Part shown: positions 1 through 49,302 of the stretch, piece after piece
Layout: each line of letters begins with the position of its first letter
Position numbering within the stretch: position 1 is the stretch's first letter
NCBI GenBank assembly: GCA_016284175.1
Contig: JAEEOJ010000013.1
Location: 1-49,302, forward strand
DNA from: Lachnospiraceae bacterium
Lineage (GTDB): Bacteria; Bacillota; Clostridia; Lachnospirales; Lachnospiraceae
DNA length: 49,302 nucleotides
Direction of reading: 5' to 3'
Position numbers and translations under genes: made by a program
Notes under the pieces: model-generated
What the model was told of the DNA's origin: nothing
The model's input: the letters and a program-made list of their open reading frames with translations, nothing else
The model's database searches: none

Positions 1-172
1 TTAAAAGAAGACCCTCGCCGTTTTCATACGCCGCGATGCCTTCTTCAAATTCTTCACTGCCTTCTGTCAGAGTAAAATTTCTCATCGTCGCGCTGTCATG
101 CATGGTCAGACCGCAACTGTATCCTCCGCAGAATTCGTCACCTGTTAATTTTAATTCGCTTGAAATTTTCAT
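1..172 (-). CDS. Unknown protein, 3' part outside window (partial)
   Basis: An open frame reads leftward from an ATG at 172 and leaves the window after 57 codons without a stop. I do not recognise the family; the visible part is acidic, has two cysteines (GGYSC and an earlier one) and no signal peptide or membrane segment. No Shine-Dalgarno lies upstream. A TTGTTA-17-TATAAT promoter match on the same strand (-10 at 179-184) would put transcription start at or next to the ATG, so the mRNA could be leaderless, or the true start could be an internal ATG. It is divergent from the radical SAM gene at 264. Confidence 0.5.
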   Translation of the reverse strand, partial: MKISSELKLTGDEFCGGYSCGLTMHDSATMRNFTLTEGSEEFEEGIAAYENGEGLLL

Positions 173-178
173 AACTAA

Positions 179-207
179 ATTATAATTCGTTTGGCCGCGA
201 ATAACAA
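179..207 (-). promoter_or_regulatory. Possible promoter of the leftward partial gene
   Basis: On the minus strand TTGTTA (202-207) is followed after 17 bp by a consensus TATAAT (179-184). The predicted start lies within a few bases of the ATG at 172, which would leave almost no 5' leader. Seen by eye only. Confidence 0.35.
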
Positions 208-263
208 ATCAAATGATGGAAAAACCTTACCCGATTTGATAATATTTTTTTAGGAGAAGAATT

Positions 264-1124
264 ATGGCAAAATGCGAAATCTGTTTCAGACACTGTGAAA
301 TTAAAGAAGGCGGACTCGGTTTTTGCGGAGCAAGGACCATAAAAGAAGGAAAAGTTGTCGCTGAAAACTACGGCAAAATCACCGGTATAGCGCTCGACCC
401 CATCGAAAAAAAGCCCTTAAAACGTTTTCATCCCGGGAAAAACATTCTTTCCGTCGGAAGTTACGGTTGCAATCTGCGCTGTCCATTCTGTCAGAACTCC
501 GACATTTCCTGGGGTTTGGAAGTTTCCGAATGGAAATCTGAAGCAAGAAGAATCAGTCCTGATGAATTGGTTGAACTAGCACTTTCAATGAAGCCACGAG
601 ACAATATCGGTATAGCATTTACATACAACGAGCCTTTAATCGGTTATGAGTTCGTCCGCGACACAGCAAAGCTTTCGCACGAAGCAGGCCTTTTAAATGT
701 TCTGGTCACAAACGGAACTGCGGAAATATCTGTTTTACGAGAGCTTGAACCTTATATTGATGCAATGAATATCGATCTGAAAGGCTTTACCGCTGCCTTT
801 TACAGCAAGACATTAGGCGGAGATTTCGAAATGACCAAACGCTTCATCGAAGAAGCCGTAAAGTTCTGTCATGTCGAACTTACAACTCTTATTATCCCGA
901 GCGAAAACGATTCCGAAGAAGAAATGCGTGAAATCAGTTCGTGGATTCGCTCACTAAAAGACTCCGATGGCAACGAAATCGGCAAAAGCATTCCTCTTCA
1001 CATTTCCAGATTTTTCCCGCGCTTCCATATGCGCGATAAAGCTCCGACGGATGTTTCGCTTGTATATCATTTAGCCGATGTAGCAAGAGAAAATCTTGAT
1101 TATGTATATACCGGGAACTGCTAA
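264..1124 (+). CDS. amrS: AmrS-type radical SAM enzyme (AmmeMemoRadiSam family)
   Basis: A 286-residue cytoplasmic radical SAM protein. The [4Fe-4S]/SAM-binding motif CNLRCPFC is at residues 69-76 (Cys69, Cys73, Cys76). An N-terminal cysteine cluster (Cys4, Cys7, Cys11, Cys21) precedes it, the arrangement typical of AmrS proteins, formerly annotated as pyruvate formate-lyase activating enzyme homologues. The start has a good ribosome site (AGGAGAAG, 7 nt before ATG). The AmmeMemoRadiSam system is named from AMMECR1, Memo and the radical SAM protein; neither AMMECR1 nor Memo is encoded in this window, so the enzyme is a stand-alone gene here. The chemical reaction of the family is not settled. 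It could be transcribed together with trmB, 63 bp downstream. Confidence 0.85.
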   Translation: MAKCEICFRHCEIKEGGLGFCGARTIKEGKVVAENYGKITGIALDPIEKKPLKRFHPGKNILSVGSYGCNLRCPFCQNSDISWGLEVSEWKSEARRISPDELVELALSMKPRDNIGIAFTYNEPLIGYEFVRDTAKLSHEAGLLNVLVTNGTAEISVLRELEPYIDAMNIDLKGFTAAFYSKTLGGDFEMTKRFIEEAVKFCHVELTTLIIPSENDSEEEMREISSWIRSLKDSDGNEIGKSIPLHISRFFPRFHMRDKAPTDVSLVYHLADVARENLDYVYTGNC

Positions 1125-1187
1125 CCTCTTTTATTTGTTCCCTTTTTATGTATAATATCTTTTAGCACTTTATGAAAAGGAAGATTT

Positions 1188-1829
1188 ATGAGACTTAAAA
1201 ACGTACCCGGCTCAAAAGAATATATCGCTGCGAGCAACTTTGTAATACATGACGAAACCGAAAGAAAAGGAAAGGTGCGCGAGTACTTTGCCAACGACAA
1301 GCCCATACAGATAGAAATCGGAATGGGCAAGGGTCAGTTCATATATGAAATGGCACGTCAGAACCCTGACATCAATTTCGTCGGAATCGAAAAATACTCA
1401 TCGGTTCTTTTACGAGCTATCCAGAAAATGGAAGAAGAGCCGCTCCCCAACCTGATCTTCATCAGAATGGATGCGGAAGATATCACGGACGTTTTTGATG
1501 CGGGCGAAATTGATAAGATTTTCCTTAATTTTTCGGACCCCTGGCCCAAGGACAGACATGCTAAAAGAAGGCTTGAGAGCAGACAGTTTTTAAAACGCTA
1601 CGAAACCATCCTAAAAGATTCAGGTTTCATCGAATTTAAAACCGACAACAACGACCTTTTCGATTTTGCACTCGAAGAAGTTGAAGCTGCCGGCTGGAAA
1701 ATGATTGCATTCACAAGAGACCTTCACGCAGACGAAGAACTAGTAAAAGGAAACATAATGACCGAGTACGAAGCAAAGTTCTCCGCCATGGGAAATCCAA
1801 TCAATAAATATATTATTCAGAAACCATAA
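1188..1829 (+). CDS. trmB: tRNA (guanine-N7-)-methyltransferase
   Basis: 213 residues, the usual length for TrmB, which methylates G46 in the tRNA variable loop using S-adenosylmethionine. The SAM-binding loop IEIGMGKG is at residues 42-49, the acidic end of beta-2 follows at about 67, and the family signature DPWPKDRHAKRRL starts at residue 117. The ATG at 1188 follows AAGGAAG at a suitable distance. An isolated TATAAT lies at 1151-1156 with no convincing -35, so the gene may share the amrS transcript. The coding region ends immediately before a strong hairpin terminator. Confidence 0.95.
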   Translation: MRLKNVPGSKEYIAASNFVIHDETERKGKVREYFANDKPIQIEIGMGKGQFIYEMARQNPDINFVGIEKYSSVLLRAIQKMEEEPLPNLIFIRMDAEDITDVFDAGEIDKIFLNFSDPWPKDRHAKRRLESRQFLKRYETILKDSGFIEFKTDNNDLFDFALEEVEAAGWKMIAFTRDLHADEELVKGNIMTEYEAKFSAMGNPINKYIIQKP

Positions 1830-1835
1830 AAAAAG

Positions 1836-1857
1836 AGCCGGGATTTATCTCCCGGCT
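1836..1857. terminator. Bidirectional terminator between trmB and lipoprotein gene
   Basis: AGCCGGGA (1836-1843) and TCCCGGCT (1850-1857) form an 8-bp stem with a 6-nt loop, with A-rich sequence before and T-rich sequence after. It lies between two converging genes and can serve both. Confidence 0.85.
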
Positions 1858-1861
1858 TAAA

Positions 1862-2269
1862 TTATTTCATCTTAAAAATCATAGTTAAATCATCAGTCAT
1901 CTGTATCGTCATAATATCGCCGCTGATGGTCGCCGTGCTCATCTGGACTTTATTCGGACCGCTTGCGTTATCCCAGTAAAGTTCGTATATATCACCGTTT
2001 TTTACGACCGTTCCTGTATGATCTTTTCCGCTCATGGAAAATGTAAAAGTGTTTCCGTCCGATTCGAATTCCGGAACCTTAATACCGCTCACCTTATCCC
2101 ATACTCCCCAGAATCCGGTGAAACTTGTTGTTGTATTGTTGAGCGTGGACGAAACCACTTTCCATCTTGCGGTAATCGGGTCTCCGCCTGTATTTGCCGC
2201 GCAGGCACAAAGGCTGACAGCCAAGAAAAGTGCAAGAAAAACACTGAATATCTTTTTAATTCTTTTCAT
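1862..2269 (-). CDS. Predicted lipoprotein of unknown function
   Basis: 135 residues starting at 2269, chosen because AGGAGGG sits just upstream and the N-terminus (MKRIKKIF then a hydrophobic stretch) is a signal peptide. A longer in-frame extension to 2338 lacks both features and would overlap surE. The signal ends in a lipobox (LCAC), predicting lipid attachment at the Cys after LCA and a cell-surface location. The mature part is small, Thr/Ser rich and probably all-beta; it resembles small lipocalin-like or DUF-type surface proteins but I cannot name a family. It is the last gene of the leftward MFS-NUDIX-oxidoreductase-surE series, 25 bp after surE. Confidence 0.75.
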   Translation of the reverse strand: MKRIKKIFSVFLALFLAVSLCACAANTGGDPITARWKVVSSTLNNTTTSFTGFWGVWDKVSGIKVPEFESDGNTFTFSMSGKDHTGTVVKNGDIYELYWDNASGPNKVQMSTATISGDIMTIQMTDDLTMIFKMK

Positions 2270-2294
2270 TTTATCCCTCCTAAAAGAAATAAAT

Positions 2295-3011
2295 CTATCT
2301 GATATTATTAACCACTCCGACAGAGATGTACTTATCAACGACAGCTCTGAAGTCCGTACCGTCCTCGGCGTCTTCGTTGTAAATACCGTCCACTATGTAG
2401 AGTCTGGTACCGTCTTCTTTTTCTTCGAGCATTTTGTAGCGGTCGTGATAAAATGAATCCGAGGATGTTCCGACATCTCTTCGGATGCCTTTGCAATCCT
2501 CAATCTTTCCGCTCGGAAAATTGATATTTAAAATCTGATGTCTGTCTCTTTTAACATCGATATATTCTTCTAAAAGTTTTTTGAGATATGCATCGGTAAT
2601 ATCGTGGCATTTGTTGGCATCTTCCGACAAAGCAATTGCAATATATCCCTGAAATGCCGCTTCAAAGGCTGCGCCACAGGTGGCCGAGTACTGAATATCA
2701 GTAGCCACATTGTAACCGTAATTAATTCCCGAAAGTACAACATCGGGTTTGTAAGGCATTACGCTTAAGCTTCCGACTCTCACACAGTCCGCCGGAGTTC
2801 CGCTGCAGGCAAAAGCCTTTACTCCTTCCACTGGAAAATCATGTGCCTTAATCTCTACCGGCTCTCTTAATGTAATACTCTGTGAAGCCGCGCTTCGCTG
2901 GTGTGCGGGAGCGATTACCCACACTTCGCCAAAATTTTTAGCAACTTCAGCGAGCCTTATAAGGCCCTCTGCTTCTATTCCGTCATCATTTGTTATTAAT
3001 ATTGTTCTCAT
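2295..3011 (-). CDS. surE: 5'/3'-nucleotidase SurE
   Basis: 238 residues, normal for SurE, a metal-dependent nucleoside monophosphatase active on 5'- and 3'-nucleotides. The N-terminal TNDDG metal site (Asp9, Asp10), the APAHQRSA segment with the metal-binding Ser40, and the SGINYGYN segment are all present. It starts 2 bp after the stop of the FAD oxidoreductase gene, so it is translationally close to it in an operon. The ribosome site is TAGGAAAC. Cytoplasmic. Confidence 0.93.
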   Translation of the reverse strand: MRTILITNDDGIEAEGLIRLAEVAKNFGEVWVIAPAHQRSAASQSITLREPVEIKAHDFPVEGVKAFACSGTPADCVRVGSLSVMPYKPDVVLSGINYGYNVATDIQYSATCGAAFEAAFQGYIAIALSEDANKCHDITDAYLKKLLEEYIDVKRDRHQILNINFPSGKIEDCKGIRRDVGTSSDSFYHDRYKMLEEKEDGTRLYIVDGIYNEDAEDGTDFRAVVDKYISVGVVNNIR

Positions 3012-3013
3012 TT

Positions 3014-4642
3014 TTAGTTTCCTATTTTGCCTTTTATGTCGGTAATTTTTTCTTTTACGTCTTCTTTTACATCCGTTATCTTTCCCGCAATTTCGTTTAT
3101 GAACGGAAGCACGGGCTTATTTCTCTCTTCTATAATTTCAACTGCAGCTTTTCCCGTAAGCGCCGCCATCGGAAGTCCGCCGGGGTATCTTAACCAGTGA
3201 CCTGCTAAGAATACGTTTTCCACGCCTCTGACCTCTGCAGAAATATTGGCTTTTCTGCTGACCGCGGTTGTAATAAAACGCATGTACGAACCATTCGTGT
3301 CATTGTTTCTGGATGCATAAGTGTACGGAGTCCAAGTGTCGAGAATTTCCATTTTACCCTCGTACTGAGGATACTTTTTCACTATCTCCGCCATAATTGC
3401 CTTCGCAATGTTGTTCTTGGCCTGATAATATCTCTTCACATCGGACTTGTAGAGCTTCTTCCAGAATTTGAAATCCTTCACGTACTGAATGACCATCACC
3501 TGAACGACGGTCTTTCCCTCGGGCGCGATATAATCTCCGTATTCGCGGTAGTTTTTAAGATAAATTCTGTCGATTTTCTGCATACCTACTTCAATCGGAT
3601 TGCATTCAAATCCCAGGGAATCTCCAACCTCATAAAAGAGACCGTCCACCGAAAAAGCAACGTGAAAAGCCGAATACATCGGAAATTCTTCTCTGTGACC
3701 TCTGATGTATTTGAATACTCTCGGCTTATGGCCTTTCTTTCTGATTAACTTGGAGAAAGTGTATTTTAAGTCGCAGGCGCAGATAATGTAATCCGCCGTA
3801 ACTTCATCGCCGTTTTCGAAAATGATCTTTTCTGCCGTCTTGGTTTTTATTTTGGCTTTCTTTTCAATCTTAGGCAGTTTCTTTTTCTTTAAGGAAATCT
3901 GCTTTGCAGCCATGTTCGGCTCAATTTTACCGCCGGCCTCCAGATATGTTTTTATGAGATTGTCTGCGATTTTAATCGAACCGCCGTCGACAATGTCAGC
4001 GTTTCCGCTCGTAAAAAAACTGTATACGACGATAAGCCAGTAAGACTCGTATTCCTTCGCGGAAAAGTCTAAAAGAAGATTTCTTATTGCTTCGCTTTTA
4101 AATCTTCCGGCCCACTGCTCAATGTTTATTCCCATGTAAAGCACGGCGCGGCGCGCAAATTCAAAATGCGAGAGCACGGTTTCCGCTTCGTTCACCGTCT
4201 TGGCCAGTTTCGTGATATTTGAAAGATTGTATATAACATCGCGCGCAACATTTACGCAGTCTATGAAAAGATTAATCTCTTTCTCGTCTTCGGGCGAAAT
4301 CTCAAGCATTTCACGTCTGGTCTTTTCGGCGTCTCTCCACAATGTAACCCTTACACCGTTTGTTTCGGAAGAAATAAGATACGGTCTTTCAACGATTTTT
4401 GTCTCGTCGTTGATTACGCCCAGTTCCTTCCACATAAGGTTTGTCGGAGTATCCGCTGCCGTACCGGTCAGCCAGTGAAGGCAGTTATCTATCGCGTATC
4501 CGTTTCGATACCATCCGCTTAAGCTTCCGCCTAAAACCGAGTTTTTCTCATATATTGTTGTATCGTATCCGAGGCGCTGACCGTAAATTCCCGCAGAAAG
4601 TCCTGCCACGCCGCCTCCGATTATAGCTATTTTCTTACTCAT
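3014..4642 (-). CDS. CrtI-like FAD/NAD(P)-dependent oxidoreductase
   Basis: 542 residues with the N-terminal dinucleotide-binding motif GGGVAGLSAG (residues 9-18) followed by the family extension NSVLGGSLSGW, and a C-terminal AGHWLRYPGGLPMAA segment, the FAD-contacting region seen in phytoene desaturase and carotenoid isomerase relatives. The C-terminal 30 residues are Lys/Asp rich (repeated VKEKITDIKGK). The ATG overlaps the stop of the upstream NUDIX gene by 4 bp (ATGA), so translation is probably coupled. No carotenoid synthase (CrtB) or prenyltransferase is present, so a carotenoid role is not supported; the substrate is unknown. Confidence 0.8.
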   Translation of the reverse strand: MSKKIAIIGGGVAGLSAGIYGQRLGYDTTIYEKNSVLGGSLSGWYRNGYAIDNCLHWLTGTAADTPTNLMWKELGVINDETKIVERPYLISSETNGVRVTLWRDAEKTRREMLEISPEDEKEINLFIDCVNVARDVIYNLSNITKLAKTVNEAETVLSHFEFARRAVLYMGINIEQWAGRFKSEAIRNLLLDFSAKEYESYWLIVVYSFFTSGNADIVDGGSIKIADNLIKTYLEAGGKIEPNMAAKQISLKKKKLPKIEKKAKIKTKTAEKIIFENGDEVTADYIICACDLKYTFSKLIRKKGHKPRVFKYIRGHREEFPMYSAFHVAFSVDGLFYEVGDSLGFECNPIEVGMQKIDRIYLKNYREYGDYIAPEGKTVVQVMVIQYVKDFKFWKKLYKSDVKRYYQAKNNIAKAIMAEIVKKYPQYEGKMEILDTWTPYTYASRNNDTNGSYMRFITTAVSRKANISAEVRGVENVFLAGHWLRYPGGLPMAALTGKAAVEIIEERNKPVLPFINEIAGKITDVKEDVKEKITDIKGKIGN

Positions 4643-5178
4643 CTTAAATACTTGCCCGATTCGTTTACATGCGCACCATAATTTGCTCTCGAATCAAAAA
4701 TAAAATCTATCAGACTCGGATAATAGTTTATAAACTCTCCGTCTTTTATCATTCTTTTTATTTCTTCTCTTGAGGCCCATTTTACGGCCTGAACCTCTTC
4801 TTCCTGGAGTTTCAGACTCTCTAAATCCAGATCCTCTTCGAGGAAATAATAATCATCAAAGCCGTGAACGAAATTGATCGTAAAATGAGCCCGCACATCC
4901 GATAAATCTCTCTTTAATCCGAGCTCTTCGAACAGCTCTCTTTCGGCACTCATTCTCGAAGTTTCGCCGGCTTTTGTATGTCCGCCGATGGAAAGATCCC
5001 AGAGATTGGGCCATGTTCTCTTAAAAGACTGTCTCTGCTGAATGAGCATTTCTCCCTTTGAATTAAAGATGCAGATATGCATTACGCAGGTGTACGCATC
5101 GTCTTCAAACTCCGCGCCGCGGTCCATTCTTTTACCGGTCAATTGTCTGTCTATATCATAAACGTCCCAGATTTCCAT
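4639..5178 (-). CDS. NUDIX hydrolase
   Basis: 179 residues with a complete NUDIX box from Gly66 to Leu88 (Gly66, Glu72, Arg80-Glu81, Glu84-Glu85, Gly87). The surrounding sequence (IQQRQSFKRTWPNLWDLS) resembles isopentenyl-diphosphate isomerase type NUDIX proteins, but the catalytic Cys of the isomerase (TNxCCSHP-type segment) is replaced by DLSIGGH, so this is expected to be a hydrolase of a nucleoside diphosphate derivative, not an isomerase. AAGGAAAAA precedes the ATG. It is 7 bp after the MFS gene and overlaps the oxidoreductase gene by 4 bp. Confidence 0.88.
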   Translation of the reverse strand: MEIWDVYDIDRQLTGKRMDRGAEFEDDAYTCVMHICIFNSKGEMLIQQRQSFKRTWPNLWDLSIGGHTKAGETSRMSAERELFEELGLKRDLSDVRAHFTINFVHGFDDYYFLEEDLDLESLKLQEEEVQAVKWASREEIKRMIKDGEFINYYPSLIDFIFDSRANYGAHVNESGKYLR

Positions 5179-5185
5179 TTTTTCC

Positions 5186-6382
5186 TTACGCTTTCTTAGG
5201 TACTTTTTTCATCATAGGGTAAATTGCAATCACAACTATTCCGACACCGACGAGACAAACTGCCACGCCGACTAAAATCATGGTCTTTACTCCGAATGCA
5301 TCAAGAAGTTTTCCGCAGATTAAGTTGCTGAAAACACCGCCTAAGGTAATCGCGGAATTAATAAACGCCTGGCCTTTTACTTTATCGTTTTCTGCCATTA
5401 CATTATCCGCAAAATACGCTGCCACGGGGATAAACACCGCATACGCGAACATCTGGAATGACTGGCTTACGTACATTCCGATCATCGATGTCGCAAAAAT
5501 CAAAATCGCGGTTTTTAAAAAGAAAGACACTGCGGAAAAAACAAGCATATGTCTTTCGCTGATTTTCTTAAGCACATATCCGATAAGTGCCATTACAGGA
5601 AGTTCGAGAATCGCCTGTAAAAATGTGGCATATCCGAGCTGCGTTTCGTTTCCGCCCAAACTCCTTATTATCTGGATCATAAAATCATTAATCATGTTGT
5701 GGGCAAAGAAGCAGCACGCGGTTCCGATTAAAAATACGATAAAGAACGGATACTTTTTCACAAAAGCAAAGAACCCGCTTCCTTGTGTTTCTTTTATGAT
5801 CTCGGAGACCTCTTCGGTTTCTTCGGTCTTTGGCTTTTTAAAGAAAAATACATGTATAACCATAACCGTCATCGCAGCTATGGTCACATATAAAATCACA
5901 TTTGTTCCGTAGTTTTCAACCGCTTTCCCTAAGAAAAAACTTGTTACCGCAAAGCCCGCGGAGCCTAAGCCTCTGGCGAGTCCGAAGTTAATGTTGCAGC
6001 CTGCCTTGGCATATTCGAAATTCATTGCAATCATCATAGGCATATACACGAACTGAATCGTATACATCAAAACGAAGATGGCGAAAATAGGCACTTTTTC
6101 TGTATTTACAAAAACTAATGTAAGCGAACCGAGTAATAAGAAAAGTGATGAGAACATTACCGTCAGGCGGTTTGTAAGAAACTTTCCGCGATCGATTATA
6201 CCTGCCACCAGTGGCTGGCCGATTACCGACAGGATATTTGAAATGGCTAAAGCAATGCCGACCTGCGTATTTGTAAATCCTTTGTCCAAAAGGAAAACGG
6301 CCGCATATGCGTGAATAGTGCAGAATGCGACAAAATACAAAACATTTATGAGCGTATATCTTAATGTCCAGAATTTCTTCAT
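5186..6382 (-). CDS. MFS transporter (LacY/MFS_1_like type)
   Basis: 398 residues, about 12 predicted membrane helices in two halves with a cytoplasmic loop near residues 190-205 (Lys/Glu rich). The N-terminal pattern (FCTIHAYAAVFLLDKGFTN, then a GIIDRG loop after helix 2) fits the proton-linked sugar/nucleoside branch of the major facilitator superfamily. Substrate unknown. It is the first gene of the leftward operon; its start is preceded by AAGAGAA and lies about 20 bp beyond a hairpin that follows the antiporter gene, so expression may come partly from read-through. Confidence 0.85.
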   Translation of the reverse strand: MKKFWTLRYTLINVLYFVAFCTIHAYAAVFLLDKGFTNTQVGIALAISNILSVIGQPLVAGIIDRGKFLTNRLTVMFSSLFLLLGSLTLVFVNTEKVPIFAIFVLMYTIQFVYMPMMIAMNFEYAKAGCNINFGLARGLGSAGFAVTSFFLGKAVENYGTNVILYVTIAAMTVMVIHVFFFKKPKTEETEEVSEIIKETQGSGFFAFVKKYPFFIVFLIGTACCFFAHNMINDFMIQIIRSLGGNETQLGYATFLQAILELPVMALIGYVLKKISERHMLVFSAVSFFLKTAILIFATSMIGMYVSQSFQMFAYAVFIPVAAYFADNVMAENDKVKGQAFINSAITLGGVFSNLICGKLLDAFGVKTMILVGVAVCLVGVGIVVIAIYPMMKKVPKKA

Positions 6383-6404
6383 TAAATTCTCTTTCTTCTA
6401 TAAA

Positions 6405-6434
6405 AAAATGACCTTAGCGTAATAAGGTCATTTT
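6405..6434 (-). terminator. Hairpin terminator after the antiporter gene
   Basis: A 12-bp perfect stem (6405-6416 with 6423-6434, core AATGACCTTA) and a 6-nt loop. Read leftward it is followed by a T-rich run, so it ends the antiporter transcript and separates it from the MFS operon. The hairpin could also act as a leader structure for the MFS gene if read through. Confidence 0.75.
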
Positions 6435-6466
6435 AATATCCATAAGACTTTTTTTCAACCGAAACG

Positions 6467-7651
6467 TCATAACTGCTCTGTTTCGGGCCACTTCGAATAA
6501 AGTACTTTCAACAGAATCGGCGTAAGCACCGACGAAGTGATAATTAAAAGGATAACCGATGTGAAGTAAACGGGATCAAGAAGTCCGACATTCATACCTT
6601 TCTGCGATACAATCAGGGCAACTTCGCCTCTGGTCATCATTCCGACACCGATTTTTAATGCATGCTTCATCGGTGTTCTGCAAATCTTTGCAAACAGTCC
6701 GCAGCCTATAATCTTTGAAAGAAGAGCTACCGCCACGAAACAAAGCGAGAAAAGAAGTATTTCTCCGTTAATATTTTTAATATTTGTCTTTAATCCGATA
6801 CTTGCGAAGAAAATCGGTCCGAATAAAACGTATGAATTGATATCCATTCTTCTTGCAATGAATTCCGAGTCGTGGATATTGCAAAGGATGATACCTGCAA
6901 GGTATGCACCCGTGATATCTGCTATTCCGAAGTATTTCTCCGCACAGTATGCCATGATAAGACAGAAGGCCAGTCCGGCTATCGTAATTCGGCGCGAATG
7001 CGGGTATCTCTGGTCGACTTTCTTGAAAATTCTGTATGCGAAAAATCCGCCGACAATCGAAATACATGTGAAAAGAACCGTGTTGCAAACGACCGTTATG
7101 GGCTTTGCCGCGGAATCATAAAATCCGATAACTACGGTCAAAACTATCATACCGATTACGTCATCGATAATTGCCGCATTAAGAATCGTGGTTCCGATCT
7201 TTCCTTTTAAATAGCCCATTTCGCGAAGCGACTCGACCGTTATCGAAACACTCGTTGCGGTCATAATCGTTCCCATAAACAAAGCTTTGAAGAACTGTTC
7301 GCTTCCGATTTTGTCAAATCCGTAAAAACAAAAATAAAGAAGAGTTCCGCCCACAAGAGGAACAAAAACTCCGGCGCACGCGATACCGAATGCCATGGGT
7401 CCTGTTTTTACGAGGTCTTTTAAATTTGTTTCAAGTCCTGCGGAGAACATCAGGAGAATTACGCCGATTTCCGCCATCTGCAGAATAAAATCATTGGTCT
7501 GTACCCATCCTAAAAGACACGGACCGATTAAAAGACCGGCAATTATTTCTCCGACAACCTGCGGCGCCTTGCATTTTCTGGCTATCAGTCCGAAAAGCTT
7601 GGCAACGATGATGATTATCGCAAGATCTTTAAATATACTGTATGCTTCCAT
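6467..7651 (-). CDS. Monovalent cation:proton antiporter, CPA2 family
   Basis: 394 residues, 12-13 predicted membrane helices. The adjacent aspartates in NAAIIDDVIG (transmembrane segment 5) are the ion-binding pair of electrogenic CPA2 exchangers. The family motifs GEIIAGLLIGP and the repeated glycine-rich helices are present. It lacks the C-terminal TrkA-N/RCK regulatory domain of Kef channels, so it is a bare exchanger, probably Na+/H+ or K+/H+. Single-gene transcription unit: divergent from the ABC operon and followed by a hairpin terminator. SD is modest (GGAAG, about 11 nt before ATG). Confidence 0.88.
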   Translation of the reverse strand: MEAYSIFKDLAIIIIVAKLFGLIARKCKAPQVVGEIIAGLLIGPCLLGWVQTNDFILQMAEIGVILLMFSAGLETNLKDLVKTGPMAFGIACAGVFVPLVGGTLLYFCFYGFDKIGSEQFFKALFMGTIMTATSVSITVESLREMGYLKGKIGTTILNAAIIDDVIGMIVLTVVIGFYDSAAKPITVVCNTVLFTCISIVGGFFAYRIFKKVDQRYPHSRRITIAGLAFCLIMAYCAEKYFGIADITGAYLAGIILCNIHDSEFIARRMDINSYVLFGPIFFASIGLKTNIKNINGEILLFSLCFVAVALLSKIIGCGLFAKICRTPMKHALKIGVGMMTRGEVALIVSQKGMNVGLLDPVYFTSVILLIITSSVLTPILLKVLYSKWPETEQL

Positions 7652-7768
7652 TTCCTAAAAATCTTCCAAAATTCCGACAACAATTTATCGTTTCATATAA
7701 TGCGCCTTTTATTTGGATTATTCAAGTCTTTTATAAATAATGTTATTTTAAAAATTTTTTCCGGGTAA

Positions 7769-7799
7769 TTGACTCGTCCCCAAGGACCGAGTTTATACT
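7769..7799 (+). promoter_or_regulatory. MerR-type promoter/operator of the ABC operon
   Basis: TTGACT (7769-7774) and TATACT (7794-7799) are separated by 19 bp rather than 17. The spacer region carries a dyad: ACTCG and TCC (7772-7779) mirror GGA and CGAGT (7784-7792). A long spacer with a centred dyad is the architecture of MerR-family activated promoters. A MerR-type gene lies downstream at 10802-11281. TTTATA with a 17-bp spacer is an alternative reading of the -10. Confidence 0.6.
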
Positions 7800-7819
7800 C
7801 TGCTTAAGGAGGAAAAAAC

Positions 7820-8737
7820 ATGCAGGTTTTAAAGGTTTTAATAAAACGAAATAAGTTCTGGGTAGTCTTTTCGGTATTTACTTCCCTTTTGTCAAACCTG
7901 TCGCAAATGATCTTTGCGTACTTAATCGGCAAACTGGTCAACAATATCCAGAGTCGTTCTTCGATTACCCTTACTTTTATCATCATCGCTGCATGTTTTA
8001 TCGCATCAAATGCTTTTACACTCCTTTTAAACCAGTTCGTCGGAAGACTTTCGGCCGAAAAAATGGCTCACACCCTTCGAATGGGCTATGCGAAAAAGCT
8101 AATCGGTCATTCTTCAAAAGAAAAAATAAGTGTGGCCTCCGCCATGTCCGTTGCGCAGAATGAACTCGCCCAGGCCAACTCTTATCTTTCAAATACATTT
8201 TTTGATATTACGGGAATGCTCTTTATGGCAATACTCGCGACCGTTTTTCTTCTTTTACAAAATGTATTTTTGACATTTGTTCTTTTAATTCCGACTCTTC
8301 TTATTCTTATATATGTCTTCTTTTCGAGCCGCAGGCTCTCCGGAATCGTATCAAAAGCGCAGAATGAAAAGAATAAAATGAACAAAGTCGCATACTCAAT
8401 TATCCACGCCTTCCCTTCGGTAAAAACCTTCGGCGGCGAAGAGCTTTGTCTTAATGCTTATAACGAGCGCTTTAGTTCCTGGAAAAAACAGTGGCAAAAG
8501 ATGGGCCGCCTTTCCGCTTTGTATAACACGCTCTCGGGAATTTTATCCAAAGTCCCGCTGCTTCTTTTATTAACTGTCGGCGGTTTTATGGTAATTCGCG
8601 GAGACATTCTTATAGGAACGCTGATTGTCTTTTTGTATCTGCAGGGAAGCCTGACGCAGTCGATCATGAACCTTCCGAACTGGATTGCCAATTTTAAGGT
8701 CTTCACAACCAATTTGTCGCGCATAGAGATTGAATAA
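7820..8737 (+). CDS. ABC transporter membrane subunit (first half)
   Basis: 305 residues, an ABC exporter type-1 membrane domain with about 6 predicted helices and no ATPase domain. The long cytoplasmic loops (around RRLSGIVSKAQNEKNKMNK and SVKTFGGEELCLNAYNERF) match the coupling-helix regions of exporters in which membrane and ATPase parts are usually fused. Strong ribosome site AAGGAGG before the ATG. First gene of a membrane-ATPase-membrane operon behind the MerR-type promoter. Exported substrate unknown; drug or peptide export would fit the family. Confidence 0.85.
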   Translation: MQVLKVLIKRNKFWVVFSVFTSLLSNLSQMIFAYLIGKLVNNIQSRSSITLTFIIIAACFIASNAFTLLLNQFVGRLSAEKMAHTLRMGYAKKLIGHSSKEKISVASAMSVAQNELAQANSYLSNTFFDITGMLFMAILATVFLLLQNVFLTFVLLIPTLLILIYVFFSSRRLSGIVSKAQNEKNKMNKVAYSIIHAFPSVKTFGGEELCLNAYNERFSSWKKQWQKMGRLSALYNTLSGILSKVPLLLLLTVGGFMVIRGDILIGTLIVFLYLQGSLTQSIMNLPNWIANFKVFTTNLSRIEIE

Positions 8738-8750
8738 AACGGAGAAAAAT

Positions 8751-9386
8751 ATGATTGAACTTAAGAATGTATCATTTGAATACGAAAATACCGCCATATT
8801 TGAGAACTTATCCCTTTTGGTCGCCGAAGGCGAGAAAATCGGTATCATCGGCGAAAGCGGCTGCGGTAAAAGCACGCTCCTAAAATTAATGGCAGGTCTT
8901 TATGTACCGTCTTCGGGCGAAATTTCTGTTGACGGCGCAAGCCGTCCCGACGAAATCATAAAAAAAGTATCCGTCGTAATGCAGTCTCCGATGCTCTTAC
9001 CGCTCTCGATAATCGAAAACATTACGATGGGACACGAATATGAGAAAGAAAAAATAGAAAAGATTATCGAATCCGCCAATCTTAAAAAATGGATTGATTC
9101 TTTGCCCGAAGGGCTTGATACATATTTAGGAGACCGTGCGGACGAACTCTCCGGCGGACAGGCACAGCGAATTGCAATTGCAAGAGCCATGTTTAAGGAT
9201 GCTAAAATCCTTCTTTTGGACGAGCCTACTTCTGCGCTCGATGGAGAAAATGCCGCATCTGTACTTGAAGCCATCAGTCACTTCACTCATGACAAAACTG
9301 TGGTTCATGTCACACACAGAAAAGAACATCTTGATGGCTATGACCGTATTTACTTAATGAAAAACGGCAAATTATCTGAAGCATAA
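8751..9386 (+). CDS. ABC transporter ATPase subunit
   Basis: 211 residues. Walker A GESGCGKST at 34-42, Q-loop Gln78, signature LSGGQ at 133-137, Walker B ILLLDE at 153-158 and H-loop His189 are all present, so it should be an active ATPase. The ATG at 8751 is preferred because GGAG is 6 nt upstream; a TTG at 8730 overlapping the previous stop codon is possible but has no ribosome site. As the only ATPase in the operon it would have to homodimerise to power the two membrane subunits. Confidence 0.92.
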   Translation: MIELKNVSFEYENTAIFENLSLLVAEGEKIGIIGESGCGKSTLLKLMAGLYVPSSGEISVDGASRPDEIIKKVSVVMQSPMLLPLSIIENITMGHEYEKEKIEKIIESANLKKWIDSLPEGLDTYLGDRADELSGGQAQRIAIARAMFKDAKILLLDEPTSALDGENAASVLEAISHFTHDKTVVHVTHRKEHLDGYDRIYLMKNGKLSEA

Positions 9387-9399
9387 TTAAGGGAAAGCT

Positions 9400-10368
9400 A
9401 TGAACAAAACCGAATGGAAAATTTTAAAAGAATTAAAGATTCATAAGTTCTTTGCTCTGATTCTTTTACTGCGCCTTCCTTTTGATTTCTTAAGCGCAGT
9501 TCTCTCTGCCAATATGCTTGAATCCTTCTTACGGCTTACCGAAAACGGACAGAGCGAATGTTTGTGGAAGAATTTTGGCATTTTTCTTCTCTTTACCGTT
9601 CTTTTATTCGGATATAATGTCTCGATCTGGGCCACGGTTTCGGTATGCGCGGACATGCTTTTACAGAGGAGACTCAGAAACCGACTGCTTGAACACATTT
9701 TATCAAGAAATTCTCAGGAAATGGAGCGATACTCCGAAGGCGACTGGATCACAAGGCTTAATAACGATGTCGACCGCGTCAACGACTACCTCACAACTCC
9801 GATAAACTTTATGCACGTTTCGATTGCGACTTTTAATATAGTTTTATCGTCCGTTGTCCTGGTAATCTTAAACTCTTCCCTTTATCTTCTGGCGATTCTT
9901 ATAACCGTGCCCTTCTTTATATTAAGCAGCGTTGTTATCATAAGAAAGATTCCATTCTACAGGAAAAAGGCCCAGGAAGCTTACGCGGAATACACCAACT
10001 GGATTGAGCCGATTGTCAATGCAAATGATTCCATCAGTGTTTTCGACGGAGAAGAAATAGTGCTTGAAAGAATTGAGGAAGCCAGCAAAGAAATCCTTCG
10101 TCAGAACGTAAAAGCTCATACCCTCACAGCCTGGTCGTCGTTTTTCACCATTATTTCCGGTAATACCGGTTACCTGTTACTTTTGCTATTCGGTAATTTT
10201 ATGATGGGAACCGGCGTAAAAGATCTGGCACAGCTTTTTAAGATCACGCAGTATCGCGGAGAAATAATGAAGGGAATCCTCTGTGTAAATGCCGGACTAA
10301 ACGGAATGAAGACAAATCTGGCCGGAGCGGTGCGAATTGAAGAGATTCTTGATTCTGAAAAGAAATAA
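9400..10368 (+). CDS. ABC transporter membrane subunit (second half)
   Basis: 322 residues, a second ABC type-1 membrane domain with about 6 helices, related in layout but not closely similar to the 7820 gene. Coupling-helix candidates are RYSEGDWITRLNNDVDRVND and the FDGEEIVLERI segment. It starts 13 bp after the ATPase gene (GGGAAAG before the ATG). Ends 6 bp before a very stable terminator. The two membrane subunits would form a heterodimer around two copies of the separate ATPase. Confidence 0.85.
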   Translation: MNKTEWKILKELKIHKFFALILLLRLPFDFLSAVLSANMLESFLRLTENGQSECLWKNFGIFLLFTVLLFGYNVSIWATVSVCADMLLQRRLRNRLLEHILSRNSQEMERYSEGDWITRLNNDVDRVNDYLTTPINFMHVSIATFNIVLSSVVLVILNSSLYLLAILITVPFFILSSVVIIRKIPFYRKKAQEAYAEYTNWIEPIVNANDSISVFDGEEIVLERIEEASKEILRQNVKAHTLTAWSSFFTIISGNTGYLLLLLFGNFMMGTGVKDLAQLFKITQYRGEIMKGILCVNAGLNGMKTNLAGAVRIEEILDSEKK

Positions 10369-10374
10369 AAAGGA

Positions 10375-10409
10375 GAAATGCTCACCGAACTAAGTTTGGT
10401 GAGCATTTC
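10375..10409. terminator. Strong bidirectional terminator of the ABC operon
   Basis: Arms at 10375-10390 and 10394-10409 pair over 16 bp (one G-U) with a TAA triloop. It is flanked by T-rich sequence on the right and A-rich sequence on the left, so it can stop transcription from both sides. Confidence 0.85.
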
Positions 10410-10452
10410 TTATTATGGAAGAGGGATATGTTATATTAAATAAAATTTAATA

Positions 10453-10611
10453 TCAATGTTGGTGTTTTGTTTTTTTCTTTGAATTATGATTTATTGCGGG
10501 GTAAACAACATTCAAAATGAATGAGAAAACTGCAAACAGCAGGATCATGATTATTCCGACAATTGAAATTCCATTTTCCATGATAAAATTAATAATTGCA
10601 GCTGATGTCAT
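10453..10611 (-). CDS. Small single-pass membrane protein (52 aa)
   Basis: 52 codons: a short N-terminus, one long hydrophobic segment (about residues 13-38, ending VVYP) and a basic tail NSKKKTKHQH. This is the layout of small regulatory membrane peptides and of type I toxin peptides, but no family is recognised. There is no ribosome site of its own; its ATG overlaps by 4 bp (ATGA) the stop of a 20-codon ORF, so translation may be coupled. It reads leftward after the MerR gene and ends against the bidirectional terminator. Too short to be certain it is expressed. Confidence 0.4.
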   Translation of the reverse strand: MTSAAIINFIMENGISIVGIIMILLFAVFSFILNVVYPAINHNSKKKTKHQH

Positions 10612-10670
10612 AATTCAAAAATAAAAAACAAATTACAAAAACTAAAACGTCGAAGGTTTTTGACACTCAT
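10608..10670 (-). CDS. Possible 20-codon leader ORF coupled to the 52-aa ORF
   Basis: ATG at 10670 preceded by AAGGTAGG, reading MSVKNLRRF and a Phe-rich end, with its TGA overlapping the ATG of the following 52-aa ORF. Its start codon falls in the ATGA loop of a short hairpin (GACAC/GTGTC, 10660-10673). It may be a translation-coupling leader. Evidence is limited to the overlap and a moderate ribosome site. Confidence 0.25.
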   Translation of the reverse strand: MSVKNLRRFSFCNLFFIFEL

Positions 10671-10801
10671 GTGTCCTACCTTTGTCATATTGTATTGTAA
10701 TCTGTTTTTAACTATTTTTATACTGTCAAATTCTATTTTTTTTACAGACAAACTATAGATTATTATCCGGAAATTGAATTTTGTCCACTTTTTTTATGAA
10801 A
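10612..10801. other. AT-rich stretch between MerR gene and small ORFs
   Basis: Apart from the 20-codon ORF this holds no gene. On the plus strand TTGACA is followed after 19 bp by a weak TCATAT, and the spacer begins with the dyad GACAC-TCAT-GTGTC, so a second MerR-like site is possible but unconvincing. On the minus strand a TTGACA near 10725 has no good -10. Confidence 0.3.
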
Positions 10802-11281
10802 TTATAGCCATAAAATCTCGCTTAAAAATTGTCTTACACCTTCTTCATTAATGACAACAAGTTTTGCAAGGAATGCTGCTCTTTCTTCATCTGTCATTTC
10901 TTTGATGCGATCTGACTCTTTTCCTTCATTCATTCTGTCCTTTATTATGGACAATTCTTTGATTTTTGCCTCGAGTTTCCATATCCTCTCCTGAAGCAGT
11001 GTCTTTTTTTCGTCAAACATGGACGAAACCTCATCTTTAGAGCATTTTCCGGACAAAATCCTGGAAATCTCATCCAGAGTAAAGCCCATGTCCTGTAATT
11101 CTATCAGAGCCTCAACTAAACGAAACTGATCGGGCGAATAATAACGGTAACCCGTATTTTCATCAATCTTAACCGGTTTTATTATGTCTTTTTTCTCATA
11201 TACGTGGAGCGCTTTAACAGAGACTCCAGATAATTTTGCCAGTTCGCCTATTTTCAATAATTTTTCTTCTTTAGAATTCAT
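10802..11281 (-). CDS. MerR-family transcriptional regulator
   Basis: 159 residues. The N-terminal winged helix-turn-helix (KIGELAKLSGVSVKALHVYEKKDII, then the NTGYRYYSPDQ wing, residues about 10-52) is typical of MerR proteins, followed by a dimerisation coiled coil (about 85-120) and a short C-terminal region without the cysteines of metal sensors. It therefore may sense an organic ligand or act through the coiled coil. AAGGTG precedes the ATG. The ABC operon with a 19-bp-spacer promoter is the obvious target, inferred from position. Confidence 0.88.
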   Translation of the reverse strand: MNSKEEKLLKIGELAKLSGVSVKALHVYEKKDIIKPVKIDENTGYRYYSPDQFRLVEALIELQDMGFTLDEISRILSGKCSKDEVSSMFDEKKTLLQERIWKLEAKIKELSIIKDRMNEGKESDRIKEMTDEERAAFLAKLVVINEEGVRQFLSEILWL

Positions 11282-11311
11282 AAAATCACCTTTGTATATT
11301 CTTTTAAAAAA

Positions 11312-11333
11312 GCTCCCGCCGTCAGGCGGGAGC
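11312..11333 (-). terminator. gyrA terminator
   Basis: GCTCCCGCC (11312-11320) and GGCGGGAGC (11325-11333) form a 9-bp GC-rich stem with a GTCA loop. Read leftward it is followed by a run of six T. Confidence 0.9.
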
Positions 11334-11350
11334 CCATAAAAGTTCAGACT

Positions 11351-13909
11351 TTATTCGTCCTCTTCTTCCTCAACGGGGAAAATGAGGTTTTCGTCTTCGA
11401 TTTCCTCTGCCTCGGGAATATCCTCAAGTGCATCGTCAATCTCGTCGTACTCTACATTACCATCGGAGATTTTCTCACGTACTTTGGCAATCTTCGCAAC
11501 TTTTACGCCCTTTTCGAGGTTGATAAGTTTAACGCCGGATGTATGTCTGCCGATGATTGATACGTCATCCATAGGAATCTGGATAATGATTCCGGCTGAG
11601 GTAATCATCATGATTTCATGATCGTCGTTAACGGCCTTAACACCGACTACATCACCGGTCTTTTCGGTAATCTTGTAGCATCTTACTCCCTTACCGCCAC
11701 GCTTCTGAACATTGAACTCTTCGAGTTTGGTTCTCTTGCCCATACCGAGTTCGGAAGCGATAAGAAGTGTTTCGCCCTGGTGATCAAGCTGCATACCGAT
11801 GATTTCGTCGCCATCCGCAAGGTTCATACCTCTTACACCCATTGCGGTTCTGCCCATGCATCTTACATCGGTTTCCTTGAAGCAGATACACATACCCTGT
11901 TTTGTTACGAGGTAGATGAGTGTATCTTTATCTGTTGACTTAACTTCGATAAGTTCATCGTCGTCTCTTAAGCTTACTGCAAGAAGTCCGTTCTTTCTGA
12001 TGTTGGAGAAGTCTGTAATATGGCACTTCTTAACGGTACCCTTCTTGGTTACCATGAAGAGATTTCTGGATTCGTCGTATTCCTTGATAGGAATGATAGC
12101 CGAAATCTTCTCTCCGGGGTTAAGCTGTAAGAGGTTAACGATTGCAACTCCTCTTGAAGTTCTGCCGGATTCGGGAATTTCGTAAGTCTTAAGTCTGTAC
12201 GCACGACCCATGTTCGTAAAGAACATGATGTAATGATGTGTCGTGGTCATAAGAAGATCTTCGATATAGTCATCTTCTATTGTATTCATTCCCTTGATAC
12301 CGCGGCCGCCTCTGTGCTGCGACTTAAAGTTGTCGACTGTCATTCTCTTGATGTATCCGAGTGAAGTCATTGCTACTACGGTATTTTCGTTAGGAATCAA
12401 ATCTTCGTTGGTGATATCGTAAATATCATATCCGATCTTTGTACGTCTGTCGTCGCCGTACTTTTCAGCGATAAGAAGGATTTCGTCCTTGATTACTCCG
12501 AGAAGAACCTTTTCATCTGCAAGGATACTCTTTAAGTAAGCGATTTTTTCGAGTAATTCTTTGTGCTCGTTCTCAAGTTTCTCTCTTTCCAGACCGGTAA
12601 GAGTTTTAAGTCTCATATCGACGATTGCCTGAGCCTGTGCATCTGAAAGTTCGAATCTGTCGATTAATCTCTGTTTAGCTTCCTGAGTATTGGCACTGGA
12701 TCTGATAATATTGATTACTTCATCGATATTATCGAGGGCAATTAAGAGACCCTGTAAAATATGATCTCTCTCTTCTGCCTTGTTAAGATCGAATTTGGTT
12801 CTTCTTGTAACAACTTCTTTCTGATGATCGAGATAATACTCAAGCATCTGTAAGATGTTAAGAACCTTGGGCTCGTTATTTACAAGTGCAAGCATAATTA
12901 CGCCGAAAGTATCCTGAAGCTGTGTATGTTTGAAAAGATTGTTAAGCATAATGTTGGGGTTAACATCTTTTCTAAGTTCAATTACAACTCTCATACCTTC
13001 ACGGTTAGTTTCGTCGCGAAGATCCGTGATACCGTCAAGTTTTTTATCTTTTACGAGCTCGGCTATCTTTTCGATAAGTCTTGCCTTGTTAACCATGTAA
13101 GGAAGTTCGGTTACGATGATTCTGTTCTTTCCGTTAGGAAGAGTTTCGATATCCGTTACGGCGCGAACTCTTATTTTGCCACGGCCGGTTCTGTATGCTT
13201 CCTCGATTCCTCTGGTTCCTAAAATCATTGCTCCGGTAGGGAAGTCCGGTCCTTTGATGATATCCATGATTTCATCAATTTCGGTATTTCTGTCTTCTTC
13301 TACCTGGTTGTCGATGATTTTAACAACCGCATTGATAGTCTCGCGAAGGTTGTGAGGCGGAATATTTGTAGCCATACCAACCGCGATACCTGTTGTTCCG
13401 TTTACCAGGAGGTTAGGATATCTGGAAGGAAGAACCGTAGGTTCTTTTTCCGTTTCATCGAAGTTGGGAACAAAATCAACGGTATCTTTGTAGATATCCG
13501 CAAGAAGTTCCATTGAAATCTTGGAAAGTCTTGCTTCCGTATAACGCATTGCAGCTGCGCCGTCGCCGTCTACCGAACCGAAGTTACCGTGTCCGTCTAC
13601 CAGAGGTGCTCTCATTGACCAGTCCTGAGCCATGTTTACCAAAGCTCCGTAAATGGATGAATCGCCGTGAGGATGGTATTTACCCATTGTATCACCGACG
13701 ATACGCGCCGACTTACGATGAGGCTTGTCAGGTCCGTTATTGAGTTCAACCATTGAGTAAAGAACTCTTCTCTGAACGGGCTTAAGACCGTCTCTTACGT
13801 CGGGAAGCGCACGCGCCGCGATTACGCTCATCGCATAATCGATATAGCAGTCTTCCATCGTTTTTTTGAGGTCAACTTCTTCAATTTTGTCAAAAATATT
13901 ATCTTCCAT
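11351..13909 (-). CDS. gyrA: DNA gyrase subunit A
   Basis: 852 residues. Breakage-reunion domain with catalytic Tyr123 in MRYTEARL; C-terminal beta-pinwheel with basic GyrA-box type motifs (QHRGGRG and QKRGGKG) needed for DNA wrapping and negative supercoiling; very acidic C-terminal tail. With GyrB it forms the A2B2 gyrase. In the quinolone-determining region the sequence is HGDSSIYG (81-88): Ser84 is present but the acidic residue of most species four positions later is Gly88. Strong ribosome site GGAGG. Transcribed with gyrB and a small membrane protein gene between them. Confidence 0.98.
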
Positions 13910-13935
13910 TTTGCCTCCGTGTTTTTAACACTTCA

Positions 13936-14124
13936 TCATGAAAATTGTTTTAATAACATTAATAATTCAAATATCGCGAAACCGCCAACCAGTGCAATAA
14001 CCAGAATTATAATGCTGTACAGAATTATTCTTTTGGTATTTTTATCCGCAATTGACACTATTAAAAGCCATATAAAAGGTAATAAAATTACCAAGAGCGG
14101 AATAAAATATAAAACATAACCCAT
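13936..14124 (-). CDS. Small two-helix membrane protein between gyrB and gyrA
   Basis: 62 residues with two hydrophobic helices (about 4-25 and 33-58) separated by a short basic loop DKNTKR. AAGGAAAAA lies 1-9 bp before the ATG region, and the gene fits the 12-bp and 26-bp gaps to gyrB and gyrA, so it is likely a real member of the gyrase operon. No family is recognised and its role is unknown. Confidence 0.65.
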   Translation of the reverse strand: MGYVLYFIPLLVILLPFIWLLIVSIADKNTKRIILYSIIILVIALVGGFAIFELLMLLKQFS

Positions 14125-14136
14125 ACTTTTTCCTTA

Positions 14137-16101
<1,965 letters not shown>

Positions 16102-16106
16102 TTAAC

Positions 16107-17192
16107 TTATTCAACAACTTCTACAATTCCGTTATGTACATCAAAGACTCTGTCAATTTTAAATCTTTCGTTTACAAAATCATCGAGTCCGGTACATGTA
16201 ATAATTGTCTGGATATTGCTGATGCTCTCGAGTAACATGTTCTGTCTGTTGGAATCAAGCTCCGATAAAACATCATCCAGCAAAAATATAGGATTGTCAT
16301 TTGTATTTTTCTTAATTATTTCGATTTCTGCCAGTTTAAGTGATAATGCTGCGGTTCTCTGCTGTCCCTGTGAACCGTATTTTCTGGCATCCATTCCGTT
16401 GATATTTATAATAAAATCGTCTCTGTGAGGACCGCATGAAGTAATTTTACTCTTTAAATCCTTTTCTGCGTTTTCTTTCAGAGTTTCTTCGATTTTATCT
16501 TCCGCAGTGTCCGGCTCATATCTGATATCCAGAAATTCTTTCTGATTGGTCAGTTTGTAATGAATTTCTTTTACGATATCATTTAATTCATTTATGAATT
16601 CTCTTCTCTTTTTTATAACCTGGCTTCCGTAGCTCTGAAGCTGCGAATCCCAGATGAAAAGAGTTTCTCTTAATGCCGGCTGGAAATATATGTCTTTTAG
16701 CAGTTTGTTTCTCTGATCTATTATCTTGTTGTAATTGCTTAAATTGAAAACATAAGAAGAATCAAGTCTGCAAATTTGCATATCTATAAAAGATCTTCTG
16801 TAAGAAGGACCGCCTTTTATAATATTCAAATCTTCAGGAGAAAATAAAACAACATTAAGAATTCCGATTAGTTCTGAAGTCTTTTTAAGTTTTTCAAGAT
16901 TAAGAGCAATAACCTTGGATTTTGATTTTCTTAAATGTATATCAATCCTTAATTCTTCATTTTTTTTATCAATAATTGATCTTAAATGACCTTCGTCACT
17001 TTCAAAATTTATAATCTCACTGTCTTTGCTGCCTTTATGAGATTTTGTAGTCGAACACAAATAAATTGCTTCAAGAATATTAGTTTTTCCCTGAGCATTT
17101 TCACCGGTTAAAATATTTGTACCTTCATCAAAATAAAGATGAAGATTTTTGTAATTTCTGAAATTTTCCAGTTCCAGTGATTTTATAATCAT
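16107..17192 (-). CDS. recF: DNA replication and repair protein RecF
   Basis: 361 residues, standard length. Walker A GENAQGKT at 30-37, signature-like SQGQQRTAALSLKLAE and Walker B IFLLDDVLSELD near the C-terminus mark the SMC-like ABC ATPase fold. RecF helps load RecA at gaps with RecO and RecR. It sits between yaaA and gyrB as in most Firmicutes. Confidence 0.97.
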   Translation of the reverse strand: MIIKSLELENFRNYKNLHLYFDEGTNILTGENAQGKTNILEAIYLCSTTKSHKGSKDSEIINFESDEGHLRSIIDKKNEELRIDIHLRKSKSKVIALNLEKLKKTSELIGILNVVLFSPEDLNIIKGGPSYRRSFIDMQICRLDSSYVFNLSNYNKIIDQRNKLLKDIYFQPALRETLFIWDSQLQSYGSQVIKKRREFINELNDIVKEIHYKLTNQKEFLDIRYEPDTAEDKIEETLKENAEKDLKSKITSCGPHRDDFIININGMDARKYGSQGQQRTAALSLKLAEIEIIKKNTNDNPIFLLDDVLSELDSNRQNMLLESISNIQTIITCTGLDDFVNERFKIDRVFDVHNGIVEVVE

Positions 17193-17233
17193 TTTTCACC
17201 AATTTTTTATGATTTTAAAAATGTAAAATATTA

Positions 17234-17443
17234 TTAAATCTTTTTAACAACAATTTCTTTGCCGTTGTATTTAACAATATCGTCTTTATAAATTTTTTTA
17301 CCTCTCTGATATTCAACTTCACCGTTTACAAAAACTTTTCCGTCCTGGATTTCAAATTTTGCATCGGCTCCGTTTTCAACCAGATTTGCAGCTTTTAATA
17401 GCTGGCCCAATTTAATAAAATCGTCTTTTAAATAAAATTCCAT
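17234..17443 (-). CDS. yaaA: S4-domain RNA-binding protein YaaA
   Basis: 69 residues forming a single S4-type RNA-binding fold (IKLGQLLKAANLVENGADAKFEI ... NGEVEYQRGKKIYKDDIV). Homologues occur between dnaN and recF in Bacillus and many Clostridia; the role is thought to concern ribosomal RNA or 50S assembly but is not fully defined. Its ATG is 4 bp after the dnaN stop, so it is in the dnaN-recF transcript. Confidence 0.9.
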   Translation of the reverse strand: MEFYLKDDFIKLGQLLKAANLVENGADAKFEIQDGKVFVNGEVEYQRGKKIYKDDIVKYNGKEIVVKKI

Positions 17444-17447
17444 AATA

Positions 17448-18557
17448 TTATCCCAATATAGGAAGAATTACATAGTTATATGTATCTTCTTTTCTGATAA
17501 AGCAAGGGAATTTCTTTCCAAGCAGATAAATAGTTACTGTTTCATCATCAATTGCTTTTAATGCATCTATAAATAACTTGGGATTGAAGTTGATTTCAAT
17601 ATCATCGCCTTCTTTTACTATATCTATATTTTCATTAAGAGCACCTTTTTGTGAAATAACATTTATATTTAAATTATTATTTGTAATAACAAATTTTACA
17701 GACTTCTTATCTCCGTCATTTGCAAAGATAGTTGATCTGTCCAGGCATTCATAAATACTTCTCTTATTAACATCAACTTTTGTAATATAATCTTTATATT
17801 TTAAATTTGATGAATCAAAGAAATTACCTTCAATTAATCTCATGACAATAATGTTCTGATCAAATTCAAATACAACATTATCTTTCATAAAATAAATATT
17901 AACTATCTGTTCTGTATCATCAGACATTATTTTTATAAGTTCATTAAGACTTGCACCTTTAATAATTATTTTTTCATCAATCTCATTATTGTTGATTTCA
18001 ATCTGTCTTATAGCAACTCTGCTCTGTTCTACAGCTTCAACTCTTAAAATTCCGTTTTTTATGATAAATAATTCACCTTCAAGAATTTTATTAATTGAAT
18101 TTAAAGAAGTACAGAAGATTGTTCTTCTTATAATATCCTTTAAAGCATACTGACTTATTTCTAATCTGTTGTTTCTGTCAATTTCAGGAAGATCATTAAA
18201 TAAATAACCTTCTTTTCCCGGAATAGTTGCTTTAATATTATTGCTTTCTATAAGAACATTTATAGATTCTTCATCTTCTCTTTCATTGTAGAAAACATTA
18301 ATTTTTCCATCCGGATATTTTCTTATAAGATCTGTAAGCTGTGTAGCATCTACTCCAACCATACCGTCTTCAGATATTTCACCTTCAACAATACTCTGAA
18401 TTGCCATATCTTCATTATTGGCAAGAAGTCTAATATAACCTTTGGTAGCATCAATTAATATACATCCGCTTGTATTTAAATTAGGTTTTTTGGATGTAGC
18501 TTTCATAACAATATTGATTGCATTTATGAATTTAACCTTATCAATCGTAATTCGCAT
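17448..18557 (-). CDS. dnaN: DNA polymerase III beta clamp
   Basis: 369 residues with the three clamp repeats. N-terminal MRITIDKVKFINAINIVMKA and C-terminal YVILPIL are family typical. The homodimeric ring tethers DNA polymerase III and other proteins to DNA. AAGGGG precedes the ATG. A minus-strand TATAAT at 18641-18646 in the dnaA-dnaN gap may give a separate promoter close to DnaA boxes. Base composition here is markedly more AT-rich than in gyrA and gyrB. Confidence 0.98.
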   Translation of the reverse strand: MRITIDKVKFINAINIVMKATSKKPNLNTSGCILIDATKGYIRLLANNEDMAIQSIVEGEISEDGMVGVDATQLTDLIRKYPDGKINVFYNEREDEESINVLIESNNIKATIPGKEGYLFNDLPEIDRNNRLEISQYALKDIIRRTIFCTSLNSINKILEGELFIIKNGILRVEAVEQSRVAIRQIEINNNEIDEKIIIKGASLNELIKIMSDDTEQIVNIYFMKDNVVFEFDQNIIVMRLIEGNFFDSSNLKYKDYITKVDVNKRSIYECLDRSTIFANDGDKKSVKFVITNNNLNINVISQKGALNENIDIVKEGDDIEINFNPKLFIDALKAIDDETVTIYLLGKKFPCFIRKEDTYNYVILPILG

Positions 18558-18680
18558 TTTTAGGTCCCCTTAAATAAATAATTTTATTAAATTTAATAGA
18601 AATATTAATAGGTAGTGTTGATATGTTGATAACTAATTAATTATAGCATAAAATGGCACTTTTTTAAACAAAAAACATGT
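18558..18680 (-). other. dnaA-dnaN intergenic region with DnaA boxes and trio-like repeats
   Basis: Read leftward it has TTATAAACA (18678-18686), a TATAAT (18641-18646), TTATCAACA (18625-18633), ATATCAACA (18617-18625), then CTACCTATTAATATTTCTA and T/A-rich triplets. Boxes next to CTA/TTA triplets are the pattern of the basal unwinding element (DnaA-trios) of Bacillus. The region could be where DNA melts. Confidence 0.5.
18625..18633 (-). promoter_or_regulatory. DnaA box in the dnaA-dnaN gap
   Basis: Minus-strand TTATCAACA, one base from the TTATCCACA consensus and identical to the boxes in the dnaA-rpmH region. It lies just downstream of a possible dnaN -10. Confidence 0.55.
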
Positions 18681-20042
18681 TTATAAAGATGTTATTGTTT
18701 TTATTAATGAGTCTATATTTTTTTCAAATGAAGGATCATTTTCAATTTTTTCAGTTACCTTATTTATATTATGAATAACTGTAGCATGATCCCTGCCCAT
18801 TTTATTACCAATATTACTCTTTGTATCTTCCGTTAATTTATTGCAAAGATACATTACAATTTGTCTGGCAGTAGCAATTTCTTTATTTTTCTTGGTTGAA
18901 TAAATATCATTAATTGAAATATTGTAATGTTTTGAAACTTCTTCAATTATTACATCAAAGTTGATAACTTTTGTTTTATTAGGATTAATAATATCTTTTA
19001 AGCTGTTTTTAGCCATTTCCAGGGTAATTTTATCAGAAGAAATTTTAGATAAAGCTATAAGTTTATTATAAGCTCCTTCAAGTTCTCTGATATTTGAACT
19101 TATATTATCGGTAATATAAATTAAGATATCATCATCTATTTTATTTCCGTGTTTCTGATTTAACTGATCAAGAATTGCTTTTCTTGTTTCATAGTTAGGC
19201 GGCTGAACATCAACCTGAAGTCCCATCTGGAATCTTGATAAATATCTTTCATCCAGAGTTTCCATATATTTAGGATGTTTATCTGAAGAAATAATAATAG
19301 ATTTACCGTTTTCATAAAGAGCATTGAAAGTATTGAAAAATTCAAGCTGCGTTGCTTCTTTACCTATAACAAACTGAATATCATCAATTAAAAGAACATC
19401 AACATTTCTGTATTTTTCTTTTAATTCAGACATAGAATCGGTATTGTATTTTTTATCACTTCTTAAAGAATTAACAATTTCATTTGTAAAGTTTTCACTT
19501 GTAACATATAAAATCTTCAAAGAAGGATTATGTTCATTTAAATAATTACCTATTGCATGCATTAAATGAGTTTTGCCAAGTCCGGATCCTCCGTAAATAT
19601 AAAGAGGATTATAAGGATTACTGTCGGTTCCGGCAGTTTCGGCCACAGCAAGACAAGCGCTGACGGCAAAAGAGTTATTACCGGTAACGAAATTATCAAA
19701 TGTATATTTTTTTATAAGACTTGTATTGGTGGATTCTTTTTCCTGAACAATTTTTTGATTATTGCTTTCTTCCTGAGTTTTTTTCTCATCAGCAATGAAT
19801 TTAACATCATATTCATTGTTTAAAGTTTCATAAATAGCAATAATAAAGAAATCTTTGTATTTTTCAGTAAGAAGTTCAATGATATTGGCTTTGTCGTTAG
19901 GTAAAATTATGGTTACGGTATCATCTGTTTCACTGTAATATTCCATTGGATCTATCCAGAGTTTAACAGCTATCTGGGATATTCCGTAGTCAGTAATTAC
20001 AGCGTTTTTAATAATATCCCATTTCTCTTGAACCGGTTTCAT
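18681..20042 (-). CDS. dnaA: Chromosomal replication initiator DnaA
   Basis: 453 residues. Domain I (1-75) for helicase and SirA-type contacts, a linker (domain II, about 80-110), AAA+ domain with Walker A GGSGLGKT (151-158) and Walker B VLLIDD (216-221), and C-terminal DNA-binding helix-turn-helix with the signature GRDHATVIHNINKV. It opens oriC and is the likely regulator of its own promoter. Start at 20042 is set by AAGGAGG. Leftward, divergent from rpmH. Confidence 0.98.
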   Translation of the reverse strand: MKPVQEKWDIIKNAVITDYGISQIAVKLWIDPMEYYSETDDTVTIILPNDKANIIELLTEKYKDFFIIAIYETLNNEYDVKFIADEKKTQEESNNQKIVQEKESTNTSLIKKYTFDNFVTGNNSFAVSACLAVAETAGTDSNPYNPLYIYGGSGLGKTHLMHAIGNYLNEHNPSLKILYVTSENFTNEIVNSLRSDKKYNTDSMSELKEKYRNVDVLLIDDIQFVIGKEATQLEFFNTFNALYENGKSIIISSDKHPKYMETLDERYLSRFQMGLQVDVQPPNYETRKAILDQLNQKHGNKIDDDILIYITDNISSNIRELEGAYNKLIALSKISSDKITLEMAKNSLKDIINPNKTKVINFDVIIEEVSKHYNISINDIYSTKKNKEIATARQIVMYLCNKLTEDTKSNIGNKMGRDHATVIHNINKVTEKIENDPSFEKNIDSLIKTITSL

Positions 20043-20055
20043 AAATTATGCCTCC

Positions 20056-20126
20056 TTAACCTAATATATTATATTGAATTATCTAAATAAAATCAAATTT
20101 TTAAGACCTTAAAAAAGTTAGGTTAA
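20056..20126. repeat. 9-bp inverted repeat flanking the dnaA promoter
   Basis: TTAACCTAA (20056-20064) and TTAGGTTAA (20118-20126) are exact inverted copies on either side of the promoter, one over the predicted start and ribosome site, one just upstream of the -35. They may be paired protein-binding sites. Confidence 0.45.
20068..20096 (-). promoter_or_regulatory. dnaA promoter
   Basis: Minus-strand TTGATT (20091-20096), 17 bp, TATAAT (20068-20073). Predicted start near 20061, leaving a short leader that contains the AAGGAGG ribosome site (20051-20057). Confidence 0.7.
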
Positions 20127-20150
20127 TATAATCTTTTATGTTAACTTTTA

Positions 20151-20199
20151 TGTGAATTATGAACCTTTTTGGGTTGATTATGTTTATAAGTGTGTATAA
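20151..20199 (-). promoter_or_regulatory. DnaA box group, dnaA side
   Basis: TTATACACA (minus, 20191-20199) matches TTATNCACA exactly; TTATAAACA (minus, 20181-20189) has one mismatch and lies one helical turn away; TAATTCACA (minus, 20151-20159) has one mismatch. Confidence 0.65.
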
Positions 20200-20357
20200 A
20201 CGTTTTATGAGTTTAAAGAAAAGATCATAAAAGAATCGACAAATGCGATTATTTAGGGAATTATCCTAAAATATGATTTTTAATAAAAAACAGGCTCATA
20301 AAAGTTTGTCCTACAATTTTTTAAAATAAAAAACATGATTTGAACCTTAATAATAAA

Positions 20358-20377
20358 TTATCAACAATTTATCAACA
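20358..20377 (+). promoter_or_regulatory. Tandem DnaA boxes TTATCAACA
   Basis: Two identical plus-strand copies at 20358-20366 and 20369-20377, 11 bp apart, each one base from TTATCCACA. Confidence 0.7.
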
Positions 20378-20444
20378 ATTAGTTGATATTTTTATGTAAA
20401 TTCATTATTTTAACTTGTAATTACGGGCTTTTTCCATATTTTGT

Positions 20445-20453
20445 TGTTGATAA
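20445..20453 (-). promoter_or_regulatory. DnaA box TTATCAACA, inverted
   Basis: Minus-strand copy of the same 9-mer, about 75 bp from the tandem pair and facing it. Confidence 0.6.
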
Positions 20454-20525
20454 AAAAAGTATGCCTATATGTTGAATCATAAAATTTTTTAAGTTTTTTT
20501 ATATATATAATGTAATAATTTTTTC

Positions 20526-20554
20526 TTGACTGCATATCCTTATTCTTATATAAT
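20526..20554 (+). promoter_or_regulatory. rpmH promoter
   Basis: TTGACT (20526-20531), exactly 17 bp, TATAAT (20549-20554), 40 bp before the rpmH start. Confidence 0.85.
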
Positions 20555-20595
20555 TTATGATGTTTTCGACGTATAGGAAATGGAGGTAAGCTTTT

Positions 20596-20730
20596 ATGAA
20601 AATGACATTTCAGCCTAAGAAGAGACAGAGAAATAAAGTTCATGGCTTCAGAGCAAGAATGAGTACTCCCGGCGGAAGAAAAGTTTTACAGGCAAGAAGA
20701 GCTAAGGGAAGAAAAGTTTTATCAGCTTAA
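20596..20730 (+). CDS. rpmH: Ribosomal protein bL34
   Basis: 44 residues, highly basic, with the family pattern [20 protein letters not shown] and KGRKVLSA end. Component of the large ribosomal subunit. GGAGG precedes the ATG by 8 nt. It is the first gene right of oriC and heads the rpmH-rnpA-yidD-yidC-jag series. The length is exactly that of the family. Confidence 0.97.
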
Positions 20731-20742
20731 TTAAGATAACAG

Positions 20743-20768
20743 AGGCCGCAGTAATGTGGCCTTTTTTT
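20743..20768 (+). terminator. Terminator or attenuator between rpmH and rnpA
   Basis: AGGCC (20743-20747) and GGCCT (20758-20762), extended by a G-U and a C-G pair to a 7-bp stem, followed by seven T. Its position suggests partial termination that keeps rnpA expression well below rpmH. Confidence 0.7.
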
Positions 20769-20785
20769 CACACATTTTAGAAATT

Positions 20786-21133
20786 ATGATTTTTACTGAT
20801 TCTTTAAAGAATAATCGGGATTTTGTGAATGTATATACGTCCGGCAAATCTTATGCAAACAAGTTTTTGGTAATATATACGTTGAAAAACAATTCGGACA
20901 GAAACAGACTCGGAATTTCGGTAAGTAAAAAAGTCGGCAACAGTGTTATAAGACACAGATTAAAAAGACTTATCAAAGAAAGTTACAGACTACACGAAAA
21001 AATGTTTAATAGTGGTTTAGACATTGTAGTCATCGCGCGTAAAGGATCTGACGCCTGTGATTTTGCAGGTATTGAGAGCGCATTATTACATTTAATGAAA
21101 TTGAACGGTACACTGGACACCGTTAAAGGTTAG
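20786..21133 (+). CDS. rnpA: Ribonuclease P protein component
   Basis: 115 residues starting MIFTDSLKNNRDF, the family N-terminus. The RNR motif region (NRLGISVSKKVGNSVIRHRLKRLIKE) is complete. RnpA binds the RNase P RNA and helps cut the 5' leader from tRNA precursors. A GTG at 20756 gives a longer frame but lies in the attenuator and is rejected. The ribosome site is weak. Confidence 0.95.
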   Translation: MIFTDSLKNNRDFVNVYTSGKSYANKFLVIYTLKNNSDRNRLGISVSKKVGNSVIRHRLKRLIKESYRLHEKMFNSGLDIVVIARKGSDACDFAGIESALLHLMKLNGTLDTVKG

Positions 21134-21152
21134 ATATAAATATATTTAATTA

Positions 21153-21362
21153 ATGAAGAAAATTCTTATTTTTATCATAAAGTTATATCAGAAATATTTA
21201 TCACCTTTAAAGACTACACGCTGCCCTTATTATCCGTGCTGCAGTCAGTATGGCCTTGAAGCCATTGAAAAGTACGGAGCAATAAAAGGCGGTTTTTTAG
21301 CTGCCTGGAGAATTTTAAGATGTAATCCATTCTCCAAAGGCGGTTACGATCCCGTACCGTAA
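21153..21362 (+). CDS. yidD: Membrane protein insertion efficiency factor YidD
   Basis: 69 residues with an amphipathic N-terminal helix ([14 protein letters not shown]) and the conserved [19 protein letters not shown] segment and [14 protein letters not shown] end. A small peripheral membrane protein that assists YidC. No good ribosome site is seen; it is 19 bp after rnpA and 12 bp before yidC, so it is probably read as part of the same mRNA. Confidence 0.94.
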
Positions 21363-21374
21363 CAGGAGGCAGAA

Positions 21375-22880
21375 TTGTTCGATTTGATATTGACTCAGAA
21401 TTCCACATTTATTATCGGCCAGGTTGCCTGGGTTCTCGGTAAATTAATGAATGGAATTGTATTTGTTCTTGATAAAATTGCATCGCTTTACGGCGGTACA
21501 GCCAATCTTGGCGTAGCAATTATCATCTTTACAGTTATTATTTATCTTTTAATGTTACCCTTAACAATCAAACAGCAGAAGTTTTCCAAGATGTCTGCAA
21601 TCATGAATCCTGAAATTCAGGCTATTCAGGCTAAGTACAAAGGAACAAAAGATCCCGAACTTATGCAGCAGATGCAGCAGGAAACAAATGCGGTTTATGC
21701 AAAATACGGCGTATCACCTACCGGCAGCTGTGTTCAGCTTTTGATTCAGATGCCTATTCTGTTTGCACTTTACCGTGTTATTTATGCTATTCCCGCATAC
21801 GTTCCCATGGTAAAGAATGAGTTTATGACTCTTGTTAACTCAATGATGGGTATTAACAATGCGGGAGTTGTAGGAGATGCCAATAAGTTTATGGGCATCG
21901 CAAAGTTCATTCAGGACAACCATATTGAAAATGGTAAAACAATCAGCAACTTTTCATCGTTTGCAGCTTATAAAAGACAGTTTAAACCTGAATTTTTAAA
22001 TATCGAAACTATTTCAATCGATAATATTACAAGCAATCTTATTAACGGTGAAAAGGCACTTGCAAATGTTGATACTACAAGAAATACATTTATTGATGTA
22101 TTAAACAGAGCAAGTTCAAAAGACTGGAGCTATTTTGCAACACAGTTTCCTGATTTATCTTCACTTATTGACAGTACAAATCAGGCTCTTGAAAAATTCA
22201 ACTTATTCTTAGGCATCAACATTGGTTATTCACCTCTTGATACTATTAAGAGTTCATGGGAAGTTGCACATGTAAACGGATCACTTGAATTTTCGTTTAC
22301 CTGGGTTCTTCCGATTCTTGTAGCAGTTATGATTCCTCTTTTAGCAGCGCTTACTCAGTGGATTAGTGTTAAGCTTGCTCCTACTGCTCAGAACGATGAT
22401 TCCAAGAAGGGTCAGGAAGAAAACCCCATGATGTCATCCATGAAGATGATGAACACATTTATGCCGATTATGTCTGCAGTGTTCTGTTTCTCACTTCCTG
22501 CAGGTATGGGTATTTACTGGATTGTCGGTGCTGTAGTAAGAACTATTCAGCAGGTAGCAATCAACAAGTACATTGACAAAATGGATATTGACAAGGTCAT
22601 TGAAAAGAATACCCAGAAGTACGAGGAAAAACTTAAGAAAAAAGGTGTTCTTGCACAGGGTATTAACGACAAAGCTAAAAGTTCAACCAAGTACGTAAAT
22701 CCCTACGCAAGAAACAAAAACACCAGCAACGAACCTCAGAAACCTGAAAATCCTTTTAAGGCTGCAAGAAAGAAAGTTGACGAGGCTGCAGCACAGAAGA
22801 GTAAGGCTTCTTCAGGCGGAAGCATTGCTTCAAAGGCAAGAATGGTGAAAGATTATAACGAAAAAAACAATAATAAATAA
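21375..22880 (+). CDS. yidC: Membrane protein insertase YidC/OxaA family
   Basis: 501 residues, starting at TTG 6 nt after AGGAGG. Core YidC helices: TM1 near 43-63 followed by LTIKQQKFSKMSAIMNPEIQ, a cytoplasmic helical hairpin, then the last helices near 290-390 (FTWVLPILVAVM, MPIMSAVFCFSLPAGMGIYWIVG). Between about residues 140 and 285 there is a long soluble region (GKTISNFSSFAAY ... IDSTNQALEKF) not found in Bacillus SpoIIIJ, so it is larger than usual; the extra segment should lie outside the membrane. Lys/Ser-rich C-terminal tail (about 420-501). Inserts membrane proteins with or without SecYEG. Confidence 0.95.
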   Translation: MFDLILTQNSTFIIGQVAWVLGKLMNGIVFVLDKIASLYGGTANLGVAIIIFTVIIYLLMLPLTIKQQKFSKMSAIMNPEIQAIQAKYKGTKDPELMQQMQQETNAVYAKYGVSPTGSCVQLLIQMPILFALYRVIYAIPAYVPMVKNEFMTLVNSMMGINNAGVVGDANKFMGIAKFIQDNHIENGKTISNFSSFAAYKRQFKPEFLNIETISIDNITSNLINGEKALANVDTTRNTFIDVLNRASSKDWSYFATQFPDLSSLIDSTNQALEKFNLFLGINIGYSPLDTIKSSWEVAHVNGSLEFSFTWVLPILVAVMIPLLAALTQWISVKLAPTAQNDDSKKGQEENPMMSSMKMMNTFMPIMSAVFCFSLPAGMGIYWIVGAVVRTIQQVAINKYIDKMDIDKVIEKNTQKYEEKLKKKGVLAQGINDKAKSSTKYVNPYARNKNTSNEPQKPENPFKAARKKVDEAAAQKSKASSGGSIASKARMVKDYNEKNNNK

Positions 22881-22900
22881 TTCAAAGGGGTATGAATAAT

Positions 22901-23722
22901 ATGGAATATATGGAATTTAGTGCAAAGACCGTTCAGGATGCAATTACCGAGGCCTGCACACATTTTGTTGTTACAAGCAGTTCACTTGAATATGAAGTTA
23001 TAGATGAAGGTTCCAGCGGATTTTTAGGAATCGGATCTAAGCCCGCAGTTATCAAAGCCAGAGCTAAGAGCGAAGAAATCGAAGAAGCAAAGGCTGTATT
23101 TACACAGGATACTGAGAGCGAAAAGAAAGAAGCTAAAAAAGAATTCAAGAAAGAAAAGAAAGAATTCAAAGATAACAAAAAAGAAGTAAAGAAAGAAGAG
23201 AAAGCTGAAGTTAAGGCTGAAGTTAAGAAAGAAGAGCCTAAAAAGAAAGAGATTAACATCGACGCAGCAGACGTAGAAAAGAGAGCAACTGAGTTCTTAA
23301 AAGACGTACTTGCAAAGATGGAAATCGAAAACGAAGTTAAGGCTAAATACGATGCAGAAGAAAACTGCTTAAACATCGAGATTTCCGGCGAAGATATGGG
23401 CGTTCTTATCGGCAAGAGAGGACAGACACTCGATTCACTTCAGTACCTTGTATCCTTAGTAGTTAACAAGGGTACCAAGGAATACTTAAGAGTTAAGGTT
23501 GATACCGAAAACTACAGAGAAAGAAGAAATAAAACTCTCGAAAATCTTGCAAAGAACATGGCATTCAAGGTTAAGAGAACCAGAAGAAGCGTTACTCTTG
23601 AGCCCATGAATCCTTATGAAAGAAGAGTTATCCATTCGGCATTACAGAATGACAGCTATGTAACTACTCATTCCGAAGGAGAAGAGCCTTATCGTAAAGT
23701 AGTAATCACATTAAAGAAATAA
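22901..23722 (+). CDS. jag: Jag/KhpB RNA-binding protein
   Basis: 273 residues from the ATG at 22901, preferred over one at 22892 because GGGG at 22887-22890 is then 10 nt away rather than 1. Jag N-domain (about 1-50), a Lys/Glu-rich repeat linker (about 60-130), a KH domain with GxxG in VLIGKRGQTLD, and an R3H domain (RRSVTLEPMNPYERRVIHSALQ). Partner of KhpA in RNA binding in other Firmicutes; linked to cell elongation in streptococci. Follows yidC as usual. Confidence 0.94.
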   Translation: MEYMEFSAKTVQDAITEACTHFVVTSSSLEYEVIDEGSSGFLGIGSKPAVIKARAKSEEIEEAKAVFTQDTESEKKEAKKEFKKEKKEFKDNKKEVKKEEKAEVKAEVKKEEPKKKEINIDAADVEKRATEFLKDVLAKMEIENEVKAKYDAEENCLNIEISGEDMGVLIGKRGQTLDSLQYLVSLVVNKGTKEYLRVKVDTENYRERRNKTLENLAKNMAFKVKRTRRSVTLEPMNPYERRVIHSALQNDSYVTTHSEGEEPYRKVVITLKK

Positions 23723-23728
23723 AACCTT

Positions 23729-23748
23729 AAGGCTGCTGCGGCAGCCTT
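23729..23748 (+). terminator. Terminator of the rpmH-jag operon
   Basis: AAGGCTGC (23729-23736) and GCAGCCTT (23741-23748), TGCG loop, followed by a T-rich run. Confidence 0.85.
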
Positions 23749-23765
23749 TTGTTTTCTTAGGGCCC

Positions 23766-23950
23766 GCGGATGAAAAATGATTTCCATCCGCAACAGCACG
23801 TTGAGTACTAAGTTCGCTTTATCACTCACAAACTCGACCGTTTCTGCGGAACTCGCTTCGCTCAAACAGTCCTCGAAACGGTCTGTTCGTGATCTTGCTC
23901 ACTAAGTGCTCACGGCAAAAGGTTGCCTGATGGAAACATTTTTCATCCGC
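23766..23950. repeat. 185-bp imperfect palindromic repeat element (MITE/REP-like)
   Basis: The ends are inverted copies: a 23-nt left arm (23766-23788) and a 22-nt right arm (23929-23950) differing by one indel and beginning GCGGATGAAAAATG. Inside, GACCGTTTC (near 23846) pairs with GAAACGGTC (near 23875), and the centre reads CTCGCTTCGCTC. The left end also folds on itself (GCGGATG with CATCCGC). No ORF of note is inside. The element is GC-richer than its surroundings, sits between the jag terminator and mnmE, and looks inserted. No clear target-site duplication is visible. Confidence 0.65.
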
Positions 23951-23977
23951 TTTATTAATAAAACAAAAGGAAGCATT

Positions 23978-25360
23978 ATGGATACTATAGCAGCTATATG
24001 TACGGCACTTTCTCCGTCGGGAATAGGAATTATTAGAATATCTGGTGAAGAGGCGATAGCAATCGCTGATAAGGTTTTCAAAAGCCCTAACGGAAAAAAA
24101 TTGTGTGATGAAGAATCACATACAATACATTACGGTCATATTGTTGATGGTGATGAGATAGTGGACGAAGTCCTGGTTATGCTTATGAAAGGACCGAGAT
24201 CTTATACCAAAGAAGACGTTGTGGAGATTGACTGCCACGGCGGAATTTTAGTGCTTAAGAAGGTTTTCAATCTTTTATTGGAAAACGGTGCACGTCCTTC
24301 AGAGCCCGGAGAGTTTACGAAGAGAGCATTTTTAAACGGAAGAATTGACTTAACAAGTGCTGAAGCCGTAATGGATTTGATTTCTTCAAAGAGCGAGATG
24401 GCCAGAAAGAATTCAGTTTCTGTTTTAAACGGAAAAATGTATGAAAAGATTAAATCCGTTCGTGAAGAGATTCTTTTCTTTATTGCCAAAATCGAGGCTG
24501 CAATCGACGATCCCGAGCATATGTCGCTTGACGGATTTGAAGAAGAGTTAAACGGCAAATTACAGGAAATACAGATTGAAATCGAAAAACTTATTAAGTC
24601 CTATGAAAGTGGAAAGATCCTAAAAGAAGGAATCAATACCGCAATTGTCGGAAAGCCAAATGCAGGCAAGTCTTCGATTTTAAATATGATATTAAATGAA
24701 GAAAGAGCAATAGTAACCGAGATTGAAGGAACCACCAGAGATACTCTCGAAGAGTCCTATGATATTGGCGGCATTACTCTTAATCTTATTGATACCGCAG
24801 GTATCAGAGAGTCGGATGATCTGGTTGAAAAGATCGGTATCGAGCGTGCAAAATCCGCTATCGAAAAAGCAGATCTTGTTTTATATGTTGCGGATTCATC
24901 AACAGAAACCAATATAATCGATGATCAGATAATTGCTTTAATTGACGGTAAAAAATCAATCTGTCTTTTAAACAAATCCGATCTTCCCAGAGAAATGACC
25001 CAGCAGGAATTAAACGCACATTTCGAGGGCAGTACGACAAGACCTGTTTTCCTTTATACTTCCGCCAAAACAGGCGAAGGCAAAGAGGAACTTTTTGAAA
25101 CAATTAAGAGTATGTTTTTCAACGGAGAGATTTCGTTTAACGATGAAATTATCGTTTCAAGCCTTCGTCAGAAAAACGAACTTGTTGCAGCATCGGAATC
25201 ACTTAAAAAAGTATCTGAATCCATTGCAAATTCAATGCCTGAAGATTTCCTTTCAATCGACCTTATGAGCGCTTATGCATCGCTTGGTGAAATAATCGGC
25301 GAAGAAGTAAGTGACGATCTGGTTGATAAAATCTTCTCTGAATTCTGCATGGGAAAATAA
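23978..25360 (+). CDS. mnmE: tRNA modification GTPase MnmE
   Basis: 460 residues. N-terminal tetrahydrofolate-binding domain, helical domain, and a G domain with Walker A GKPNAGKSS (225-233), the G2 TTRDT, DTAGIRE (G3) and NKSD (G4). The C-terminal FCMGK ends in the conserved CxGK. With MnmG it makes the 5-carboxymethylaminomethyl (or related) modification of wobble uridine in tRNA. ATG at 23978 follows AAGGAAG; an upstream in-frame extension runs into the palindromic element and is not used. Confidence 0.97.
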   Translation: MDTIAAICTALSPSGIGIIRISGEEAIAIADKVFKSPNGKKLCDEESHTIHYGHIVDGDEIVDEVLVMLMKGPRSYTKEDVVEIDCHGGILVLKKVFNLLLENGARPSEPGEFTKRAFLNGRIDLTSAEAVMDLISSKSEMARKNSVSVLNGKMYEKIKSVREEILFFIAKIEAAIDDPEHMSLDGFEEELNGKLQEIQIEIEKLIKSYESGKILKEGINTAIVGKPNAGKSSILNMILNEERAIVTEIEGTTRDTLEESYDIGGITLNLIDTAGIRESDDLVEKIGIERAKSAIEKADLVLYVADSSTETNIIDDQIIALIDGKKSICLLNKSDLPREMTQQELNAHFEGSTTRPVFLYTSAKTGEGKEELFETIKSMFFNGEISFNDEIIVSSLRQKNELVAASESLKKVSESIANSMPEDFLSIDLMSAYASLGEIIGEEVSDDLVDKIFSEFCMGK

Positions 25361-25384
25361 TATATAGGAAAAGTTATTATTCAA

Positions 25385-27286
25385 ATGGAAAATAACAAAA
25401 ACAATCTGATAATTGAAACGGACGTATGTGTCATCGGTGCAGGTCATGCAGGTTGTGAGGCAGCTCTCGCAACGGCAAGGCTTGGTTTTGATACCGTCAT
25501 TTTTACGGTCTCCGTGGAAAGCATTGCGCTTATGCCCTGCAATCCAAACGTAGGCGGTACAAGCAAAGGACACCTGGTTCGTGAAATAGACGCACTTGGC
25601 GGAGAGATGGGTAAAAACATCGACAAAACTTTTATTCAGTCAAAAATGTTAAACCTCTCAAAAGGTCCTGCGGTTCATTCTTTAAGAGCGCAGGCAGACA
25701 AAGCCGATTATTCTCATTCGATGAGAGAAACACTTGAAAATCAGGAACATTTAACCATCAAGCAGGGAGAGGTTTGTGAGATTCTTTTTGACGAAGTCGG
25801 TGATGAAAAGATCATAAAAGGAGTTCGTATTTTTACGGGCACAACATATCTTTGCAAAGCAGTAATTATCTGTTCCGGAACATATTTAAATGCAAGATGT
25901 CTTTGCGGTGAAGCCATTACCTACACGGGTCCGAACGGTCTTCAGGCAGCAACTCATTTGTCGGAATCACTTGATGCAATGGGTGTTACTTTAAGAAGAT
26001 TTAAAACCGGAACTCCTGCGCGTATGGATAAGCGAAGCCTTGATTTTTCGAAGATGGAAGAGCAGAAGGGTGATGAAAAAATTATTCCTTTTTCGTTCTC
26101 CACAAATCCTGAAGATATCCAGAAAGATCAGGTTTCCTGTTACCTTACTTATACCAACGAAGAAACTCATAAAATAATCAGAGCGAATCTTGACCGTTCG
26201 CCGATTTATGCAGGAATTATTGAAGGTACAGGTCCGAGATACTGTCCTTCGATTGAAGATAAAGTTGTTAAATTTGCAGATAAAGAAAGACATCAGGTTT
26301 TCATTGAGCCCGAAGGATTATATACCAATGAAATGTATGTCGGAGGCATGAGTTCATCACTTCCCGAAGATGTGCAGCTTGCAATGTATCGAACTGTTCC
26401 CGGACTTGAAAACTGCAGAATTGTAAGAAATGCATATGCGATAGAATATGACTGCATTACTCCCGGACTCCTTACACTTTCACTTGAAATAAAAGGAGTG
26501 AGCGGACTCTTTTCAGCGGGTCAGTTTAACGGCAGTTCAGGTTATGAAGAAGCCGCTGCACAGGGACTTATCGCAGGTATAAATGCAGCCAGAAAACTTC
26601 AGGGAAAAGAACCTTTGATCTTAGACCGAAGCGAAGCATATATCGGAGTTTTAATCGACGATCTTGTTACAAAAGAAAATCTCGAGCCCTACAGAATGAT
26701 GACTTCAAGAGCAGAGTACAGACTTCTTTTAAGACAGGACAACGCAGATTTCAGACTTCGAAAATTCGGTTATGAAGTAGGTCTTGTAACAAAGGAACAG
26801 CTTGATTATGTTCTTTATAAAGATGAAAAAATAAAAGCAGAAGTTGAAAGATTAAAAACAACTTTTGTAGGATCCGCCACAAAGAATCAGGAGTATTTAG
26901 AGTCGCTTGGTTCTGCTCCTCTTCGTACCGGAACTTCCCTTGCAGAATTACTTTGCAGACCTGAAATCACCTACGAAAATCTTTCTTTCTTTGATAAGGA
27001 AAGAGAAGAATTATCTGACGATATTATTGAGCAGGTTTGCATCAGAATAAAATACGAAGGCTATATCGAAAGACAGGAAAGACAGGTCGCAGCTTTCAAG
27101 AAGATGGAGAAAAAACATATTCCCGAAAACATTAATTACGATGATGTTTCTTCACTTCGACTTGAAGCCAGACAGAAGTTAAAACTTTTCAAACCCATGT
27201 CGGTAGGTCAGGCCTCCAGAATCAGCGGAGTTACTCCCGCAGACGTTTCAGTACTTTTAATTTATCTTGCATCCATCGGAAAGTAG
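25385..27286 (+). CDS. mnmG: tRNA uridine 5-carboxymethylaminomethyl modification enzyme MnmG
   Basis: 633 residues with FAD-binding [17 protein letters not shown] near residue 18, the [26 protein letters not shown] segment, and the helical C-terminal domain ending [11 protein letters not shown] ... [16 protein letters not shown]. Dimeric flavoprotein acting with MnmE. It starts 24 bp after the mnmE stop. Confidence 0.97.
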
Positions 27287-27298
27287 TATTGGAGAAGT

Positions 27299-27772
27299 AT
27301 GAAAAAATACGCAAAGGTTATCATAGTAATTATTGTTGTACTGATAGTTTTAGCTGTGCTTGCTTTTTGTGCAGTTCCAAAATACCCTCAGGAATTTGTT
27401 ACTTACAATAAAGATAAAGTATTTACAAATAAGTATGTAAGTAAGCTTGAAGGTGTAGTATCCTGCGAGTATGAAAAAATAGACAAGGCCTATGTTTTTT
27501 TAGGAAAGAAATATTCCTTAGGTCCGACCGATCCTGCATACCGCGGAATTATTACTTTATCCGAAGAAGAGGGTAAAAAGATTTTTAATTCTTACGACTG
27601 GCATTTGGATGATGAATTCGTTCCTGAGATAGGAAGTTTAGATACTGCAAATCTTAAAGATGATGAATGGTATTTTAACTACGACTTCGACAATGATTAC
27701 TTTTACATGGGACTGGGATATGTACGTTTTAACGGAAAAGATACAATAATTTTTGATCAGCAGATGCACTAG
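27299..27772 (+). CDS. Membrane-anchored extracytoplasmic protein of unknown function
   Basis: 157 residues: KKYAK then one transmembrane segment (about 7-28), and a soluble domain outside the cell rich in Tyr/Asp. GGAG precedes the ATG by about 5 nt. 12 bp after mnmG, so co-transcribed with mnmE-mnmG. I cannot assign a family; the VFTNKYVSKLEGVVSCEYEKI repeat region does not ring a known domain. Its presence between mnmG and rsmG departs from the common order. Confidence 0.7.
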   Translation: MKKYAKVIIVIIVVLIVLAVLAFCAVPKYPQEFVTYNKDKVFTNKYVSKLEGVVSCEYEKIDKAYVFLGKKYSLGPTDPAYRGIITLSEEEGKKIFNSYDWHLDDEFVPEIGSLDTANLKDDEWYFNYDFDNDYFYMGLGYVRFNGKDTIIFDQQMH

Positions 27773-27812
27773 TTTATATGTCCCATTTATTGGACATGTA
27801 ATTTGATACAAT
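27773..27812. repeat. Palindromic element, copy 1 (upstream of GNAT gene)
   Basis: Starts right after the 27772 stop: TTTATATGTCC, then an 18-bp palindrome TGTCCCATTTATTGGACA (27779-27796, one mismatch between arms), then GTAATTTGATACAAT. The last nine bases include an extended -10 match TG-A-TACAAT (27804-27812). Copy 2 lies at 28363-28400. Confidence 0.6.
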
Positions 27813-27857
27813 GATTATATGGAAGAATAATCATATGTATCTTCAATAAATAATCAT
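27811..27857 (+). promoter_or_regulatory. Alternative hairpin leader before GNAT gene
   Basis: ATGATTAT (27811-27818) can pair with ATAATCAT at 27827-27834 or with a second identical copy at 27850-27857; a further ATAAAT/ATTTAT hairpin lies just before the ribosome site. Mutually exclusive foldings are possible. AT-rich pairing makes this uncertain. Confidence 0.3.
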
Positions 27858-27879
27858 TTATGGAAAAAGGGATATTAAA

Positions 27880-28338
27880 ATGATTTCACAGATTACAGAT
27901 ATTGAAGAAAAAATGAGAATAGCGAGACTTATTTTAGAGTCTCTTTTTGACTGGTTTGAAATTCCTGAGACCAGAGAAAAATATATTAATGAAAGTGCAG
28001 ATCAGATTATGGTTGCAGCTTTCGAAGATGATAAACCCATCGGTTTTTTATGTCTTAAGGAAACCGGCAAGGATACCGTGGAACTTGCAGTTATGGGAGT
28101 TTTACAGGATCATCACAGAAAAGGTGTCGGCAAATCTTTATTCAAATTTGCAAAAGAAATTGCTATCGAAAAAGGTTATTCTTTTATGCAGGTTAAGACA
28201 GTCAAGATGGGTGTCTATGAAGATTATGACAAAACAAATCTTTTTTATCAGGGAGTCGGTTTTAAAGAGCTTGAAGTATTTCCTCTTTACTGGGACGAAG
28301 CCAATCCCTGTCAGATTTACGTGATGTCTTTAAAGTAA
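27880..28338 (+). CDS. GNAT-family N-acetyltransferase
   Basis: 152 residues with a GNAT fold; acetyl-CoA loop in VLQDHHRKGVGKSLFKFA (Arg/Gln-x-x-Gly-x-Gly type) near residues 78-95 and the C-terminal FYQGVGFKELEVF pattern. Substrate unknown. Ribosome site AAAGGGA. Its gene is bracketed by two near-identical palindromic elements (27773 and 28363), with rsmG next. Confidence 0.8.
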   Translation: MISQITDIEEKMRIARLILESLFDWFEIPETREKYINESADQIMVAAFEDDKPIGFLCLKETGKDTVELAVMGVLQDHHRKGVGKSLFKFAKEIAIEKGYSFMQVKTVKMGVYEDYDKTNLFYQGVGFKELEVFPLYWDEANPCQIYVMSLK

Positions 28339-28362
28339 AAATTTTATTTCTCATAAAAGATT

Positions 28363-28402
28363 TTATATGTCCAATTTATTGGACAGGTAAATTTTATTAC
28401 AA
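28363..28402. repeat. Palindromic element, copy 2 (upstream of rsmG)
   Basis: TTTATATGTCC, perfect 18-bp palindrome TGTCCAATTTATTGGACA (28368-28385), then GGTAAATTTTATTACAAC. Matches copy 1 over nearly 40 bp, with the differences in the loop, one arm base and the tail. Confidence 0.6.
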
Positions 28403-28419
28403 CAAATTTGGATTTTTGT

Positions 28420-29133
28420 ATGGAACAGTTTTTTAACGATCTCAAAGAATGGAATATTGAAATATCCGACGAGCAGTTAAATCTCTTTGAAAGATTTACC
28501 GCTCTTCTTCTTGAGTGGAATGAAAAGATTAATTTAACTGCCATAACAGATTTAAGTGATATATATAAGAAACATTATCTTGATTCTTTATCACTGATAA
28601 AATGTATCGATGATTTGGGTGATAAAGAATATACCCTGTTAGATCTTGGTACCGGCGCAGGCTTTCCCGGAATACCTTTAAAGATAATGTATCCGAACCT
28701 TAATATTACATTAGTGGATTCATTAAGAAAAAGAGTTGATTATCTTAACCTTGTTATAGATGAATTAGGTCTTGAAAATATAACCGCCATTCATGCAAGA
28801 GCTGAAGTACTTGCACATGATGAAAAATATCGTGAACAGTATGACATAGTTGTATCACGTGCGGTTGCTAATCTTTCCGTATTAAGTGAGTACTGTATTC
28901 CCTTCGTAAAAGTCGGTGGTGTATTTGTATCATATAAGTCCGGTGATTCCAATGAAGAAATTACAGGTGCAGCTAATGCCATAGGAATTCTCGGCGGAAA
29001 GAAAGCAAAAGTTTTTGATTTTATTCTTCCCTCATCTGATTACTCCAGGTGCAATGTTCTTATTGAGAAAAAGAAGAGCACCGAGGACAGATTTCCCCGC
29101 AAAGAAGGTATACCTTCCAAGCGTCCTTTATAA
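28420..29133 (+). CDS. rsmG: 16S rRNA (guanine527-N7)-methyltransferase
   Basis: 237 residues from ATG at 28420. SAM-binding LLDLGTGAGFPGIPL, the VDSLRKRVDYL and SRAVANLSVLSEY segments are family typical. Methylates G527 of 16S rRNA. A TTG at 28408 would add four residues. No strong ribosome site is visible. Usually rsmG is the neighbour of mnmG and parA; here unrelated genes lie on both sides. Confidence 0.95.
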   Translation: MEQFFNDLKEWNIEISDEQLNLFERFTALLLEWNEKINLTAITDLSDIYKKHYLDSLSLIKCIDDLGDKEYTLLDLGTGAGFPGIPLKIMYPNLNITLVDSLRKRVDYLNLVIDELGLENITAIHARAEVLAHDEKYREQYDIVVSRAVANLSVLSEYCIPFVKVGGVFVSYKSGDSNEEITGAANAIGILGGKKAKVFDFILPSSDYSRCNVLIEKKKSTEDRFPRKEGIPSKRPL

Positions 29134-29145
29134 TCTATATATAGT

Positions 29146-29161
29146 TGTTTCACGTGAAACA
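29146..29161. promoter_or_regulatory. parS site 1
   Basis: TGTTTCACGTGAAACA, a perfect 16-bp palindrome and one base from the Bacillus consensus TGTTCCACGTGAAACA. Binding site of ParB. Confidence 0.95.
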
Positions 29162-29195
29162 TTTTTTGATTTATTTTCACATTACAACTATATAA

Positions 29196-29211
29196 TGTTT
29201 CACGTGAAACA
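29196..29211. promoter_or_regulatory. parS site 2
   Basis: TGTTTCACGTGAAACA again, 50 bp after site 1. Confidence 0.95.
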
Positions 29212-29363
29212 TTTCCCCCAACATTTTGATAATTTTGTGAAACAATTTTTTCAGGGTATCTATATATAGTCTGATTACAAACCGTTTTTTATTTTGTTTT
29301 AAATATATTTTTAAAATTATTTCTGTGTGTTATTATGGAATCACTAATATGGGGAGAAAAAAT

Positions 29364-29771
29364 ATGAAGGTAAATTTATGTTCTGCTTGTGATGTTCCGA
29401 AACTTGCGGAGATGAACAAGTATTTAATAGAAGATGAGAAAAGTGACAATCCGATGCAGCTCGTAGAACTTGAACACAGAATGAGTGAGTTTCTGGATAC
29501 GGATTATAATGCTTATTTATTTGTAGAAGAAAATGATGTTGTGGGTTATGCATTAGTCAGAAAACAGGAAGACGGTTTTTACTTAAGGCAGTTTTATATT
29601 GACCGCGATCACAGAAAAAAACATTTCGGAACCGCTGCGTTCAAAGAACTGATCAAGATTCTAAATACAGATAATATCTTTGTCGATGTTTTACCCTGGA
29701 ATGAAAGAGGTCTTTCTTTCTGGAAGAGTCTCGGTTTTAAAGAAGCTGCTATTTCCATGAAGTTAAAGTAA
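29364..29771 (+). CDS. GNAT-family N-acetyltransferase (cassette between parS clusters)
   Basis: 135 residues from ATG at 29364 (GGGGAGA upstream); a longer start at 29325 lacks a ribosome site. GNAT core with acetyl-CoA loop RDHRKKHFGTAAFKEL and C-terminal ERGLSFWKSLGFKEAAI. First gene of a three-gene set that lies between the duplicated parS clusters; the next gene begins 15 bp on. Substrate unknown. Confidence 0.8.
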   Translation: MKVNLCSACDVPKLAEMNKYLIEDEKSDNPMQLVELEHRMSEFLDTDYNAYLFVEENDVVGYALVRKQEDGFYLRQFYIDRDHRKKHFGTAAFKELIKILNTDNIFVDVLPWNERGLSFWKSLGFKEAAISMKLK

Positions 29772-29786
29772 ATTGGAAATTAGGAT

Positions 29787-30143
29787 ATGGTTACAAGAGA
29801 AGATATTTACGTATACGTAAAAGACAATTACAATACCGAGCCGGATTATCCTTTTGAAGATTCTCCAAAGGCCGCTGTTTTAAGACATCGTATCAACAGA
29901 AAATGGTACGGTCTTATAATGGATGTTTCCTATAATACTGTAGGTATTTCCAAAGATGGAATGATCGATATTATAAACATCAAGCTTGATCCGGAAATGA
30001 TTATTCAGCTTTCTTCTCAGAAAGGGTTCTGTCCTGCTTATCACATGAACAAAACTCACTGGATAACCATTGTGCTTGACGGAAGTGTCAGGGATGATGA
30101 GATATTCAATCTCATAGATTTAAGTTACGACCTTACAAAATAG
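29787..30143 (+). CDS. MmcQ/YjbR-like protein
   Basis: 118 residues of the YjbR/MmcQ (CyaY-like fold) family. Key segment AYHMNKTHWITIVLDGSVRDDEIFNLIDLSYDL is characteristic. Sometimes annotated as DNA-binding; function unproven. Weak ribosome site (AATTAGGA). Middle gene of the inserted cassette. Confidence 0.82.
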   Translation: MVTREDIYVYVKDNYNTEPDYPFEDSPKAAVLRHRINRKWYGLIMDVSYNTVGISKDGMIDIINIKLDPEMIIQLSSQKGFCPAYHMNKTHWITIVLDGSVRDDEIFNLIDLSYDLTK

Positions 30144-30158
30144 CGGAGGTTTATCCGT

Positions 30159-30380
30159 ATGTTTGGAAAGAAAAAAAGGAAATCTGAAAATGAAATAGTG
30201 TTTGATTCAGAGAAACAGTATGCTGTAATCCGCAGTTCCATCTGTACAGGAGAAAAAGTTGCAGGTTTTAAGAATTATTCGGACGGACACTTTACCGAAG
30301 TAATGCTTATTAAAAGTAAGAAAGACGAAGAGATTTTTAAGGAAACCTACCATCTCGAAACGGTAAAAACAGAATATTAG
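30159..30380 (+). CDS. Small conserved protein (73 aa) of unknown function
   Basis: 73 residues: basic start MFGKKKRKSE then VIRSSICTGEKVAGFKNYSDGHFTEVMLIKSKKDEEIF. Short proteins of this pattern are common in Lachnospiraceae and are sometimes misnamed as aspartate dehydrogenase-like; no enzyme domain is present here. AGCGGAGG precedes the ATG. Last gene of the cassette. Confidence 0.7.
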   Translation: MFGKKKRKSENEIVFDSEKQYAVIRSSICTGEKVAGFKNYSDGHFTEVMLIKSKKDEEIFKETYHLETVKTEY

Positions 30381-30447
30381 GAGTATGGTAAATACTTCTC
30401 AACAATATCTTGTAATTGATTTTTAAACTTTCATATCTATATATAGT

Positions 30448-30463
30448 TGTTTCACGTGAAACA
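30448..30463. promoter_or_regulatory. parS site 3
   Basis: TGTTTCACGTGAAACA, perfect. Confidence 0.95.
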
Positions 30464-30497
30464 TTTTTTGAGACCAAAATGATAATTGACTATATGA

Positions 30498-30513
30498 TGT
30501 TTCACGTGAAACA
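30498..30513. promoter_or_regulatory. parS site 4
   Basis: TGTTTCACGTGAAACA, perfect, 50 bp after site 3. Confidence 0.95.
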
Positions 30514-30576
30514 TTTTTATACAATATTTTGGGAAAACACGTGAAACAAGAAAAACAATAAGACATATATATAGTA

Positions 30577-30592
30577 TGTTTCATGTGAAACA
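30577..30592. promoter_or_regulatory. parS-like site 5, one mismatch
   Basis: TGTTTCATGTGAAACA: the central CG is TG, which breaks the palindrome at one base. A weaker or no ParB site. Confidence 0.6.
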
Positions 30593-30745
30593 ATTCTTTT
30601 ATGAGAAACTATATATAGATAATTTCAAAACAAAACATTCGAAAAAGAAATAAAATTCGTGATTATTTTAGTAGATAATATATATTAATAATGATATTAT
30701 TTTAAAGTCGGTATTAAAAAAGTCAGATTTATAAGGAGAGTTCAA

Positions 30746-31507
30746 ATGGGAAGAGTTATAGCGATAGCTAATCAAAAAGGTGGTGTCGGCAAAACGACAA
30801 CAGCTATTAATCTGGCAGCGGCAGTTGCAAAAAAAGGCAAAAAAGTACTTTTGATAGATATAGATCCTCAGGGAAATGCAACCAGCGGATTCGGTATAGA
30901 GAAGAATGAAATGGACAATACAGTTTACGAACTGATGCTCGGAGAATGCCCTATTAAGCAGTGCATCATTCCCGATGTTTGTGAAAATCTTTCTCTCATT
31001 CCCTCAAATGTAAATCTCGCAGCTGCAGAGATTGAACTTATCGATGTAGACAGAAAAGAATTCATTTTGAAGAACGAAGTGGACTGGATAAAGGATCAGT
31101 ATGATTATGTTTTCATCGACTGTCCTCCTTCACTCTCCATGCTTACAATAAATGCAATGACAACAGCAGAGAGTGTACTTGTTCCGATTCAGTGTGAATT
31201 TTATGCAATGGAAGGTTTGAGCCAGTTAATCCATACAGTCAATCTTGTAAAACAAAGATTAAATCCGGTTCTTGCCATGGAAGGTGTTGTATTTACAATG
31301 TACGATTCCAGAACCAACCTTTCACAGGATGTTGTCGACAGTGTTAAGGAAAGACTGGAAGAGAGAATTTTCGAAACAACAATTCCGAGAAATGTAAGAC
31401 TTGCAGAAGCACCCAGTTACGGACAGCCGATTATCGAATACGATCCGAAATCTGCGGGTGCCGAAAGCTACAATAAACTGGCAGACGAACTGATTAATAT
31501 CAGATAA
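30746..31507 (+). CDS. parA: Chromosome partitioning ATPase ParA/Soj
   Basis: 253 residues. Deviant Walker A KGGVGKTT at 11-18, DPQGN switch I, and FIDCPPSLSMLT Walker B. Cytoplasmic ATPase that with ParB moves origins apart and regulates DnaA in Bacillus. AAGGAGAG precedes the ATG. First gene after parS cluster B. Confidence 0.96.
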   Translation: MGRVIAIANQKGGVGKTTTAINLAAAVAKKGKKVLLIDIDPQGNATSGFGIEKNEMDNTVYELMLGECPIKQCIIPDVCENLSLIPSNVNLAAAEIELIDVDRKEFILKNEVDWIKDQYDYVFIDCPPSLSMLTINAMTTAESVLVPIQCEFYAMEGLSQLIHTVNLVKQRLNPVLAMEGVVFTMYDSRTNLSQDVVDSVKERLEERIFETTIPRNVRLAEAPSYGQPIIEYDPKSAGAESYNKLADELINIR

Positions 31508-31584
31508 TAAGTACAGCTTTAATTAATGCAAACATAAGGAAAATATAGTATAATTCAAAAAGTATTATTCAGGGGGAAGAACGC

Positions 31585-32484
31585 ATGGCCGGTCTTAACA
31601 AAGATAAAGGAAAAGCAACAAAAAGAGCAGGGTTAAATAAGACTAGAGGACTTGATACATTAATCAAGGCAAATGTCGAAGAAGCAGAGGTTAATGCAAA
31701 GTACAAAAACAGCATCGTTATGATGAACCTTTCAAAGGTTGTACCTAACAAATCTCAGCCTCGTAAAAACTTTAACGAGGATGCTTTAAACGAACTCGCT
31801 GATTCAATTAAAGAACACGGAATCATCGAGCCGCTTATTGTTCAGGACAGAAAAGACCATTATGAAATAATCGCCGGTGAAAGAAGATGGAGAGCTGCCA
31901 ATATTGCAGGTCTTACAGAAGTTCCCATCATCATCAAGGATCTTACGGAGCAGCAGATAGTTGAAATCGCACTCATTGAAAATATTCAGAGAGAAGATTT
32001 AAATCCCATCGAAGAGGCTCACGCTTACAGAAGACTGATTGAAGAGTTCAATCTTAAGCAGGACGAAGTAGCGGATAAGGTTTCAAAGAGCCGTACTGCA
32101 ATCACCAATACAATGAGACTTTTAAAGCTTTGTCCCGAAGTTCAGCAGATGTTAATCGATGAAATGATTTCCGAAGGACATGCGAGAGCTTTACTTGGAA
32201 TAGAAAATGCTCAGGTTCAGGCCGATCTTGCACAGCAGGCATTCGATCAGAAGATGAGCGTTCGAGAGATTGAAAAACTTGTAAGAAATATCGGCAAAGA
32301 AAAGAAAGCGAGAGCACAGAAAAACGAGCAGATTTCCATAGCTTACAAGGAATACGAAAACAAATTAAAAGAAAAACTCGGAACAAAGGTTAATATCAAC
32401 CTTAAGGAAAACGGTTCCGGTAAAATCGAAATTGAATTCTATTCAAACGATGATTTCGAAAGAATCATTGACTGCATAAAATAA
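31585..32484 (+). CDS. parB: ParB/Spo0J partition protein
   Basis: 299 residues. N-terminal ParB domain with CTP-binding GERRWRAA and the arginine patch, central helix-turn-helix (KQDEVADKVSKSRTAITNTMRLLKL) that reads parS, and C-terminal dimer domain. It binds the parS sites 1-4 immediately upstream and spreads, loading SMC. GGGGGAAG precedes the ATG. 77 bp after parA, probably one transcript. Confidence 0.96.
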   Translation: MAGLNKDKGKATKRAGLNKTRGLDTLIKANVEEAEVNAKYKNSIVMMNLSKVVPNKSQPRKNFNEDALNELADSIKEHGIIEPLIVQDRKDHYEIIAGERRWRAANIAGLTEVPIIIKDLTEQQIVEIALIENIQREDLNPIEEAHAYRRLIEEFNLKQDEVADKVSKSRTAITNTMRLLKLCPEVQQMLIDEMISEGHARALLGIENAQVQADLAQQAFDQKMSVREIEKLVRNIGKEKKARAQKNEQISIAYKEYENKLKEKLGTKVNINLKENGSGKIEIEFYSNDDFERIIDCIK

Positions 32485-32495
32485 AAATGAAGAGA

Positions 32496-32519
32496 TGCCA
32501 TGGTTTACATAACATGGCA
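32496..32519 (+). promoter_or_regulatory. Hairpin after parB, before the DUF4446 gene
   Basis: TGCCATG (32496-32502) and CATGGCA (32513-32519) pair over 7 bp, extendable with a bulge. No T-run follows, so it is more likely an RNA structure near the ribosome site (GAGG at 32522) of the next gene than a terminator. Confidence 0.4.
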
Positions 32520-32531
32520 ATGAGGTAATTG

Positions 32532-33092
32532 ATGAACAGCGCGTTTTTAAACAAAATAGGGCTCGGAAATGTTGATATAGGGCACCTGTTTTTAATACTT
32601 TTCATACTTCTGATTATTTTAATCATCGGTGTGGGATATATCATTTATGAGAACATCAGGTTCAGAATAGCTTATAAGAAATTTATGAAAGGCTCCACCG
32701 CCGACAGCCTGGAAGAAAAGATTTTCCAGATGTGCGAGGAGCAGGATTCCCTGAGAAAGCTCGGTATCAAGCATTCAAGAGAAATCAAAGAACTGTATGC
32801 AAAACATCAGTCAGCATTCCAGAAAGTCGGTCTCGTAAAATATGACGCTTTCAAGGAAATGGGCGGTAAGTTAAGCTTCTGTCTGGTTCTTTTAGACGAG
32901 AACGATACAGGTATTCTTATAAATTCAATTCACAACACATCCGGTTGCTTCTGCTACTCAAAGAAGATTAAGAACGGTAAGTGCGATATTGTTTTAGGCG
33001 AAGAGGAACAGCTTGCGGTTGATAAGGCAACAAGAAGAAAAATGAAGATTGCCAAAGCGCTTCCCGATAACGTAGAAAACGACAAAGACTGA
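32532..33092 (+). CDS. DUF4446 membrane protein
   Basis: 186 residues: one N-terminal transmembrane helix (about 18-40), then a cytoplasmic domain typical of DUF4446 (FQKVGLVKYDAFKEMGGKLSFCLVLLDENDTGILINSIHNTSGCFCYSK). The family is found next to parB and serS in Clostridia; function unknown, possibly tied to nucleoid or envelope. ATG at 32532 chosen over TTG at 32529 by spacing from GAGG. Confidence 0.85.
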   Translation: MNSAFLNKIGLGNVDIGHLFLILFILLIILIIGVGYIIYENIRFRIAYKKFMKGSTADSLEEKIFQMCEEQDSLRKLGIKHSREIKELYAKHQSAFQKVGLVKYDAFKEMGGKLSFCLVLLDENDTGILINSIHNTSGCFCYSKKIKNGKCDIVLGEEEQLAVDKATRRKMKIAKALPDNVENDKD

Positions 33093-33116
33093 TAAATAAA
33101 TAATGGGGGAAAAATA

Positions 33117-34142
33117 ATGACAAACGATTTCTTAAGAAGCTTTAAGGCAATAATGATTGCAATCGCATTGACGGTTATTGAAGTAATTGTGGGCTGGATG
33201 TTTATTTCCAACAGTATTAGCCTGAAAAAAGACCCGATTAATATTTCCGATGTTTCTTTTGACTGGGGCAGTCTGAAAGCCGGCGATCATGTTGTAGGTG
33301 ATATCCAGTATTCGCCGGGCTATTATATGTATACCGAGAGAAAAGGCGGTTACGAAGAGTCCAGGGACTATGTTATAACCGATTATGCCAAATATGACGG
33401 CGAGTACAGTTATTATTACATGATGGCAACAAGAGTATATAACGGCAATTTTGACAGCTGGGATAAGTTGGCATATCCGAGTGAAGGAAAAACTATTCAT
33501 ATCGAAGGCGTGCTTAAGAAAACTAATTCCACGCAAAAATCTTATCTTGAAAGAACATTGAGGGAATCAGGTTTTTCAAGTGAAGAGATAAACGAGTGTG
33601 TGATTCCGTTAATGGTCTTGCAGACAAATACGAGTAACAACAAAATCTTACTTATCATAATGATTGCAGCCGGAGTTGCCGTGATAGCATTCTGGTTTGG
33701 CATTATTAAAGCATTCAGAACCAAGGAAGATTACTCAGATTATGGAAATGATTATCTAAGCAGGGACGATGCAATCAGCAGATATTACGGTAATAACTCA
33801 GCAAATGATGCTGATGCGGGATACAGTGGAAGTCCGTACAGTTACTACGAAAAACAGAACGAGCAAAACGGCGAAAACGGAAACGCACAACAGACGAATC
33901 CTCAATGGGACGGCACCGCTTACGGCAATAATACTACATCCGACAACGAGGCATTTAATCAGTTCAGCGGATATACAAGCGGAAGAACCATTTCGGCACC
34001 TTCAAGTCAGGATGAAAGCAATCCGTCTGTAGGAGGCAGCCTTTTCAGGCCCGAAAATAACAATGTTAACAATAATTCAAATGCTGATGCTCAGAACTTG
34101 GGACAAAGCAATGAGCAGCCGACTTTTTGGGTTAAAAAATAA
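33117..34142 (+). CDS. Membrane protein with Asn/Ser/Tyr-rich tail, unknown function
   Basis: 341 residues. Transmembrane helix at about 12-32, an extracytoplasmic domain (about 35-175), a second helix at about 177-197, and a low-complexity cytoplasmic tail (about 205-341) with Asn, Gln, Ser and Tyr-rich segments, the last with repeated Asn. Family not recognised with confidence. GGGGGAAA precedes the ATG. 24 bp after the DUF4446 gene and 20 bp before serS, so likely one operon. Confidence 0.72.
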   Translation: MTNDFLRSFKAIMIAIALTVIEVIVGWMFISNSISLKKDPINISDVSFDWGSLKAGDHVVGDIQYSPGYYMYTERKGGYEESRDYVITDYAKYDGEYSYYYMMATRVYNGNFDSWDKLAYPSEGKTIHIEGVLKKTNSTQKSYLERTLRESGFSSEEINECVIPLMVLQTNTSNNKILLIIMIAAGVAVIAFWFGIIKAFRTKEDYSDYGNDYLSRDDAISRYYGNNSANDADAGYSGSPYSYYEKQNEQNGENGNAQQTNPQWDGTAYGNNTTSDNEAFNQFSGYTSGRTISAPSSQDESNPSVGGSLFRPENNNVNNNSNADAQNLGQSNEQPTFWVKK

Positions 34143-34162
34143 TATATAAGGAGTTATTAAAA

Positions 34163-35443
34163 ATGATAGACATTAAGTTTTTAAGAGAAAATCCTGAAGT
34201 AGTAAAGAAAAACATCGAAAACAAATTCCAGTTTGACAAGCTTCCCCTTGTAGACAAGGTAATCGAGCTTGACGAGCAGAGAAGAAAAACTCAGCAGGAA
34301 GCTGACAACCTTAAGGCAAGCAGAAATGCTATCTCAAAGCAGATTGGTGCATTAATGGCACAGGGCAAGAGAGAAGAAGCCGAAGAAGTTAAGAAGCAGG
34401 TTGCAGAGAATGCAAAGAAACTCGAAGAACTTGATGCAAAGCAGAAAGAACTCGAAGAAGAAACAACAAAGATCATGATGGTAATTCCCAACATCATCGA
34501 CCCTTCGGTTCCCATCGGTAAAGATGATACAGAAAACGTTGAAGTTACAAAATACGGCGATCCCGTGGTTCCCGATTTTGAAATTCCTTACCATACAGAA
34601 ATCATGGAAAGATTCAACGGTATCGATCTTGACAGTGCAAGAAAGGTAGCCGGCAACGGATTTTACTATTTACAGGGTGACATCGCAAGACTTCACTCGG
34701 CAGTTATTTCCTACGCAAGAGATTTTATGATCAACAGAGGATTCACATACTGCGTTCCTCCTTTTATGATCAGAAGCAACGTAGTTACAGGTGTTATGAG
34801 TTTTGCCGAAATGGATGCCATGATGTACAAGATTGAAGGCGAAGACCTTTACTTAATCGGTACTTCGGAGCATTCGATGATCGGTAAGTTTATCGATACA
34901 ATCATTCCCGAGGAAGAACTTCCCAAGACCCTCACAAGTTACTCGCCCTGCTTCAGAAAAGAAAAAGGCGCTCACGGTATCGAGGAAAGAGGCGTTTACA
35001 GAATTCATCAGTTCGAGAAACAGGAAATGATTGTTGTCTGCCATCCCGACGATTCCAAGATGTGGTTCGACAAATTATGGCAGAACACAGTTGACCTCTT
35101 CAGATCAATGGATATTCCCGTAAGAACACTTGAGTGCTGCTCGGGAGATTTGGCAGATCTTAAGGTTAAATCGTTCGACGTAGAAGCATGGTCACCCAGA
35201 CAGCAGAAGTACTTCGAAGTAGGAAGCTGCTCGAACTTAGGCGATGCTCAGGCTAGAAGACTTAAAATCAGAGTTAACGGCAAAGACGGCAGCAAGTACT
35301 TTGCTCATACATTAAACAACACGGTTGTTGCTCCTCCCAGAATGCTTATCGCATTCCTTGAAAACAACCTTCAGGCAGACGGTTCGGTGAGAATTCCCGA
35401 AGTTCTTCGTCCTTACATGGGAGGCATGACGGAGATTAGATAA
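34163..35443 (+). CDS. serS: Seryl-tRNA synthetase
   Basis: 426 residues. N-terminal long coiled-coil tRNA-binding arm (about 30-105) and class II catalytic core with motif 2 FRKEKGAHGIEERGVYRIHQFEKQE and motif 3 GSDGSVRIPEVLRPYMGG region. Charges tRNA-Ser. AAGGAG precedes the ATG. Confidence 0.97.
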   Translation: MIDIKFLRENPEVVKKNIENKFQFDKLPLVDKVIELDEQRRKTQQEADNLKASRNAISKQIGALMAQGKREEAEEVKKQVAENAKKLEELDAKQKELEEETTKIMMVIPNIIDPSVPIGKDDTENVEVTKYGDPVVPDFEIPYHTEIMERFNGIDLDSARKVAGNGFYYLQGDIARLHSAVISYARDFMINRGFTYCVPPFMIRSNVVTGVMSFAEMDAMMYKIEGEDLYLIGTSEHSMIGKFIDTIIPEEELPKTLTSYSPCFRKEKGAHGIEERGVYRIHQFEKQEMIVVCHPDDSKMWFDKLWQNTVDLFRSMDIPVRTLECCSGDLADLKVKSFDVEAWSPRQQKYFEVGSCSNLGDAQARRLKIRVNGKDGSKYFAHTLNNTVVAPPRMLIAFLENNLQADGSVRIPEVLRPYMGGMTEIR

Positions 35444-35464
35444 CTCATCGGAAGCGGTGGTAAT

Positions 35465-36343
35465 ATGAACAGATATTTCAGAGCCGTAGGCTTTTTGAAT
35501 AATTTCTCAATACAGGAATATGAAAAAATAGTCGAAGACATCATTTTTCGTCCGGAAGGCTCTATAATTGCGGATAATATCAACGCAAAATATCTGATTT
35601 TGGACAAAAATCTTGATTGCGGCGAGAATATCGGTATCTGCGCCAGGATCATAAAAGATTCGAAAGGCAATATTCACAGAGATACGGTTTTTCCGTATTT
35701 CAGAAACGATGAATTTGTCGAGCACGAGTACGTTTCGTTTGAAAAAAAGATCAGCGGCGAAGAGTTTTTGGGAGTTTACGAAGATTTAAACCTCGGAGAG
35801 AACATTTTCTTTTATGTTCAGAACGTGGATGAGCTTTTTAAGAAGAAAAATCTTAAAACCATCAAATGCTCGGTTGCGATTTCCGGACTTTCGATTGCCG
35901 GAAACGTAATTCTGCCCATAAAAAAGAACGAAGCGCAGATAGAAGACGCCAAAGAGTTTAACAAAAAGAGAATAAACCTCTTAAACAAGGCAAACGACGG
36001 CGATCACAATGCTTTCGCGACGGTAAGATACGACGATATCTTAACAAATGTAACTGTTTCCGAACAGGTATTTGTTGAATCGATGGATATTTACACCGTA
36101 GTTGATTCGTCCTTCATTCCCTGTGGTGCCGAGTGCGATTTATATTCGGTACTTGGAGAAATAGTGGATTTCAAAACAGTCAAAAACGTTGTCAGCGACG
36201 AAAATGTCTATGTTTTGAAAGTTTTGGTAAAAGGTGTGGTTTTAACAATCTGCATCAACGAAAAAGATTTATTCGGCGAGCCCCAGATCGGTTTCCGTTT
36301 CAAAGGAACCGTCTGGCTGCAGGGCCGTGTAAATATTCCCTAG
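35465..36343 (+). CDS. DUF3881 protein
   Basis: 292 residues of the DUF3881 type (MNRYFRAVGFLNNFS start; GICARIIKDSKGNIHRDTVFPYF; VVDSSFIPCGAECDLYSVLGEI). The family is typical of Lachnospiraceae; function unknown. GGTGG precedes the ATG. 21 bp after serS. Its TAG stop overlaps the tRNA-Arg below: the G of TAG is the first tRNA base. Confidence 0.85.
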   Translation: MNRYFRAVGFLNNFSIQEYEKIVEDIIFRPEGSIIADNINAKYLILDKNLDCGENIGICARIIKDSKGNIHRDTVFPYFRNDEFVEHEYVSFEKKISGEEFLGVYEDLNLGENIFFYVQNVDELFKKKNLKTIKCSVAISGLSIAGNVILPIKKNEAQIEDAKEFNKKRINLLNKANDGDHNAFATVRYDDILTNVTVSEQVFVESMDIYTVVDSSFIPCGAECDLYSVLGEIVDFKTVKNVVSDENVYVLKVLVKGVVLTICINEKDLFGEPQIGFRFKGTVWLQGRVNIP

Positions 36344-36414
36344 TTCCTATAGTTAAGTGGATATAATAAGCCCCTCCTAAGGGCTAGTCCCCAGTTCGAC
36401 TCTGGGTGGGAACG
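36343..36414 (+). tRNA. tRNA-Arg (anticodon CCT)
   Basis: 72 nt. Acceptor GTTCCTA (36343-36349) pairs with TGGGAAC (36407-36413) over 7 bp, D stem GTTA/TAAT, anticodon stem AGCCC/GGGCT with loop CTCCTAA (anticodon CCT, reads AGG), T stem CCCAG/CTGGG with loop TTCGACT, discriminator G. CCA is not encoded. Its first base is the last base of the upstream stop codon. A terminator follows 3 bp on. Confidence 0.92.
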
Positions 36415-36416
36415 TA

Positions 36417-36450
36417 AAAACGCTCGAAGAAAAATCTTCGGGCGTTTTTT
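36417..36450 (+). terminator. Terminator after tRNA-Arg
   Basis: A 14-bp stem (36417-36430 with 36435-36448, core CGCTCGAAGA) with an AAAA loop and a run of T. It also faces the leftward YcxB gene. Confidence 0.85.
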
Positions 36451-36994
36451 ATTGAATACTGTTTTTGTAAATCAGTTTATTGAATTTTATGATTTCCTCG
36501 GGAGTCATTGCCTTTTTATCAATTATCTGACCGTGGGTGATGATTCCTTTTCCCGAGACGGTAAGAATGGTCATTTCCTCAAGGTCGATGATATCCGTTA
36601 TCTGGTTGTAGAGGAAATCATAATTCGCCTTGGAACCCACTACTCGGAAGAATTTGGGGTAAAAAATTACATGCATTTCTACCGGAGTTCCGCAGTAGAG
36701 TTTCATCTGACTGTAGTTGACCGCCGCCTGATAAAGATATCCGAACCACGACATAAAGAAAACGTAGAGTCCGAGCAGGATAAATATTATAAAAGGAATC
36801 AGCAGTCTTAAGAATACAAAAGCAAAACCGATTGCAAAAAGAAGAATCGAAACAAGGAAAGTGATTCTCTGCCACTTAAGGTGATATCTTCCGTAAGTGA
36901 TTCTCGCGTATCTTCGGTTCATCGCTTTTGTTAATATGAATTTGTTTTCAAGTACCGGAATCATGTCCGGATTTACTGAGTCTGTGTGAGCCAT
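36449..36994 (-). CDS. YcxB-like membrane protein
   Basis: 181 residues: two adjacent transmembrane helices (about 42-88), then a PH-like C-terminal domain (KLYCGTPVEMHVIFYPKFFRVVGSKANYDFLYNQITDIIDLEEMTILTV) of the YcxB type. Function unknown. The ribosome site is poor; it begins 6 bp after the 37001 gene stop and is probably coupled to it. Confidence 0.72.
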   Translation of the reverse strand: MAHTDSVNPDMIPVLENKFILTKAMNRRYARITYGRYHLKWQRITFLVSILLFAIGFAFVFLRLLIPFIIFILLGLYVFFMSWFGYLYQAAVNYSQMKLYCGTPVEMHVIFYPKFFRVVGSKANYDFLYNQITDIIDLEEMTILTVSGKGIITHGQIIDKKAMTPEEIIKFNKLIYKNSIQ

Positions 36995-37000
36995 AATTTT

Positions 37001-37288
37001 TTAAAAAGGTTTGTTGTTAAGCCAGTCATTGTAAGCCGCATTTGCTTCTTCGCTTGCTTTCTTGTCTTTCCACGCACTGATGTCGCTGCAGATTGCGAGC
37101 ATTTCGTCAACCACGAGCTCTGCAGTTTTGGGTTTTACGTATATAAGGTATGAAGTCATCCGTCTGATGGCTTTCGGACTTCCGAGGTTTTTGATGATTT
37201 CCTCGCCGAGTCTCTCCGGAAAGCCAAGCCCGGTCAGAGCTTCCATTAATTCATTTTTGGCATTTATCCATTCGGTTCTGTCGTTCAT
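37001..37288 (-). CDS. Small unknown protein (95 aa)
   Basis: 95 residues, no membrane segment, mostly helical (ELMEALTGLGFPERLGEEIIKNLGSPKAIRRMTSYL). Family not recognised. Its ATG is 1 bp after the CapA-type gene stop (TAATATG), a sign of coupling. With YcxB it may be one leftward transcript. Confidence 0.68.
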   Translation of the reverse strand: MNDRTEWINAKNELMEALTGLGFPERLGEEIIKNLGSPKAIRRMTSYLIYVKPKTAELVVDEMLAICSDISAWKDKKASEEANAAYNDWLNNKPF

Positions 37289-37289
37289 A

Positions 37290-38453
37290 TTAATTCATCT
37301 GTTTTAAAATAAAATCTTTTACACCCTCGAGCGAGCTTTCTTTCCATGCGCCTTCGTCTGCTTTTTGGGAAAGCGGATAAATTATCTGAAAATCAAGCGT
37401 CTCTCCCGGAACCCTTCCGCTTCTGAGGGGCTCATAAAAGTTATTGTAAAAATCTTCTTCGGTAGCGTTTTTAAACTGATCCGGCTTTAAGAAACGAAGC
37501 TGCTTCTTTGTATTCTCGATAAACATCTTCGCCGCGAGAGGTGCAAGTTTTTCATATTCGTCTTTTTGAACATCCGTAAAAATTGCAGGGATTTCGCCTT
37601 TGACAACGCGCTCGTTTTCTCTGTCTATCTTAATTCCGAAGGGCTCAAATGAAAATTCATCTTCGGTGAAATTAAGTTTTACAAAAAGTCCGAACTCGGT
37701 ATTAAACTGCGATCTCTGATAATCCGTATCAAAGATAAAATTGCCGAGCGAATAAAAGATAATTTTATCGCCGACGGTTTCGTAGTTCATCGGAACATGC
37801 GGATGGTGAGCGACTACGATATCCGCACCCATTTCCAGATATGCAAGGTATCTGTCTCTGGTGTAGTATGTGGGAAGTGCGGTAAATTCCTCACCCGCAT
37901 GTGCTACAACCACGCACCATCTGTTGTTTTTCTTTATTTCTTTTATTGCTTTTTCTATTTTCTCAAGGTCGCTCCAGGAAAAACATCCGGGAGTTTCGGG
38001 TCCTGCTTTTCTGCAGGCTCTCTGATAACCGACTCCTATCATTCCGATGCCGCCGGCCTCTTTTAGGATAACGGGTTTTCTTGCTTCTTCTTCATTCATC
38101 CCTGCGCCAAGTGTAAGTGCGCTGTGCGAAGTGGCATTTTCCAGAGTGGCCTTAATGCCTTCTTCTTTCGCATCCATTATATGGTTGTTGCAGATATTCC
38201 AGATATCGGCGCCGATGCTTTGAAGGAAATCTCCGACCTTCGGATCCATGCTGTGAACCAGTGAAAGAGCTCCGGTTGTGGCTTCTTCGGCCTTTCTTTC
38301 GTAAAGAGGCCCCTCCACATTTACAATCAGATGGTCGCCCGAAGTTAAAAATGCACGCACATCATCGGAGAGAAGATTTTCATCCTCCCACCTTTTATTC
38401 ATATATTTGTCAAAACCGATATCTCCGGTAAAAATCAAACTGGTGCCGTTCAT
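37290..38453 (-). CDS. CapA-family metallophosphoesterase
   Basis: 387 residues with the CapA (PGA_cap) signature: FTGDIGFD near the start, NVEGPL, NICNNHIMDA, VVAHAGEE, HHPHVPM and FYSLGNFIFD metal-site motifs. No signal peptide, so it is cytoplasmic, unlike capsule CapA. Role in poly-glutamate capsule is not supported because capB/capC are absent. A TATAAT is at 38482-38487 on this strand with a weak -35. Leads the leftward set, divergent from hicA. Confidence 0.85.
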   Translation of the reverse strand: MNGTSLIFTGDIGFDKYMNKRWEDENLLSDDVRAFLTSGDHLIVNVEGPLYERKAEEATTGALSLVHSMDPKVGDFLQSIGADIWNICNNHIMDAKEEGIKATLENATSHSALTLGAGMNEEEARKPVILKEAGGIGMIGVGYQRACRKAGPETPGCFSWSDLEKIEKAIKEIKKNNRWCVVVAHAGEEFTALPTYYTRDRYLAYLEMGADIVVAHHPHVPMNYETVGDKIIFYSLGNFIFDTDYQRSQFNTEFGLFVKLNFTEDEFSFEPFGIKIDRENERVVKGEIPAIFTDVQKDEYEKLAPLAAKMFIENTKKQLRFLKPDQFKNATEEDFYNNFYEPLRSGRVPGETLDFQIIYPLSQKADEGAWKESSLEGVKDFILKQMN

Positions 38454-38544
38454 AATAAGACCTCGTTTTCAAACTAGTTCTATTATAAAGAAAAATAAGT
38501 AAAAAGTATATATTTTCAGACGTCACAACACAGACAATGTCAAT

Positions 38545-38573
38545 TTGACAGTAACAGCATGAAAATATATAAT
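38545..38573 (+). promoter_or_regulatory. hicAB promoter with nearby repeats
   Basis: TTGACA (38545-38550), 17 bp, TATAAT (38568-38573), a consensus sigma-A promoter. Downstream, TAGTACCA occurs twice (38611-38618 and 38624-38631, 13-nt period) and GTACT/AGTAC half-sites surround TTGACAAT, likely the autoregulatory operator of the toxin-antitoxin operon. Confidence 0.8.
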
Positions 38574-38632
38574 AATGACAAGATGACATTGACAGTTAAG
38601 TACTTGACAATAGTACCACGAGGTAGTACCAT

Positions 38633-38887
38633 ATGAATAATAAACAAATAAAAACCTACATAGACATATTCAGCAACCCTATAAAATCAGATATAACATG
38701 GTCTGATATTGAAACCTTATTTATGGCTTTAGGTGCAAAAATATCTGAAGGGAACGGGTCACGAATAAGAGTTGAGTTAAATGGAGAAAGAGCTGTTTTT
38801 CACAGACCTCACCCTGAAAAGAATACTGATAAAGGAGCAATAGTGTCTGTGAGGAAGTTTCTAAGTAACGCAGGTGTAAAAATATGA
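38633..38887 (+). CDS. hicA: HicA-type mRNA-interferase toxin
   Basis: 84 residues with the short dsRBD-like HicA fold; the GSRIRVELNGERAVFHRPHP segment carries the conserved His (57 and 60) of the GSHH-type motif. A cytoplasmic toxin that cuts mRNA independently of ribosomes in known members. Overlaps hicB by 4 bp (ATGA). Ribosome site GAGGT. Confidence 0.82.
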   Translation: MNNKQIKTYIDIFSNPIKSDITWSDIETLFMALGAKISEGNGSRIRVELNGERAVFHRPHPEKNTDKGAIVSVRKFLSNAGVKI

Positions 38888-39210
38888 CATACAAAGGTTA
38901 TGTTGCCAAAATTGAATATGACGAAGATAATAGCATTTTCACCGGAATGGTTATTAACACGAGAACAGTAATAACTTTTTCGGGTACTTCGGTAAAAGAA
39001 TTGGAAACGGAATTTAGAAATTCTGTTGAAGATTATCTGGAATGGTGCAAAGAAGATGGTGTTTCGCCGGAAAAACCATATTCAGGGAAACTTAATCTTC
39101 GATTAACACCGCAAATGCATCAGGAGGCAGCACTTAAGGCAGGCAAAATGGGAATTTCTCTTAATCGCTTTATAGAAAATGCAGTTGAAAATGAATTAAA
39201 ACAAGGATGA
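38884..39210 (+). CDS. hicB: HicB-type antitoxin
   Basis: 108 residues. N-terminal HicB-like domain (GYVAKIEYDEDNSIFTGMVINTRT) and C-terminal ribbon-helix-helix (LNLRLTPQMHQEAALKAGKMGISLNRFIENAVENEL) that would bind the operator. Neutralises HicA. Overlaps hicA by 4 bp. Confidence 0.85.
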   Translation: MTYKGYVAKIEYDEDNSIFTGMVINTRTVITFSGTSVKELETEFRNSVEDYLEWCKEDGVSPEKPYSGKLNLRLTPQMHQEAALKAGKMGISLNRFIENAVENELKQG

Positions 39211-39217
39211 AGAATAT

Positions 39218-39496
39218 ATGAAAAAATACAATAATTTAGAAGATGCAATAAAAAGAATAGAGAATTTGGAAAAAGAAAACGAAGCTTTAAAAAAAGAACT
39301 GGAGTATTATAAAAACAGAAAGATAAGCGGCAGACAAAAACACAACGAAAAATGGATGTCAATTTATAATGATTTTGTATCTTGTTATGAAAGTGGAATG
39401 ACTGTAATTGAAATTGCTAAAAGTAAGAACCTGAGTGAGCGAACAGTATACAGATATAAATCTTTTTACGAACAAACGAAAAAAGAAAAGAAGTAA
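39218..39496 (+). CDS. Coiled-coil/helix-turn-helix protein, third gene of the hicAB operon
   Basis: 92 residues: a Lys/Glu coiled coil (about 5-35) followed by a resolvase-type helix-turn-helix (SGMTVIEIAKSKNLSERTVYRYKSFYEQ). It begins 7 bp after the hicB stop and ends before a terminator, so it belongs to the operon. No catalytic domain. It may be an extra regulator or an unrelated DNA-binding factor. Confidence 0.7.
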   Translation: MKKYNNLEDAIKRIENLEKENEALKKELEYYKNRKISGRQKHNEKWMSIYNDFVSCYESGMTVIEIAKSKNLSERTVYRYKSFYEQTKKEKK

Positions 39497-39523
39497 AAAA
39501 GCCCGATTGCTCGGGCTTTTTTT
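39495..39523. terminator. Bidirectional terminator after hicAB operon
   Basis: GCCCGA (39501-39506) and TCGGGC (39511-39516), TTGC loop, extended by A/T runs on both sides. Serves the operon and the facing leftward gene at 39522. Confidence 0.85.
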
Positions 39524-40922
39524 AGTTTAATTTTTCGTATAGTGATTCGGTTTCTTCCGCCGTGTTTTCGCTAATGTAATATGTTCTGGTTTCGGTTTTG
39601 ATTTTTATGTACTTTCCGACCTGAGGGTTTAAATAAAGCCTGCAGCCCGCTTCGCCGTTTACTGTAAAAACTCCGCTTGCGACATTATCCATTCCGGTGC
39701 CCGCTGTTCTTGTTGCCTTCAAATCACTTAAGTCACCGTACTCAACCGAGGCGATTTCGTTTTTGGCGATTTTATACTCGTCCCAGAGCTGATGGCAAAT
39801 TACGTAATCGTCGGTTTCGATTATATCAATAGGCGTTACGGACATCATTCCGATCCAGATCAGTGCAAGAACGGAAAATACTATTGTAAGGACTCCGAAT
39901 CCTGTGATGATTTTTCCGACAGGATGGGCAATGTTTATGGTCATTCCGACACCCACTCTTTTATCGACATTAAGCTTTCTGTCGTTGGGGTTGTAATAAA
40001 ACATGCCTAAAATCCAGTGGTCATCGTCATCTTCGACAAAGTTTGTTTCTTCTTTATAATATCTTTTATCGATAGCCAGTTTCTTAAATGCGTAAATAAA
40101 CGTAACCGTAATCATAACCAGTATATATACTCCCAAAAGCAGAACAAGCAAAATCTCCGCATTTAAGAAAAGCGCACAAGCCAGAACTATAAGTGCAAAA
40201 ATATTATTTAACCAGGAAAAGAAAATCATATAATCCGAAAAAATCTTTTTCCTTGAGCGGTTGTAGTTTGCATTAATATCGCTGTTTTCGCTGATAACTT
40301 CATTTCTGGAATTATCGATCATAAAAGCAATAGGCAGGATAATAAAGTTTGTGGCAATAATCGATGCTACTAATGCTGTGCAGACGAACGCCCCCTCAAA
40401 AACCTTAAGAGGTAAAAGTAATCCGAGGTCAATGAGTACGGCTAAAACTATAATCAGCAAACCAACAATGTTTGCACCAAAAAGGAGCGGTTTATTTAAA
40501 GCGTGAATATTGGAGGCGTTTTTAAGATCTGCATAAAGAACACCTTCGTTAACTATTCCCAGGCATTTTTTGTATTTTTTCAGTTCGGAATTGCCGAGTG
40601 CATAAGGGATACAAATGACAACCAAAGCAATGTAAACAAATACAGTCCAGACAATCATTTTAATTGTCAGGCCCGGCACAAAGAGAAGCAGCGTTGAAAT
40701 CACAAGGATTCCGATTAAAATAGCAGTGCCCTGTTTTTTATGAGTACCAACAAGAATATCAATAAATTTTGCACTTTTATCCACCTTAAATTCAGGTCTG
40801 TTGTTAACTCCGAAAATCCGCTGCTTTTTCTGCCAGTTCTTCGGATACATCATTACATAAAGCAAAACCACCGAAGGAACAAGGCATATAAACATTATTA
40901 ATCCAAGTAAAAAATCATTCAT
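39522..40922 (-). CDS. DUF5808/DUF1648-type multi-pass membrane protein
   Basis: 466 residues from ATG at 40922 (an ATG 24 nt earlier is in the GntR gene). About 8 membrane helices, the DUF5808 segment (DDDDHWILGMFYYNPNDRKLNVDKRVGVGM) near residue 300, and a PH-like C-terminal domain. Such proteins are usually next to YtrA-type GntR regulators, as here. Function unknown, envelope stress is a guess. Confidence 0.75.
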   Translation of the reverse strand: MNDFLLGLIMFICLVPSVVLLYVMMYPKNWQKKQRIFGVNNRPEFKVDKSAKFIDILVGTHKKQGTAILIGILVISTLLLFVPGLTIKMIVWTVFVYIALVVICIPYALGNSELKKYKKCLGIVNEGVLYADLKNASNIHALNKPLLFGANIVGLLIIVLAVLIDLGLLLPLKVFEGAFVCTALVASIIATNFIILPIAFMIDNSRNEVISENSDINANYNRSRKKIFSDYMIFFSWLNNIFALIVLACALFLNAEILLVLLLGVYILVMITVTFIYAFKKLAIDKRYYKEETNFVEDDDDHWILGMFYYNPNDRKLNVDKRVGVGMTINIAHPVGKIITGFGVLTIVFSVLALIWIGMMSVTPIDIIETDDYVICHQLWDEYKIAKNEIASVEYGDLSDLKATRTAGTGMDNVASGVFTVNGEAGCRLYLNPQVGKYIKIKTETRTYYISENTAEETESLYEKLN

Positions 40923-40923
40923 A

Positions 40924-41289
40924 TCATTTACCCCACATTTCATCAATCAGTTTGTCAAAATCTTCCTTAGCAATACCGGAAATCTTCGCTTCCGAAATTA
41001 TTCGCTTTAATTCGTCAGCATTTTCATTGCTTAAAGACTTTGACTGGTTTATCTCCATACGGACTCTGGCGCCGTTTTTTCTGTCGGTTAAAATGTAACC
41101 CTCGGATTTTAATATCTGATAGGCTTTGCTGACGGTCATAGTATTGATGCCGATTTCCATGGACAGCGCTCTTACCGTAGGAAGCTGCTCCCCGGCCGAT
41201 AATTCGCCCGAGGAGATTCCCATTACTATTTGATTTCTGATCTGCATATATATCGGAATGTCCGAATATTCGTTAATTCTAATAATCAT
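40924..41289 (-). CDS. GntR-family regulator (YtrA subfamily)
   Basis: 121 residues: N-terminal winged helix (IPIYMQIRNQIVMGISSGELSAGEQLPTVRALSMEIGINTMTVSKAYQILKSEGYI) and a short C-terminal dimerisation tail, the size of YtrA-type regulators. Sits between the CPBP and DUF5808 genes; likely regulates the operon through the dyad at 42294. Confidence 0.88.
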   Translation of the reverse strand: MIIRINEYSDIPIYMQIRNQIVMGISSGELSAGEQLPTVRALSMEIGINTMTVSKAYQILKSEGYILTDRKNGARVRMEINQSKSLSNENADELKRIISEAKISGIAKEDFDKLIDEMWGK

Positions 41290-41323
41290 TTCGATTTCTC
41301 GTTTCTTTTATGATTAATATATT

Positions 41324-42256
41324 TTATGCCTCAGTAACTTCTTCGCTCTTTGTACCTTTTTTCTTAAGGACGATGACAGCGATGATTATGGAAAGGATAA
41401 ATAAAGGTATTCCGCCGATAGCTCCGTTATAGAACGGTCCGAGTATCTGAAGTTTTCCGAAACGCTCAGCATTGTTGACATTTGTGAATAAACATACAAA
41501 TGATCCGGCGTTTACAGCTCCGTGTAAAAGAGATGGATACCAGATACATTTTGATTTATCATATACAACTTCTTCCAACAAACCGAGTGCAACGGTAAAG
41601 ACTGAAAATACGATAAGTCCGATATAGGGATGTCCGAAGTATTCGGTACCGTATTCGTAGCCAACAAGGATAATTACCGGGAAATGGAAAGCGCCCCAGA
41701 TTAATCCGCCGACAATCCATGTCGGAACCTTGCCCATGCTCTTGTTAAGTTCGGGATAAAGGAATCCTCTCCAGCCTACCTCTTCGCCGAGTGCCAAGAC
41801 CATATTAATCAAGGGTGCGTAAGATATGGCTTGAATTATTTGAATAAATGTTAAAAGATTTAATGATATGCCCACACTCTTAAGCTGTTGTTCAAGATCC
41901 AGTCCCTCGGGAAGTGTACTCGCAATATAGGAGCCTGTCAAATCAAACATATCAGGGAAGATAAGGAAAAAGAGTGCTCCGCCAAGGGATGCGATAATTG
42001 CGGGTCCGAACCAGCAAAGCGGAATCAGCCATGCAACTTTTTTAAATCTGGGAATGAAATTGATGCCTTTAAAATTTCCTTTGGCAAAAAGAGCTCCGAA
42101 AAACGGCGTAAACATTAATATCATGAGCAATACCGTAAAAAGTGTCTGCCCCATACCTCCGGGATTCTTAATAGCTAAGATTGAAGCAATGATTTGAATT
42201 GCGTATGCGCTGACAAATACAAATATTAAGAATTTTATAACCTGTTTTTTATTCAT
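41324..42256 (-). CDS. CPBP-family intramembrane protease
   Basis: 310 residues, about 8 helices. GEEVGWRGF (EExxxR motif) and HFPV with the conserved His mark the CPBP/Rce1 family of metal-independent or metal-dependent intramembrane proteases. Roles in bacteria include self-immunity to bacteriocins; none is encoded here. First gene of the CPBP-GntR-DUF5808 operon; the ATG has TTCCTCCT (AGGAGGAA) upstream. Confidence 0.85.
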   Translation of the reverse strand: MNKKQVIKFLIFVFVSAYAIQIIASILAIKNPGGMGQTLFTVLLMILMFTPFFGALFAKGNFKGINFIPRFKKVAWLIPLCWFGPAIIASLGGALFFLIFPDMFDLTGSYIASTLPEGLDLEQQLKSVGISLNLLTFIQIIQAISYAPLINMVLALGEEVGWRGFLYPELNKSMGKVPTWIVGGLIWGAFHFPVIILVGYEYGTEYFGHPYIGLIVFSVFTVALGLLEEVVYDKSKCIWYPSLLHGAVNAGSFVCLFTNVNNAERFGKLQILGPFYNGAIGGIPLFILSIIIAVIVLKKKGTKSEEVTEA

Positions 42257-42293
42257 ACATTTCCTCCTGTGGTGAAAACACCTACTGAATGTT

Positions 42294-42325
42294 TTGTATT
42301 AGTTGTTGTAATACAAACTATACAA
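42294..42325 (-). promoter_or_regulatory. Promoter and dyad operator of the CPBP-GntR operon
   Basis: TTGTATTA (42294-42301) and TAATACAA (42309-42316) form an 8-bp dyad with a 7-bp spacer, the half-site spacing seen with YtrA-type regulators. On the minus strand TTGTAT (42320-42325), 18 bp, TAATAC (42296-42301) overlap it. Confidence 0.6.
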
Positions 42326-42438
42326 CGACTCTTTTATGGTGTCAACATCTTTTTAAAAAAATTTTTTAAATTGTAAGAGGTGTATTATAATGGAACAAGA
42401 GCTCATAAAAGAAGCGTTTATAAAAGAAAGGAAATACC

Positions 42439-43353
42439 ATGTACTATCTCATTAAGGAAAAACTCGAAAAATCCACGAAAAATGAATTCAGAAAAGGAAA
42501 GAGCCAGTTTGTAGCTGTAATGACGCTCGAGGAGTGGAAAAATACAAAGGAAGATTTCGAAATGGGCATCGACCTTGATATCGACCCCAATGAAATATAT
42601 TCCACCAAGGCAATTGTCAACTACGATTCGCTGACAGGTTGTTTCAGCATTCCGGATCGCGACGATTTCGAGAAATATTATGATTTTCTTTTTGCCCTCG
42701 ACGAAAAGGGTATTGTTTTCATTGATGATCACGAGTATGTAAACGGTATTATAGACAGAATTCAGAAAACAAAAAAATGGAGATTCCCGAGCCTCGAGAG
42801 ATTTATATACGATTTTCTTGAAGAGATAGTCAGACATGACAGAGAGCTTATCGAAAAATATGAAAAAGAACTTACCGAAATGGAAGATCTTATTGCAAAA
42901 GACAGCGGCGAGGAAATTTCCGACAGAGCCAATGACATTCGAAGCGACATAAGAGATTTAAGAGTTCATTACGAACAGCTTCTCGATTTTTCGCAGGAAC
43001 TCGAAGAAAACGAAAACAATTTCTTTACACATGAAAACTTAAGATATTTTAAACTTTTTACGAGCCGTATTGAAAGAATGCGTGACGAAACAATGGCGGT
43101 AAGCGACCATGCACTTCAGATCAGAGATATCTACAAGGCACATCTTGATATTAAGCAGAACCGAATTATGACACTGCTTACCATCGTTACCACCATTTTT
43201 ACACCGCTTACGGTTATCGCAGGCTGGTACGGAATGAACTTTAAATATATGCCTGAGTTAAATTCAAAACTCGGCTATCCCATCGTTATTATCGTCAGTC
43301 TTTTCATTGTTGTCGGAAGCCTGGTTATATTTAAATTAAAAAAATGGCTGTAA
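42439..43353 (+). CDS. corA: CorA-family divalent cation transporter
   Basis: 304 residues. A large cytoplasmic alpha/beta domain (1-230), then two membrane helices near the C-terminus with the signature YGMNF in WYGMNFKYMPEL. Homopentameric Mg2+ channel in known members. AAGGAAA precedes the ATG. A TATAAT at 42386-42391 has no convincing -35. Confidence 0.88.
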   Translation: MYYLIKEKLEKSTKNEFRKGKSQFVAVMTLEEWKNTKEDFEMGIDLDIDPNEIYSTKAIVNYDSLTGCFSIPDRDDFEKYYDFLFALDEKGIVFIDDHEYVNGIIDRIQKTKKWRFPSLERFIYDFLEEIVRHDRELIEKYEKELTEMEDLIAKDSGEEISDRANDIRSDIRDLRVHYEQLLDFSQELEENENNFFTHENLRYFKLFTSRIERMRDETMAVSDHALQIRDIYKAHLDIKQNRIMTLLTIVTTIFTPLTVIAGWYGMNFKYMPELNSKLGYPIVIIVSLFIVVGSLVIFKLKKWL

Positions 43354-43365
43354 AAAAATATTTTT

Positions 43366-43389
43366 TGTAACCTTTCGTTTCGTTCGTTT
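43366..43389 (+). promoter_or_regulatory. Likely ECF sigma-dependent promoter
   Basis: TGTAACC (43366-43372), 12 nt after GTAACC, then CGTT (43385-43388). The TGTAAC..CGT layout matches ECF-type promoters and would autoregulate the sigma gene that follows at 43437. Confidence 0.5.
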
Positions 43390-43436
43390 GTATTATGTGT
43401 GAAAGGCCTTAAAAAACAACTTACACAGGAGAACTC

Positions 43437-43919
43437 ATGAGACCTGCATTAAATGAACTGGTCGAAAAGTACAAGAACAATCTCTACGCCGTGGCATTCA
43501 ATGTTTGCAAAAACCCCGATGACGCAGAGGATGCAGTTCAGGACACTTTTGTTTCATACTTTTCGAACCGCAAAGAATTTGAGACGGAAGAACACGTAAA
43601 AGCATGGCTTATACGGGTGGCAATCAATAAAGCAAAAAATATTAACAATTCATTCTGGAGAAAAAACAAAGTCACTCTGGATGAAACAATGGAAACACTG
43701 GCTTTCGAAACGGAAGAATCAAAGGATCTTTTTGAAACTGTAATGAAACTTCCGGAAAAATATCGCATCGCCATTCACCTATTTTATTTCGAGGATTACA
43801 CCGTAAAGGAGATTTCGGAGATTTTAAAAACTTCCGAAAGCAATGTGAAAGTAAGATTATCGCGTGGCAGAAACCTTCTCAAGGAAACATTAAAGGAGGG
43901 ATGGGAAGATGACGAATAA
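43437..43919 (+). CDS. ECF-type RNA polymerase sigma factor
   Basis: 160 residues with sigma-2 (ALNELVEKYKNNLYAVAFNVCKNPDDAEDAVQDTFVSYF) and sigma-4 (LPEKYRIAIHLFYFEDYTVKEISEILKTSESNVKVRLSRGR) regions and no sigma-3, typical of the ECF group. GGAG precedes the ATG. Overlaps the next gene by 11 bp, which should tie their amounts. Confidence 0.9.
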   Translation: MRPALNELVEKYKNNLYAVAFNVCKNPDDAEDAVQDTFVSYFSNRKEFETEEHVKAWLIRVAINKAKNINNSFWRKNKVTLDETMETLAFETEESKDLFETVMKLPEKYRIAIHLFYFEDYTVKEISEILKTSESNVKVRLSRGRNLLKETLKEGWEDDE

Positions 43920-44508
43920 AGAAAAATACAAACAGGCATTTTCGGTACTTCATACCTCCGAAAATTTTTCACCGGAGGTAGAAATAATGGCAAAATTAAA
44001 TAAAAAGAACAAAATCAGAGGTATCATAGCAGCATGTATCGGAATTTTTACAATCGGAGGTTTGAGCACCACAGCTTATGCGGCTAATGTCGGAAACATT
44101 CAGAGACAGATTCAGCTCTGGGTACAGGGCGACCAGACAACCGCAACTCTCGATATCGATGAAACACAGGGCGAGTACAAGATTTCTTATACCGGCACCG
44201 ACGGAGCCCCTGTAGAGATTAGCGGTGGCGGCATCACGATTGATATAAACGGAAATGAAAAACCTGTAAACGAACAGGAAATCATGGAACACATAATGAT
44301 GCCTTCCGTAGAGTATCTGGATGATGGCACAATCTGGGTTTACTACAAAGACAGACAGATGGAAATCACCGACAAATTTGATGAAGAAGGCTTTTGCTTT
44401 ACTCAGATAGCCGACGGTGGAATGACCTATTACATGACCATCAAAAAGAACGGAGGATACGGAATCGATACCATAAAATATCCAAGCAAAAAAGGATTTA
44501 ATTACTAA
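43909..44508 (+). CDS. Membrane anti-sigma factor
   Basis: 199 residues. N-terminal cytoplasmic segment (about 1-35; may hold the sigma-binding helices), one transmembrane helix (about 38-58), and an extracytoplasmic domain (about 60-199). Overlap with the ECF sigma gene is the usual partner arrangement. No ZAS (HxxxCxxC) motif is present. The signal sensed is unknown. Confidence 0.72.
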   Translation: MTNKEKYKQAFSVLHTSENFSPEVEIMAKLNKKNKIRGIIAACIGIFTIGGLSTTAYAANVGNIQRQIQLWVQGDQTTATLDIDETQGEYKISYTGTDGAPVEISGGGITIDINGNEKPVNEQEIMEHIMMPSVEYLDDGTIWVYYKDRQMEITDKFDEEGFCFTQIADGGMTYYMTIKKNGGYGIDTIKYPSKKGFNY

Positions 44509-44515
44509 AATTTTT

Positions 44516-44541
44516 AAGCGCAGTCTCAAGGGGCTGCGCTT
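44516..44541 (+). terminator. Terminator after ECF sigma operon
   Basis: AAGCGCAG (44516-44523) and CTGCGCTT (44534-44541), 10-nt loop, followed by T. Confidence 0.85.
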
Positions 44542-44639
44542 TTTTTAGTTTGTTGATTTTAGGGTGTTTTTAAGGTAAAATATTTATCGGATAGCTGAAT
44601 ATTTTTTTGACTTGAATTAAGTAAGAGGGGTTACAAAAA

Positions 44640-45416
44640 ATGAAAAAAATAGTAGAGATGTACAAATGTCCGAACTGCCAGGGAAAGCTGGAGAAAACGG
44701 ACGATGCAAATGTGCTTCGCTGTATGTTCTGCGGAACCGAATTCGAGACAGAGGATTCAGAACCGGAAAAAGTTGAAGTCAAGGAAGAGGAAGTAAAGGA
44801 AGAAGCTCTTCCCAAGCAGAAGATGGAAACCGAGGACGGATTTACCAAATTCGAATGGTTTGACTACAGAACAAAATTCAAAAAACTTCTGACCGGCCAC
44901 GATACCAAGGATGCAATGAGAACATTCGCATACTGTACTAACGAACTCGGAAACAGTGAGGCAATCATAAAATTCATCAAAAGAGAACTGGTTGATGAAT
45001 GCGGAATATACTGTAAGGAGCATAAAGAGGAAAAATTAATCGCCTTTTTAAACAGTAAATCGATTAAGGGGCAGATTAATCCTGATGACAATGTTATCTT
45101 TTATGCCAATAACGGTATTTTCTCCTGCGGAAAACACGGATTTGTAATAACCGACAAAAAGATTGTTTTCTCGGGCAGAAAGCCTCGCGTAATAGAGTAT
45201 ACCAATCTTCGCAAACTCGCCTTTGATATGGAGTCCGATTTTGTAGATGTACGTCTTAACAGTTCTTATGATACTTCTTTCGGAACAATAGACGGGTCGA
45301 AAAAAGCACATGGTGCACTGGCAGCCTTAATCAGTGCCCTCGCTTTTGAAAACGAACCTGAGAGAGATAAAATTATCGTTACCAATTTTAACGATGATAA
45401 CGATGACGATGATTAA
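44640..45416 (+). CDS. Zinc-ribbon protein with PH-like domain, unknown function
   Basis: 258 residues. Zinc ribbon CPNC ... CMFC (Cys10, Cys13, Cys28, Cys31), an acidic linker, and a C-terminal PH-like region (GKHGFVITDKKIVFSGRKPRVIEYTNLRKL). Asp-rich end. Cytoplasmic. Possibly a sensor of ligands or zinc; not assigned. GAGGGG precedes the ATG. Single-gene unit with its own terminator. Confidence 0.72.
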   Translation: MKKIVEMYKCPNCQGKLEKTDDANVLRCMFCGTEFETEDSEPEKVEVKEEEVKEEALPKQKMETEDGFTKFEWFDYRTKFKKLLTGHDTKDAMRTFAYCTNELGNSEAIIKFIKRELVDECGIYCKEHKEEKLIAFLNSKSIKGQINPDDNVIFYANNGIFSCGKHGFVITDKKIVFSGRKPRVIEYTNLRKLAFDMESDFVDVRLNSSYDTSFGTIDGSKKAHGALAALISALAFENEPERDKIIVTNFNDDNDDDD

Positions 45417-45423
45417 ATAATTA

Positions 45424-45446
45424 GCCTCTCCTTAACAGGGAGAGGC
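45424..45446 (+). terminator. Terminator after zinc-ribbon gene
   Basis: GCCTCTCC (45424-45431) and GGAGAGGC (45439-45446), followed by ATTTTTG. Confidence 0.8.
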
Positions 45447-45457
45447 ATTTTTGTAAT

Positions 45458-46024
45458 ATGGTGATTATACAGTTCATAAAAGAAAATATAATATGCGACA
45501 TTCTGCTTATCTTTGCGCTTCTTTCGTGGGGAGTTACGATCGGCGCGATAATTTCCAGTAAGAAAACCGGTCATTATGTCTCGGGTCTTCCCGCTGTGGG
45601 AGGAATTCTTGTAATAATCGGATTTCTGACATCGTCGGTTAAATGGCTGGCGGTTTTGGGATTACTGGATCCGTATTTGGTTTATTTAATCTTTGTAGTG
45701 ATTCCGGGATCGATAATAGCCGAAAGCAAAATCAAAAAATGGGAGCCTTCAGAGGAATACGACGGATTTCCTGTGGCTGATTTTACGAGATATAATAAAA
45801 GTTACGAGGAAATTCATACACCGTTTGAAGATTCGGATGGATATCTGGTGAACTACATTAACCGCTATATTATCATTTCAAAAAATGGCAGATACGAACT
45901 TTTAAAAGTGCAGTTTACGGACCGCATAATTGAGAGGTATGAATTCGACAGTATCGAAGAATGCCGCAAAAAAGCATCGCCAAAAGCAAAGTGGCAAAAA
46001 ATGACAGGAGAAAAAGAGGCTTAA
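45458..46024 (+). CDS. Small membrane protein, unknown function
   Basis: 188 residues: three predicted transmembrane helices (about 10-32, 42-60, 65-88) and a cytoplasmic C-terminal domain (about 90-188). No ribosome site is visible at the ATG. The stop codon abuts the next ATG directly (TAAATG), so it is coupled to the DUF4298-hydrolase gene. Confidence 0.65.
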   Translation: MVIIQFIKENIICDILLIFALLSWGVTIGAIISSKKTGHYVSGLPAVGGILVIIGFLTSSVKWLAVLGLLDPYLVYLIFVVIPGSIIAESKIKKWEPSEEYDGFPVADFTRYNKSYEEIHTPFEDSDGYLVNYINRYIIISKNGRYELLKVQFTDRIIERYEFDSIEECRKKASPKAKWQKMTGEKEA

Positions 46025-47233
46025 ATGAAAAACATTAAAGAGAAAAGACCGCAGGATCCGGTAAGCAGGATTGAATATATGGAAGAGCTTTATGACAGAG
46101 GTTTAAAGCTCATAAAAGAAGCAGATGAAAATCCTCTGGCATTCTTAAGTTTTCAGTCCGAGATTGAAAAGCTCGAGCAGTACTACGGCGACGAAAGATG
46201 GAAAAATGATTTTGCGCTGGACGAGCAGGGCAAGTTACCGGCTGATTTAAAGCGCGGAGTTTTATCCGAAGACGGACTATATAATCTTTTAGAGCAGAAC
46301 AAAGATGTTTTGGAAGAGGTTAAGGAAAAATATAAAGACGATCCCGAGGTTTCGGCGAAAATCAGATTTTTAGGATACGAGGATTTTAAGAAGGATATAC
46401 TTAAAAATCACTGGAAAGTTTTCGGCGTCGAAATCTACGAGGACGGAGAATTAGCATATTCATTCGGCGATACGAAGGATAATGTTTATCCGCTTTACTC
46501 ATGCACAAAGAGTATTCTTTCAATCGCGGTCGGTATCGCGCTTGACCGGAACAAAATAGATTTAAGTAAGAACAGTCTTTATTACATCCCTGAGAAATAT
46601 AAGGCAAATCTTTCAAAGGAACAAAAGGAAAAATGGGAAAAACTCTCCCTTCACAGACTTATGACCATGTCCGTTCCGGGATTTCCTTTCAGAGCGCCCG
46701 ACGATAATTATATGGATTTTTCACTTGCAAACGAAGATTTCAATCCCGACGAGATTTCGTTTAATTACAGCAATATCTGTTCATACATTGTCGGAGTGGC
46801 ATTAACCGAAGCACTCGGAGAGGATGCATGGGAGTTTATAGAGAGAAATATTTTAAAACCGCTTGATATTACGGATGCTACTTGCAGCAGATGTTCGAAA
46901 GGCTACTTTTATGGTGCCTCGGGTATGGAAATGTCGGTTAACGATTTAAGTAAGGTCGGACTGCTCCTTTACAATAAAGGCGTCTATAACGGAAAGAGAA
47001 TAGTCTCCGAAGAGTATCTGAAAAAGGCAACTTCAATCTTGCAGATGAACCGCGAGGGTGGCTACGGATATTATTTCTGGAAGTACCGCGAGGGATTCAG
47101 CATGAACGGCAAATTTAAACAGAAATGTTATATTTTACCGGAGCGCAAACTGGTTATAACATATCTTGCAGACATTGAGGACGGCTCAAACGTTTTGCGC
47201 GACAGCATGGAAAAGCACGTCCTTGGATTATAG
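46025..47233 (+). CDS. DUF4298 and serine-hydrolase (beta-lactamase-like) fusion
   Basis: 402 residues, no signal peptide. Residues about 14-103 match the DUF4298 pattern (YYGDERWKNDFALDEQGKLP then LKRGVLSEDGLYNLLE); residues about 130-400 are a PF00144-type hydrolase with Ser159-x-x-Lys162 in SCTK and Tyr248-Ser-Asn250. The hydrolase is therefore intracellular, which is unusual for the family. Substrate unknown. Confidence 0.72.
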   Translation: MKNIKEKRPQDPVSRIEYMEELYDRGLKLIKEADENPLAFLSFQSEIEKLEQYYGDERWKNDFALDEQGKLPADLKRGVLSEDGLYNLLEQNKDVLEEVKEKYKDDPEVSAKIRFLGYEDFKKDILKNHWKVFGVEIYEDGELAYSFGDTKDNVYPLYSCTKSILSIAVGIALDRNKIDLSKNSLYYIPEKYKANLSKEQKEKWEKLSLHRLMTMSVPGFPFRAPDDNYMDFSLANEDFNPDEISFNYSNICSYIVGVALTEALGEDAWEFIERNILKPLDITDATCSRCSKGYFYGASGMEMSVNDLSKVGLLLYNKGVYNGKRIVSEEYLKKATSILQMNREGGYGYYFWKYREGFSMNGKFKQKCYILPERKLVITYLADIEDGSNVLRDSMEKHVLGL

Positions 47234-47236
47234 AAA

Positions 47237-47308
47237 GTGGAAGTATTCGGTCAGGAGATTTTAAAATACGATTTTGATTATGCAGGATTTTTAGGAGAGA
47301 TTAAATAA
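47237..47308 (+). other. Possible 23-codon ORF before GNAT gene
   Basis: A GTG-started frame whose TAA overlaps the next ATG (TAATG). No ribosome site; it may be a remnant of a longer protein or chance. Listed for completeness. Confidence 0.15.
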
Positions 47309-47844
47309 TGCTCAGATTAAGGCCTTATAAAAAATGTGATGCCGCAAAAATCATCACATGGTGCAAGGATGAAAAAACGTTTCTTTTATGGGGAGGCGAG
47401 CATTTCGGTTCGTTTCCGATAACGGAAGAAATAATGAATACAAAATATTTTGATAATAACGGCGACTGCGCAGAGCCCGACAACTTCTATCCGATGACGG
47501 CATTTGACGAAGACGGAGCAGTCGGTCATTTTATCATGAGGTACATAAAAGGAAACAACAAAATCCTCAGATTCGGATGGGTCATCGTAGATGATGCGAA
47601 GCGCGGAAAGGGCTACGGCAAAGAGATGCTCCGTCTGGGTCTTGACTATGCCTTCAATATTTTGAAAGTAGACAAAGTTACAATCGGAGTTTTCGAAAAT
47701 AACGCATGCGCGTACCACTGTTATCTGTCTGCAGGCTTTCGCCCGTCCACGGAACTTGAGGATTCCTTTGAGGAAATCATGGGCGAGACACAGAGAATCG
47801 TAGAACTGGAAATTACTAAGGAAGAGTATATTAAAGCACAGTAA
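47308..47844 (+). CDS. GNAT-family N-acetyltransferase (RimJ/RimL type)
   Basis: 178 residues. RimJ/RimL-like layout: MLRLRPYKKCDAAKIITWC start, acetyl-CoA loop DDAKRGKGYGKEMLRLGLDYAF, and VFENNACAYHCYLSAGFRP. AGGAGAG precedes the ATG. Follows the hydrolase by 74 bp. Likely acetylates a protein N-terminus or a small metabolite. Confidence 0.85.
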   Translation: MLRLRPYKKCDAAKIITWCKDEKTFLLWGGEHFGSFPITEEIMNTKYFDNNGDCAEPDNFYPMTAFDEDGAVGHFIMRYIKGNNKILRFGWVIVDDAKRGKGYGKEMLRLGLDYAFNILKVDKVTIGVFENNACAYHCYLSAGFRPSTELEDSFEEIMGETQRIVELEITKEEYIKAQ

Positions 47845-47863
47845 TGTAACCCGGGGGAGAAAT

Positions 47864-49048
47864 ATGGATTCAAACGGAATAATCATCGTAAAAGGATTTG
47901 ACTGGGGGCCTGCGGTAACAAAGGTCGTTATTAAGCTCGGCATAGATTTTGACAAAACCCGAAACTTTGATACGACTCTGTTCTGTGTTAAGGAAAAAAG
48001 AACGAACGCCCTTGGCACCACGAATACGGAAAGAAAAATAACCGAAGTATACTGTTCGGACGAATCCGGAAACCGCATTGAGGGTAAGGGTGACTATCTT
48101 TCTATCGAAATGGCATTCGGACCCGACGAGGGTTCTCCGATGTATTATGATTTTCCGACCGGCTTTAACAAATGGTTTGATTATGAGATGGTTGTAAGAA
48201 CCATATACGGACAGCAGACCAATTTAAAGAATGAAAAGTTTGTCTTTCCCGAGATTAAAGACGTTGATTTAACCGGAAAGTTCACGGGTTCCGAAGGTCA
48301 TACCTTAACATATGCTTCCTACAAACCAGCGAACGCTTCCGAAGAAAACAAGCGCCCGCTTGTAATATGGCTTCACGGTATGGGCGAAGGCGGAACAGAT
48401 CCCGTGATTACACTATACGGAAATAAGGTTGTACCGCTTTTCGGTGATGAGTTCCAGAAAATCATGGACGGCGCATACGTGCTGACTCCTCAGACCCCGA
48501 CATTCTGGCTTCAGTGTAAGGAAGACGTTGCTTCCTGGCAGAAAAACAAGGGCGACGATTCGATTTATTTAAAAGACCTGAAAGAATTAATAGATAAATT
48601 CGCAGATGAAAACTATGTCGACAAAAACCGAATCATTGTCGGCGGCTGTTCAAACGGCGGATTTATGACGATGGACCTCATATTAAATTATCCCGATTAC
48701 TTTGCTGCAGCTTACCCGATCTGCGAAGCTTTTCTTCCGAAGAAACTTAAAAAAGACAGATTATTGCCCCTAAAAGATATGCCGATCTGGTTTGTTTACG
48801 CGAAGAATGATTTTACGGTTATTCCCGCAAAATACGAAAAGCCGCTCTTAAAAATGTTTGATAAAATAGGCGCAGGCAATATTATTGTCAGTGAATTTGA
48901 GGATGTTCACGATACTTCGGGACAGTTTGAAAAAGACGGAAAAACCTTCCAGTATTACGGACATTTTTCATGGATTTATTTCTTCAATAATGAATGCATT
49001 GAAAACGGCGTAACCATCTGGGAATGGATGGCAAAGCAGACGAAGTAA
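47864..49048 (+). CDS. Cytoplasmic serine esterase with N-terminal Ig-like domain
   Basis: 394 residues. An N-terminal all-beta domain (about 1-130) like the Ig-like domain of esterases, then an alpha/beta hydrolase with HGMGEGG oxyanion segment, nucleophile Ser263 in GGCSNGG, Asp316 in AKNDFTVIP and His367 in YYGHFSW. No signal peptide. GGGGGAG precedes the ATG. It may act on acylated plant sugars, by analogy only. Confidence 0.85.
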   Translation: MDSNGIIIVKGFDWGPAVTKVVIKLGIDFDKTRNFDTTLFCVKEKRTNALGTTNTERKITEVYCSDESGNRIEGKGDYLSIEMAFGPDEGSPMYYDFPTGFNKWFDYEMVVRTIYGQQTNLKNEKFVFPEIKDVDLTGKFTGSEGHTLTYASYKPANASEENKRPLVIWLHGMGEGGTDPVITLYGNKVVPLFGDEFQKIMDGAYVLTPQTPTFWLQCKEDVASWQKNKGDDSIYLKDLKELIDKFADENYVDKNRIIVGGCSNGGFMTMDLILNYPDYFAAAYPICEAFLPKKLKKDRLLPLKDMPIWFVYAKNDFTVIPAKYEKPLLKMFDKIGAGNIIVSEFEDVHDTSGQFEKDGKTFQYYGHFSWIYFFNNECIENGVTIWEWMAKQTK

Positions 49049-49077
49049 ATCCGATTAACATAATTGCAAAAAAATTC

Positions 49078-49106
49078 TTGACAATACCCTAAAAAATAAT
49101 TATTAT
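49078..49106 (+). promoter_or_regulatory. Promoter of the T-box leader
   Basis: TTGACA (49078-49083), 17 bp, TATTAT (49101-49106). A new transcription unit starting just after the esterase gene. Confidence 0.85.
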
Positions 49107-49112
49107 GATTTC

Positions 49113-49302
49113 ACATACGAAAAAATGCGATGAAGGAATTATGCGTCGTTTGGAAGTTTCAGAGAGCCGGTGGTAGCTGTGAACCGGTACGAAAGAACGA
49201 ATTGCAGTCTCACTCCCGAGCAGAACCCTCGAAAGGCAAGTAAAGGGCTCCGGCAAGCTCCGTTATCAAGGCTAGAGATATGATAGTATCTTACTGAGTG
49301 AC
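49113..49302 (+). promoter_or_regulatory. T-box riboswitch (5' part), probable Cys specifier
   Basis: Stem I is recognisable: AGAGAGCCGGTGG with the AG bulge (49161-49173), GAACCGGTAC (49181-49190) closing the distal loop, then GAAT-TGC-A (49199-49206). TGC is at 49203-49205 and is followed by A, so the specifier is probably the Cys codon. The CTCCGTTATC linker (49257 on) is also typical. The antiterminator (TGGNACC) and gene lie past the edge. Confidence 0.8.

Follow-up and report, generated by a model that had tools for sequence, protein, structure and literature searches.

The parS sites of many gut and rumen Lachnospiraceae are interleaved with close matches to the binding sites of NrdR, a nucleotide-sensing repressor. 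In the 49-kb window (the whole stretch of DNA that we analyzed), these elements lie at what is probably the origin-proximal centromere of the chromosome, which would be a composite structure of parS alternating with candidate NrdR boxes. The best reading of the locus, which we favor with moderate confidence, is a composite centromere with built-in candidate NrdR sites, through which the dNTP pool may tune ParB loading.

Pfam searches identified rsmG, parA, and parB in the window, preceded by genes that, from their sequences alone, we take to be mnmE and mnmG. Both parS clusters were placed between rsmG and parA (Table 1). Canonical parS 16-mers adjoin parA and parB (ParB_N and HTH_ParB domains), the arrangement by which a chromosomal ParABS centromere is recognized. 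Five matches to the parS sequence TGTTTCACGTGAAACA with up to 3 mismatches were found in the window, a number reached by 0 of 100 shuffles. Across the 2.54-Mb assembly, every parS copy that is exact or has 1 mismatch was at this locus, and 1 further parS-like site, with 2 mismatches, was on another contig of the assembly.

Table 1. Elements of the two parS clusters and genes around them (positions in the window)
Feature	Position	Strand	Remarks
Cluster A	29135-29269		parS and CTATATATAG elements
Putative NrdR-type box CTATATATAG	29135..29144	.	1 bp ahead of parS1, cluster A
parS A1	29146..29161	.	exact TGTTTCACGTGAAACA
Weak putative NrdR-type box CTATATAATG	29188..29197	.	2-bp overlap with parS A2; next box 31 bp on
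parS A2	29196..29211	.	exact TGTTTCACGTGAAACA
Putative NrdR-type box CAACATTTTG	29219..29228	.	pair partner of box 29188
Half parS GTGAAACA	29237..29244	+	cluster A
Putative NrdR-type box CTATATATAG	29260..29269	.	cluster A
GNAT acetyltransferase	29364..29771	+	between clusters; no part in proposed mechanism; Pfam
YjbR-family protein	29787..30143	+	between clusters; varies among relatives; Pfam
73-aa protein	30159..30380	+	between clusters; without Pfam match
Putative NrdR-type box CAATATCTTG	30403..30412	.	just outside cluster B
Cluster B	30437-30618		parS and CTATATATAG elements
Putative NrdR-type box CTATATATAG	30437..30446	.	1 bp ahead of parS B1
parS B1	30448..30463	.	exact TGTTTCACGTGAAACA
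Weak putative NrdR-type box CTATATGATG	30490..30499	.	2-bp overlap with parS B2; next box 32 bp on
parS B2	30498..30513	.	exact TGTTTCACGTGAAACA
Putative NrdR-type box CAATATTTTG	30522..30531	.	16-mer at 30519 is the second-best match in the window for the nrdD matrix
Half parS GTGAAACA	30541..30548	+	cluster B
Weak putative NrdR-type box ATATATATAG	30565..30574	.	2 bp ahead of parS B3
parS B3	30577..30592	.	TGTTTCATGTGAAACA, 1 mismatch
Putative NrdR-type box CTATATATAG	30609..30618	.	cluster B
parA	30746..31507	+	Pfam
parB	31585..32484	+	ParB N-terminal, HTH, and C-terminal domains; Pfam

A first-pass annotation of this DNA had described two clusters that begin with the same 37 bp (29133-29169 and 30435-30471), each with two exact parS sites exactly 50 bp apart, a half site, and exact copies of CTATATATAG. 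We confirmed all of these elements, and cluster B proved to contain a third parS site in addition. Other interpretations required revision. Directly next to parS, the supposed "ACTATATxATG spacers" are weak forms of the palindrome to which CTATATATAG belongs. The proposal that CTATATATAG forms a border of the clusters was rejected: more copies of the motif lie inside the clusters (29219, 30522, and 30565) and just outside cluster B (30403), so that the motif is interleaved with parS, as it also is in single arrays.

Five exact copies of CTATATATAG are present in the genome, 4 of them at this locus. As a control, CTATATATAG read backwards was found in 5 copies as well, indicating that the clustering of CTATATATAG and not its number is unusual. 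We found CTATATATAG to be one version of a degenerate palindrome, CWANATNTWG. Matches to parA were obtained in 25 of the 31 genomes of the genus, and their surroundings were read for arrays, which were picked by parS alone; variants such as CAAGATATTG, CTATATTTAG, and CAATATTTTG were observed between the parS sites of these relatives. When all palindromic 10-mers were searched for after masking of parS and half sites, CWANATNTWG ranked first, with 70 occurrences observed and 0.83 expected from a first-order Markov model, figures that overstate independence because the sequences are related. This search counted 24 non-redundant arrays of the 32 listed, with the near-identical arrays of G014, G003, G005, G012, and G006 dropped and G021, cut by a contig end, outside the set.

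Absence of the motif from the arrays of relatives had been named as evidence against the first-pass annotation; at least one strict CWANATNTWG copy was present in 32 of 32 genus arrays. About 20 bp past the second parS site (parS2), a strict copy was found in 27 of the 32 arrays, a one-mismatch copy in 4, and none in G018. The palindrome is interleaved with full and half parS sites at conserved distances in the genus arrays. Measured in bp from the first parS site (parS1), the order is a box at -48, a box at -14, parS at 0, a weak box at +39, parS at +50, a box at +71, a half parS at +89, a weak box at +114, parS at +128, and a box at +157, a grammar that is typical only, with many arrays being without some of its elements and several array boxes being one mismatch off the core. 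The parS1-parS2 interval was 38 to 39 bp in G008, G017, both G029 arrays, and one of the two G009 arrays, which is 11 to 12 bp less, or about one helical turn. Since the helical-phase statistic for the boxes was moderate (R of 0.53 at 10.5 bp), we limit our claim to the 31- to 32-bp box pair described below and this 11- to 12-bp shift. Boxes were conserved above spacers, with mean pairwise identities of 0.96 versus 0.70 in cluster A (6 genomes) and 0.88 versus 0.56 in cluster B (7 genomes).

The first-pass annotation had considered the two clusters too alike to be independent and had proposed duplication of a parS array around an inserted three-gene cassette. The likeness arises in part because genus arrays have one common grammar. 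Double arrays were found in G000, G014, G003, G005, G007, and G009. They are also present in G026 and G029, where the two arrays of a genome are on separate contigs. All eight of these genomes were in one 11-row part of a midpoint-rooted ParA tree, a group with a support of 90/80 that is not among the best-supported forks. The other members of this group are G016 and G008, each with a single array, and G021, whose contig ends before cluster A could show and which was counted as single. Deeper branches of the tree have one array, and parsimony gave 4 changes with G021 labelled single. One gain of the double array followed by losses is likely, not proven. These findings support the duplication as real, confined to one subclade, and derived in appearance. 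The remainder of the proposal did not stand. The GNAT and YjbR domains are ordinary by Pfam, in G003, G005, and G007 the clusters have no YjbR gene between them, and in branches outside the 11-row group tblastn detected no homologues of any of the three in the rsmG-parA interval. With the content between the clusters varying among relatives, we rejected a unique cassette; the three genes are ordinary variable filler.

That CTATATATAG could be a site for another factor, also raised in the first-pass annotation, was well supported, and comparison of sites makes NrdR the best candidate. According to the accessible text of the papers cited, the NrdR box was defined in a 2005 paper (related in PMC4409342), its consensus is acaCwAtATaTwGtg (PMC9736018, printed with one extra 'aT'), conserved GC pairs occupy positions 9 and 18 of the NrdR site (PMC9110341), and NrdR prefers two boxes 15 to 16 bp apart, with spacings of 14 to 17 or 24 to 27 bp bound by all four NrdR proteins tested (PMC12051234). 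The array palindrome matches the NrdR core C.A.AT.T.G, with the conserved C and G nine bases apart. The box pair straddling parS2, in which the left box is a one-mismatch copy, is spaced by 31 bp in cluster A and 32 bp in cluster B, within the NrdR spacing of 30 to 33 or 40 to 43 bp center to center. Other neighboring boxes are at 34, 43, 44, and 53 bp, of which 34 and 44 are outside the best NrdR spacings. In the named-genome set, the flanks had A at -3 (57%), C at -2 (71%), A or C at -1 (90%), T at +1 (77%), A (54%) or G (34%) at +2, and A at +3 (65%; T in the consensus). In the genus set the flanks were weak, with C at -2 in only 19%, and the match to acaC...Gtgt is partial in both sets. 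One nrdR gene per genome was found in 30 of the 31 genus genomes, and the NrdR of this genome (L095) has D15, R17, R12, R26-29, and R37, all of which are named as DNA contacts of NrdR in the available portions of PMC9110341. A strict box was found somewhere in only 4 of 30 nrdR loci, which gave no sign of autoregulation.

The same palindrome is present in nrdD promoters of the genus, in pairs 31 to 32 bp apart just upstream of TTGAC. Of 30 genus nrdD loci fetched, 25 were scanned (L125 to L129 were too short and left out), and 21 of these passed a filter for the pair and TTGAC. No clear box pair (score below 24) was seen in 5 of the 25 (L101 to L104 and L124), among them L104, which nevertheless passed the pair and TTGAC filter, the looser of the two, and entered the nrdD matrix. 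For six other genera with the array, a pair scoring at least 24 of 32 against the consensus was found in 24 of 30 nrdD loci, a count for which no chance level was computed, and the other 6 had no clear pair (score below 24). At nrdD of another genus (L300 and L301), a weak and a strong box are separated by 32 bp, as in the arrays.

A matrix built only from nrdD sites of the genus (31 training sites, two of which score below 4 bits and are probably wrong picks) had its two best matches in the window at this locus, with CAACAATATCTTGTAA at 30400 at the top and the 16-mer at 30519 following. The 16-mer at 29185 (box 29188) was sixth, three of the six best matches were outside the array, and CTATATATAG itself ranked modestly. 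We also applied the matrix to 20 genus loci, a set in which the window itself was not included and from which L034, L035, L036, L037, L051, and L055 were dropped. Scores of at least 12 bits were reached at 23 of 7,020 array positions versus 0 of 193,624 others. The best match was in the array in 16 of the 20 loci, with arrays constituting 4% of the sequence, and outside the array in 4. Permuted-column matrices gave a mean of 2.1 of 20 loci, and 1 of 200 also reached 16. The array lies between rsmG and parA, away from any RNR promoter, and for that reason we do not file it as an RNR operator.

Beyond the genus, parS followed by a box after 7 to 9 bp was detected in 28 of 392 genomes of the order, all in the same family (28 of 131 genomes, and 0 of 261 outside it). 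A scrambled box was found beside parS in 0 of the same 392 genomes. The arrangement was near universal in two sampled genera (15 of 17 and 7 of 10 genomes), and one of the two members of our genus in the sample was without the strict form. A scan of named genomes yielded at least 119 stretches with parS and the box. Among the matches listed, 68 of 80 loci were titled Lachnospiraceae, Butyrivibrio, or Acetatifactor, including Butyrivibrio hungatei DSM 14810, Acetatifactor muris DSM 23669, and Lachnospiraceae bacterium GAM79. The remaining 12 had none of these titles (examples are a Spirochaetales, a Mogibacterium, and a Bacillus MAG), and some of them, being without the rest of the grammar, may be chance matches. 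The named loci were chosen by the right-hand box, making its distance uninformative there. The left half-box, which was unselected, abutted parS2 at exactly -8 in 52 of 82 sites among the matches listed versus a background of 0.9%, counts that are not independent events since the sequences are related. This position is 31 to 33 bp from the right-hand box, which places the two boxes astride parS2 with the spacing classical for NrdR.

Considering that the arrays are AT-rich and that reversed CTATATATAG is as frequent in the genome as CTATATATAG, the motif might be a functionless by-product of AT-rich DNA around parS. This explanation was rejected and is in substance refuted by the excess of the palindrome over the Markov expectation, the failure of the scrambled box to appear beside parS in genomes where the true box did, and the conservation of boxes above spacers. 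The fixed spacing to parS and half parS would also suit an accessory role of the box in recognition by ParB itself, comparable to that of the B-box hexamers in parS of plasmid P1, but the same element is present at nrdD promoters, no parS was seen in their upstream sequences, and the ParB domain set is ordinary; we consider this highly improbable. A different DNA-binding protein, a nucleoid or segregation factor with an NrdR-like site, might bind the array, consistent with genus array boxes without strong ACA...TGT flanks and with copies in the window that favor CTATATATAG. Against such a protein, which we think quite unlikely, the nrdD operators of the same genomes have the same core, the pairing of a weak and a strong box 32 bp apart recurs at nrdD in another genus, and the arrays were found by a matrix made from nrdD sites only.

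The main rival is that the boxes are NrdR operators regulating parAB or array-adjacent genes, with the overlap with parS a by-product of a shared position upstream of parA. NrdR acts by promoter occupancy, and topA is a known non-RNR target of NrdR in Pseudomonas aeruginosa, both according to the accessible text of PMC4409342. Of the 80 loci among the matches listed, 57 show a same-strand parA homologue at most 2.5 kb downstream (in the remainder, it was on the other strand in 7, further off in 1, and not found in the stretch examined in 15), and a promoter-like TAGATA-17-TATTAT is located at 30672-30700, between array B and parA. However, promoter-like sites in the region were at chance level, with 11 found versus 8.3 expected. 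Furthermore, the distance from parS2 to parA varies from 234 bp (G015) through 780 to 800 bp (G005, G007, and G008) and 1,543 bp (cluster A of the window) to 3,116 to 3,194 bp (the first G009 array), whereas box-to-parS distances stay constant, and cluster A keeps its boxes though other genes separate it from parA. Because the distance to parA varies while that between box and parS holds, these data favor a role at parS over one as a parA operator. We regard the operator role as unlikely.

In the preferred reading of a composite centromere with candidate NrdR sites, the nucleotide pool would act on parS through DNA architecture. With ATP and dATP bound, NrdR attaches to DNA as a tetramer, and the DNA in this complex has a kink of close to 90 degrees per box and a sharp 180-degree turn, as described in the available text of PMC9110341. 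At high dATP, ATP/dATP-loaded NrdR tetramers would occupy the two boxes that straddle parS2, and the DNA, kinked at both, would turn back on itself, leaving parS2 either covered or displayed within a bent partition complex. By analogy with IHF at P1 parS, NrdR would keep ParB out, given the base pairs common to the left box and parS2, or else give the array a bent fold. When dATP falls, NrdR would leave and ParB would load differently. Since NrdR binds at high dATP, the nucleotide pool would set the state of the array and thereby tune ParB loading at the origin. The sequences establish how the elements are arranged and conserved, that the boxes resemble nrdD operators, and that an NrdR is encoded; occupancy by NrdR, bending, any action on ParB, and the physiological meaning are inferred.

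The array resembles the NrdR regulon of RNR operons in the core C.A.AT.T.G, in pairs 31 to 32 bp center to center, and in one NrdR per genome, but it differs in having several boxes per parS array that overlap parS and no RNR promoter. Like chromosomal ParABS systems near oriC, it has canonical 16-bp parS sites with parA-parB next door and lies beside rsmG; unlike in these systems, parS and half sites follow a fixed grammar with the putative boxes of a second protein. The P1 plasmid parS with its IHF site offers a possible analogy, as the site of a DNA-bending regulator lies within the centromere, and IHF bends P1 parS by 180 degrees and promotes ParB binding (accessible text of PMC5016525). 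P1 is a plasmid with IHF and A- and B-boxes, whereas the array would combine chromosomal parS with a nucleotide-sensing repressor. According to the portions available of PMC10419367, P. aeruginosa ParB binds half parS sites, which are many and genome-wide, and half-site binding was not seen for B. subtilis ParB; the half sites here, known from sequence, are at fixed places beside parS.

Among the matches listed from the open-access literature, to which subscription papers mostly do not belong, the accessible text held no report linking NrdR to parS, ParB, parA, parAB, or a centromere and none linking NrdR to the parS sites of Lachnospiraceae. Our analysis may point to an unexpected connection of nucleotide supply with chromosome segregation. 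We tentatively propose, short of considering it probable, that in much of the Lachnospiraceae NrdR may serve as a structural component of the centromere that senses nucleotides, with dATP-NrdR across parS2 switching ParB loading and the dNTP level gating segregation. If this is true, a dATP sensor wired into parS at fixed spacing would directly link nucleotide supply to segregation, as a chromosomal parallel to IHF and parS in plasmid P1, and the NrdR regulon would extend past RNR genes in an important family of gut and rumen bacteria.

Many parS arrays at the named-genome loci, which were chosen for a box 7-9 bp after parS, carried a half parS site about 41 bp past the second parS of the array (L189, L198, L201, and others). 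We often observed a second half site near +64 or +73, and the half-site positions were fixed. These half sites may be used by ParB.

Among the genus loci, the interval between array B, the cluster nearer parA, and parA was ~540 bp longer in four species (L037, L038, L039, and L040), with the array layout unchanged; the extra stretch apparently contains a small gene. In a sister subclade (L045, L046, L048, L049, and L057), the strings TATCCACA / TTATCCACA, which resemble DnaA boxes, adjoined the parS array on its parA side.

At genus nrdD loci L114-L120, L122, and L123, an additional strict box, CAATATCTTG, was located ~155 bp upstream of the nrdD operator pair, apparently within the coding end of the gene upstream of nrdD. 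Finally, two nearly identical inverted repeats in the window represent a candidate operator for another regulator.

Inverted repeats in the window
Sequence	Length	Position	Upstream of
TGTCCCATTTATTGGACA	18 bp	27779-27796	GNAT-like gene (27880)
TGTCCAATTTATTGGACA	18 bp	28368-28385	rsmG
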